Made by a program: the position numbers and the translations under genes
From: Iphinoe sp. HA4291-MV1
GTDB taxonomy: Bacteria; Cyanobacteriota; Cyanobacteriia; Cyanobacteriales; Nostocaceae
Length of the DNA: 47,225 nucleotides
Reading direction: 5' to 3'
Assembly: GCA_019359415.1 (NCBI GenBank)
Contig: JAHHHH010000060.1
Location: 1 to 47,225 of the forward strand
Notes under the pieces: model-generated
The model's database searches: none
The model's input: the letters and a program-made list of their open reading frames with translations, nothing else
Told to the model about the DNA's origin: nothing
Part shown: one piece after another, positions 1 through 47,225 of the stretch
Layout: the number at the start of each line of letters is the position of its first letter
Numbering within the stretch: position 1 is the stretch's first letter

Positions 1-5
1 TTTTG

Positions 6-11
6 TCCGGA
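6..11 (+). promoter_or_regulatory. DIF+-type promoter motif TCCGGA of unit 1 (also at 138-143, 271-276, 403-408)
   Basis: TCCGGA occurs once per unit at the same offset, about 60 bases before the terminator hairpin. TCCGGA centred near -35 is the published DIF+ motif of heterocyst-linked promoters, first noticed at NsiR1. If it sits at -35 here, transcription starts near base 43-45 of unit 1 and the RNA runs ~55 nt to the T-tract. That length agreement is the main support. Confidence 0.7.
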
Positions 12-43
12 ACACCTAGTTTTTCTCAGAACAGAGAATTGGT

Positions 44-99
44 AGATGCACCCTGATAACTCACATCCCTAGTCGGCTACCAGCTACTGGGGATTTTTT
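44..99 (+). ncRNA. nsiR1: NsiR1-like small RNA, copy 1
   Basis: The start is inferred from the TCCGGA spacing; the end is the T-tract 94-99. The 3' hairpin pairs CCCTAGT (67-73) with ACTGGGG (86-92), using one G-T wobble. An inner helix GGCT (75-78) / AGCT (82-85) closes an ACC loop. With the T6 run this is a standard Rho-independent terminator. The single-stranded 5' half (about 44-66) would be the region free to pair with a target. Confidence 0.75.
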
Positions 100-175
100 A
101 TTTTTTACACAAAACAGACTTCATTTTTGCGCTTTTGTCCGGAACATCTAGTTTTTCTCAGAACAGAGAATTGGT

Positions 176-231
176 AGATGCACCCTGATAACTCACATCC
201 CTAGTCGGCTACCAGCTACTGGGGATTTTTT
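176..231 (+). ncRNA. nsiR1: NsiR1-like small RNA, copy 2
   Basis: Same layout as copy 1, with the hairpin at 199-224 and T-tract 226-231. The presumed transcribed part is identical to copy 1. The only difference in the unit before the spacer is a C-to-T change between the TCCGGA motif and the start site. Confidence 0.75.
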
Positions 232-308
232 ATTTTTTACACAAAACAGACTTCATTTTCGCACTTTTTGTCCGGAACACCTAGTTTTTCTCAGAACAGA
301 GAATTGGT

Positions 309-364
309 AGATGCACCCTGATAACTCACATCCCTAGTCGGCTACCAGCTACTGGGGATTTTTT
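309..364 (+). ncRNA. nsiR1: NsiR1-like small RNA, copy 3
   Basis: TCCGGA at 271-276, hairpin at 332-357, then T6. The presumed RNA is identical to copies 1, 2 and 4. Confidence 0.75.
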
Positions 365-440
365 ATTTTTTACACAAAACAGACTTCATTTTCGTGCTTT
401 TGTCCGGAACACCTAGTTTTTCTCAGAACAGAGAATTGGT

Positions 441-496
441 AGATGCACCCTGATAACTCACATCCCTAGTCGGCTACCAGCTACTGGGGATTTTTT
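441..496 (+). ncRNA. nsiR1: NsiR1-like small RNA, copy 4 (last of array)
   Basis: TCCGGA at 403-408, hairpin 464-489, T-tract 491-496. Homology to the other units ends a few bases later, so this is the right end of the array. The next 200 bp are AT-rich and lead into the thioredoxin-like gene. Confidence 0.75.
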
Positions 497-706
497 ATTT
501 CAAATGTAGAGATGCAAAACCTAGTGCCCATGTGGATGTCGGTAAAGAAAGTGGGAATAACAAGATTACTGCTATATTTAGCCAAAGTTTTTAATATTAC
601 CCAAATTCTTAATATTTTTTTTATAATCTCTTACTGAGAATATTGGTATTCTTTTATAGTATATTATTTTAAAAGTCAGTGTTAATACCTCAAGAGTTGT
701 AAATCC

Positions 707-1033
707 ATGAGTTTAGCTGTCATCAAGTTTTCTTCAGAAGACTGTGGCATCTGCCACAAGATGTCTTTTTATGACAAAAAGGTGGCTGAAGAATTGGATT
801 TGCAATTTATAGATGTGAAGATGCAGGATACAGCAGCTTACCGGAAGTATCGTAAGATTCTGCTGACTCAGTATCCTGATAAATCGCAAATGGGATGGCC
901 TACCTACATTATTTGTGATTCACCAGAAGGGGAATTTCAGATTCTGGGCGAGGTCAAAGGTGGTCATCCCAAAGGGGAATTTAGAAGTCGCTTGCAAGAA
1001 GTTCTGAATTCAGCAGCATCTAAAGAGAGTTAA
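707..1033 (+). CDS. Thioredoxin-fold protein with CGIC motif
   Basis: This 108-aa protein is the length of a single thioredoxin domain. A first strand (residues 4-8) is followed by C13-G-I-C16, a redox-type CxxC in the right place at the start of helix 1. The later M-G-W-P-T segment (about 63-67) supplies the usual cis-proline. There is no signal peptide, so it is probably cytoplasmic. CGIC is not the classical CGPC, so this is a thioredoxin-like protein rather than a housekeeping thioredoxin; its substrate is unknown. It is the first gene after the sRNA array. Its last 14 bases overlap the end of the convergent small gene at 1020-1253. The upstream ribosome site is weak (GAG about 15 bases before the ATG). 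Confidence 0.8.
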   Translation: MSLAVIKFSSEDCGICHKMSFYDKKVAEELDLQFIDVKMQDTAAYRKYRKILLTQYPDKSQMGWPTYIICDSPEGEFQILGEVKGGHPKGEFRSRLQEVLNSAASKES

Positions 1034-1253
1034 TCGCCTCGAAAGATTTTACTTCTAGCACTGGACCAATCATAGCAGCAGTCATAACATCTTCACGTAC
1101 CTGTCCAGTGACTTTTGCTTTTTGTCCTTGTTTGAGTAAATTTTTGTCTGCTCCTCTAAGGATTTCATATGTATCACCCTTATCAGTAACCAACGCCCAA
1201 GCGCCAGTACCAATGTCACGACGTTCAACTGTACCTGTAACTGTGATGCTCAT
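1020..1253 (-). CDS. Small OB-fold-like conserved protein (77 aa)
   Basis: The open frame runs further upstream, but the extension is low in conservation character and crosses short repeats, so I place the start at the internal ATG (MSITVTGTVERR). The 77-residue product alternates short beta-strands with glycine turns: a G-T-V-E-R-R strand, a G-A-W-A-L-V strand, a Q-K-A-K-V-T-G-Q-V strand. This resembles a small OB fold of a type common as 'hypothetical protein' in cyanobacteria. No catalytic residue stands out. It ends inside the 3' end of the convergent thioredoxin-like gene (14-bp overlap). Upstream on the same strand, about 100 bp away, is the subtilase, so co-transcription is possible. 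Function unknown. Confidence 0.65.
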   Translation of the reverse strand: MSITVTGTVERRDIGTGAWALVTDKGDTYEILRGADKNLLKQGQKAKVTGQVREDVMTAAMIGPVLEVKSFEAINSL

Positions 1254-1355
1254 AAGAAGTTCTGAGTACTGAGTGCTAGGTATTAGGTATTGATTCGGGG
1301 GTAAGGGAAAACACCTCCTCATTATCCTCTCCTTCGTCATCTCCTCCATCTGTCT

Positions 1356-3260
1356 TTAGGCTGGTTGTTCTTCGTTTTTGACTGCTAAACGAGCTAAAGC
1401 GAAACATAGCAAGGCATTAACGATGAGGAAGATACGAGCGAGGATACCGCTATCCAATCCCCAAACTGCGGGGTCTAATATTGCACTCACCGCCAAACAC
1501 GCTGCTACACCCAGTGATGAACCAATGGCAAACCACTTCCATTTAGGATTTCCTAGCAAGAGTGCCATTAAGATTAAGGGAATCAGTACGCTGGCAAACA
1601 GGGGGTTAAAAGCATTTGTTCCTTGAAGGGTATTGCCTAATTCCGGAATAGAACTGCCCAACACGCGGAAAGGCCATTGGGGAAGGTCAAAAATATAGAT
1701 TCCCTTGAGGAAAAATAATCCAGAACTACCAGTGATTAAGCCCCAGGATAAAGTCCAACCCCAGCGGAACGGGAAGTAAACCCGTAAAAACCAAGCTAGG
1801 AGATAAGAACCAAGAACCATCAAAATCTTGGGTAATAGTGCCACTGCACCGCCATCAATCCAAAAGCGGGGGTTGAGATAGCCGTTATCCCGCAGCCAAC
1901 GGAAGAAATCTTGGAAACTGATTTGCCCTTGAGTGGCGACTTGCACTGCTGCTTCTGCATTGAGTTGTCCAGCACCATAGTAGTTTAAACCGTCATCCTG
2001 AACAGTTCGTGCTGACTGCTTGAGGACTTCGAGGATTTGGTCTGGTTCTTTGACGCCAGAAGCTTTGACTAATGCCACAACTCCAGCAACGTGGGGCGCA
2101 GCCATGCTTGTACCCTGGAAGCCCAAAAATACTCCTGTGCCGTTGTTTTCAAGGTCGATGGTTTCTTGGAGAATCTTGCCTGCATCACTACCACCTGGGG
2201 CGGAGATGTCCACTCCAGCACCAAAATTAGAATAGGGTGCTCTTTCCCCATCTGGACCTAATGCCGAAACGCCGATAACGTGGGGATAACGTGCTGGATA
2301 AGCAGCAGAATTCTGATTTTCGTTACCAGCAGCAGCAATGATGACGACGCCTTTTCTATGGGCATATTCAATTGCGTCTTTCATCAGTTGACTTTCACCA
2401 CCACCACCTAAGCTCATGTTAATGACATCTGCACCGTTATCAGCAGCAAATTTAATCGCTTCGGCAATATCGGCAACAGTACCACCGCCATACTCACTCA
2501 GTACCTTGAGAGGCATGAGTTTGGCTTCGTAAGCAATTCCAGCGACACCATAGTTGTTGTTGGTCGCTTGGGCAATAGTACCAGCAACGTGAGTGCCGTG
2601 ACCATTGTCGTCCTTGGCTTCTACTCTATCATTAACAAAATCGTAGCCAGGGACAAATTCTGTCTCTACAAGGTCACGGACGCGAGTGATACCAGTATCA
2701 ATCACCGCAACTGTAATGTCTTTGCCTTTGGTTTGAGTCCACGCGCCTTCAACATGAATATTGTGCAGATTCCACTGCTTGCTGTAATAGGGGTCGTTGG
2801 GACCTTTGAATGCTGGTTTCGCTTCGTCAGCCTCTTGTGAGGGCTGCAAAAATTCTCCCTCCCAAGTCACTTTACCTGGTTTTGGAAGCCTGTAGATATA
2901 ATTTGGTTCAATAAAATCCATTGCTTGGGCATATGGCGACTTTTTCAGTTCTTTCAGTCGCTGCTTATCGCCCTTGATGATATAAACATTCCCCTTGGCG
3001 GAAAATTGATTATCTAGTTGGGGAGTGACGTTGTACTGTTGAGCAATAGCTTGCAGATCCTGCTGCAATACGTCTTTGGGAATATCTTCCCGAAAATTTA
3101 GCACTATTGTCTCAAATTCCCCTTTGGCTGCCAGTCCCTGAAAATTAATAAAATGAAACAAGGCAACACTCAGCCCAATGACAAATAAGCAAAATAATAT
3201 CAGCTTTCTCATCTCAAACCATGACCGCTTTTTGCCAGTTTGCTCACTACCATAACTCAT
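1356..3260 (-). CDS. Membrane-anchored S8 (subtilisin-like) serine peptidase with C-terminal membrane domain
   Basis: 634 aa. Residues ~19-37 form an N-terminal membrane or signal-anchor segment. Residues ~50-120 look like an I9-type propeptide. The catalytic triad is intact: D188 (VAVIDTG), H221 (NGHGTHVAG) and S385 (GTSMAAPHVAG), with oxyanion N313 (AAAGNEN). After the catalytic domain (about 155-445) come roughly five hydrophobic segments between 470 and 627, unusual for a plain secreted subtilase. The protease is therefore probably membrane-bound, with the catalytic domain outside the cytoplasm. An AGAGG element a few bases upstream supports the ATG at 3260; a second Met at residue 17 is an alternative. 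It is divergent from the gene at 3333, with 72 bp between starts. Substrate unknown. Confidence 0.92.
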   Translation of the reverse strand: MSYGSEQTGKKRSWFEMRKLILFCLFVIGLSVALFHFINFQGLAAKGEFETIVLNFREDIPKDVLQQDLQAIAQQYNVTPQLDNQFSAKGNVYIIKGDKQRLKELKKSPYAQAMDFIEPNYIYRLPKPGKVTWEGEFLQPSQEADEAKPAFKGPNDPYYSKQWNLHNIHVEGAWTQTKGKDITVAVIDTGITRVRDLVETEFVPGYDFVNDRVEAKDDNGHGTHVAGTIAQATNNNYGVAGIAYEAKLMPLKVLSEYGGGTVADIAEAIKFAADNGADVINMSLGGGGESQLMKDAIEYAHRKGVVIIAAAGNENQNSAAYPARYPHVIGVSALGPDGERAPYSNFGAGVDISAPGGSDAGKILQETIDLENNGTGVFLGFQGTSMAAPHVAGVVALVKASGVKEPDQILEVLKQSARTVQDDGLNYYGAGQLNAEAAVQVATQGQISFQDFFRWLRDNGYLNPRFWIDGGAVALLPKILMVLGSYLLAWFLRVYFPFRWGWTLSWGLITGSSGLFFLKGIYIFDLPQWPFRVLGSSIPELGNTLQGTNAFNPLFASVLIPLILMALLLGNPKWKWFAIGSSLGVAACLAVSAILDPAVWGLDSGILARIFLIVNALLCFALARLAVKNEEQPA

Positions 3261-3332
3261 ACAAGCCTCTTATTGGGGCATTTAGCAGTAAACTTACGAT
3301 TTTTACACATAACTCAGGACAATTTTTCAACG

Positions 3333-3767
3333 ATGGAACGCGGTCTTTTATGGTTACCCCTGTTATTTGCATTTTTTTGGTTGGCTTGGCAAGGCTCCAA
3401 GGAGTATCAAAAGATAGAAGCATATCGCACTTGGGCAGAGCAATTTGAACGAGCTAAGTACGATATTTATGCAGTCTTGGGTCAAAAAGGCGACAATATA
3501 ACCTGGGGCAAACCAACGCCAAAAGGTCCAATCAAGTTAGAAACATTTTCTTTGCTTGATGTCCAGAAAATCGTCTTTTTAGTAGATGACAAACAAGTAG
3601 AAATAGAAAAACCACCAGAAAAAGGTCGTGTTATTGAGTTGAAATTTGTATTTTCCGAACCAGATAAAACAGTACGTCTTCCTTTTACAGAAATTCCCTT
3701 AGCAGCAGAATGGGGAAAGTTTTTACAGGGGGAATTGCAGCGTTTGCAGTCGGAACAAAATCATTAG
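3333..3767 (+). CDS. N-terminally membrane-anchored conserved protein
   Basis: The start is set at the ATG of MERGLLWLPLL; the longer open frame would run into the divergent subtilase gene. The 144-aa product has one hydrophobic N-terminal segment (about residues 4-19), then a charged region with the look of an alpha/beta domain (WGKPTPKGP, FSLLDVQKIVFLVDD, GRVIELKFVFSEP). The stop codon TAG lies inside the first copy of a CATTAGT heptamer array (3762-3796), so repeat sequence supplies the end of the gene. I do not recognise a family. The context (a divergent protease and a downstream lipoprotein) suggests an envelope protein but does not prove it. Confidence 0.7.
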   Translation: MERGLLWLPLLFAFFWLAWQGSKEYQKIEAYRTWAEQFERAKYDIYAVLGQKGDNITWGKPTPKGPIKLETFSLLDVQKIVFLVDDKQVEIEKPPEKGRVIELKFVFSEPDKTVRLPFTEIPLAAEWGKFLQGELQRLQSEQNH

Positions 3768-3796
3768 TCATTAGTCATTAGTCATTAGTCATTAGT
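3762..3796 (+). repeat. Heptanucleotide tandem repeat (CATTAGT)x5
   Basis: Five perfect CATTAGT copies, 35 bp, followed by CAATAATT. This is a short tandemly repeated repetitive sequence of the kind long known from heterocystous cyanobacteria. The first copy contributes the stop codon of the preceding gene. A related two-copy run covers the rdgB start at 8519-8532. Confidence 0.95.
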
Positions 3797-3834
3797 CAAT
3801 AATTAATAGACTATTAACTGTGGGCTTTTGGTTT

Positions 3835-5454
3835 ATGAAAGGAATTATTCTGTTTTTCGGTATTGTTTTACTGCTTAATGCGTGTACTGAAACCCTTGAT
3901 GGTTCTTCCCAAGCGGTTAATAATCCTAAGTCTAAAGCCCAAAACTGTCCAAAGTCTACAGTCGTCTCTTTACCTATTCGTAAAGAAGGGGAAAGCTTTT
4001 ATGACAGATTTGATTTTCACATTCGCAACATTGTGACAGATGCCGATACGGTCAAGTTTCAGACGTTAAAGCAAGATTTTGTTTTTTGTCGAGGTGACAA
4101 TACTTGGACGGTGCAACAGGGAACTCTAGCCAAGAAGTTGCAGCCGCAAAATAATCCGGAATCAACTTACAAAACTATCGATTGTCAGGGTAAAAACTAT
4201 CAGTATCGAGTCTTGATAGAACCTAAGTTTTCATTAGGAGCAGACAATAATGTAACAAGACCAAATGTACCAGATCCAGCACAGCAAAAAGTTGTATTTG
4301 AGCTAGTTACTCCTAATAGTAAAAAACCCCAACGGCAAACGCTATACACTCTCAAGGACTTGCAGCAAGCGGCTGTAAAGCAGGGGTATTCTGCAAGTGG
4401 AACTCAACTCGGTTTTCCCCGCATTACAGCTGCTGTCATTCATGAAAATCGTATCTGGTGGTCAGTTGCTTTCGGGCAAGGTGAAGGCGATAATGGCATA
4501 GCCACTATCGTGAGTTATGACCCCCAAGCCAATAAATTCACACTCATTCAACCACAAGAACTTTGGTCGCAACAAATTACTGATTTAATCATAACTGGAA
4601 ATGCGAACAGTCCCACGTTTTGGATGGGTACGAATAGGAGTGGAGAAGGTACTCCCTACATACCCGCCAAAGGGCTAGTGGCTTACCGTCTCGATCCGCA
4701 AAACCCGAATTCAGGTTCTTTGAGAGCTTACACTGTCTACAACAGCCCGCTCGTTGGGGCAATTCCTGATAAACTCAGGTTAGAAAACGATATACTGTGG
4801 GTTGGTACCGCCAACGGCGTTTGTCAACTCAACTGGCAAGCTGTTGATAATCCTAAGAGTTGGTCTTGCTGGCGGTTTGCGGCAATGGCTAAACTACCAC
4901 AAGAAGGACTACCGCTTTACAGTGCATTGACCAATAAAACTTCTGCTGCGAAGCTATCTCTTGCTAAAAATGACAAAACTGTGGAAGTGTTGTGGTGGAG
5001 TCCTATAAACTTACAGACTCGCAAAGGTCGCTATGAGGTGAGATATCCTCAAGGCTTCACGGTGACGTTGGATCAAGGCGCAAGTCTTTATCAGTTTAAA
5101 CGCTCTTTGCCACCGGGAAAACTGCCTGTTGATTGGTCTGGGTTTGAGTGGCATTGGAATGGCGATCGCTTTGTGCGAGGATTTGATGAAGTTGTTATAG
5201 ATGCTTTTGGAATTAGTCCAAGAGGAATTGGTTCTAACCGCGTCGAAGGGAACTCTCAACCAAATTGGAATGCGATACGCGGCGATCTTGAGTTACTGAA
5301 TCTTTCTCCCAAATCTACCAGGGTAAAATATGACTCTGGCTGGGTTGATGAAACTAAGCTCAATCCTTACTTAATAATTTTGCCGCAAGAACGATCACAA
5401 AATCCGCAACCCAATCCAATAGAAACTATAGCCAAACAACTACAATCTCCCTAG
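3835..5454 (+). CDS. Lipoprotein with propeller-like repeats, function unknown
   Basis: The ATG at 3835 gives a clean lipoprotein signal: Lys, a hydrophobic stretch, then L-N-A-C with C17 as the lipidated residue. A GTG five codons upstream is an alternative start. Of the 539 residues, the middle (about 190-340) contains repeated W-rich strands (IWWSVAFGQG, FWMGTNRSGEG, LWVGTANGVCQLNW) that look like beta-propeller blades. Two WxGxN/G blades are the clearest. The C-terminal third has no motif I can name. It is probably anchored to the outer face of the inner membrane or to the outer membrane. It ends 12 bp before thiD on the same strand, so the two may share a transcript, but no functional link is evident. 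Confidence 0.75.
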   Translation: MKGIILFFGIVLLLNACTETLDGSSQAVNNPKSKAQNCPKSTVVSLPIRKEGESFYDRFDFHIRNIVTDADTVKFQTLKQDFVFCRGDNTWTVQQGTLAKKLQPQNNPESTYKTIDCQGKNYQYRVLIEPKFSLGADNNVTRPNVPDPAQQKVVFELVTPNSKKPQRQTLYTLKDLQQAAVKQGYSASGTQLGFPRITAAVIHENRIWWSVAFGQGEGDNGIATIVSYDPQANKFTLIQPQELWSQQITDLIITGNANSPTFWMGTNRSGEGTPYIPAKGLVAYRLDPQNPNSGSLRAYTVYNSPLVGAIPDKLRLENDILWVGTANGVCQLNWQAVDNPKSWSCWRFAAMAKLPQEGLPLYSALTNKTSAAKLSLAKNDKTVEVLWWSPINLQTRKGRYEVRYPQGFTVTLDQGASLYQFKRSLPPGKLPVDWSGFEWHWNGDRFVRGFDEVVIDAFGISPRGIGSNRVEGNSQPNWNAIRGDLELLNLSPKSTRVKYDSGWVDETKLNPYLIILPQERSQNPQPNPIETIAKQLQSP

Positions 5455-5466
5455 CAGTCTTTTCTT

Positions 5467-6285
5467 ATGAACGCCGAAACAACACCCAAAGTACCCGTTG
5501 CTTTAACGATCGCCGGTTCTGATAGCGGTGGTGGTGCAGGTATTCAAGCAGATTTGCGTACCTTTGCCTTTCATTGCGTTCATGGAACCAGCGCCATTAC
5601 CTGTGTCACAGCACAAAACACTTTGGGTGTCATGCGGGTTGATGCAATACCACCAGAAACTATTGTGGCGCAAATTCGTGCCGTGTACGAAGATATAGGT
5701 GTGCAAGCCGTGAAAACGGGAATGTTGCTTAATAAGGAAATCATAACCGCTGTTACTCAACAGGTGGAGGCTTTACAAATTCATAATCTAGTTGTCGATC
5801 CAGTGATGGTTTCTCGCACAGGGGCGCAATTACTGGATGATGATGCTGTAAAAACTCTTCGTCATTTGCTCATTCCCAAGGCTGCTATTGTGACACCAAA
5901 TCGCTATGAAGCTCAGATTTTGAGCAGTTTACCAATTAACTCACTAGATGATATGAGAGCAGCGGCTCAAATCATTCACAGAAATTTAGGGGCAAAGGTT
6001 GTTTTAGTCAAGGGTGGAGGTATGCAAGGAAGTTTACGTGGTGTTGATATTTGGTTTGATGGACACAAGATGGAAACTTTGACAACAAAACACGTAGAGA
6101 CAAAAAATTCTCATGGTACTGGTTGTACCCTCTCAGCTGCGATCGCTGCTAATCTTTCACTTGGAAAGGACTTGATAACAGCAGTACGACAGGCGAAGGA
6201 GTATGTCACTTCTGCACTCTCTTATGCCTTAGACATTGGCAAAGGGCAAGGTCCTGTGGGACACTTCTTTCCATTATTGATCTAG
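5467..6285 (+). CDS. thiD: Hydroxymethylpyrimidine/phosphomethylpyrimidine kinase
   Basis: 272 aa, normal length for ThiD of the ribokinase superfamily. The N-terminal ALTIAGSDSGGGAGIQADL binds the pyrimidine; the C-terminal SHGTGCTLSAA carries the anion hole and catalytic Cys/Asp region of the family. ThiD phosphorylates HMP and then HMP-P to give HMP-PP, which is coupled to the thiazole to make thiamine phosphate. ThiC, which makes HMP-P, is encoded at 23798 behind a TPP riboswitch. No riboswitch precedes thiD itself. The start follows the lipoprotein gene by 12 bp with no clear Shine-Dalgarno site. Confidence 0.95.
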   Translation: MNAETTPKVPVALTIAGSDSGGGAGIQADLRTFAFHCVHGTSAITCVTAQNTLGVMRVDAIPPETIVAQIRAVYEDIGVQAVKTGMLLNKEIITAVTQQVEALQIHNLVVDPVMVSRTGAQLLDDDAVKTLRHLLIPKAAIVTPNRYEAQILSSLPINSLDDMRAAAQIIHRNLGAKVVLVKGGGMQGSLRGVDIWFDGHKMETLTTKHVETKNSHGTGCTLSAAIAANLSLGKDLITAVRQAKEYVTSALSYALDIGKGQGPVGHFFPLLI

Positions 6286-6554
6286 TGAGGGCGTAGCTAG
6301 GTATGGGAAGGAATGGCAGAAGTTGCACTTGGAGCTTGAACTCTTTTCTACCTACACCCCTTGCTAACCTCATACTTTAGAAATATATATCTTACTATTG
6401 ATTGACTTGTATCTTTCTCCCCCTAAATTGTAAATTAATAATCTTTGCCCCAAGAACATCTTTCTATTATTCTTGGACATAGTTTCAGAGGCTGACTGTC
6501 TCTGGTTGCAAATTCGCTTCCCTGACTTACGTTCAATTTTGATATCAATCCACA

Positions 6555-7145
6555 ATGCAAACAATCACAAGTTCTGTTCACAACAGTACACCAGTAGCCA
6601 ATACACAAGCCTATTCTCCCTCTGTACCGCTCTCTGTCTATCGGGACTTGGCAACAGAGTTGCAAGCTGTCCAAGCAAAGTTGGACGCTCTCAACGCTCA
6701 GAATAAACAAATTGTGCAAGAAAATCAATTACTTCGGCAAGAAATTGCCAAAGCTGTTGAGTCTGTTTTGCGCTTGCAAAAGTTGGTTGATTCGCAAGCA
6801 AAAGGTAATTCCCATCAAGCTTGCCAAGCTTCTTCTAATTGTAGAACTGAAACGAAACGACCAGTTACCGAAGCAGCTTCTAGGGAGCAAGTTCTGCGTT
6901 CACGTACCTTCTATAGAGGAGATTCACAAACACCTGTCTTTCCTCAAAAGATAGAAATTCCAAATCCTATTCCGGAACCAGTGTTTGTAGAAGAGCAGAA
7001 AGTTGGCTATTATTCCTACAGCAACTCAGAACCTTCACGAATTAGAGGTTGGTGGTTAATAATAGCTATTTTGTTAATTATTGTTCTGGGTTTTGGTGCT
7101 GGGTATTTGATCGTACGTCCTTTCTTTGAAAATCATAGTCGTTAA
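6555..7145 (+). CDS. Coiled-coil protein with C-terminal membrane anchor
   Basis: 196 aa. Residues ~30-75 form a heptad-rich coiled coil (LATELQAVQAKLDALNAQ, then NKQIVQENQLLRQEI). A Pro/Glu-rich linker follows (IPNPIPEPVF) and then one strong membrane segment at about 168-188 (WWLIIAILLIIVLGFGAGYL). The body should be cytoplasmic and tail-anchored. I do not recognise the family; membrane-tethered coiled-coil proteins of this shape are widespread in filamentous cyanobacteria. The 5' gap from thiD is 269 bp and carries no gene I can see. Confidence 0.7.
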   Translation: MQTITSSVHNSTPVANTQAYSPSVPLSVYRDLATELQAVQAKLDALNAQNKQIVQENQLLRQEIAKAVESVLRLQKLVDSQAKGNSHQACQASSNCRTETKRPVTEAASREQVLRSRTFYRGDSQTPVFPQKIEIPNPIPEPVFVEEQKVGYYSYSNSEPSRIRGWWLIIAILLIIVLGFGAGYLIVRPFFENHSR

Positions 7146-7903
<758 letters not shown>

Positions 7904-7942
7904 CAGTTATCAGTTATCAGTTCACTGTTTACTGACAACTGT

Positions 7943-8521
7943 TCACTGGTTCAAATGAGGCAACTTTTGGAGCAAACCGACAAAAGCTTTGCCTCGATGA
8001 CTGACTGAACGCTTCAACTCTGGTGTCATCTGGGCAAATGTCAATTGCAATTGTTGAACGTAAAAAATCGGATCGTAGCCGAAACCGTCACTTCCACGAG
8101 GCGCATGGAGAATTTCACCACGACAAACCCCTTCTGATTCTAAAGCAATTGTACCATCTGGACGAGCGATCGCCACTACACAGACAAATTGCGCTTGCCG
8201 ATTTGGTGTATCGCCTAATTCCCTCAACACTCTGGCAATGCGCTCTTCATCAGTTTTGCCATAACGTGCAGAATACACTCCTGGTGCACCATTGAGGGCA
8301 TCGACTTGCAAACCAGAATCATCAGCGATCGCCCAGTTTTCTGTTACTTGTGCGACTTGGGATGCTTTTAAGCAGGCGTTAGCACTAAAGGTGTCTCCCG
8401 TTTCCTCTATTTCCAATTCTTCGGGTTTGAGAGTTAATTCCCAACCAGAATCAGTGAGATAAGCTTGTATTTCTCGCAACTTACCTGGATTTCCTGTAGC
8501 TACTACGAGTAATTTAGTCAT
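7943..8521 (-). CDS. rdgB: Non-canonical purine NTP pyrophosphatase (RdgB/HAM1)
   Basis: 192 aa, full length for the family. ATGNPGKLREIQ near the N-terminus contacts the triphosphate, IADDSGLQVDALNGAPGVYSARY is the family signature, GSDGFGYDPIF lies near residue 145 and SVSHRGKA near the C-terminus. The enzyme hydrolyses ITP, dITP and XTP to the monophosphate, keeping deaminated purines out of nucleic acids. The start codon falls in a CATTAGT repeat. It is convergent with glnB, with 39 bp between them made of short repeats. The mutase gene upstream on the same strand ends 40 bp away, so co-transcription is possible. Confidence 0.95.
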   Translation of the reverse strand: MTKLLVVATGNPGKLREIQAYLTDSGWELTLKPEELEIEETGDTFSANACLKASQVAQVTENWAIADDSGLQVDALNGAPGVYSARYGKTDEERIARVLRELGDTPNRQAQFVCVVAIARPDGTIALESEGVCRGEILHAPRGSDGFGYDPIFYVQQLQLTFAQMTPELKRSVSHRGKAFVGLLQKLPHLNQ

Positions 8522-8561
8522 TAGTCATTAGTTAAAAATTCTCCCATTGCCCATTGCCCAT
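8514..8561. repeat. Short repeats: CATTAGT x2 and CCCATTG x3
   Basis: CATTAGT copies at 8519-8532 cover the rdgB start codon, and tandem ATTGCCC-type heptamers fill 8543-8561, up to the stop codon of the mutase gene. The same heptamer family recurs at 36821-36838 and 44695-44708. Confidence 0.85.
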
Positions 8562-10001
8562 TTATTTCTCTGCCCAGTTTTTTGCCCAAGCTAGAGTTTG
8601 ATGTACTTGTTCAAGTGTGGAGGCTTCGCAGTACAGGCGTAAAACGGGTTCGGTACCGCTAAAACGAATCATTAACCAACTGTTGTCGGCTAGACGGAAT
8701 TTGTAGCCGTCAATTGTCTGGCAATTAATGACTGGTTTTCCAGCTATTTCTGTTAAAGGTTGGGTTTGCAGTTGTTGCAGAAGACGCGATCGCACTTCCA
8801 TGCTAGCGAGGGGTAAATCAATGCGATCGTATGCAGATGTGAAATTTGTTTGTTCTTGCAAGTGGCGATAATAGTCACCTAAATCCAGCCCAGATTCCAC
8901 GATAGCTTCTAGTACATACAATGCTGATAGAAGTGCATCACGTTCAGGTATGTGACTTCCGTAGCCAATTCCTCCCGACTCTTCACCGCCCAATAACACC
9001 TCTGTTTCTAACATTCTGTCAGCAATGTATTTATAACCAACGGGTGTTTCAAATACTGACAAGTTGTGAAGTGCTGCTAAACGGGGAATTAAGTCAGAAC
9101 CACTCACGGTTTTTACTATTTCACCTTTAAAGTTACGCCGTAGGGTCAAGTGGTCGATTAATATGGGTACTAGGATTTGCGAACTCAGGAAGTTACCCTC
9201 TCCATCAACAGCAGCAATGCGATCGCTGTCCCCGTCAAACACCAATCCCACTGCTAAACCTGCTTTGTTCGCTTCTCGATGATTTCGCATCACCTCAAAC
9301 AGATGCGAAAGGTATTTGGGCAGAGGTTCTGGTGCGCCGCCACCAAACAGGGGATCACGATTGCTGTTAATTTCTTTTATCTCATTGCCCAGTAGCATTG
9401 CCAGTCCACCAGCTGCAGCACCATGCATAACATCAGCGAATACCGTGAGTTTGCCTACGGTTATGGCATTGCGGATTTTCGCAATATCGATTTTACCTTC
9501 TAGTGCTTCACAATAACTGCGCCAGGGGTTAAACTTCTCTATTTTGCCTGGAGTTGATGCGGGTGGTAATGCCTTGGATAAAAGTGCTTCTATCTCCTTG
9601 GTGACTTCTGGCGGTACAGAACCACCAAAAGCGCCTTTGACTTTCAATCCCAAATATTTACCTGGATTGTGACTAGCGGTAATGACGATCGCACCCAAAG
9701 CATTTTGTTGCTTCGCCACCCAACTAAAAGCCGGGGTTGGGGCATAGGTATCCGTTAGTAGTACATCAAATCCAGCAGCAGAGACAACATCGGCGACTTT
9801 GTGGGCAAAATCTTCTGCCATAAACCGTCGGTCATGTCCCACAATAATTTTACGGTTGCCTACTGTTGGTCCATATGTATCAAGTAATACTTTTGCTGCA
9901 AGTGGCGCAACTAAGGCTACATGCTCAAAGGTGAACTCATCGCCAATTACGCCTCGCCAGCCATCTGTACCAAATTTGACTACGTTAGCTGCTACTGACA
10001 T
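8562..10001 (-). CDS. Phosphoglucomutase/phosphomannomutase family protein
   Basis: 479 aa. All four alpha-D-phosphohexomutase signatures are present: FGTDGWRG at 10-17, the active-site loop VITASHNPGKYLG with phosphoserine S110, metal loop VFDGDSDRIAAV near residue 255, sugar-binding GGEESGGIGY near 340, and phosphate-binding RFSGTEPVLRLY near the C-terminus. It should interconvert hexose 1- and 6-phosphates in the cytoplasm, feeding glycogen or cell-wall precursors. The length and TASHNPGKYLG loop suit the PGM/PMM clade that cyanobacteria carry beside a longer true phosphoglucomutase. Whether glucose or mannose is preferred cannot be read from the sequence. Confidence 0.93.
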   Translation of the reverse strand: MSVAANVVKFGTDGWRGVIGDEFTFEHVALVAPLAAKVLLDTYGPTVGNRKIIVGHDRRFMAEDFAHKVADVVSAAGFDVLLTDTYAPTPAFSWVAKQQNALGAIVITASHNPGKYLGLKVKGAFGGSVPPEVTKEIEALLSKALPPASTPGKIEKFNPWRSYCEALEGKIDIAKIRNAITVGKLTVFADVMHGAAAGGLAMLLGNEIKEINSNRDPLFGGGAPEPLPKYLSHLFEVMRNHREANKAGLAVGLVFDGDSDRIAAVDGEGNFLSSQILVPILIDHLTLRRNFKGEIVKTVSGSDLIPRLAALHNLSVFETPVGYKYIADRMLETEVLLGGEESGGIGYGSHIPERDALLSALYVLEAIVESGLDLGDYYRHLQEQTNFTSAYDRIDLPLASMEVRSRLLQQLQTQPLTEIAGKPVINCQTIDGYKFRLADNSWLMIRFSGTEPVLRLYCEASTLEQVHQTLAWAKNWAEK

Positions 10002-10156
10002 TGAGATATCCCTACTTCCTAATAGTGGATTCTAGCATTTACACAGGGCACCAGTGAAAAAACATTTAGTATAAAAAGTATTAATAAGATACTATTTAGC
10101 ATACTATTAATGACACATCAGCAGACGAGTATGTTCCCTAATGGAGCTGTCTGTAA

Positions 10157-10192
10157 TCAGCAATCAACTTTTTGCTGAGTGTTGATTGCTGA
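10157..10192. repeat. 12-bp perfect inverted repeat (hairpin)
   Basis: TCAGCAATCAAC (10157-10168) pairs with GTTGATTGCTGA (10181-10192) across a 12-base loop. It lies between the stop of the prolyl iminopeptidase and the start of the mutase, both on the minus strand. There is no T-run on either side, so a Rho-independent terminator is not established. Confidence 0.6.
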
Positions 10193-10216
10193 GCGATAGT
10201 ATAGTCATGAGTGCAA

Positions 10217-11164
10217 CTATAACTCTACAAATTTATCTGTTGCCTCAATCAAAGCACTCATAATTCCCGGTTCACTCATTGAATGTCCGGCATCAGGGAC
10301 AACAACAAATTCTGCTTCCGACCAAGCACGATGTAATTCCCAAGCTGATATCATCGGACAAACAACATCGTAACGTCCCTGAACAATCAAGGCAGGAATA
10401 TGGCGGATACGTTCAACATTTGAAAGTAATTGATTTTCTGTTTCAAAAAATCCTTTCTTAATAAAATAATGACACTCAATTCGCGCAAATGCTTCTGCGA
10501 ATTCATTTTCACCAAACTTTTGCATCAGTTCTGTGTCTATAAACAATCGACTTGTACTAGCTTCCCAAATTGACCAAGCACGCGCTGCTTCCAACCTAGT
10601 TAATGAATCTGGACTGGTCAAGCGTTTGTAATAAGCTGTAAGCATATCATCCCGCTCAGCAGGTGGAATCGGTTTGAGATATTCTTCCCAAGCATCAGGA
10701 AAAATATAACTAGCCCCCTCTTGATAGAACCATCGCAGTTCTTTGCGCCTTAACATAAATATGCCGCGTAGAATGAGTCCCGTGCATCGAGAGGGATGGG
10801 TTTGACTGTAGGCTAATGCTAACGTACTTCCCCAACTACCACCGAAAACAACCCACTTCTCTATGTTTAAATGCTCTCGCAGCTTTTCAATATCACTGAC
10901 CAAATCCCAAGTGGTATTTTCCCGTAGTTCTGCATGAGGTGTACTTTGACCACAACCACGTTGGTCAAACATCACAAGACGCCATTTTTCTGGATTAAAA
11001 TATTGTCGGTAAAAGGACGGACATCCACCACCAGGTCCTCCATGTAGCAAAACAATTGGCTTGCCCTGTGGATTGCCTGATTCTTCAAAATGAATGATGT
11101 GGAGGTCAGAAACCTTTAACTTGCCTTCTTTGTAAGGTTTGATTGGTGGGTAAAGTTCTCGCAT
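10217..11164 (-). CDS. pip: Prolyl iminopeptidase (alpha/beta hydrolase, S33)
   Basis: The start is placed at MRELYPPIKPY, the usual beginning of this family; the frame stays open for 40 more codons, but that part is low-complexity and not family-like. The 315-aa enzyme has oxyanion motif HGGPGGG (41-47), FDQRGCGQS, nucleophile S110 in GGSWGS, Asp in GRYDVVCP and His in DAGHSMSEPG. It removes N-terminal proline from peptides in the cytoplasm. No operon partner: the next gene on this strand, the mutase, is 215 bp downstream, and the region upstream is divergent to the GrpB gene. Confidence 0.93.
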   Translation of the reverse strand: MRELYPPIKPYKEGKLKVSDLHIIHFEESGNPQGKPIVLLHGGPGGGCPSFYRQYFNPEKWRLVMFDQRGCGQSTPHAELRENTTWDLVSDIEKLREHLNIEKWVVFGGSWGSTLALAYSQTHPSRCTGLILRGIFMLRRKELRWFYQEGASYIFPDAWEEYLKPIPPAERDDMLTAYYKRLTSPDSLTRLEAARAWSIWEASTSRLFIDTELMQKFGENEFAEAFARIECHYFIKKGFFETENQLLSNVERIRHIPALIVQGRYDVVCPMISAWELHRAWSEAEFVVVPDAGHSMSEPGIMSALIEATDKFVEL

Positions 11165-11267
11165 GCCATCTATATCTAATGCCTGTGATGAGGAAATTGT
11201 ATAACAAATGACCAAGAAGGGTGTGGGGGGGTGGGGTGTAGGGGAAATGCACAGTCGTTTTACTTGA

Positions 11268-11438
11268 ATAGGCATTAGCTGCAAACTCGATCCTAAGGCT
11301 AAAATTCCGTTGCGGTTTTTATTCTTTTACTGGTTACCGCTATCGTTGCCCATTTTAGGTAAGCAATATGCCAAATTCATTACTTATCTGATTGGCTTTG
11401 GTATACAACCTGCTCGTTTAAAGATTGAAGCGAGGTAA
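11268..11438 (+). pseudogene. Possible 3' gene remnant (56 open codons, no start)
   Basis: Between the divergent pip and GrpB genes lies an open frame with no ATG that ends TAA at 11438, just before the GrpB start. It reads like the tail of a membrane or membrane-associated protein: a basic stretch, a hydrophobic segment (FLFFYWLPLSLPILG), then YAKFITYLIGFGIQPARL and a charged end. The composition looks coding rather than random, so I take it as the decayed 3' end of a lost gene. A short gene with a non-standard start is the alternative. The GAGG serving the GrpB gene lies within its last codons. Confidence 0.35.
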
Positions 11439-11444
11439 AAACTC

Positions 11445-12335
11445 ATGTCCTCTAGTCAGTTCAAGGATGCCATTAAAGTCGAAGTAGTCCCGCATGATCC
11501 TGCGTGGCGAGAGGACTTTGAGGCAGAGTCACAGCAGATAGCATCTGCGATGGGAGAAAATATCATTACCATTCACCACATTGGTAGCACGGCGATTCCA
11601 GGCATTTATGCAAAGCCGATTATTGATTTCTTAATTGAAGTCAAAGACATTGCCAAAACCGACGAGCAGAGTGCAGTAATGGAGGCGATCGGTTACGAAG
11701 CAATGGGCGAGTTTGGGCTTCCCGGTCGGCGTTACTTCCGTAAGAATCGTTCACCAGGTATCAGAACTCACAATATTCACACTTATGAAGTTGGTTCACC
11801 CGAAATTACCCGCCATCTGGCATTTCGGGATTATATGATCGCCCATCCGGAAGCCGCGCAGCAATACAGCGAATTAAAGCGTGAGTTAGCGAAAAAATAC
11901 CCCCAGGATATTGAAGGTTATATGGATGGCAAGGATGGGTTTGTCAAAACGATGGAGAAAAAAGCATTGGAGTGGCAAACCATGATGCAAACACACCAAG
12001 ATTTACTAGCAAAAGCGTATGCTGCCTTTAACGTCCGCGATATTGATGCAGTTCTAGCGGTTATGCATCCTGATGTGGAGTGGGCAAACGGCATGGAAGG
12101 TGGGCATGTTCACGGGCATGAAGCGGTGCGCGACTATTGGACTCGCCAGTGGAGTTTAATGAATCCTCATGTCGAACCCGAAAGATTTCAACAGGATGAA
12201 ACTGGGCGAATGGTGGTCGATGTTCATCAAGTGGTGCGCGATTTAGACGGAAATGTGATTGTGGATCAAATGGTTCAGCATGTTTACATCATTGAGAATG
12301 ATTTGATTCGGCGTATGGATATCCAGGAATCGTAG
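11445..12335 (+). CDS. GrpB-family protein fused to a SnoaL/NTF2-like domain
   Basis: 296 aa. Residues ~9-175 are a GrpB (UPF0157) domain of the nucleotidyltransferase-like fold: VVPHDPAWREDFEAE, the HHIGSTAIPGIYAKPIIDFLIEV core, and RYFRKNRSPGIRTHNIHTYEVGSPE. Residues ~182-296 are a separate SnoaL-like domain (LLAKAYAAFNVRDIDAVLAVMHPDVEW, then RDYWTRQW and a VQHVYIIENDLIRRMDI end). GAGG at 11432-11435 supports the start. GrpB domains are usually stand-alone or joined to CoaE; I do not know this fusion as a described protein. The substrate of either half is unknown. GC content and codon use look slightly richer than the neighbours, which could mean transfer. Confidence 0.85.
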   Translation: MSSSQFKDAIKVEVVPHDPAWREDFEAESQQIASAMGENIITIHHIGSTAIPGIYAKPIIDFLIEVKDIAKTDEQSAVMEAIGYEAMGEFGLPGRRYFRKNRSPGIRTHNIHTYEVGSPEITRHLAFRDYMIAHPEAAQQYSELKRELAKKYPQDIEGYMDGKDGFVKTMEKKALEWQTMMQTHQDLLAKAYAAFNVRDIDAVLAVMHPDVEWANGMEGGHVHGHEAVRDYWTRQWSLMNPHVEPERFQQDETGRMVVDVHQVVRDLDGNVIVDQMVQHVYIIENDLIRRMDIQES

Positions 12336-12365
12336 AGGCTGTTCTTTTACTTCTACTAAATAACA

Positions 12366-13370
12366 CTATCTATCGCAACTTGTGTAATCCGCTACCTTTG
12401 AAAAAGCTAACTTTGCAGCACCTGCTATTCCTGCAAAGTTACCCAATTCTGCTGGCAATATTTGTAAACCGAGTCGTGAAGTAAGTAGCACTCTCTGCTC
12501 AAGTTCTGCTTTGACTGATGGTATAAAAAATTCGGCACTTGCACTCACACCGCCACCAATTACAACTGCTTCTGGCGTCAGCACATAAATTAAACTTGTT
12601 AATCCAATGCCCAAGTATATACCATACTCTTGCCAAAATGTCAATGCTTTGGGTTCTCCGGCTTTTGCAAGAGCGCCAAGTTCTGCTGGTTCTTTCCCCG
12701 TGCGACGACGAATTGCTGGAACAGACAAATACTGCTCCAAAGAGCCTTGATTGCCACTATTACACATTGGACCATCTGGGTTAAGGGTGATTAATCCTAG
12801 TTCACCTGCTGCGCCTAAATGACCAACAAACAGTTTACCATCCAAGATAATTGCACCACCCACTCCGGTTCCCAAAGTGAGTAGAATGAGATTTTGAAAG
12901 CGGCGACCTGCTCCTAACCAAGCTTCCCCTAACCCTGCACAATTAGCATCGTTAGCGATAATGGTAGGTTTGCCTGTTTTTGCTTCCAAAGCGTCGGCTA
13001 AGGGGACATCGTGCCATCCTGACAGATTAATGGCGACTTTGGCAATGCGTCCTGCTGCATCCGCTGGTCCTGGAGTGCCAACACCAATGGCAATAGTATG
13101 ATTTTGATTGTCAATCTGGGCGATCGCATCTACGATTTCTGCCATAACCGCCTCTGGTGTGGCGGGTTGCGGCGTTGCCACAGTTAACGATTGTAAACAA
13201 GTGCCGTCTGTAGCAAAACGCCCCAGCTTAATTGCTGTTCCACCTAAGTCAATGCCAATGACTTGAGAATCTACCACTGTCAAACCCCTCACAAATAGGC
13301 GCGAAGCTGTAACAAATTTGGCAGTAGTTGCCAAATCTGCTACTTCATTTTTTACCAGCTTCGTTACCAA
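12366..13370 (-). CDS. ROK-family sugar kinase (glucokinase-like)
   Basis: 334 aa. The ROK phosphate loop VIGIDLGGTAIKLG begins near residue 37, followed by GVGTPGP, catalytic IIANDANCAGLGE, LLTLGTGVGGAII and GELGLITLNPDG. The ROK zinc site (CxCGxxGCxE) is mostly lost: the segment reads MCNSGNQGSLEQ, keeping one Cys. ROK kinases phosphorylate glucose or related sugars with ATP. There is no N-terminal helix-turn-helix, so it is a kinase, not a repressor. The first ~30 residues are unlike the family and overlap the upstream 67-aa gene by 26 bp; a GTG at codon 32 (13277) may be the real start. Convergent with the GrpB gene. Confidence 0.9.
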   Translation of the reverse strand: MVTKLVKNEVADLATTAKFVTASRLFVRGLTVVDSQVIGIDLGGTAIKLGRFATDGTCLQSLTVATPQPATPEAVMAEIVDAIAQIDNQNHTIAIGVGTPGPADAAGRIAKVAINLSGWHDVPLADALEAKTGKPTIIANDANCAGLGEAWLGAGRRFQNLILLTLGTGVGGAIILDGKLFVGHLGAAGELGLITLNPDGPMCNSGNQGSLEQYLSVPAIRRRTGKEPAELGALAKAGEPKALTFWQEYGIYLGIGLTSLIYVLTPEAVVIGGGVSASAEFFIPSVKAELEQRVLLTSRLGLQILPAELGNFAGIAGAAKLAFSKVADYTSCDR

Positions 13371-13548
13371 AAAATTCTACATTTTCAGAGTCATTTGGTG
13401 CGGGTCGCAAAGTAGCGACAGTCAGGGGATGAAAACTGGGCTGACCCTGCAAAGATGCTACTGGGGCACCTCTTAAAATACCAGTCAGGGCAACGGAAAG
13501 CATAAAGCCACCAGCAGCAGCAGCAATTAAAGAAAAGTTATCTTTCAC
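13345..13548 (-). CDS. Small N-terminally anchored protein (67 aa)
   Basis: The product starts MKDNFSLIAAAAGGFMLSVAL: a short charged start, one hydrophobic segment (about residues 7-24), then a Pro/Ser-rich tail with no motif. It would be a single-span or secreted small protein. It ends inside the first codons of the ROK kinase (26-bp overlap), so the two may be translationally coupled if that ATG is used. Family unknown. Confidence 0.55.
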   Translation of the reverse strand: MKDNFSLIAAAAGGFMLSVALTGILRGAPVASLQGQPSFHPLTVATLRPAPNDSENVEFFGNEAGKK

Positions 13549-13676
13549 ACAAATCTCTCAGTGACAAGTACAACAGATATTAGGGTAGCAAACGAAATCA
13601 GCTATGGTTTGCTTGTTGTGAGTTGTTGATTGTTTTATGAACCATCAACCACTACCTAATAACAAATAACCCGCGA

Positions 13677-14573
13677 CTATTTCCGGATGTCTTTCCGTAA
13701 ACGGGGATTGATATAATCATTTAACCCCTCACCGAGTAGCGATAGCCCCACAACCATTGTTGTCATCGCTAATCCAGGGAAAAGCGCAGTCCACCAAACA
13801 CCAACAGGTAGCGCTTGCAAAGCTTGTTGTAAATCGCGCCCCCATTCTGGTGTTTCTCTTGGAAGTCCTAGTCCTAAAAAACCTAAACCGCCGAGAATCA
13901 AAATTGCATCAGCGGCGTTAAGGGTAAAAAGTACAGGTACGCTTTGAATCACGTTGAAAAATAGGTATCGAGAAAGAACTTGCCACGTGTTGGCACCCAT
14001 TGCTTGTGCCGCTTCAATGAATACTTCAGTTTTCACACTCACAGTATGATTACGGACAACACGATAATATTGCGGTACATAAGCAATGCTGATAGCAAGA
14101 GCCGCGTTTAAGATTCCACGTCCCACTATAAATGCTAGCGTTACTGAAAGTAGTAATCCTGGTAAAGTATAGATACTATCCATGACGAATAGCAATGCTT
14201 TATCTAATCTACCCCCTACATAGCCACTCAACATACCCAGAGGCACACCAACAAACATACTTATCGCCGTAGCTAATAAAACGACTTGCAAGGCAGCTTG
14301 AGCGCCGAATAGGGTGCGCGAGAAGACATCATAGCCTTCGCGACTGGTGCCAAACCAATGTTGAAGTGATGGTGGTTCTTGAATGGGGTTACTTAAGGAA
14401 TCTATGGGGTTTTGCACCAAACCCAATGCCTGAAGTAAGGGAGCAAAAAGAGCCAGGAATAAGAAAAACAGAGTCATCGCTAACCCAATCAACATCAGTT
14501 GTTGGGAAAGGGTGGGGCTTTTGGCAAACCGTAAAAATCTTAACTGGGGACTTTTTGTGATGGTCATAAACAA
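13677..14573 (-). CDS. ABC transporter permease, dipeptide/oligopeptide type (DppC/OppC-like)
   Basis: 298 aa with six predicted membrane spans, the first at about 25-48. An OppC-N-like region precedes the permease domain: HWFGTSREGYDVFSRTLFGAQ is the conserved DppC/OppC segment. The cytoplasmic EAA loop reads EAAQAMGANTWQVLSRYLFFN, the contact for the ATPase. GGLGFLGLGLPRETPEWG near residue 230 is also typical. It should be the second permease of a peptide or nickel-type importer. No partner permease, ATPase or binding protein is adjacent, so its partners lie elsewhere. The start may be Met1 or Met3. Substrate unknown. Confidence 0.92.
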   Translation of the reverse strand: MFMTITKSPQLRFLRFAKSPTLSQQLMLIGLAMTLFFLFLALFAPLLQALGLVQNPIDSLSNPIQEPPSLQHWFGTSREGYDVFSRTLFGAQAALQVVLLATAISMFVGVPLGMLSGYVGGRLDKALLFVMDSIYTLPGLLLSVTLAFIVGRGILNAALAISIAYVPQYYRVVRNHTVSVKTEVFIEAAQAMGANTWQVLSRYLFFNVIQSVPVLFTLNAADAILILGGLGFLGLGLPRETPEWGRDLQQALQALPVGVWWTALFPGLAMTTMVVGLSLLGEGLNDYINPRLRKDIRK

Positions 14574-14769
14574 CAGGGAGGGGTGGGGAGTTCGCAGTTG
14601 CGAGTATAGATGACCATTCTACATATCAGATGGTTTCGTACAATGATGCAAAGACACGAAGCTAACAACAGATACAATACTTACGTGGACAGTATAAATA
14701 ACTAAAAATACTTATAAATTATTTGTAACAGTATTTAACATGGTAATAATATCATTTAAAGTAGTGAGA

Positions 14770-14806
14770 AGCCAGCACCTAACCGTGGAAAGTGACAGCG
14801 CTGGCT
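14770..14806 (+). promoter_or_regulatory. Hairpin in the leader of the 66-aa gene
   Basis: AGCCAGC (14770-14776) pairs perfectly with GCTGGCT (14800-14806) over a 23-base loop. It sits 36 bp before the start of the small gene at 14842, and a T6 run follows 11 bases later, just before the GAAGGAG ribosome site. It could be a leader structure or attenuator. I could not match it to a known riboswitch class. Confidence 0.35.
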
Positions 14807-14841
14807 CTGCCTCCGAATTTTTTGAAGGAGATAATTTTATT

Positions 14842-15042
14842 ATGGCTTATCAAGAACGCCTCAAACCTTGGGCGGTTATCCATTCACTGTCATCTTCACA
14901 AAAGGTAGTCATCAGCCGCCACCGGAGTCGCGTTGATGCAGAAGAATACCTTAGGTTATTGCGTCAGCTAAAGCCTACTAGCAAACATGAAATCGTTTTT
15001 GAGCCAGCAGAGGATAAGGTGCAGCCAGAGGTAGGGAGATGA
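14842..15042 (+). CDS. Small conserved basic protein (66 aa)
   Basis: The start is decided by GAAGGAG at 14824-14830, followed by ATG (MAYQERLKPWAVIHSL); the open frame extends upstream but through the leader hairpin. The 66 residues form a compact strand-helix protein: a WAVIHSL strand, KVVISRHRSRVDAEEYLRLLRQL helix, then an acidic tail. It resembles short conserved cyanobacterial proteins of unknown role. It converges on NTRC, whose stop codon is 36 bp away. Confidence 0.65.
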   Translation: MAYQERLKPWAVIHSLSSSQKVVISRHRSRVDAEEYLRLLRQLKPTSKHEIVFEPAEDKVQPEVGR

Positions 15043-15078
15043 GACAGCTTCATCTCCTTCCTTTTGTCTACTGAGTAT

Positions 15079-16452
15079 CTACAAATTGCTTTCAATCAAT
15101 TGGCGGTACTCACTCTTTTGCTTGACGCCTTTGAACTCCTTCAACAAATCCTTATCCTTGAAGAACTGAACTGTTGGTGTTCCTGTAACACCAGCGTTTT
15201 CAGCAATGTCTCGGTCTTTGTCGATGTCAATTTCGATGAAGTGGATTTTGCCGTCAAATTCATCCACAACTTTATTTAGGATGGGCTTGAGGGTATGGCA
15301 AGGACCACAACCAGGAGCAATGTATTTGACGATGAGTAGGCGATCGCTTTCATGGAACAGCTTACGCAGAGCATAACCCCCCTGATGACGGGTTGTGCTT
15401 AAATCAAATTCAGCGGCTTGCTGTTCCTCAGTTTTCTTCTCGGCTGACTGTTCTAGTTCATTATCTGGAGTTTCCGGTTTTTGATGAAATTCCTGAATTA
15501 AGCCACTAGAAGAAAGCCAGCGTTCTGCTAACATCGCTGCTGTACAACCACTACCTGCGGCGGTAACTGCTTGACGGTACTCATGGTCTTGTACGTCGCC
15601 TGCAGCGAAAACACCCTCTACGCTTGTTTCTGGAGAGCTAGGCTTGGTGACGATGTAACCGACGTCATTCAGTTCTAGTTGTCCCTTAAATAAGGATGTA
15701 TTGGGGTTGTGACCGATCGCGTAGAATAATCCCTTAACGTGCAGTTCGCTCTCTTCGTCAGTTTTGGTGTTGTGGATTTTTATCCCTTCCATGTGCTTGT
15801 CGTTTCCAAACACATCCACTGCTTCTGTGTTCCAGTGAACTGTGATTTTGGGGTTATTCAAAACCCGGTCTTGCATAGCTTTAGAAGCTCGCATTTTCTC
15901 GGTTCGCACCAGCAAATTCACCTTAGAACTGTACTTAGTCAGGTAAATCGCTTCTTCCGCTGCTGAGTCGCCACCACCAACTACGGCTAATTCCGCACCG
16001 TGGAAAATAGGTGTAGCACCATCGCAGATAGCACAAGCGGAAATACCCCGACTCCAAAACTGAGGCTCACAAGGGAGTCCCAAGCGTTTTGCTGTTGCAC
16101 CCGTAGCAATGATGATGCTGTGGGTTTTAAATTCCTGTTCCTCAGAGCGGACTGTAAAAGGACGCTGACTCAAATCAACTTCAATAACATCTTCTGTATA
16201 TAACTCAGCCCCCCAACGCTCCGCCTGAGCTTTCATCCTATCCATCAGTTCTGGTCCGGTAATTCCTTGGGGAAATCCAGGAAAGTTCTCCACTTCAGTC
16301 GTTGTCATCAACTGACCACCAGGTAACCCCCCGGCTTGGAAACCCTCAAAGACAACGGGTTTGAGGTTAGCCCGTCCTGCGTAGATAGCAGCTGTGTACC
16401 CTGCTGGACCAGAACCGATAATGACTACGTTTTCTACTGTCGGGTTGGTCAT
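15079..16452 (-). CDS. ntrC: NADPH-thioredoxin reductase C (NTR-thioredoxin fusion)
   Basis: 457 aa, two domains. Residues 1-320 are an NADPH-thioredoxin reductase: FAD-binding [18 protein letters not shown], redox pair C140-A-I-C143, NADPH-binding [12 protein letters not shown] and FAAGDVQD. A Glu/Gln-rich linker (about 322-355) joins a thioredoxin domain (356-457) with C382-G-P-C385 and cis-Pro in GTPTVQF. This is the NTRC arrangement of plants and many cyanobacteria. The enzyme uses NADPH to reduce 2-Cys peroxiredoxin and redox-regulated targets, also in the dark. The symbol follows plant usage (NTRC) and is not the nitrogen regulator NtrC; trxB is a common automatic name. No operon partner. 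Confidence 0.95.
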
Positions 16453-16645
16453 GATTACTTATACAAACTCATAACGACTATGACTTAGTATAGCATACTA
16501 GATAAGGGATGATAGAAAATTCCGAAGATTACAAATCTGGGAATACTAAAGCTAGGGTGCATCACTAACTTGAGTAGCATGGATATGAACTATCCATGCT
16601 ACAAAGCCATAAAGTCGAGAAGTGCTAGGAAAAATCTAACTAATG

Positions 16646-16750
16646 TATAGCAATCCTAAATAGGTTGTAAAAAAATCCAGCCTTCACCAAACCCGGTTTC
16701 TTGGAGAAACCGGGTTTCTCTGTGTTCACGAATGATTTAGGACTGCTATA
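16646..16750. mobile_element. 105-bp miniature hairpin element, copy 1
   Basis: Terminal inverted repeats TATAGCAATCCTAAAT (16646-16661) and ATTTAGGACTGCTATA (16735-16750) differ at one base. The centre is a perfect 13-bp hairpin, AAACCCGGTTTCT (16689-16701) / AGAAACCGGGTTT (16705-16717), with loop TGG. A second element of exactly the same length and plan lies at 34260-34364. No coding capacity; probably a MITE or REP-type repeat. It occupies the 610-bp gap between NTRC and the pilin gene. The rest of that gap holds GC-rich HIP1-like palindromic sequence at about 16820-16900 and nothing else I can identify. Confidence 0.8.
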
Positions 16751-17061
16751 AGAGTTTTAAGCTGTTTTACAGTGTAAAGATCTGAGCTTTACTCTTACAG
16801 GAAGTTGCAGAGTGTAAAGCGCACACGCCGCAGATGCGAGGAGCACAGCTAGCGGCGATCGCCCTTGGCGGGCACTTCGTGCCATCGCGCCCAATTAAGA
16901 AGTCGCGCAAAATGTACACAACACTAATGGATCTCTACTATTAATACGGCTGCAATAATGTGAGGAAAAAATTTTTTTGCAAGGGTTGATAGGCAACGAG
17001 AAAAAGTGGGTAAGTTACAGATAGAACCCCATAACCTCTTCATCACGCTCGGAAAATACTG

Positions 17062-17637
17062 ATGAAAACTAAAATAAAAGCTCAATTCCTGCAGTACATT
17101 CTTAACAAAAAGAAACAAGACGAGGGCTTTACACTCATTGAGCTACTGGTAGTCATTATTATTATTGGTATTCTTTCTGCTATTGCTTTGCCTTCTTTCC
17201 TCAACCAAGCGAACAAAGCCAAGCAATCAGAAGCTAAACAGTACATTAGTGCTATGAACCGAGCGCAGCAAGCTTACTACTTGGAAAACAGTGCATTTGC
17301 AGGTCAAAATGAGTTTGAGAAGTTAGGGATTGGTATTAAAACCGCAACGGAGAACTACAATTATGAAATTAAAAAAAATGCCAATCAGGCTGTCAATAAT
17401 GGTATCTCTAGGAAAGAAGCCCTCAAATCCTACGCAGGTGTCGTTATTTTGAAACAAGACGGTACCAGTGAAGCAACGACTCAAGCCATTTTGTGTGAGT
17501 CTAATAATATTGGCGCGGTAGCTGCAAGAGAGCCAAATACTGATGAGAAAGCACAACCAAAATGTCCGAACGGTTTCTCAGAGCTTAATCAGTCCCCCCA
17601 ACCCAGTAACTCCACAACGCCTAATCAATCTCAGTAA
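17062..17637 (+). CDS. Type IV pilin-like protein (PilA family)
   Basis: 191 aa. The class III signal is unmistakable: a basic leader ending D-E-G22, cleavage before F23, then TLIELLVVIIIIGILSAIALP, with E27 as the conserved Glu5 of the mature pilin. The N-terminal helix continues through NQANKAKQSEAKQYI. Two late cysteines (ILCESNN and PKCPNG) can close the C-terminal D-loop. The tail is Ser/Pro/Gln-rich. It should be processed by PilD and assembled in a type IV pilus or pseudopilus (gliding, hormogonium motility, adhesion). It stands alone between two miniature elements. The 22-residue leader is long for a type IVa pilin but normal in cyanobacteria. Confidence 0.95.
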   Translation: MKTKIKAQFLQYILNKKKQDEGFTLIELLVVIIIIGILSAIALPSFLNQANKAKQSEAKQYISAMNRAQQAYYLENSAFAGQNEFEKLGIGIKTATENYNYEIKKNANQAVNNGISRKEALKSYAGVVILKQDGTSEATTQAILCESNNIGAVAAREPNTDEKAQPKCPNGFSELNQSPQPSNSTTPNQSQ

Positions 17638-17694
17638 AACAGCCTAGCTGTGTCTATGTTTAAATGAAAGCTTGATAGAGGTGGGTAGTTTAGG

Positions 17695-17938
17695 CCAGCC
17701 CTTTCAACGCGAACAAATGAACTACTAAATCAAAGGCTGAAACCCGCTCCCAAACTAGAGCCAAAAATCATAGCTCTAACTCATCCATAGAACCTGAAGC
17801 GATCGCAATATCAAATCCGGTCAGAATATTGACCCTTTAGTTGAGTATTTTATTGAAGAAAATCCCGTAAGGATGATAACACAAGGATTAATAAAGGAGC
17901 GAAAAATATAGTACAAATGAACGCGTTGAAAGGGCTGG
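17695..17938. mobile_element. 244-bp MITE-like element with 17-bp terminal repeats and 9-bp target duplication
   Basis: CCAGCCCTTTCAACGCG (17695-17711) and its exact reverse complement (17922-17938) bound the element. Outside both ends stands the same 9-bp word TAGTTTAGG (17686-17694 and 17939-17947), the signature of a transposition event. Inside are ~210 bp with a GCGATCGC and no usable ORF, so it would depend on a transposase elsewhere. I cannot assign the parent IS family. Confidence 0.8.
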
Positions 17939-17947
17939 TAGTTTAGG

Positions 17948-18565
17948 CTCCCCACTTTTATTTTGCTCTCAATTTTGGCGGATAAATAAATTTATACCAC
18001 TTTAAAAAAAACAGCTACGTATGTTATTCCTATCTTCCTTCTTTAAGGTGTATTTTTCCTTTCTGGCTTTCTATCTATCAGAAAAATATTAAATTTTTAT
18101 AAAAATCCTCTTACCCTCTATCTAATACTAGATGTTTACGGTATTCTATATAACGTTTAAATCATCTACTTAACTCTAGCTAACTGCACAGTTCACCGTT
18201 CCGCAAGAGCTTTCAATAAAGCTTTAGCATATAATTTTGTTAAAACTTGCATACATCATGGTGAAAAAAACGAACAACATTTTGCATGTATCTCCAAAAT
18301 GTGTTATCTGTGCAAAACACAGGACAGCTTTTGCTTTAGGACAGTCCATAGTAACGACTTTCTGATGGCAAGATTTCACTCATTTGGTGGGGATTACCGT
18401 ACAAAACCGAATGAAATACTTACTTTCTTGAGTAAGTTATGATATAGTTAAAAAGTTGAGACTTGCTTTGCCAAAGTAAAAAGCTCTACGCATAGGCAAA
18501 AACTCCAATACGGAAAGCAGTTTTGATTAAGTATTTACAAACCAAATCTGAATTTAATCGAGGTT
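17948..18565. other. AT-rich intergenic stretch before the DUF4327-like gene
   Basis: About 620 bp with no ORF of note. It contains a perfect 7-bp hairpin ACTTACT / AGTAAGT at 18418-18437 and several AT-rich stretches that could be promoters, such as TATGAT near 18438. A GAGG lies only two bases before the ATG at 18566, an unusually tight ribosome site. No RNA gene recognised. Confidence 0.4.
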
Positions 18566-18787
18566 ATGAGTAAGCAGCAAGTAATTCACCCGATGGTGAA
18601 GTTGCAGCGTAATGTACGTTCACTCGTAGATTCTGACATTATCAAGCCCACGGATAGCATCTGGAAAATCGCTTTGCTCTTCGGCAATGAATGGCAGCAC
18701 TGGAAACGAGAATTGCTAGACTACGGGTTTAGTATGCAAGACCCAGTAAGCGAATTGCTAGCTGTCGAAGCTTGGGATGAAGAATAG
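18566..18787 (+). CDS. DUF4327-like small cyanobacterial protein
   Basis: 73 aa. The sequence pattern VIHPMVKLQRNVRSLVDS, then IIKPTDSIWKIALLFGNEW, and a C-terminal acidic PVSELLAVEAWDEE matches what I recall of the DUF4327 family, restricted to cyanobacteria and always 65-75 aa. Function is unknown. There is no membrane segment. It is flanked by long non-coding DNA upstream and converges on the kinase gene downstream. Confidence 0.75.
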   Translation: MSKQQVIHPMVKLQRNVRSLVDSDIIKPTDSIWKIALLFGNEWQHWKRELLDYGFSMQDPVSELLAVEAWDEE

Positions 18788-18902
18788 GAAATAGGAAACA
18801 GTTTACAGAAGGAATAGGGGATAAATCACAGATTAAGGTTTTTCTATACCCAATCTAGAGTTTGTGCTTTTTTCCTATATCTTCTTCTCTATACTTTTTC
18901 CT

Positions 18903-20126
18903 CTAGACTTTGCACATTGCCAAAGCTGCTGCCAAATCTTTAGCAGTTTGGTAGCGATCGCGTGGCAGGTGCTCTGTCGTACGGTCAATCACTTCTCGTA
19001 ACTGGGGAGTAATTGTAGGCACATTTGCGACTTCAAACCGGAAACTTCGCCCTCTTTGGCGGTAAAATTTAAAAGGACTTTCGCCAGTCAGCAGAAAAAT
19101 GAGTGTTGGTCCAATAGCATATAAATCAGATTGAGTTAGGGGTTGTCCCCGTTCTTGTTCAGGGGCACAATAACCCTCTGCACCAATACGAGTTCCAGGC
19201 GTTGTACCAATTTCCTTGACTGCCCCGAAATCCAGCACCACTATATGATTATTAGAGTTTCGCACCATTAAGTTAGCGGGTTTAATATCGCGGTGGATGA
19301 GGGGTGGTTCTTGGCTATGGAGATAGTCTAGAATATCGCACGTTTGAATCATCCAATTAATTGCTTGATTTAGTACTATTGGTCCTTTTGAATAAATAAG
19401 TTTTTCTAAATCCTGTCCATGAACTAATTCCATTGCCAAATATTTCTTTCCACCTTCGACAAAAAAATCATAATACTTAGGAATTCCAGGATAACTTAGG
19501 GATTTAAGAGTATTTGCCTCTCGTTCAAATAATTCTTGTGCCTTAGCAATTTTCGCCATATCAGCATTCATCTGCTTCAATACCAGCAATTGTGGGTGTC
19601 CGGCAATTTTTCCTAGCCCATCCCAAGCGAGATAAGTAGTACCCATACCTCCTTGTCCTAAAATTCGTAATACTTGGTATTGGCGAATTGTCTGTATGAC
19701 TGACAAAGGTTGGCCACAGTGAATGCAAAACAAATTGTTAGGTGAGTTCCCTTCATGCGTGCAACTTATGTAGGGTAACCCTGGAGAAGGAGAACTTTGT
19801 GGAGTTGTTTGTTGATCAATTTGGAATTTCAGAATTGGACCTTTTTGCGCCAGTTGCAGCAGGGAGTTATCTGGCAATAAACTTTGAGTGACTAAAACAC
19901 CGTTGAGAAAAGTGCCATTTGTACCTTGACTAATCACCTGCCAGGAACCGTCATTTTTATCTGAACTGACTTGCCTAAGTTCTAAATGATATCGTGACAC
20001 TAAACTATCACTTAAAACTACGTCATTATCTGTTGAACGACCAATCCGAATGATGGACTCGTCGTTAAAGTGCCACTGCTTGAGAGGTGTTTTTTGTTGC
20101 AGTTCTAACAGGGTCAGCGTGACCAT
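18903..20126 (-). CDS. FHA domain serine/threonine protein kinase
   Basis: 407 aa, three parts. Residues ~22-100 are an FHA domain (IRIGRSTDNDVVLSD, SRYHLEL, GTNGTFLNG), which binds phosphothreonine. Residues 122-140 are a short zinc-ribbon remnant with C122, C134 and C137 (FCIHCGQPL). Residues ~150-405 are a Hanks-type kinase: glycine loop LGQGGMGTTYLAWD, K184 (LVLKQMN), catalytic HRDIKPANLM with D280, DFG at 299-301, APEQERGQPLTQSDLYAIG. No membrane span, so it is soluble. It lies downstream of a PP2C phosphatase on the same strand, with repeat DNA between. The pair probably acts on shared targets, with FHA recruiting phosphorylated partners. Confidence 0.95.
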   Translation of the reverse strand: MVTLTLLELQQKTPLKQWHFNDESIIRIGRSTDNDVVLSDSLVSRYHLELRQVSSDKNDGSWQVISQGTNGTFLNGVLVTQSLLPDNSLLQLAQKGPILKFQIDQQTTPQSSPSPGLPYISCTHEGNSPNNLFCIHCGQPLSVIQTIRQYQVLRILGQGGMGTTYLAWDGLGKIAGHPQLLVLKQMNADMAKIAKAQELFEREANTLKSLSYPGIPKYYDFFVEGGKKYLAMELVHGQDLEKLIYSKGPIVLNQAINWMIQTCDILDYLHSQEPPLIHRDIKPANLMVRNSNNHIVVLDFGAVKEIGTTPGTRIGAEGYCAPEQERGQPLTQSDLYAIGPTLIFLLTGESPFKFYRQRGRSFRFEVANVPTITPQLREVIDRTTEHLPRDRYQTAKDLAAALAMCKV

Positions 20127-20236
20127 AGGTAATTTTTGATTGGGAGATGGGAGTAGAGAGTGGGGGAGTCAGGGTTCCCTCTGGGATGAGGAAGGGGTGG
20201 TGTGGGACAAGGAAAAGGGAGAACAAGGGGAGAGAG

Positions 20237-20297
20237 TAGCTCTGATTATTGTCTCCTTGTCTGCTTATCTCCTTGTCTTCTTGTCTCCTTGTCTCTA
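20237..20297. repeat. Short repeats of the TCTCCTTG type
   Basis: Imperfect tandem octamers TCTCCTTG / TCTTCTTG fill the space between the phosphatase stop and the kinase leader, after a purine-rich GGGAGA-type tract at 20140-20235. Typical intergenic short repeats. Confidence 0.75.
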
Positions 20298-20306
20298 ATC
20301 CACGAT

Positions 20307-22331
20307 TTATTGCTGTTGTTCTAAATTCGGGCGCACTTTTGCTTGAATAAGCACAGCGGTAATATTGTCATGACCATTGTAATGGTTTGCCAAATCAATT
20401 AAAGCTCGAACACCACTTTCCAAATTGGTATCAGAACTTAGCAAAGGTGCTAAGTGAGTCTGCCAATGAATGGTTAGCAAATCATTATCTGATAAACCAT
20501 CCGAAGCAAGAACAAAAAGGGTATCTTCATTTATCTCAAAAAACTTGACATCGGGAATGATAGAGTGTTCATCGCGAGGACCAAGGGCTTGAGTCAATTG
20601 GTAAGCATCAGGGCGGGAGTATGCCACACTTCGTTCCACACCTCGAGAAATTTCTCGTTGACCAACTTCATGGTCCATTGTGACTTGTTCCAGTCCTCTT
20701 TTGCGAGTGACGCGGTAGAGACGACTGTCTCCCACATGAGCCACTGCGACTTGAGTATCTTGGATTAAAACCATAACTAGAGTCGTACCCATGCGCCCAA
20801 CACCAGAACGGGCATCTTGTTGATTGATATCAAAAATTGCTTGATTGGCTAGCCGCACTGCTGCACGGATATCATCTTCCGTTGGCAGTTGGTTAGAAGT
20901 CCAGTGGGTTTGAAAGTACTCGCGCAAGGATTTGACAGCCAAGGCACTAGCAATCTCCCCACCCGCGTGTCCACCCATTCCATCACAAAGAATATACAGA
21001 CCATGCGCTTGCAAAATTTGCTTGTTGGGTAGTTCTAGCTTATAAACCTTTGTTTCAATACCAAAGTAGTCTTCGTTATGGTCACGTTGACGTCCTACAT
21101 CAGTAAGTCCTGCATTCTCCAGGCTAATTAACTGCATAGGCAGCATAACTGTGGACATATGATTGCTTTGCAATTGAGTCTCATTCTCTTGGTCATCTAA
21201 TTGCAAGACAGTGGGCATAGCAGTACTCTTGGGCAATGTAGGGGGAATTGGAACACTTGTAGGATTGCCTTGCAATTCAGAGGCTATGGCTTCTAAACGT
21301 GATTGCAACTGCGCTAGTGTCTGTATGTTTCCTAATTCCAACTCTCCCATCAATTGCAAAATAGAGCCAAATTGAGTGCGTTGAGACTGTCTAAAAAGTG
21401 CATGCCAAACTCGCCCTAAAGCTTGGATTGTCAAAGGCTGCGCTTCTGTTGCAGCAGGTACTGTTGCTTCTGCATCTTCTGGCAATTGAGCAGCCGTTGT
21501 GTTATTTAGTGATTCTACATATAAGCGCTGTAGTGCTAATGACTGGTTTTCATCGATTCGTAGATTGGACAATTCCAACAAACTTTGACGACAGTTAGCT
21601 TTTTCAAGTGCTGCCCAAAGTTGAGTCATTTTGTGAAAAAGATGTATAATTTGTAACGAATTTATTGAGTCGTCTTGCCATAAATCGAGTAATTCCTGCC
21701 AATTTGAGCGGTCTTCAATGAGTACTACCTGCATATCGTTCTGCTGCCATGCATCATGAATTGGCGGTATTCCTAGATGACACCATGACTGTAAGGCAAC
21801 ATAAGGTTCAGCGAGACTGGGAATTTTATCAACCCCCACTGATGACGTTACTAGCCCCTTTTGCTGAGTTGTTAGCATGACCTCAAGGAGCGGTACTTGG
21901 AATGGTTGGCAGTCTAGAACTCTAACACACACTTCAGTGTTAGGAGCAATTTCTCCTAAAGCTGGTAGCGGTTCTAGCAGTTGATAACGCTCTTGTGAGT
22001 CTAAGTAAGAGTCTGCTGGTAGGGAAGATGAGGGGGATGAGGAAGATGAGGGGGATGAGGGAGACGCAAAGAGGCAATTTGTCCCCGTGTCCCCGTGTCT
22101 CTGTGTCCCCGTGTCCTCTTCTGTTTCCCCAACTCGAAAATTCCCTTCCTTTGTCATAATTGCCCAAAAAACAGTTCCGCACGCCGCGCCACAGTTATCA
22201 CACTGTTGTGCATTTAAAGCCAAATTAGTACCGCACTCTAAACAGACCTTGTGGGTCAGTGAAGCGCCACAGTTTTGACAAAATTTGTTGGTATTGGGGT
22301 TTTCAAATTTACACTGAGGGCAAATCAGCAT
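20307..22331 (-). CDS. PP2C-type protein phosphatase with N-terminal double zinc ribbon
   Basis: 674 aa. The N-terminus holds two zinc-ribbon units: C4/C7 with C18/C21 and C30/C33 with C44/C47. Residues ~73-103 are low-complexity, derived from short-repeat DNA. Residues ~115-360 have no clear motif; they may be an inactive kinase-like region. Residues ~403-666 are a PP2C (Stp1-type) domain: TDVGRQRDHNEDY, LCDGMGGHAGGE, AHVGDSRLYR, ASDGLSDND and DNITAVLIQ supply the metal-binding aspartates. It should dephosphorylate Ser/Thr targets of the downstream FHA kinase. No membrane span. The zinc ribbons at both ends of the gene pair suggest a shared docking mode. Confidence 0.93.
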   Translation of the reverse strand: MLICPQCKFENPNTNKFCQNCGASLTHKVCLECGTNLALNAQQCDNCGAACGTVFWAIMTKEGNFRVGETEEDTGTQRHGDTGTNCLFASPSSPSSSSSPSSSLPADSYLDSQERYQLLEPLPALGEIAPNTEVCVRVLDCQPFQVPLLEVMLTTQQKGLVTSSVGVDKIPSLAEPYVALQSWCHLGIPPIHDAWQQNDMQVVLIEDRSNWQELLDLWQDDSINSLQIIHLFHKMTQLWAALEKANCRQSLLELSNLRIDENQSLALQRLYVESLNNTTAAQLPEDAEATVPAATEAQPLTIQALGRVWHALFRQSQRTQFGSILQLMGELELGNIQTLAQLQSRLEAIASELQGNPTSVPIPPTLPKSTAMPTVLQLDDQENETQLQSNHMSTVMLPMQLISLENAGLTDVGRQRDHNEDYFGIETKVYKLELPNKQILQAHGLYILCDGMGGHAGGEIASALAVKSLREYFQTHWTSNQLPTEDDIRAAVRLANQAIFDINQQDARSGVGRMGTTLVMVLIQDTQVAVAHVGDSRLYRVTRKRGLEQVTMDHEVGQREISRGVERSVAYSRPDAYQLTQALGPRDEHSIIPDVKFFEINEDTLFVLASDGLSDNDLLTIHWQTHLAPLLSSDTNLESGVRALIDLANHYNGHDNITAVLIQAKVRPNLEQQQ
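22023..22115 (-). repeat. Short-repeat expansion inside the PP2C gene
   Basis: On the plus strand GAGGAAGATGAGGGGGAT-type repeats are followed by GTCCCCGTGTCCCCGTG-type repeats. Read in frame these give a Pro/Ser run and a Thr-Gly/Arg-His-Gly run (protein residues ~73-103). The same repeat types are otherwise intergenic here, so this is a repeat inserted in a linker without loss of frame. Confidence 0.8.
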
Positions 22332-22655
22332 TGTGGAAGTTCCTTAATTCCCGTTCTAAGGTGCTTCTAACCACTACAATCTAAAAGTGCCACATTTGTC
22401 AGCACCTATCTAAATAGTAGACCTACAATATATTGTGGTTTATTTGGCAAATTTTGGTAGCAGTCTGAATTTTTACGCATATTAACTATAGATTTCAGAT
22501 GTCGGCAAGCTATATTTTCACAAAAAATTGCCATGAGAACTGCGCATTATGGCATATTTCAACACATATCTTTAAGTTTAGGAAACTTAGAGGGTGGAAA
22601 GATGAAAGATAGTGCGCTCTCAAATCATAGCTCTCAAATCATAACTGATGTCATA
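22332..22655. other. Intergenic region upstream of the phosphatase gene
   Basis: 324 bp without a gene. It contains the palindrome ACAATATATTGT near 22426 and a 14-bp tandem duplication GCTCTCAAATCATA (22617-22644). No promoter or RNA assigned. Confidence 0.5.
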
Positions 22656-23238
22656 TCAGCTAGAGCTTAAAAGCGTTGTTCGCTTTCTGTCAGACTTTCT
22701 TTCGCCTGCAAAAGCTAAACTGAGTAACAATTTGAGTTCGCTAGAGGTTAAATCACGCCATTGACCTGGTTGCAAATCATTTAAGTGTAAGTGGGCAATG
22801 CTTACCCTAACCAGTCGCAAAGTCGGAAATCCCACAGCCGCTGTCATTCTCCTAACCTGACGATTTTTCCCCTCTGTCAGGGTCATTTCCAACCACGCTG
22901 TTGGCACATTTTTGCGAAATCTAATTGGCGGATTGCGCTCTGGTAAAGAAGGCTCTGTTGGCAGTAGTTGCACCAAGGCTGGTCGAGTGCTGTAATCTTG
23001 GATCATCACACCTTCTTGTAGTTGCGTCAAAGCCGCAGCATCAGGAATTCGTTCGACCTGTACCCAGTAAGTTCGTTCGTGTCCAAACCGAGGATGACAG
23101 AGGCGATGTTGCAATTGTCCATCGTTAGTCAACAGCAGTAACCCCTCACTGTCCCAGTCTAAACGACCCACAGGATACACATCGGGAATCTCGATATAGT
23201 CTTTGAGAGTGCTACGAGTGGGAGTGTCTTTTGTAAAC

Positions 23239-23452
23239 TCAGTAGACCGAAAACTTTTGTCAGTCAACGCAAGAATGAGGGTTTGGGGCGATGTTTTGGG
23301 CACAGGGTCGAGCGATCGCTTACCTTAGCAGGAGAACTCATCTACAACCCTATTGCTCAAAACGCAGATGATACGGGCATTCTGGCGGATTGTATACAAT
23401 CCGCCAGAATGCCCCAATGGTAAGCCTTCTAGAAATCTTTTCGGTCTACTGA
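23239..23452. mobile_element. 214-bp MITE inserted in the pseudouridine synthase gene
   Basis: Terminal inverted repeats TCAGTAGACCGAAAA (23239-23253) and TTTTCGGTCTACTGA (23438-23452) are perfect. The target duplication is AAC (23236-23238 and 23453-23455). Inside is a 40-bp perfect palindrome (23375-23414) and no transposase. The protein-level repair of the host gene on excision proves the borders. It also contains a GCGATCGC site. Confidence 0.92.
23375..23414. repeat. 40-bp perfect palindrome inside the MITE
   Basis: Left arm GGGCATTCTGGCGGATTGTA (23375-23394); the right arm is its exact complement with no spacer. As DNA it could extrude as a cruciform; as RNA it forms one long hairpin. 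Confidence 0.95.
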
Positions 23453-23697
23453 AACTGGCTGAGCACACCATATGGTTTGTAAAACAGAATGTATCGGTAA
23501 GTCATTAGTCAAAAATCAAAAATCATTCTCTGTGTCACCTCATTTCCCTCCCTACAATAATGATAAATAAAGGCAACTAAGTGCCAAAATTCTATAACTT
23601 TGCCCAAGCCGCTGATCCAACTCCATAACCACTGTCACTTCAGAAATTCTTAACTCGCTTGCTCTGACCTATAACGAAAATGCTAAAATCGTTTCTT

Positions 23698-25177
<1,480 letters not shown>

Positions 25178-25200
25178 GAATTGGGAATAGTTAGTCGTAA

Positions 25201-25242
25201 ATGGTTAGTCGGTAGTAGAAAATTTCACTACTGACTAACCAT
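25201..25242. terminator. Bidirectional hairpin between thiC and pyrE
   Basis: ATGGTTAGTC (25201-25210) pairs with GACTAACCAT (25233-25242) and the stem continues inward (GGTAGT / ACTACT) for about 16 bp with one wobble. It lies between two convergent stops and overlaps the first base of the pyrE stop codon. AT-rich flanks on both sides suit a shared terminator, though a clean T-run is lacking. Confidence 0.55.
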
Positions 25243-25868
25243 TAACTATTAATCAACTGCCGATATCGCCCTTGAATTTCCTCAATTGTATACACTGCCT
25301 CAAACTGCAACCCTGCTTGTTGGTAAAACTCGGCTCCTCCTTGCTGGCGGTCTACTAGTGAAATCACCTGAGTGACGGTATAACCTGCTTCTCTAAGTCG
25401 GTCAACGGCTTTCATAGCAGATTGTCCAGTAGTGACAACATCTTCCAAAACCACCACTTTTGCACCTTCTGGCAAACTGGGACCTTCAATATATGCCCTT
25501 GTTCCATGTCCCTTGGCTTCCTTACGAATAATTAATGCTGGTATTGGTCGATTTTCATAGGCAGAAACCACACTGACAGCACTCACAATGGGATCTGCTC
25601 CTAATGTTAAACCAGCAACTGCTTGAGTATCTAATGGCAGCAATGATAGGAGAGTACGACCAATTGCCAAAGCGCCTTGAGGATGAAGTGTTACTTGCTT
25701 GCCGTTGATATAGTAAGAACTACGCTGTCCGGAAGTGAGGACAAAATCACCTTCTTTATATGCCAGTTGACAAAATAAATCGAGTAAGTGTTCGCGTAAT
25801 GTTATTAGGTCAGTAGTAGTTGCCCAAACATCAGACTGAACAGGGATGTTAGTTTGATAGGTCATCAC
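25242..25868 (-). CDS. pyrE: Orotate phosphoribosyltransferase
   Basis: 208 aa. The PRPP-binding loop reads VVVLEDVVTTGQSAMKAV, the usual type I phosphoribosyltransferase signature. LTSGQRSSYYINGKQVTLHPQG near residue 42 is the orotate-site segment. IIRKEAKGHGTRAYIEG carries the catalytic Lys loop. It joins orotate and PRPP to give OMP in UMP synthesis. A monofunctional form; no OMP decarboxylase domain follows. The start may be Met1 or Met2. Its stop codon touches the thiC-pyrE hairpin. Confidence 0.96.
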   Translation of the reverse strand: MMTYQTNIPVQSDVWATTTDLITLREHLLDLFCQLAYKEGDFVLTSGQRSSYYINGKQVTLHPQGALAIGRTLLSLLPLDTQAVAGLTLGADPIVSAVSVVSAYENRPIPALIIRKEAKGHGTRAYIEGPSLPEGAKVVVLEDVVTTGQSAMKAVDRLREAGYTVTQVISLVDRQQGGAEFYQQAGLQFEAVYTIEEIQGRYRQLINS

Positions 25869-26037
25869 AACTGGTAAAAATTTATGCTATACAGAAGGTT
25901 AAACTCTAAAAGAATACTGAGTCTTGAGTAAGTTTTGAGTCCTTTTTTCCTTTTTTGAAATCCTATTCAGTACTTTCAACAGAGTTCTGAAATTAAGGAT
26001 AAGTCAAGATTCACCCAAATATTGAGGAGCAGGGAAT

Positions 26038-26445
26038 ATGGGTAGAAAATTTGAAGCAATAAGTAGTTTATTAGTATTATTAGCTACTATGACTTTTCCT
26101 GCTATTGCAGTAGCTGAAACGGAAAAACTTAGTTATGAAATACTCAGTGAGGTGTTTGAACGCGCTTTTTTTAAAAATGACCCCAATTTCTACGGGAGTC
26201 AGACTTTTAGAAGTCAAATTAATATGATACTTGGAACTGGTTCTGTTTTTCGCAACTCATTTCCAGAAAATCAAATTGCACGAGATGCCGAGTTAGTTCA
26301 TACTGTGTATCGCGATGTTTTAAATCAGCAAATTGGTAATGAGCCATACATTCGTACCCCGGATTTACCAAATCCTTATGACTCGTCACTGTTGACGTCT
26401 CCCCGTATGAATAGCAATAAGCCCAAAGTTGGAACAGAGTTTTGA
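26038..26445 (+). CDS. Secreted protein of unknown function
   Basis: 135 aa. A classical signal peptide: MGRKFEAISSLLVLLATMTFPAIAVAETE, with cleavage likely after A-V-A (about residue 26). GAGGAG at 26023-26028 supports the start, with a second GGGA close to the ATG. The mature part is helical (LSYEILSEVFERAFF, IARDAELVHTVYRDVL) with a Pro-rich end. No cysteines, so no disulfides. Family not recognised; likely periplasmic. Confidence 0.75.
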   Translation: MGRKFEAISSLLVLLATMTFPAIAVAETEKLSYEILSEVFERAFFKNDPNFYGSQTFRSQINMILGTGSVFRNSFPENQIARDAELVHTVYRDVLNQQIGNEPYIRTPDLPNPYDSSLLTSPRMNSNKPKVGTEF

Positions 26446-26541
26446 TTTGAAAACGTACTACCCCAGTGAAACAAGAATGAACAAATAAGAAGGAAGATTA
26501 GATTCTTTCTTCTCTGTTATCTTTTTTGTCTTCATCATCAG

Positions 26542-26614
26542 TCCAGGGTGCAGGAGTTGAACCTGCCTAGGGCGAATTATGAGTTCGCTGCCTCAACCGC
26601 TCGGCCAACCCTGG
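26542..26614 (-). tRNA. trnI-CAU: tRNA with CAU anticodon, probably tRNA-Ile2
   Basis: The 73-nt cloverleaf reads on the minus strand. Acceptor stem CCAGGGT / ACCCTGG, anticodon stem GCGAA / TTCGC around loop CTCATAA, T arm GCAGG-TTCAACT-CCTGC, discriminator A; CCA is not encoded. The D-arm type (GGCCGAGCGGTTGAGG) and AACTCATAATT around the anticodon resemble chloroplast trnI-CAU rather than initiator or elongator Met. If so, TilS would convert C34 to lysidine and the tRNA reads AUA. Confidence 0.85.
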
Positions 26615-26802
26615 TCGGCTTTTAATTATAGCGCAGGTTTACAGAATTTGACAATCTAAATATATCATACCAGATTTTTATACTACACAGTTTGACGTGG
26701 CGGTAGTGCAGACTAATATTGATTAAGTTCCTCTATAGATTGAAGTAAATAGCTTCGATACTTTTAAATAGACCAGCATTCTTTTGCAATGGCTTGTCGG
26801 CA

Positions 26803-27507
26803 ATGAAACTAAATTCTACGGTACTTCTAACTTTGATTTTGTTAGTTCTGATGTTGGGGGCTGGTTCTGTGAGTGCTTTTTGGGGGTTTACTTTAGGAAG
26901 TGCAGCACTCAAAGGTGTTACAGCACCAGATGCTCGTCCTACCAGTAAATTTGCTAGTAGTAAATCAGCTAAGGAGCAACACACAAGGTTTGCTCTACTC
27001 AAGGAGGACGAAATCCTGAAAATTGTCAAATCACGCATTGAGGGCAAAACTAAAGCTGCTAAGTCGAAAAAAAAAGACGACGATGACGAGGAGACCAATA
27101 GCAGCAAGCTCAAGAAACAGGAAAAACCTTTACAAATGGTTGAACAAGAAAAGCCTCAAGAAGGATTTCCCATTAACACTGAAAGCGAAGGTATTAGCCT
27201 TTCCGTACAATCTGCTCGCTTTTCTGGCGGTGCTTTGCTTCTAAAAGTACAAATGCAGAACAAAGGCAAAGATTCTGTACGTTTCTTGTATAGTTTTTTG
27301 GATGTGTCTGATGACAAAGGACGAACCTTAAGTGCTAGCACAGAAGGCTTACCATCAGAATTACCTGCAAATGGACCCTCTTTTTCTGGTACAGTGAGCA
27401 TTCCTACGGCTTCACTTGATAATGTCAAGCGTATTTCACTCGCCTTGACAGATTATCCTGCTCAAAAACTACGGCTAGAAGTGTCAAATATTCCTGTAGA
27501 AAGATAG
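26803..27507 (+). CDS. Secreted or anchored protein with a Lys/Asp-rich linker
   Basis: The start is set at the ATG of MKLNSTVLLTLILL; a TTG three codons earlier is possible. 234 aa: a hydrophobic N-terminal segment (about 5-24, signal or anchor), a charged region with a K-K-K-D-D-D-D-E-E run at about 87-96, then a beta-rich C-terminal domain (about 125-232: ISLSVQSARFSGGALLLKVQMQ and following strands) with an Ig-like or DUF4352-like look. Probably periplasmic. The preceding gene on the other strand is the tRNA. Function unknown. Confidence 0.72.
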   Translation: MKLNSTVLLTLILLVLMLGAGSVSAFWGFTLGSAALKGVTAPDARPTSKFASSKSAKEQHTRFALLKEDEILKIVKSRIEGKTKAAKSKKKDDDDEETNSSKLKKQEKPLQMVEQEKPQEGFPINTESEGISLSVQSARFSGGALLLKVQMQNKGKDSVRFLYSFLDVSDDKGRTLSASTEGLPSELPANGPSFSGTVSIPTASLDNVKRISLALTDYPAQKLRLEVSNIPVER

Positions 27508-27534
27508 GTGTTAGTGATGAGTGGTGAACTAGTG

Positions 27535-27665
27535 CGGTGAGTCCACAAGCACTGCGGTTCGCGTAGCGTCTCCGCTACTGAGAGGGAAACCCTTTTGTAG
27601 GTAACTGGTGAGTCCAGCCCCCTCAGGAGCGGTTTGGGTCACGTAGACGCGTATCCCTCACGGGA
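27535..27665. repeat. GC-rich palindromic repeat cluster
   Basis: Two GGTGAGTCCA words (about 27537 and 27608) and several inverted pairs (GCGGTTCGCGTAGCGTCTCCGC type) fill the gap before the CNNM gene. A similar GCGTAGCGTCTCC word is at 32325-32340. The GTG that could extend the next gene lies at the end of this cluster, one reason to prefer the ATG at 27702. Confidence 0.6.
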
Positions 27666-27701
27666 CAGGTGTTTCTGGAGGACTCTCCCGTTGGGTTAGT
27701 T

Positions 27702-29108
27702 ATGCTACTAACCACTCATCTTAATCCTCATGGGGGCATCAGTATTACACGAGCTTTGGCAGTGAGTGGTTTTCCTAGCTTAAGTTGGACAGATATGGGG
27801 CTGCGATTGTTAACAGTGCTGCTACTGATTGCTATCAATGCCTTTTTTGTAACAGCAGAATTTTCTGTGGTGACAGTGCGGCGATCGCGTATCCATCAAC
27901 TGGTGGAGGCTGGTGACATTCAGGCGATCGCTGTTGAAGTTCTGCAACATAGTATTGACCGATTGCTATCGACAACTCAATTAGGTATTACTCTCTCTAG
28001 TTTGGCACTAGGGTGGATTGGAGAAAGTACGATAGTTGTGCTGGTGAAAGCATGGCTACTGTCTTCGCCTTTACCAAAAGGAATGAGTACAGTCATAGCT
28101 CATTCTCTATCAATTCCGATCGCCTTTTTTTTCATAGCTTATTTGCAAATAGTTTTGGGAGAACTTTGTCCTAAATCAGTAGCTATGCTGTATTCAGAAC
28201 AGCTGGCAAAATTTTTGGGACCGTCGGTTAGAGCAACTGTCAGATTTTTCAACCCTTTTATCTGGATTCTTAACCAATCAACGCGCTGGCTATTGCGACT
28301 TTTTGGTATTGAATACACGGGTCAAAGTTGGAGACCACCTGTTACATCTGAAGAATTACAACTCATTATTTCCACAGAACGCGAATCCACTGGATTGCAG
28401 GCGGAAGAACGACAACTCCTCAAAAACGTCTTTGAGTTTGGGGACGAGACAGTACAAGCAGTCATGGTTCCCCGTACTAGCGTTGTCGCTTTGTCAAAGG
28501 TCGCCACCTTCGGGACTTTTCTTCAAGAAATGGTAGCTACAGGTCATTCTTGCTACCCTATTATCGGAGAATCTTTAGATGACATTCGCGGTATCGTTTA
28601 CTTCAAAGACTTGGTAAAACCCTTAGCGCTAGGAAAGCTAACTTCAGAAACACAAATTCAATCGTGGATACGCACTGCAAGGTTTGTACCAGAACATACT
28701 CCATTAAACGAACTCTTGCCAATCATGCAGCAAGAGGAACCAACTATGGTGATGGTGGTAGATGAATTTGGCGGTACTGTGGGACTGGTTACCATCCAAG
28801 ACGTCATTGCTCAAATCATCGGTGACCCAGGTGAACCAGACATCACTAACGATTTACTCATCAAGGTTTTAGATGAGCAGACTTTTCTAGTGCAGGCTCA
28901 AATTAACCTGGAAGACCTTAATGAGGTTTTGCATCTCGATTTGCCTTTGAAAAAAGGATACCAAACTTTGGGGGGCTTTTTACTTTACCAGTTGCAGAAA
29001 GTTCCCACCCTTGGAGAAACCTTCCGCTACGAAAATCTAGAATTTACTGTCGTGTCAGTCAGTGGACCGCGCCTGCATCAGATTCAAATGCGATGGTTGG
29101 AGGAGTAG
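27702..29108 (+). CDS. CNNM/CorC (HlyC) family membrane protein with CBS pair
   Basis: 468 aa from the ATG at 27702 (a GTG at 27669 would add 11 residues from repeat DNA). An N-terminal DUF21/CNNM membrane domain (about 30-200) has four hydrophobic segments and the conserved NAFFVTAEFSVVTVRRSRI and LGWIGEST. A CBS pair follows (VQAVMVPRTSVVALS near 255; TMVMVVDEFGGTVGLVTIQDVI near 350), then a CorC_HlyC domain (about 385-467). The family takes part in Mg2+ or Co2+ efflux and is often labelled 'hemolysin'. The substrate is unproven. It converges on queC, 24 bp away. Confidence 0.93.
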   Translation: MLLTTHLNPHGGISITRALAVSGFPSLSWTDMGLRLLTVLLLIAINAFFVTAEFSVVTVRRSRIHQLVEAGDIQAIAVEVLQHSIDRLLSTTQLGITLSSLALGWIGESTIVVLVKAWLLSSPLPKGMSTVIAHSLSIPIAFFFIAYLQIVLGELCPKSVAMLYSEQLAKFLGPSVRATVRFFNPFIWILNQSTRWLLRLFGIEYTGQSWRPPVTSEELQLIISTERESTGLQAEERQLLKNVFEFGDETVQAVMVPRTSVVALSKVATFGTFLQEMVATGHSCYPIIGESLDDIRGIVYFKDLVKPLALGKLTSETQIQSWIRTARFVPEHTPLNELLPIMQQEEPTMVMVVDEFGGTVGLVTIQDVIAQIIGDPGEPDITNDLLIKVLDEQTFLVQAQINLEDLNEVLHLDLPLKKGYQTLGGFLLYQLQKVPTLGETFRYENLEFTVVSVSGPRLHQIQMRWLEE

Positions 29109-29132
29109 GGCAATGGGCACTGCTTTATCCCT

Positions 29133-29810
29133 TTACTTCGCATAAGCCAGTGGATCTGTCAATCCCAGTTCAGCAAAAGCAGCAAGACGCAAGCGGCAAG
29201 AATCACAGACACCGCAAGCAACATCACCTCCTACATAGCAGGACCATGTTAGTTCCCAAGGAACACCTAGTTTATTGCCAAGTTGGATAATTTCGGTTTT
29301 TTTTAAATGAATTAAGGGTGTATTGATAGAAATTGTTTGCCCTTCACGTCCTTGCTTTGTTCCTAAACGAAACACTTCCTGCATTGCTTGGATGTAGTCA
29401 GGACGACAATCAGGATATCCAGAGTAATCTAAGGCGTTAACACCTATGTAAACAAGTTGGGCAGATATGGTTTCAGCATATGCAAGGGCAAAGCTTAAAA
29501 AGATGGTATTGCGAGCAGGAACATATGTGACAGGTATACTTTGAGACATTTCCTCCAGGTCGCGCTTTTGAGGTAATTCAATAGCATTATCTGTAAGAGC
29601 CGAACCACCCCACTGCCTTAAATCAAACTTTACCACTTGATGGTCTACCACACCAGCTTTCTGGGCAATTGCCAAAGCTGAATGTAACTCTCGTCGATGT
29701 CGCTGTTGGTAATCAAAGGAAATGGTATGGCACTTATAACCATCGGCTAGCGCTTGGTATAGAACTGTAGAAGAATCTAAACCACCAGACAGTAAAATGA
29801 CAGCTTTCAT
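29133..29810 (-). CDS. queC: 7-cyano-7-deazaguanine synthase
   Basis: 225 aa. PP-loop SGGLDSSTVLY at residues 8-18 binds ATP. The zinc site is C191, C199, C202, C205 (CYVGGDVACGVCDSC). YVPARNTIFLSFALAYAE and GVNALDYSGYPDCRPDY are family signatures. QueC turns 7-carboxy-7-deazaguanine and ammonia into preQ0, on the way to queuosine in tRNA (or to 7-deazaguanine DNA marks). No queD/queE neighbour. I checked the leader for a preQ1 riboswitch and saw none. Confidence 0.97.
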   Translation of the reverse strand: MKAVILLSGGLDSSTVLYQALADGYKCHTISFDYQQRHRRELHSALAIAQKAGVVDHQVVKFDLRQWGGSALTDNAIELPQKRDLEEMSQSIPVTYVPARNTIFLSFALAYAETISAQLVYIGVNALDYSGYPDCRPDYIQAMQEVFRLGTKQGREGQTISINTPLIHLKKTEIIQLGNKLGVPWELTWSCYVGGDVACGVCDSCRLRLAAFAELGLTDPLAYAK

Positions 29811-30130
29811 ACGAAGTGGTTTTTATTTAAATTATTTTGTGAAACAAAGAAAACTTCACTAACGTCTTAGTTATTTTTAAAGCTGACAAAAAAACTATTA
29901 TACTTTTTGTAAAGTGCAAAAAAAAGCATCAGTTTAAACAGATCGCACCAAAAGCAACCTAGATGACGGGAACTCACAATAAACTTTGAAATTCTTCATA
30001 AATAGAACCTCTATGTTACCATCTGGATGGTTTTAGACGCATAGTCACTGGCAGTTGAGTATCAAAGCCAACGACTGTAGCGTCTCTAAATTTGGTGGTT
30101 GAGGAGAGAATAAGAGTGCAAAATAGAAGT
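29811..30130. other. Divergent intergenic region queC / oxidoreductase
   Basis: 320 bp of AT-rich DNA between divergent genes. On the minus strand a perfect -10 hexamer TATAAT occupies 29902-29897, 87 bp before queC, but no good -35 lies at 17 bp. The plus strand carries no motif I can name. A TTG at 30092 could extend the oxidoreductase. Confidence 0.4.
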
Positions 30131-31186
30131 ATGTCAGTGGGAGAACAAAATGGTCAAGTACAGCGCAATCATCCACGACCGATCCGCATAGGCGTGATCG
30201 GAGTGGGTAATATGGGACAACATCACGTTCGTGTACTGAGTTCGATGAAAGACATTGATCTGGTAGGTGTAGCAGATATTAATGTTGAACGAGGGTTAGA
30301 AACTGCCAGCAAATATAAGGTACGTTTTTTTGAAGACTATTGCGATTTACTGCCTCATGTAGAGGCAGTTTGTGTTGCAGTACCTACCCGTTTGCATTAT
30401 GCTGTTGGAATCAACTGTCTTTTGGCAGGGATTCACGTTCTCATTGAAAAGCCGATCGCAGCAAGTATATCTGAAGCAGAATCACTAGTAAATGCTGCCG
30501 CTGATTCTCAGTGTATCCTCCAAGTAGGTCATATAGAGCGTTTCAGTCCAGCATTTCAAGAATTAAGCAAGGTGTTAAAAACTGAAGAAGTGCTGGCGCT
30601 TGAGGCACATCGGATGAGTCCATTTTCAAGTCGGGCAAACGATGTCTCAGTTGTCTTAGATTTGATGATTCACGACATAGATCTCCTTCTGGAATTAGCC
30701 GCAGCACCTGTGGTGAAGTTAACGGCTAGTGGAAATCGCACATTAGACTCTGGTTATTTAGATTACGTGACTGCTACGTTGGGATTTGCCAATGGTATTG
30801 TCGCTACTCTAACTGCCAGCAAAGTGACTCACTGCAAAATCCGCCGCATTGTAGCCCATTGTAAAAACTCATTTACCGAGGCAGATTTTCTCAAAAATGA
30901 AATTTTGATTCACCGGCACACCAACGACTACCGACAAGCACTGTACAGGCAGGATGGAGTGATTGAAAGAGTTTATACAAGTAATACTGACAAGCTAGGT
31001 GCAGAGTTAGAACATTTTGTTAATTGCGTGCGCGGTGGTAATCAACCTTCAGTTGGTGGTGAACAAGCGCTCAAAGCCTTAAGATGGGCAAGTCTAATCG
31101 AGCAGATGGCTCTCGAAGACCGTGTTTGGAACCCATTGGATTGGCAATCGGAACCAAGAGTGCAATCGTTGACACCTACTGTTTGA
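30131..31186 (+). CDS. Gfo/Idh/MocA-family oxidoreductase
   Basis: The ATG at 30131 gives 351 aa; a TTG at 30092 is possible. The Rossmann fold begins IRIGVIGVGNMGQHHVRVL. EKPIA is the conserved Lys-Pro motif near residue 108. VGHIERFSPAF and DLMIHDIDLLLEL hold the typical substrate-side histidines. Family members oxidise or reduce sugars, inositols or UDP-sugars with NAD(P). No sugar-pathway genes adjoin, so the substrate is open; UDP-N-acetylhexosamine 3-dehydrogenase-like and biliverdin reductase-like members are the nearest ideas. The gene downstream (DedA) is 217 bp away. Confidence 0.9.
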   Translation: MSVGEQNGQVQRNHPRPIRIGVIGVGNMGQHHVRVLSSMKDIDLVGVADINVERGLETASKYKVRFFEDYCDLLPHVEAVCVAVPTRLHYAVGINCLLAGIHVLIEKPIAASISEAESLVNAAADSQCILQVGHIERFSPAFQELSKVLKTEEVLALEAHRMSPFSSRANDVSVVLDLMIHDIDLLLELAAAPVVKLTASGNRTLDSGYLDYVTATLGFANGIVATLTASKVTHCKIRRIVAHCKNSFTEADFLKNEILIHRHTNDYRQALYRQDGVIERVYTSNTDKLGAELEHFVNCVRGGNQPSVGGEQALKALRWASLIEQMALEDRVWNPLDWQSEPRVQSLTPTV

Positions 31187-31403
31187 GGGAACATATAGAT
31201 AGATTACAGGGAACAGAAAAGGAACAGGAGATAGGTTGTCAGCTAGAAAAGAAAACCTCTTTGTGAAAGATAACTTGTAACCTCTCACTTGTAACCCATG
31301 CTCTGTTCCCTGTTTGCTTCAGGAAGTGTATTCTTAAAAAAATTAGTGAGAATGAGTGTAACTTAACAACGAAACTTCTGCAATAACTTCAGGAATTGAC
31401 TTA

Positions 31404-32018
31404 ATGCTCGAATGGATAACCAATACCATTAACAACATGGGTTATTGGGGAATCGCTCTGCTGATGTTTGTAGAAAACTTATTTCCCCCCATCCCTTCAG
31501 AACTCATTATGCCATTGGCAGGATTTACAGCAAGGGCAACACCAGAAAAGCTTAATGTCATGGGCGTATTTTTCGCAGGACTACTTGGTTCTGTCCTGGG
31601 TGCTATCGTCTGGTACTATCCTGGTAAATTCCTGGGAGAAAAGCGTTTGCAAGCTTGGGCTGTCAAATATGGTAAATGGTTAACAATATCAAGCAAAGAT
31701 ATCACTAAGGCAAAGCGCTGGTTCGACCAGCAAGGTAGCAAAGCAGTTTTTATTGGTCGTCTTGTACCGGGAATTCGCACCTTGATTTCTGTTCCCGCTG
31801 GCATAAGTAATATGCACCTGCTGCCATTTTTAATTTACTCAACTTTAGGTAGCGCTGTATGGGTTGGTTTGCTAACATATTCAGGATACGTGTTGGGTAG
31901 TCAGTATAAACTAGTGGACGAGTACTTGGCTCCTGTATCTAAAATTGTACTTGCGGTTCTGATCCTGGCATTTGTCATCTGGATGATGAAGCGTAAGCGA
32001 AAAAACAGGAGAAAGTAA
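31404..32018 (+). CDS. DedA-family membrane protein
   Basis: 204 aa with about five membrane segments. ENLFPPIPSELIMPLAG is the DedA motif with the Pro and Glu residues needed for function; FIGRLVPGIRTLISVPAG is the second signature with essential arginines. The C-terminus is basic (KRKRKNRRK). DedA proteins are linked to undecaprenyl phosphate or phospholipid translocation and proton-dependent membrane homeostasis. It resembles the alkaline-phosphatase-like (DedA) members. No partner gene. Confidence 0.94.
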   Translation: MLEWITNTINNMGYWGIALLMFVENLFPPIPSELIMPLAGFTARATPEKLNVMGVFFAGLLGSVLGAIVWYYPGKFLGEKRLQAWAVKYGKWLTISSKDITKAKRWFDQQGSKAVFIGRLVPGIRTLISVPAGISNMHLLPFLIYSTLGSAVWVGLLTYSGYVLGSQYKLVDEYLAPVSKIVLAVLILAFVIWMMKRKRKNRRK

Positions 32019-32234
32019 AAATTTTTATCTCTAACCAACGCAAAAAAATAAGCGTTTTTTGGGTAAAAACTAGTGTTATCAGCCTTCTAACTCTAGCTCC
32101 TGGTTTTACCATTTCATGGTAAGGAGTGAGATTTATGCGCTATTGCTCCTGCTCAATAACTCAGTAATTCTTTGCATATTTCTTGCTACAGTTGACGCAA
32201 CAAGAGTTTTCTGGTAAACCCATTTTTGTAAGAA

Positions 32235-32400
32235 GATGTCTGAAAAGTCGATGAAACGTATAATTTGTCATTCTGAGCGTAGTCCTGAGCCGAAGCCGCG
32301 TTCGCGTTCGCATAGCGTGCGCTTTGCGCTCAGCGTCTCCGAGGCGGAGCGTTATTGCGCTATTGCTCTGAGCATGACATTTTTAACTTCAACAGACATC
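32235..32400. repeat. 166-bp inverted-repeat element between DedA and ParM-like genes
   Basis: Outer arms GATGTCTG (32235-32242) and CAGACATC (32393-32400) are perfect. Inner arms TGTCATTCTGAGC (32266-32278) and GCTCTGAGCATGACA (32365-32379) match with one mismatch and a two-base insertion. The centre is GC-rich and full of CGCGTTCGCGTTCGC-type palindromes. A MITE-like intergenic repeat. Before it, at 32115-32150, are a TTACCAT / ATGGTAA hairpin, AAGGAGTGAG and a 10-codon ORF. Confidence 0.6.
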
Positions 32401-32453
32401 CTCTGAGATAGGCACGATAACTTGTTACAGCGAAGTAAGTACTAGGAGCTTGC

Positions 32454-33602
32454 ATGACAGAACAACCTTCCGCCGCCACTCCCATGAATGCCGCTGCTAT
32501 TCCAATGAATAGAGTTTCGGCATCTACTCCGATAAATGCTGTTCCCCCTCAATCAGTTGGTAGCAGTTCGGGGAAAAAGATTCTCAGTGTTGACTTGGGT
32601 AGAACTTCTACAAAGACGTGCATTAGCCGCGAGTCTAATAATGTGGCGTTCGTCTCCGCCAACGTGAAGGAGATGTCAATGGAACAGGTACGTGGAGGTG
32701 TTTTTGAAGCCCGCGCTACTGATCCATTGATGGATCTATGGCTGGAGTATCAAGGCAGTGGATACGCTATTGGTCAATTGGCAGCAGATTTTGGAGCTAA
32801 CCTAGGAGTAGGTAAATCTAAGGTCGAAGATGCACTGGTTAAGGTCTTGGCTTGCGCTGGCTACTTTAAACTTAAGGATGATATCTCCGTAGTGCTGGGT
32901 CTGCCTTACCTTTCCCAAGAGCAATTTGAGAAGGAAAAGGCACAAATCATCAGCCAACTGAATGGTCCTCATGTGATGAACTTTCGTGGAGAACCCGTAT
33001 CGTTAAATATCAGCAAGGTTTGGGTCATGCCAGAAGGCTATGGCAGCTTATTATGGTGTGAGGCTCAACCAAAGAAAGGCGCAGCAATGCCCGACTTTAC
33101 CAAAGTATCTGTGGCAATTGTTGATATTGGACATCAAACTACAGATTGTTTGATGATTGATAATTTCCGCTTTGCCCGAGGTGCATCAAAGAGTGAGGAC
33201 TTCGGTATGAGCAAGTTTTATGAACTAGTCGCTGCCGAAATTGAGGGAGCAGATAGCCAATCTCTATCTTTAATTACCGCAGTCAACCGAGCCAAGGGCG
33301 ATCGCTTCTACCGTCCTAGAGGTGCAAGCAAGCCCACCAATTTGGATGATTTTCTCCCCAATCTTATAGAAATGTTTTCTCGCGAAATCTGTAACCGCGT
33401 GCTAGCATGGCTACCAGAACGCGTTACCGATGTCATTCTTACCGGAGGAGGTGGAGAATTTTTCTGGGAAGATGTTCAACGCTTGCTCAAAGAAGCAAAA
33501 ATTAATGCCCATTTAGCTTCACCATCTCGGCAAGCAAATGTTTTGGGGCAGTATATTTACGGAGAGGCACAGTTATCCTCCGCTCGCTCTGCTAGGGCTT
33601 AA
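32454..33602 (+). CDS. ParM/StbA-like actin-family ATPase
   Basis: 382 aa. A 40-residue Pro/Asn/Ala-rich tail precedes the actin fold. Phosphate-1 loop ILSVDLGRTSTKTC at 43-56, phosphate-2 loop VAIVDIGHQTTDCLMI at about 219-234, and the adenosine loop VTDVILTGGGGEFF at about 324-337 are all present; SVVLGLPYL is also ParM-like. It should bind ATP and may form filaments. ParM proteins push plasmids apart together with ParR. A chromosomal copy beside housekeeping genes suggests another cargo or a captured plasmid system. The next gene starts 5 bp later and encodes a likely partner. Confidence 0.85.
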   Translation: MTEQPSAATPMNAAAIPMNRVSASTPINAVPPQSVGSSSGKKILSVDLGRTSTKTCISRESNNVAFVSANVKEMSMEQVRGGVFEARATDPLMDLWLEYQGSGYAIGQLAADFGANLGVGKSKVEDALVKVLACAGYFKLKDDISVVLGLPYLSQEQFEKEKAQIISQLNGPHVMNFRGEPVSLNISKVWVMPEGYGSLLWCEAQPKKGAAMPDFTKVSVAIVDIGHQTTDCLMIDNFRFARGASKSEDFGMSKFYELVAAEIEGADSQSLSLITAVNRAKGDRFYRPRGASKPTNLDDFLPNLIEMFSREICNRVLAWLPERVTDVILTGGGGEFFWEDVQRLLKEAKINAHLASPSRQANVLGQYIYGEAQLSSARSARA

Positions 33603-33607
33603 GACTG

Positions 33608-34120
33608 ATGTTCCAATGGTCAAAAAAAGTAGTGAAATCCGTTACGTTTGAGCCAGGGGTAGCTGACGAAAGCTTGTTAGGTCTTGTCGAAAGTCATTTG
33701 GAGAAAGATCCCCAAAAGACTTTCAGCGACCTCTGTAAAGAAGCCCTATGGCAATCTTTGTGCGTACCGGAATCTGTACGACCAGCCCCGAAATCAGCAG
33801 CAGCAACAGCAACACTAGGGGTGGAACAACAAATCGCTGCACTGCGAAGTCAGATAGCTGACCTTGAGGAACGTTTTTTTGCCAAGGAATCTAATCGGTT
33901 GGAGATGATAGAACACCATCTGATGCAACTGAGCCAACAAGTCACTCAGATAGCTATCACGATCAATCATGTATCAACCAGTTCCCCTCTAACCTCACAA
34001 CAAGCTTCAGCGATAGAAGTTATCAATGGTACTTCTACTCCTACTCATGCTGCTGCTATTTATCCTCAAGAGGTTGATCCAGTTATCAGCCGTATTAGCC
34101 AATTTATGGACGATTTCTAG
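33608..34120 (+). CDS. ParR-like ribbon-helix-helix / coiled-coil partner of the actin-like protein
   Basis: 170 aa, starting 5 bp after the actin-like gene, so surely one operon. Residues ~10-50 read as a beta-strand (KSVTFEPG) followed by two helices (LLGLVESHLEKDPQ and FSDLCKEALWQSL), the order of a ribbon-helix-helix DNA-binding domain. Residues ~72-118 are a coiled coil (VEQQIAALRSQIADLEERFF ...). A Ser/Thr-rich linker leads to a short acidic C-terminal helix (ISRISQFMDDF) that could dock on the filament. This is the layout expected of a ParR adaptor, but the assignment is structural inference only. Confidence 0.6.
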   Translation: MFQWSKKVVKSVTFEPGVADESLLGLVESHLEKDPQKTFSDLCKEALWQSLCVPESVRPAPKSAAATATLGVEQQIAALRSQIADLEERFFAKESNRLEMIEHHLMQLSQQVTQIAITINHVSTSSPLTSQQASAIEVINGTSTPTHAAAIYPQEVDPVISRISQFMDDF

Positions 34121-34159
34121 AGACATTTGCGAGTGTGAAAGTGTTTCGCTGTTGTTGAA

Positions 34160-34189
34160 CCTCCTTAATGAGAATTTCTCTTAAGGGGG
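34160..34189 (+). terminator. Hairpin after the ParMR-like pair
   Basis: CCTCCTTAA (34160-34168) pairs with TTAAGGGGG (34181-34189) with one G-T wobble, and GAGA / TCTC extends the stem inward. It lies 40 bp after the stop. The tail CTTAACATTGTTTG is only weakly T-rich, so it is a probable rather than certain terminator. Confidence 0.55.
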
Positions 34190-34259
34190 CTTAACATTGT
34201 TTGAATTAGATGAAACTGAGAATTGTAGCAACGGGCATGCCGTACCCATACAAATAATC

Positions 34260-34364
34260 TATAGCAATCCTATTTGATTTGTAAAAATTGCGAAACTCTA
34301 GAAACCCGGTATCTTTGAGATACCGGGTTTCTCGCCTTTTACGAATGATGCGCGGATTGCTATA
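34260..34364. mobile_element. 105-bp miniature hairpin element, copy 2
   Basis: Ends TATAGCAATCC (34260-34270) / GGATTGCTATA (34354-34364) are perfect. The central stem is AGAAACCCGGTATCT (34300-34314) / AGATACCGGGTTTCT (34318-34332), loop TTG. It has the same length and plan as the element at 16646-16750, but with paired base changes in the stem. Confidence 0.8.
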
Positions 34365-34410
34365 TGTTGCACCTAATTGAGAACTGCTATAGTTTATCAA
34401 CACTTAACTT

Positions 34411-34839
34411 CTAACTTTTAAAAAAATACCCAGTTATGTTTTGAATATATTCCAGAACTTTTTGATAAGACTCTGGATTACTGACAGGATTGATAATGAT
34501 AGAAACAGTACTATCTGGTAACCAAAAAGTTATCCTGCCGTTATTTGGTTCATGACGAAAGGAACTAATGCTGTCGAAGTTAATTATATATTCGTTCCTC
34601 TCATAAAGAATTTTTACCCAATAGGATTTCTCGAATCCCAATTCTATAACGTGTTCTATATAATCTAGAATCTTTTGATAATCTTCTGGGTTATTTTGGG
34701 GATTTATGACTATCGGAATAGCGCAATTTGGTAACCAAAAAGTTATCCTGCCGTTCCGTTCATGGCAAAAAGCCGTAACACGTTCAAAATTAATTACATA
34801 TTCATTTCTTTCATAATAGATTTTTACCCAGTACGCCAC
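34411..34839 (-). CDS. Protein made of two tandem ~70-residue repeats
   Basis: 142 aa. Residues 1-70 and 71-142 are copies of one domain: YWVKIYYERNEYVINFERV / YWVKILYERNEYIINFDSI, then RITFWLPNCAIPIVINPQNNPEDYQKILDYI / RITFWLPDSTVSIIINPVSNPESYQKVLEYI (hyphenated here as two lines of one alignment; each is shorter than a full repeat). The predicted fold is mostly strands ending in one helix. The DNA repeats too (AACCAAAAAGTTATCCTGCC twice), so the duplication is fairly recent. Single-domain forms probably exist as short cyanobacterial proteins. Function unknown. Confidence 0.75.
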   Translation of the reverse strand: MAYWVKIYYERNEYVINFERVTAFCHERNGRITFWLPNCAIPIVINPQNNPEDYQKILDYIEHVIELGFEKSYWVKILYERNEYIINFDSISSFRHEPNNGRITFWLPDSTVSIIINPVSNPESYQKVLEYIQNITGYFFKS

Positions 34840-34964
34840 AAAATTCCCTCAATCTCCAAGTTTCACAGCAACAAAAGTCAGCGCTACACTCGTAAACGAT
34901 TTTAGATTGTGTCATTCATAGTTTGTCTTAGCCATTGGCAATGAAATCAATAACTATTGGCTCC

Positions 34965-36611
<1,647 letters not shown>

Positions 36612-36874
36612 TTATTTCGTGCAACTTCTAACAATACACCCCGTCCCCCCTTCAGGAGAATTCAAAATTCGCTCATTCAAAGTTCAAAAAAATAAATAAT
36701 TTTGAATTTATAATTTGACTTTTGAATTTAAACCCCACGCCGGAAGGCGGGAGTGCTTGACTCCCCTGTTTTGGGTGTGGTAAAAACCTGTTGGTAAAAG
36801 AATAGACAAGGGGACATTGCCCATTGCCCATTGCCCACACCCCCTCTTTTTGTAAATTATTCTTCTATTTTGAC

Positions 36875-38776
36875 GTGAGAGCAATTTTAGGATTAGTTTT
36901 ATTAAGCCTTATAGTCACTCCCTCTGTCGCTTTGGCGCAAGAACAATCCCTCAAGGTTGTTTTTCCTAAAACAAACTATCAGACAACTGCAAAGACAATC
37001 TTCTTTATTGGCACAGCACCATCAAGTGGAGAGGTTCTCGTCAATGGTAAGCCAGTAAAGCGTAGCAAATCTGGTCATTTTGCCCCAAGTTTCCCCTTAC
37101 AGGTAGGAGAAAACCTTTTTACTGTTCGCTACCAAAATCAAGAAATCCAGATTAAGGTGACAAGAGTTTCCACCCAACCGGAAATTCCACAGGGGTTAGC
37201 CTTTGCTAAAGATTCTCTCACACCAGCAGTGGACATTGCCAAACTTCCAGGAGAACAGATCTGTTTTAGCGCGATAGCCCCTTGGGCGGCTCCCTCTGGG
37301 AGCATCGCTACTGCGAATGCGGCTGTTTCCGTAAAACTGGGAAATCGAACTGTTTCCCTTTTACCCCAACCTCAACAGGCGCAACTACCAGCAAATTCTG
37401 CCGCCTTAACAGGGCAAAACCAACCCTCAGCCCAGTCTAGCGTAGAGAAGTATCAAGGTTGTACGACAGCTTTTGCGGTTAATCCTCTACTTGTGTACGG
37501 TAACAACATCGTCTCTGGTGCTGTTGTTCAGGACGATAGCAAAAATGTAGATTTGGGTAAACCAGAATTCCAACTTACGCTGAATGGCAAAACGATAACT
37601 CAACCAGGAACTGGTAAAATCACCATCCTCTCACCCTCACAGTTAGAAGTTGTGGAAGTAACAGCAGAGTCTGGCGTCGCTCGCACTGGTCCCAGTACAG
37701 ATTATTCTAGACTTACACCTCTACCTAAAGGCACACGTACAACAATTACAGGACGCGAAGGTGAGTGGTTACGTTTAGACTACGGCGCTTGGATTAATAG
37801 TAAGGAAACTCGTCCTTTACCAGGAGCAATTCCTCCGCACAGCATTATTCGTAGTGTTGGCTATCGTAAGCTTCCGGGTGTGACCCAGATGGTTTTCCCG
37901 CTACAAGTTCCCGTTCCTGTGAGTGTGCAGCAGGGTAACCAGACTTTTACTCTCACTCTTCATAATACCACTGCCCAGACAGATATTATCCGCTTAGATG
38001 ATGATCCTCTCATTTCTCGCCTAGATTGGCAACAATTACCAGCCACTCCAGCAGGGGGACAGCCAGGAGTGCAGTACACCTTTAACCTCAAGAAAGCTCA
38101 ACAGTGGGGGTATAAAATCAAATACGACGGCACGAGTTTGGTGCTGTCTTTGCGTCACTCTCCCGTTCTCTCTTCAGCTGGTAGCGGAGAAACAAGGGAA
38201 TTGTTAAACAGACAAAAACCATTATCTGGCATAAAGATTTTACTCGATCCAGGACACGGCGGTAAAGAATCTGGAGCATCGGGACCAACAGGTTATTTAG
38301 AAAAAGATGTCAATCTTGTGGTATCCAAGTTGGTGCGCGATGAGTTGGTGAAACTAGGGGCGACAATAGTGATGACACGGGAGGATGACAAGGAAGTATC
38401 GCTAAATGACCGTGTGGCGATTATCGATAAAGAAGAACCAGCGATCGCTCTTTCCATACATTACAACTCCCTACCCGATGAAGGTGATGCAGAAAACACG
38501 AAGGGAATGGCAGCCTTTTGGTATCATCCTCAAGCTCACAACTTAGCAGTTTTTATGCAAAAGTATATAGTGAGCAAATTAGGACGACCATCCTACGGTG
38601 TATTTTGGGATAACTTAGCGCTGACACGTCCAGCGAGTGCGCCATCAGTATTACTGGAATTGGGTTTTATGAGCAACCCTAACGAATTTGAGTGGGTGAC
38701 GAATCCTCAAGAACAGAAGAAATTGGCAAAAGTCATCGCCGATGGAATTGTTGAGTGGTTTCGTAGCGATCGCTGA
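36875..38776 (+). CDS. N-acetylmuramoyl-L-alanine amidase with signal peptide and SH3-like domain
   Basis: I place the start at GTG 36875, which gives a clean signal peptide (MRAILGLVLLSLIVTPSVALA); the frame is open upstream to a TTG lying in ATTGCCC repeats. 633 aa: an Ig-like N-terminal domain, a linker with an inserted palindrome (residues ~133-145), an SH3-like domain (about 255-310), an AMIN-like region, and an Amidase_3 domain from ~452. Zinc ligands: H in DPGHGG (~460), E in YLEKDVN, H in SIHYNS; catalytic E in LLELGFMSN. It cleaves the peptide stem from glycan in the periplasm (septal or septal-junction remodelling). No operon partner. Confidence 0.92.
   Translation: MRAILGLVLLSLIVTPSVALAQEQSLKVVFPKTNYQTTAKTIFFIGTAPSSGEVLVNGKPVKRSKSGHFAPSFPLQVGENLFTVRYQNQEIQIKVTRVSTQPEIPQGLAFAKDSLTPAVDIAKLPGEQICFSAIAPWAAPSGSIATANAAVSVKLGNRTVSLLPQPQQAQLPANSAALTGQNQPSAQSSVEKYQGCTTAFAVNPLLVYGNNIVSGAVVQDDSKNVDLGKPEFQLTLNGKTITQPGTGKITILSPSQLEVVEVTAESGVARTGPSTDYSRLTPLPKGTRTTITGREGEWLRLDYGAWINSKETRPLPGAIPPHSIIRSVGYRKLPGVTQMVFPLQVPVPVSVQQGNQTFTLTLHNTTAQTDIIRLDDDPLISRLDWQQLPATPAGGQPGVQYTFNLKKAQQWGYKIKYDGTSLVLSLRHSPVLSSAGSGETRELLNRQKPLSGIKILLDPGHGGKESGASGPTGYLEKDVNLVVSKLVRDELVKLGATIVMTREDDKEVSLNDRVAIIDKEEPAIALSIHYNSLPDEGDAENTKGMAAFWYHPQAHNLAVFMQKYIVSKLGRPSYGVFWDNLALTRPASAPSVLLELGFMSNPNEFEWVTNPQEQKKLAKVIADGIVEWFRSDR
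37271..37308. repeat. Palindromic repeat inserted in the amidase gene
   Basis: GCGAT (37271-37275) / ATCGC (37304-37308) enclose a perfect GCTCCC-TCT-GGGAGC hairpin (37289-37303). It is read in frame as a short Ala/Pro/Ser segment. The pattern matches the dispersed GC-rich palindromes common between genes in such genomes. Confidence 0.7.
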
Positions 38777-38875
38777 TTTTTGACAATACAAGTCGATGCT
38801 CTCAAGGGAAGCTATCTTTGCTCTTGAACTGCAACAGCGCTAAATCATTGTTACAAATGAAACCTTCTTTCGCAA

Positions 38876-38935
38876 GGTGGGCACTGCTGTCAACGTAAAA
38901 ATAGCAGTTTCAGCGAACGGTAAACAGTGCCCACC
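38876..38935. repeat. 60-bp hairpin element with GGTGGGCACTG ends
   Basis: GGTGGGCACTG (38876-38886) and CAGTGCCCACC (38925-38935) are perfect inverted repeats. Both ends share GGTGGGCA with the smaller palindrome at 39576-39595; the two flank the DUF2085 gene. Confidence 0.8.
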
Positions 38936-38989
38936 CTACAAAAATTGCTGGGTTTATCTGTGTAAATTTCTTGAGCATGGTGTATTCAT

Positions 38990-39541
38990 TTAGTGTAACG
39001 CACCAGATTCCTCATGATTTGGTGCTCGCCCCCACTCGTGCAATATTGGCATAGTAAATAAACCCCATGCCAAACCCGTCATTAACCCAAAAGGCGTAAC
39101 AACGTAATTATGAAAACTCCACCAACCCAAAACCTCTGCTGCTAATTCGAGTGGATAAGCCATCATCAACACACTAGCAAGCGCCGCACCACTCCAAGCA
39201 TATTGACTTAACCAGTAAAAACCTTTACCACCTGTCGCCCCATATAATAGACGGGTAATAAGTAACCCCGTAACAGTACCGTAACAGCGCATACACACAG
39301 CCATAATATATGGTGAAGACAATGCGATCGCCATATCTGGTTGCGGGCAAACATGAACGCCCATGAAATAAATAATATTCGCAATTAGAGGTAAAATTGG
39401 TAAGCCAGACGCAGCAAGAAATGGAGCAGCAAGCGGTCCTACTACCATCCCTGCTAACATGAAGTCAGCAACAGCGCTTACCCAACGAATTTGAAAGTGC
39501 TGAGTGGAAGAACTTCTTTTAAAAACTAATCCTGGCAACAT
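38990..39541 (-). CDS. DUF2085-family membrane protein
   Basis: 183 aa, about four membrane spans. VHVCPQPDMAIALSSPYIMAVCMRCYG carries the HxCxQxP...CxRCYG pattern of DUF2085, a set of conserved Cys and His residues that suggests metal or cofactor binding at the membrane. Function of the family is unknown. Located between two GGTGGGCA hairpins, downstream of AgrE on the opposite side of a palindrome. The C-terminus is Glu/His-rich. Confidence 0.85.
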   Translation of the reverse strand: MLPGLVFKRSSSTQHFQIRWVSAVADFMLAGMVVGPLAAPFLAASGLPILPLIANIIYFMGVHVCPQPDMAIALSSPYIMAVCMRCYGTVTGLLITRLLYGATGGKGFYWLSQYAWSGAALASVLMMAYPLELAAEVLGWWSFHNYVVTPFGLMTGLAWGLFTMPILHEWGRAPNHEESGALH

Positions 39542-39575
39542 TTCTTTCTATGGCCGTTTTTTCTTGGCGTCTTAA

Positions 39576-39595
39576 GGTGGGCAATATTGCCCACC
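39576..39595. repeat. 20-bp perfect palindrome GGTGGGCAATATTGCCCACC
   Basis: A loop-less version of the element at 38876-38935, with the same GGTGGGCA ends and the same CTAC sequence after it. It lies 8 bp beyond the AgrE stop. Confidence 0.85.
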
Positions 39596-39603
39596 CTACT
39601 TTC

Positions 39604-41715
39604 TTAACCTACCTTAGCAGTATACGGACTAGTCAACTTCTCCAACTGCTGTACCAACAGACTGAGGAACAACCCGACATCTGTCACCACACCAACTGAT
39701 TCTATAGAACCTCTGTCGCTCAACTTTGTCACCACGGCTGGATTGATATCCACACAAACCATCTTCACACCAGCGGGAGTCATATTCCCCACGCCTATTG
39801 AGTGCAGCATACTCGACAACATCAAAATCATATCTGCATCTTTGATCTGTCGAGCGTATTCAGCTTGCGCTTTGATCAAATCCATCTCGGTATCTGGTAA
39901 AGGACCATCATCGCGAATCGAACCGGCAAGACAGAATGGAACTTCATTACGGACGCACTCATACATTACCCCATTCTTGATGACCCCAGCCTCAACAGCT
40001 TTAGCAATGCTACCATAACGGCGAATGGTATTAATGACCTTTAGGTGATGGCGGTGTCCACCGCGTACAGCCACACCCCGCTGCATGTCCACACCGAGAG
40101 AAGTTCCCATCATCGCTTGCTCAATGTCGTGGACAGCGATCGCATTTCCACCCAGCAGCGCCTGTACGTATTCTTCTCTTATCAGTTGCGCCAGATGCTC
40201 ACCGCCTCCAGTGTGAATCACCACAGGACCTGCCGTGACAACAACTTTACCACCAGCATCTCGGATTTTACGTAATTCCCAAGCCACTTGCTCGACGACG
40301 AGTTCCACACGCCGCTCACTGGAAACTCCCGCCGACATAAAGCTGAATTCTTCTGCATTGCGTTTTTCCCGTGATTCTGTTTTGCGGATGGTACGAATAC
40401 CTTGTACATCGACAACGACTTCTTCGCCGATTTCTAAATCGCGTAGTATTTTACACTGGGCGACTATACCTTTGGGTGTTCGGGTGATAGCGATCGCGCC
40501 ATCCATCCGCTGATTTTGTACCTTCACCCATTCACCGTTAATCCGTACTTCCGTGGGATAAATCGTGCTAACGTAAAAATCATCGGGAGCTACACCTGCT
40601 TGGGTAACTGGTTCCAACTTGGCATCGCGCTCGTCTTGCGGCAAGTCCACCGCACCCAAATCAATCAAATGCGATAAAATGCTTTCCATCACCTCATGAG
40701 AAGGTGCGGATACCTTCACCTCGGCTGCTGAAGTACTTTGCCGCTGCTCTCCCAATAGGAAATTTAGCACTTGGAAGCTACCAGCATTATCGATAATTAA
40801 ATCCAAAGCGCGGTTAATCAAACCAGAGTCGAGCAAGTGTCCTTCTATGCGAATGATGCGACTTTCTACCGACACATTGGCGTGAAGTTCTTCTCGTACT
40901 GGTTCCGTTACCCGTAATGTCAAGCATTTTGCCGCGCCACCAGCTTTCATAAATTCCGTCAGTGGCGTTTCAATCACTTGGAAACCAGCATCTGCAAGGC
41001 GTGCTTTTAGTGGTTCACTAGCCTTATTCATCACAACGATGCTGTCCACATTCACCGCATTGCAGGCAAAGTTTACCGCGTCGGCTTCTGTAATGCTTAT
41101 GCGTTTTTGTTGTGGTACCCGCATTTCAATTAAGCGGTTGGAGTACGAATCAAACGCGGGTGGATAGTACAGCAAATAACCATTAGCAAGCGGACAAAAG
41201 CAAGTATCTAAGTGGTAAAAGCGCTCATCAATCAGTCGCAACGAAAGGACTTCGATATCCAGCCATTTTGCCAGGTAAGGGTGAGAATCTAATTCTGTAC
41301 GAAAACCGTATCCAGCCCAAAGCCAGCGTCCTTCCCGATCCAACAGTGCGTCCCCCGCACCTTCAAAAGGCAAGTCTTTGGGCAATACGTAGACAGTGTA
41401 GCCATTATCTTCAAACCACTGTTTGAAATAAGGCTCCTCGCCCTGACGCTCCTTGTGTAAAAAACGACTCAATACAATAGTAGTCCCTAGTACCAAACCA
41501 GCGTTTGCCGTAAACACCATATCGGGCCAGCCTTTCTGGGGTGGTACTATATCAACAATTGCGTGTTCTTTGAGGATATGATGCAGTTTGTCCCACTGTT
41601 CTACAGCAAGGTCTGGCGATGACTTGTGAATATTCCCTTCCATCCAAGGGTTAATCACATAGTCTACATCGTAGTGGTGAGGAGAACACATCAAAAAGCG
41701 AATCTGGGAAGTCAT
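39604..41715 (-). CDS. agrE: Bifunctional arginine dihydrolase / ornithine cyclodeaminase-type enzyme (AgrE/ArgZ)
   Basis: 703 aa, the length of Anabaena AgrE and Synechocystis ArgZ. The N-terminal guanidine-modifying domain keeps N71 (FTANAG), H168 (FYHLDT) and nucleophile C264 (GGAAKCLTL), which turn arginine into ornithine, CO2 and two NH3. A middle domain (about 290-370, a LOR-type fold) leads to a C-terminal ornithine-cyclodeaminase-like part (VVVTAGPVVIHTGGG, LLGGNAIAVHDIEQA, DDGPLPDTEMDLIKAQ). In heterocystous strains this part makes proline from ornithine, completing the breakdown of cyanophycin-derived arginine. Monocistronic here, with a 612-bp upstream gap. Confidence 0.95.
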   Translation of the reverse strand: MTSQIRFLMCSPHHYDVDYVINPWMEGNIHKSSPDLAVEQWDKLHHILKEHAIVDIVPPQKGWPDMVFTANAGLVLGTTIVLSRFLHKERQGEEPYFKQWFEDNGYTVYVLPKDLPFEGAGDALLDREGRWLWAGYGFRTELDSHPYLAKWLDIEVLSLRLIDERFYHLDTCFCPLANGYLLYYPPAFDSYSNRLIEMRVPQQKRISITEADAVNFACNAVNVDSIVVMNKASEPLKARLADAGFQVIETPLTEFMKAGGAAKCLTLRVTEPVREELHANVSVESRIIRIEGHLLDSGLINRALDLIIDNAGSFQVLNFLLGEQRQSTSAAEVKVSAPSHEVMESILSHLIDLGAVDLPQDERDAKLEPVTQAGVAPDDFYVSTIYPTEVRINGEWVKVQNQRMDGAIAITRTPKGIVAQCKILRDLEIGEEVVVDVQGIRTIRKTESREKRNAEEFSFMSAGVSSERRVELVVEQVAWELRKIRDAGGKVVVTAGPVVIHTGGGEHLAQLIREEYVQALLGGNAIAVHDIEQAMMGTSLGVDMQRGVAVRGGHRHHLKVINTIRRYGSIAKAVEAGVIKNGVMYECVRNEVPFCLAGSIRDDGPLPDTEMDLIKAQAEYARQIKDADMILMLSSMLHSIGVGNMTPAGVKMVCVDINPAVVTKLSDRGSIESVGVVTDVGLFLSLLVQQLEKLTSPYTAKVG

Positions 41716-42327
41716 ATAAGTGCAATAGGGTGAGATGCAATTAACCTTTAATTTAGCCTTTACTTTATTGGGTACAAAGAATGTATTTTTTAATACAAAA
41801 TTTTATCTAAAGACGAAAATTCTATATTTTCGTAAAAGGCGGGAGATAGTCCATACCCTATTCTATCGTGGAGAGGGTATAGACAATACGGTTCGGATAA
41901 CAAAAGACACGAGTATCTTAATAAATGTAAAAGTTACGCATTGACAAAAGTTCATTTATGTGAATTTGCTGCTATCCTCGACAGGATAATTTCTGCCAAT
42001 TTGGCAACACAACTCGGTGGAAATATATTTGAATTTTTAGAGAATTCGCTTTGGTGAAGGGTTGTCAGATTAGCTTCCTCTACATGCTTATAACTGCCTA
42101 TCTTCAAGACTGCTGCACCTTTCTCAACTCAAATAAAATTGCCATAACTTTATGCGTGTCAGCCTAGCACAGACAAAGGATTATGTTGCTCTATCCTATG
42201 TATGTCAATCTTGGGAGTAGCGAATCGGCTCAAAGCATTATGGGAAGAAAATTGAGTACGATTTGACTTTTCTCTGTTTGACAAAAGACTAATATCACCG
42301 AGTTTTTTCTAAATTCTAGGAATCTCT
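41716..42327. other. Long intergenic region between AgrE and the carrier-protein gene
   Basis: 612 bp, AT-rich, between divergent genes. Two perfect hairpins: TGTATT / AATACA (41782-41797) and ACGAAAAT / ATTTTCGT (41813-41833), both in the AgrE leader. ATACCCT / AGGGTAT is a further inverted pair near 41855-41880. TTGACA at 41942-41947 could be a -35 for the plus strand, but no good -10 follows. I see no NtcA site with exact spacing and no coding sequence. Confidence 0.5.
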
Positions 42328-42633
42328 ATGAGTTTATCCAATCCCGCTCCAACTCCACAACATTCTTATACCGCAAAAGACCTTCAAGTATGGCTGGCGT
42401 CTTATTTTGCTGAGTTACTAGGACTTCAACCAGCAGAGATAAATATTCAAGCGCCTTTTGACACCTACGGTTTGGATTCAGCGCAAGTGATGATTATTGC
42501 TAGTAAAGTGGAGAATTTGCTGGGATTTCAATTATCTCCTCTGCTAGTGTGGCATTACCCCACTATTGAATTACTTTCTCAGCGATTAGCCGAAGAATTT
42601 GGAGGTTCGGAGACAGAACTTTTTCAAATTTAA
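42328..42633 (+). CDS. Acyl/peptidyl carrier protein
   Basis: 101 aa. One PP-binding domain: helix I (LQVWLASYFAELLGL), then DTYGLDSAQVMIIASKVENLLG, with S51 in GLDSAQ as the phosphopantetheine site, and helix IV (ELLSQRLAEEF). It resembles carrier proteins of polyketide or peptide synthases rather than fatty-acid AcpP (which has DSLDTVE). It should be activated by a phosphopantetheinyl transferase encoded elsewhere. It leads a three-gene run with a TubC-docking protein and a condensation-like acyltransferase. Its stop codon lies in the first copy of a 120-bp-spaced direct repeat. Confidence 0.9.
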   Translation: MSLSNPAPTPQHSYTAKDLQVWLASYFAELLGLQPAEINIQAPFDTYGLDSAQVMIIASKVENLLGFQLSPLLVWHYPTIELLSQRLAEEFGGSETELFQI

Positions 42634-42771
42634 ACTTTGCAGTTGTTTTTATGCAAATAAACCCGGTTTCTAGCACAAATCGTGTGTTTAGTAATCAGAT
42701 AGCTACAAATAAACCAGTTTTCTGGTATTGGTGACATCAGTCTTGAGATGTAAACGCTGCAGTTGTTTTTA
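42631..42771 (+). repeat. Direct repeat TAAACnnTGCAGTTGTTTTTA, copies exactly 120 bp apart
   Basis: Copies at 42631-42651 and 42751-42771 differ at two bases. The DNA between includes AAACCCGGTTTCT, the half-arm of the 105-bp hairpin elements. This looks like sequence flanked by a target-type duplication, or a slipped duplication. It separates the carrier-protein gene from the TubC gene. Confidence 0.6.
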
Positions 42772-42789
42772 AAGAGATTGCAAAAAACT

Positions 42790-44676
42790 ATGAATACATC
42801 CGAAATTTTGGCAACTCTCACACAACAGTGTGTACAGATGTGGGTTGAGAATGACACATTAAATATCCGTTCTCCTAAAGGAATATTAACGCCAGATATA
42901 CAGGCAGAGATAGTTGCACGCAAGCCAGAAATTATGGCATTTCTACGTCAGGGTAATGTTGCCATAAATTCTCATTCCGTATCGCTGGATTATGATCTAA
43001 GTCTACAGACAATCGGTCGTTTAATTGGGGAAGTAGGCGATAAATTAAATCCAGAGTGTAAGCAACCGATTATCGATCCTAGACTTATGGCTCAAAGGCT
43101 AACTGTCACCTTTAGACCTGTACCGAATAGATACAAAAATGAAGAAATTCTCAGATTTAGAGAAGAACTAAAACTGAAGCTGCACTCATATGGAGTGAAA
43201 GTTTTACCGTGGCGACAAGCTACAACAGAGTTTCGCTATGAAATCAATATACCTTTTTTTCACTGGAAGAAAAGCATCAAAACCAGAGTGGTAAAATCTG
43301 GGATAAATGCTGTCATTGATGTAGATAGACCACCTTCTTTAATAAGTCGAGTTAAGAAATTTGTCGCGGAGAAACTGTATCAAATCTATTCTCGCTTTAT
43401 TGTGAAGGAGCAAAAAATATCGGTAACGAGAATTGCTCAATTAATTGGTTGGGCTGAAGATTGTGCAGCTAAATACATTGAAGATCCGACAAATACTCAA
43501 GTAATTGTACTCACAGAATTAAATAATGATTTTGTTAATTCCGAAATTCCTTATCAACAGAAGATAAAGATTGGTTTGAATACTTTAATCAGAACATTTT
43601 CAGAAATTGTGATTGGAGTATCTAGTTCTCGTTTTTCAATTCTGAATATGAATCTTTCAGATTCCGTATTTTCTCTAAATGAGATAGATAGTTTTGTCTT
43701 AAATTCACTCATCCCCAAAGTCTACGTTCCCATATTACCTTTGCCATTGAGCAAATTTCAAATAGAACAATTTGAATCACAACAATCAAATTATGCACAA
43801 AAACTAGTTAGTTTGGGTAAGAAGCTTGCAGAAACCAATCTCTTCCCTTCTGGTTCCAAACTGAGCGAGGTGATTAAAAGAAAGTCCTATAGAGATATCG
43901 TCAACGTCATCGTAAATGGCAGAACAGGTGTCTCTTATGGCTTTGTTGCTTATGCAGAGCCACCACATTACGTTGGAAAAATTGAGATAACTGATAGAGA
44001 ATGGAAAAATCTATATCCTATTGAAGGATTCAGTATTGATGAAGTACGCCAAAATTCAATAGGTAGAAGGTATTTAAAAACTAAGATAGGAAAAGAATAT
44101 AGATTTAAACAGATTCCCGATATCTGGATTTTAAGTGCTCGTTCTGGCTCAAATAAAACCAACTTGAGTCTTGAAAGTGACATAGTAAGAATTGGTTTAA
44201 CAGAGAGGTTATTGCTACAGTTACCACAGGGAGTTGATCCTCAAGTAGTAGATATCAAGCCTTCCTATGATGTCTATGTCATGCTGGGAATAGCTCTATC
44301 TACAGCTTTATATGCACCAAACTTAATGAGAAATGGTCTGCCAATGATCCATTTCCACGGATATCCAAAATTTGAGTGGTTTCAGGTGAATGAATATTAT
44401 GCTGGAGTTGATAATCCTTCAGTACCTTGTGGAACTTACGAATCTGGAGTATTCAACTTTTTGGGTATTTATAACTTGGTAAATCAACAAGGTGGAAATA
44501 TTGCCTTAGCCAGTTTGATAGAACCAGACCATGGAACGAATATCATAGCCTCTGATTTGGAATATTTAGTAGAAAGAGTGAAGATTGGGTGTAACAAAAG
44601 AGAAATTGAACTAGGTGGAAAACATTTTGCTTCTCTTAAATCAGTGAACAGGGAACAGAGAACAGGGAACGCTTAA
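42790..44676 (+). CDS. TubC-type docking domain protein with unknown 570-residue body
   Basis: The start is set at MNTSEILATLTQQ, which matches the first residues of TubC docking domains. Residues 1-55 (LATLTQQCVQMWVENDTLNI, ILTPDIQAEIVARKPEIMAFL) are that domain, which normally joins NRPS/PKS subunits. The rest (60-628) has no adenylation, ketosynthase or condensation motif. Distinctive parts: WHKK-type basic segments, LARSGSNKTNLSLES-like SARSGSNKTNLSLES, SYDVYVMLGIALSTALYAPNL, and GLPMIHFHGYPKFEWF followed by NEYYAGVDNPSVPCGTYESG. I do not recognise the fold. The last ~10 residues come from AACAGGGAACAGAGAACAGG repeat DNA. It probably works with the carrier protein before it. Confidence 0.75.
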   Translation: MNTSEILATLTQQCVQMWVENDTLNIRSPKGILTPDIQAEIVARKPEIMAFLRQGNVAINSHSVSLDYDLSLQTIGRLIGEVGDKLNPECKQPIIDPRLMAQRLTVTFRPVPNRYKNEEILRFREELKLKLHSYGVKVLPWRQATTEFRYEINIPFFHWKKSIKTRVVKSGINAVIDVDRPPSLISRVKKFVAEKLYQIYSRFIVKEQKISVTRIAQLIGWAEDCAAKYIEDPTNTQVIVLTELNNDFVNSEIPYQQKIKIGLNTLIRTFSEIVIGVSSSRFSILNMNLSDSVFSLNEIDSFVLNSLIPKVYVPILPLPLSKFQIEQFESQQSNYAQKLVSLGKKLAETNLFPSGSKLSEVIKRKSYRDIVNVIVNGRTGVSYGFVAYAEPPHYVGKIEITDREWKNLYPIEGFSIDEVRQNSIGRRYLKTKIGKEYRFKQIPDIWILSARSGSNKTNLSLESDIVRIGLTERLLLQLPQGVDPQVVDIKPSYDVYVMLGIALSTALYAPNLMRNGLPMIHFHGYPKFEWFQVNEYYAGVDNPSVPCGTYESGVFNFLGIYNLVNQQGGNIALASLIEPDHGTNIIASDLEYLVERVKIGCNKREIELGGKHFASLKSVNREQRTGNA

Positions 44677-44759
44677 CAGGGAAGAGTTATCTAGCATTGC
44701 CCATTGCCTATTACCCGTTGATAACTGATTACTGGTTAAATGTGGAATCGGAAGTTATC

Positions 44760-46103
44760 ATGATTGCCAACAGAAAGCTGGGACGCGTCGAGCAAGCTCT
44801 GGAAATTTTAAATCGCTGTGCTAAAACTTGGAATGTAGTCACTATTAGTCGGATCAAGGGACCTTTGAGTGAAGAAATCCTCAGACAGGCTTTAGATCTG
44901 ATCCAGCATCGTCACCCTCGTCTTAATTCTCGGATTGTCGGATCTCTTAATAGTCTGCGCTTTCAAACTGAAGGAACACCAAAGATTGCTTTGCGTGTTG
45001 TGAACAAGTTGGACAATTGCCAATGGCAAGAAGTCGTTCATGAAGAACTGAACGAGAAAATTGATAGTAGCAAAGGTTTACTGCGAGCAGTGCTTGTTCA
45101 TACCTTAAGCGAAGACCATGTCAGTTACCTGATTACAACAGTACACCACGCGGTTTCGGACGCGTTATCATGCGTCCAACTTCACTCAGAAATATTGGCG
45201 TACTCTCATAAAATTGTGTCCGGCGATCCAGTGAATCCAGTTGTAAGCTTAAGCGCGCTTCCACCCATTGAAGAACTACTACCCAAATGGACAAATGGTT
45301 TCAGAGGTAGAATATGTGGCATGCTCTTGTTTTTACGGCTTGGGTTTCAGAAAATCTGGAATCGACCGGAAACACTAGGTTTTGAAAAGTATGCGCCCGT
45401 TGCGAAGCGTCGCTGTGGCATGGTTCACAGACAGCTTGATTCAGAGTTGACCCAACAGCTAGTAAATCGTTGCAAGCAGGAAAAGACCACAGTGCAGAGT
45501 GCTTTGTGTGCTGCACTGATGTTTACAGTAGCGAGAAAAATAGGTAAAGGCAAGAGAAAAGATGTGCAATTGAGCTGCCTATCATATCTTGATTTGAGGA
45601 GACGTTTGGAATCTATCATCACTGATGAGCACATGGGTGTATTAGCCTCGCCTGTTATGGGATTTCACACCATATATGCCAATACGTCTTTCTGGGAATT
45701 AGCTCGGGATGTAAAGCAACACCTTGAAACTGTTACAAAGCACAGCGATGTCTTTAAGATGATATTGATGTCCAAAGAACTCATCAAGTTTTTTCTCGCC
45801 GTCCCCAAAGAAGTATCCGCCACTGTATCTGTCTCCAATATTGGCAAAGTAAACATCCCCAAAGTTTACGGCTCATTTGAACTAGAAGAAATCAGCTTCG
45901 CTGGCTCTAATTCTTTGTATGCAGGTGTTTTCGCTACAAACGCTTCAACCTTTCAGGGAAAAATGCTGTTGAATTTTGTTTTTTCTCAGCCTTCAATCAG
46001 TCAGGATACGATGGAGACTCTTGTGAACAACGTCGTATCCTGTATTATTGAGGTTTGCGATTTAAAGGTTGTGTTCACCGAGAAAGAACTCAGCAACTCC
46101 TGA
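44760..46103 (+). CDS. Stand-alone condensation / PapA5-like acyltransferase
   Basis: The start is placed at MIANRKLGRVEQALE, typical of this family; the frame is open upstream through repeat DNA. 447 aa. The active-site motif reads H129-H130-A-V-S-D134 (HHxxxD). VSNIGKVNIPKVYG near 330 corresponds to the SN-G region of PapA5-type enzymes. The usual Gly after Asp is Ala. Enzymes of this type move an acyl chain from a carrier protein to a hydroxyl or amine. The adjacent carrier protein is the obvious donor. The acceptor is unknown. Confidence 0.85.
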   Translation: MIANRKLGRVEQALEILNRCAKTWNVVTISRIKGPLSEEILRQALDLIQHRHPRLNSRIVGSLNSLRFQTEGTPKIALRVVNKLDNCQWQEVVHEELNEKIDSSKGLLRAVLVHTLSEDHVSYLITTVHHAVSDALSCVQLHSEILAYSHKIVSGDPVNPVVSLSALPPIEELLPKWTNGFRGRICGMLLFLRLGFQKIWNRPETLGFEKYAPVAKRRCGMVHRQLDSELTQQLVNRCKQEKTTVQSALCAALMFTVARKIGKGKRKDVQLSCLSYLDLRRRLESIITDEHMGVLASPVMGFHTIYANTSFWELARDVKQHLETVTKHSDVFKMILMSKELIKFFLAVPKEVSATVSVSNIGKVNIPKVYGSFELEEISFAGSNSLYAGVFATNASTFQGKMLLNFVFSQPSISQDTMETLVNNVVSCIIEVCDLKVVFTEKELSNS

Positions 46104-46135
46104 ATCAAAATGGATTTAGAGGTTTGAAATTGAGT

Positions 46136-46714
46136 TCAATCTGGGAAAGCCACACCAGTCATTGGGTCACGGATATACAATCCTAGTGTGAGACTACGCA
46201 TCACTTCATCCCAAACAGGTGTTAGCTGCTCTGCTTGATCTGCCCAATAATCGAATGTAATTAAACACTGAACATTTGACCCCAAGCCAATGCAAATCCG
46301 CGAAAAAGCTTCACGTGGCTCTGTTTGGGTGTCGATAAACTTAATCTCTGCCCATACAATTCTGGCGGTTTGGCGCTTGATGGTAAAGATTTCTCCCGAT
46401 TCAATGACATTGCGACTATCGTCTTCTATCACTTTCTTCAAGGTTGATTTTAGCGGAAACTGGCTCCAGTCATTGGGTGGTAAGCGATTAAAAGACACCT
46501 CCAGGCAACAATCATCGTCGGGCGCTTTTCTATCGAGAAACTTGAACGATTTTTCTTGTGGCTCAAAAACCCAATCCTGGGGAACATTGAAGCGAACAGA
46601 TCCCCGATCTGCGACAAAAATCTTGTAGCCTGCTGGAGATTCCCAATGATGATCGGGTTTTAGTTCAAGCGTTTCTTTAATCCACTGGAGATTGCTTTTC
46701 TTACGCTTTGCCAT
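46136..46714 (-). CDS. Conserved protein of unknown function (192 aa)
   Basis: A basic start (MAKRKKSNLQWIKETLEL), then a beta-rich body: YKIFVADRGSVRFNVPQDWVFEP, CCLEVSFNRLPPNDW, IVWAEIKFIDTQTEPREAFSRICIG, VQCLITFDYWADQAEQLTPVWDEVMRSL. The SVRFNVPQDWVF to ITFDYWADQAEQ arrangement resembles PsbP/DUF1795-like folds that cover stress-response lipoproteins, but there is no signal peptide. Convergent with the acyltransferase (32 bp apart), so not part of that operon. Role unknown. Confidence 0.7.
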   Translation of the reverse strand: MAKRKKSNLQWIKETLELKPDHHWESPAGYKIFVADRGSVRFNVPQDWVFEPQEKSFKFLDRKAPDDDCCLEVSFNRLPPNDWSQFPLKSTLKKVIEDDSRNVIESGEIFTIKRQTARIVWAEIKFIDTQTEPREAFSRICIGLGSNVQCLITFDYWADQAEQLTPVWDEVMRSLTLGLYIRDPMTGVAFPD

Positions 46715-46734
46715 AGTGTTTTTGCAAATTTGCT

Positions 46735-46975
46735 AAAGAAGCGCGATCGCTTAAGTTGGGTTGTAGGCGATGGCGCAAAGCGCCCACCTTTCCTGCGGAA
46801 CGCACTCGCGTTCGGCGATCGCCCACTTTGTTAATGGTATCAAATTGCTAGTAGGGTGCGGCGTTGCGCTTTGCGACAACGCACCCTACGGGAGGGATGT
46901 GATGGCGCAAAGCACCCGCCGTAGGCGATTGCGCAAAGCGCACCTGGGAGAGGCAATCGCACTATCGACTTGATG
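46735..46975. repeat. HIP1-rich palindromic repeat cluster
   Basis: About 240 bp of GC-rich repeats: several GCGATCGC sites and GCGCAAAGCGC-type words. One clear inverted pair, GTAGGGTGCG (46851-46860) / CGCACCCTAC (46880-46889), bounds a 39-bp hairpin. No coding sequence. Confidence 0.75.
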
Positions 46976-47021
46976 GAGATGATCTCCTCTCACCCATAGA
47001 ATAAATTTTGGAGGATTTTAG

Positions 47022-47100
47022 ATGGATAAAGTCGAGTTCAATCAGCAAAATGGCAGATTGTTTTCTCGCTTTGCCTATTTGCATTCTCATTTCAGTAGTG
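47022..47100 (+). pseudogene. 5' end of a gene cut off by the group II intron (26 codons)
   Basis: GGAGG at 47010-47014 is followed 7 bases later by ATG and an open frame beginning MDKVEFNQQNGRLFSRF. It reads 26 codons, then enters the presumed intron end, where TGA (47103-47105) stops it. A strong ribosome site on so short a frame suggests the start of a real gene interrupted by the antisense intron. A chance ORF is the alternative. Product unknown. Confidence 0.4.
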
Positions 47101-47225
47101 GTTGAGTCGATGGGGACTATTATGTCCCGCACCTCTCAGTTAGATCCGGACGTGCCCATTTCTGTGCATCCGGCTCCCGATATTCTTAGGGCTTATCCCT
47201 TTTACCCATGTGGATATAATCGTGA
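47101..47225 (-). mobile_element. 3' end of a group II intron (domains V and VI), continues past the right edge
   Basis: On the minus strand 47176-47143 is a 34-nt domain V: it starts GAGCCGGATGC (AGC triad), has a GAAA tetraloop and ends GCACGTCCGGATC. One odd pair: the triad G faces A instead of U. Next comes a domain VI-like hairpin (GGGAC / GUCCC) and a possible branch A seven bases before an AC end at 47101. The intron's reverse transcriptase, if present, lies beyond the window. Confidence 0.6.

What the first reader, a model, noticed from the sequence alone, without database searches (positions are those of the whole stretch)
22656..23505. A 214-bp MITE splits an RluE-type pseudouridine synthase and offers it a new 5' end
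Seen: perfect 15-bp terminal repeats, an AAC duplication, and a host gene that becomes continuous (KPYGVLSQ + FTKDTP) when the element is removed. Native translation stops after 19 residues inside the element. The element carries a GTG whose frame re-enters the native frame exactly at the Phe after the target duplication, giving a chimera of 22 element-derived residues plus the catalytic body. Inference: either a fresh pseudogene or a MITE-born chimeric rRNA enzyme. Automatic annotation would call it an intact 215-aa enzyme.
Basis: partly seen in the sequence, partly recalled or inferred. Interest (0 to 1): 0.78.

Follow-up and report, generated by a model that had tools for sequence, protein, structure and literature searches.

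The report
Recent mobile-element insertion breaking rluE gene
A short non-autonomous mobile element of a known transposon family has recently inserted near the start of a ribosomal-RNA modification gene in a cyanobacterium, most likely inactivating it; the intact-looking enzyme that remains on paper uses a start codon inside the element and is what chance predicts.

Summary
The insert is 212 bp (23240-23451), with 14-bp perfect terminal repeats (CAGTAGACCGAAAA) and a 5-bp target duplication AAACT, not 15 bp plus AAC. I extracted 52 distinct full copies from the genome, 43 identical to this one and 9 sharing one substitution, so the burst looks recent. The A...T 5-bp duplications and CAGT ends match the ISH3 transposon family; an intact ISH3 element in the same genus has the same 14-bp ends. 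No ISH3 transposase is assembled in this draft, but one contig starts inside an ISH3 end, so the parent may sit in an assembly gap.

All 109 rluE-type loci examined (not all independent) are uninterrupted here and keep KPY..L.QF; the GTG-started chimera lacks this segment. Start-bearing element frames meet the host frame in 14 of 27 genic insertions (14.1 expected), and the element's peptide evolves as if neutral. A fresh knockout is the best reading; a working chimera is not excluded but unsupported. Annotation would be fooled: the chimera passes a pseudouridine-synthase cut-off. An ISH3-type MITE in Nostocales is a new member of a known kind; MITE gene disruption and MITE-host fusion frames are in print.

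The parts
23240..23451 (.). ISH3-type MITE, 212 bp
   Evidence: 52 distinct full copies in the genome, 43 identical; borders set by the 5-bp duplication
23235..23239 (.). target duplication AAACT, left copy
   Evidence: sequence; rule A-NNN-T across copies
23452..23456 (.). target duplication AAACT, right copy
   Evidence: sequence
23240..23253 (+). left terminal inverted repeat CAGTAGACCGAAAA
   Evidence: same 14 letters at both ends of an intact ISH3 element in the same genus (L287)
23438..23451 (-). right terminal inverted repeat
23375..23414 (.). perfect 20+20-bp palindrome inside the element
   Evidence: hairpin in the RNA fold
23446..23505 (-). native 5' end of the rluE-type gene, ending at a stop inside the element after 19 residues
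22656..23239 (-). native body of the rluE-type gene with the GRLDWDSEG stretch; from F18 on it keeps every column that is invariant in 35 orthologues
22656..23303 (-). chimeric open frame from a GTG in the element, 215 aa, 22 non-native residues
   Evidence: no evidence of translation

Best explanation
A non-autonomous 212-bp element with ISH3-family ends recently transposed, by ISH3 transposase supplied in trans (inferred), into codons 17-18 of an intact rluE-type 23S rRNA pseudouridine synthase gene and duplicated 5 bp of target. Translation from the native start now ends after 19 residues. The remaining 193 native codons stay open only because the element happens to offer an unblocked outward frame with a GTG; the most likely outcome is loss of function (inferred). 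Shown: insertion, copy number, target rule, family ends, uninterrupted orthologues. Inferred: recency, trans-mobilisation and loss of function.
For: Copies: all 40 candidates scored (of 97) match 214 of 214 bases; 52 distinct full copies, 43 identical and 9 with the same one substitution. [quoted passage not shown] ends CRGT). Parent family: a degraded full-length element whose 3 pieces match NF033541 ISH3; ISH3 genes over the cut-off in 8 of 120 genomes searched, the own included, one of them in the same genus with identical 14-bp ends and flanks ACCGT/ACCGT. Orthologues: 80 of 80 named loci and 29 of 29 further loci uninterrupted here. Chance control on restart frames: 3 of 10 leftward and 11 of 17 rightward, against 4.2 and 9.9 expected from codon phases of ANNNT sites in this window. 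Dispensability: 4 of 41 genomes show only weak, paralogue-like hits.
Against: No ISH3 transposase is assembled in this genome (none; one 43-residue relic with 2 stops), so the mobilising enzyme is not seen. The rluE body is not decayed, so loss of function cannot be read from the sequence. The chimera still scores 176 bits for TIGR00093 against 180 and 183 for two orthologues, and one alignment sets its K16 opposite the conserved Lys of E. coli RluE. 4 of 52 copies lack equal 5-bp flanks; one of these has a 6-bp match. Genic copies favour codon phase 1 (16 of 27, against 34% of background sites), in both orientations, which I do not explain.
Confidence: 0.82

Rival explanations
1. MITE-born chimeric enzyme: ribosomes start at GTG 23303 (or the downstream in-frame TTG) and make a working pseudouridine synthase with an element-derived N terminus.
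For: Open 215-aa frame; from F18 on, every column invariant in 35 orthologues is kept; scores above the TIGR00093 cut-off; phmmer sets chimera K16 opposite the conserved Lys of E. coli RluE.
Against: The contiguous segment KPY..L.QF of all 109 loci is gone; MAFFT recovers only a Pro there, beside a 10-residue insertion. Frame agreement over the genic copies is near chance; the element's peptide shows no purifying selection (154 nonsynonymous and 59 synonymous codon changes, 72%, against 69-74% expected for random single changes). About 140 nt lie between the native stop and the GTG, with a strong hairpin between; I saw no obvious Shine-Dalgarno by eye. The structure model is too poor to use either way (mean pLDDT 52, no control).
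Confidence: 0.08
2. The element is a coding cassette kept for its peptide, like the Rickettsia palindromic elements.
For: The leftward frame lacks stops in 27 of 28 distinct gapless left-end matches of 45 nt or more taken from the loci held.
Against: Nonsynonymous share as expected without coding constraint. The insertion adds 217 bp, which shifts the frame. Genic insertion is depleted: 27 of 52 against 2343 of 3000 ANNNT sites sampled in this window.
Confidence: 0.03
3. Assembly artefact: the element was placed into rluE by a misjoin.
For: The draft breaks at this repeat: 8 contig ends lie 120-124 nt inside it.
Against: The insertion has its own 5-bp duplication of the host gene's bases on both sides and lies mid-contig; a misjoin would not be expected to create it.
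Confidence: 0.03

Closest known systems
ISH3 family insertion sequences (NF033541; PMC2266710, passages)
   Same: Ends CAGT..., 5-bp duplications with A and T at the borders, identical 14-bp ends in an intact same-genus element
   Different: This element has no transposase gene; the 2008 survey described ISH3 as so far restricted to archaea, here it is cyanobacterial
MITEs of Anabaena sp. 90 (PMC3542288, passages)
   Same: Cyanobacterial MITEs, some inside genes and causing pseudogenes (15 of 147 there)
   Different: Those were called type II, without a matching insertion sequence in the genome; here the ends match ISH3
Enterobacterial repeat units with open frames (PMC2759123, abstract and outline) and Rickettsia palindromic elements (PMC10969869, passages)
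   Same: Small mobile element contributes residues to a host open frame
   Different: Here the frame agreement is near chance and the insertion shifts the native frame
RluE 23S rRNA pseudouridine 2457 synthase (2oml, 2olw)
   Same: An intact orthologue aligns with E. coli RluE over residues 4-181 of 201
   Different: The chimera's alignment to RluE starts only at residue 14

Membership tests
MITE (non-autonomous, short, terminal inverted repeats, target duplication, multicopy) | Short, no transposase, inverted ends, duplicated target, many copies | tested here: met
   212 bp, 14-bp perfect ends, 52 distinct copies, equal 5-bp flanks in 48
ISH3-derived MITE | Ends shared with an autonomous ISH3 element | tested here: met
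   Same 14 letters at both ends of an element with a 378-aa ISH3 transposase over the NF033541 cut-off in the same genus (L287)
[quoted passage not shown]
   48 of 52 distinct copies equal, all A....T; rule from PMC2266710
ISH3-derived MITE | ISH3 transposase in the same genome | tested here: inconclusive
   None assembled, but contig C63 begins with 124 nt of an ISH3 right end, 82% identical over 113 nt to a full-length element
RluE | N-terminal KPY..L.QF segment kept by all orthologues examined | tested here: not met
   Native gene split; the chimera has no contiguous segment, only F and, by one alignment, K16
RluE | Catalytic aspartate motif [14 protein letters not shown] (motif and role recalled) | tested here: met
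   [14 protein letters not shown] at chimera residues 46-59
RluE | Curated RluE cut-off NF008487 (284 bits) | tested here: not met
   Chimera 175.7; two intact cyanobacterial orthologues also miss it (196.9, 200.2), so the RluE name rests on similarity
RluE | Makes pseudouridine 2457 in 23S rRNA | not testable with these tools
   needs RNA mapping

The most novel reading that the evidence does not exclude
The ISH3-type MITE acts as a portable start site: about half of its genic insertions leave a chimeric frame (14 of 27), and the rluE chimera is translated and still modifies 23S rRNA although the conserved KPY segment is replaced by transposon-derived residues.
Probability: 0.06. Interest if true: 0.68.

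Novelty: new member of a known kind. Interest (0 to 1): 0.3.

Why it matters
It documents what looks like a very recent burst of an ISH3-type MITE in a cyanobacterium, with a clear target rule and many gene disruptions, and it is a clean example of an annotation trap: an interrupted gene that passes a family cut-off as an intact enzyme. The near-identical copies, 14 of them with chance chimeric frames, form a natural set for asking how often such restarts are translated.

Tried and rejected
Looking for a parent beside single ends in the own genome gave no frame that I recognised as a transposase (read by eye, not scanned). A plasmid search with the element gave 4 records and no parent; an IS5-type gene lies near one hit, outside its repeats. 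Coding selection on the element's peptide: rejected. My first chance figure for restart frames (1/3 and 2/3) took codon phases as equal; with phases of ANNNT sites weighted it became 4.2 of 10 and 9.9 of 17. Promoter or terminator: one weak promoter-like match inside the element; 4 in the region against 1.9 in shuffles; not used. Structure of the chimera: mean pLDDT 52, residues 1-74 under 50; the control with an orthologue was never accepted, so nothing is concluded. Papers: the exact 15-letter end is in 0 papers; ISH3 + MITE + cyanobacteri in 1 (listing only); 'ISH3 family' + Nostoc in 1 (listing only). The paper on Anabaena PCC 7120 insertion sequences and open frames is not held and I know it, like Nezha, only from citations in PMC10969869.

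Full report
What is there. The window lies on a 7.36-Mb, 140-contig draft (G000:C65). On the minus strand an rluE-type pseudouridine synthase gene is split by an insert. The native start (23505) reads MTYRYILFYKPYGVLSQFQ and stops. The remaining native codons are open, and a GTG at 23303 inside the insert leads into them in frame, giving 215 residues. The insert has 14-bp perfect inverted ends CAGTAGACCGAAAA and lies between two copies of AAACT, so it spans 23240-23451, 212 bp.

Copies. A search of the own genome scored 40 of 97 candidates and all 40 matched 214 of 214 bases. The 15-bp end occurs 129 times exactly, the pattern read backwards 0 times. From the loci fetched I extracted 53 rows, of which one repeats another (L182 and L004): 52 distinct full copies, 43 identical to the window copy and 9 with the same single substitution. 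The extraction asked for exact ends and an exact first 22 bases, so diverged copies are not counted; one 211-bp element with the same ends and equal flanks AAGGT was left out this way. Equal 5-bp flanks occur in 48 of 52; in all of these the first base is A and the last is T. Of the 4 others, one has a 6-bp match (AATGTT). Eight contig ends lie 120-124 nt inside the element, so the true number is somewhat higher.

Family. Left ends related to this element occur in 41 of 198 genomes searched, the own one included, with at most 4 candidates scored per genome; matches to the whole element or part of it in 15 of 60, the own included, at most 13 scored. One locus of a family relative (L258) carries such ends 1.5 kb apart around three pieces of an ISH3 transposase. 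ISH3 genes over the curated cut-off occur in 8 of 120 genomes. Of 12 elements in which I could pair both ends (L276, L280-L285, L287, L288, L291-L293), 9 have equal 5-bp flanks and 7 of these are A....T. The same-genus one (L287) has exactly the MITE's 14-bp ends. [quoted passage not shown] I therefore file the element as an ISH3-derived MITE.

Where is the transposase? The own genome gives no NF033541 match and only a 43-residue relic with two stops to the same-genus transposase. But a pattern for the ISH3 ends, with up to 3 mismatches, hits 7 places. One, at the start of contig C63, is the last 124 nt of an ISH3 right end, 82% identical over 113 nt to the element of L258 and 77% to that of L287, cut at the same depth at which other contigs are cut inside the MITE. 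The simplest reading is that an ISH3 parent is present but fell into assembly gaps; this is inference. A 257-bp element on C48 (L171) with ISH3-like stretches at both ends looks like an internal deletion, from general knowledge the usual way such MITEs arise.

The gene. 80 named orthologue loci (the best 80 of 218) and 29 from unnamed relatives (30 loci less the own; some are the same genomes) are all uninterrupted at this place; all 109 have KPY-x-[VI]-L-x-QF. One search counts a stop inside the matched stretch in 8 of 37 orthologue-grade rows; in the 7 of these fetched, the frame runs on for at least 164 residues from the point where the match starts, so those stops lie near the C terminus. 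In a 35-row orthologue alignment F8, K10, P11, Y12, L15, Q17 and F18 are invariant. The chimera has no such contiguous segment: MAFFT sets only a Pro and the final Phe there, with a 10-residue insertion, while phmmer sets K16 opposite the Lys of E. coli RluE. From F18 on, the body keeps every column invariant in the 35 orthologues. From memory, the Lys-Pro segment is motif I of pseudouridine synthases, with a structural role; I could not check this (one search listed three papers, none read). The gene seems dispensable: 4 of 41 genomes give only weak, paralogue-like matches.

Is the new 5' end meaningful? In 27 of 52 distinct copies the empty site lies in an open frame of at least 130 codons; for 17 of these 27 one piece, or for the window the chimera, has a Pfam match above gathering score (one of the 17 is a 'shadow ORF' model). 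A start codon in the element is in the host frame in 3 of 10 insertions read leftward, as here, and 11 of 17 read rightward. The element has a start-bearing outward frame for 1 of 3 leftward and 2 of 3 rightward codon phases; weighted by the codon phases of ANNNT sites in long frames of this window, 4.2 and 9.9 are expected, 14.1 in all against 14 seen. Phase 1 is over-represented among the copies (16 of 27 against 34% of sites), both leftward, where it offers no start (5 of 10), and rightward, where it does (11 of 17); so it does not follow the start, and I leave it unexplained. The outward peptide of the left end is open in 27 of 28 distinct gapless matches of at least 45 nt, but codon changes are 154 nonsynonymous to 59 synonymous (72%; positions 107/52/100), against 69-74% for random single changes: no sign of coding constraint. 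Genic insertions are fewer than the background (27 of 52 against 2343 of 3000 ANNNT sites sampled in this window), as expected if they are harmful; that background comes from this window alone.

The predicted structure of the chimera is uninformative (mean pLDDT 52), and the orthologue control could not be run.

Verdict. An ISH3-type MITE insertion, apparently recent, that most likely knocks out rluE. The chimera is best read as a chance by-product of an open outward frame. It would pass as an intact enzyme (176 bits against a cut-off of 109 for TIGR00093). MITE gene disruption in cyanobacteria and MITE-host fusion frames are in print (PMC3542288 and PMC10969869, passages; PMC2759123, abstract and outline). 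I did not find an ISH3-type MITE of Nostocales in print in three searches, two of which listed one paper each that I did not read; this is not proof of absence.

Noticed in passing
window 23693-23790 +: TPP riboswitch (RF00059, 64.9 bits) upstream of a 459-aa frame that looks like thiC (thiC name from recall).
   Followed up: no
L194 (G000:C63:1-124) and L171 (G000:C48:37130-37386): Contig start inside an ISH3 right end, and a 257-bp element with ISH3-like stretches at both ends: probable unassembled parent and a second internal-deletion derivative.
   Followed up: partly
L168, L170, L165 (G000 contigs C99, C26, C89): Single ends 86-91% identical to the MITE ends over 35-47 nt: probably decayed older copies, so the family may have had earlier rounds in this genome.
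   Followed up: partly
L200, L179, L003, L018, L181, L013 and others: Copies interrupt frames for a TonB receptor, a non-ribosomal peptide synthetase, a 2-hydroxyacid dehydrogenase, a protein kinase, a TENA/THI-4 protein and a trypsin-like protein.
   Followed up: partly
27 genic copies: Insertions favour codon phase 1 for the first base of the 5-bp target (16 of 27 against 34% of ANNNT sites in long frames of the window), in both orientations.
   Followed up: partly
window 23375-23414: Perfect 40-bp palindrome inside the element; related elements elsewhere share it partly or lack it, so it may be a later addition. Function unknown.
   Followed up: no
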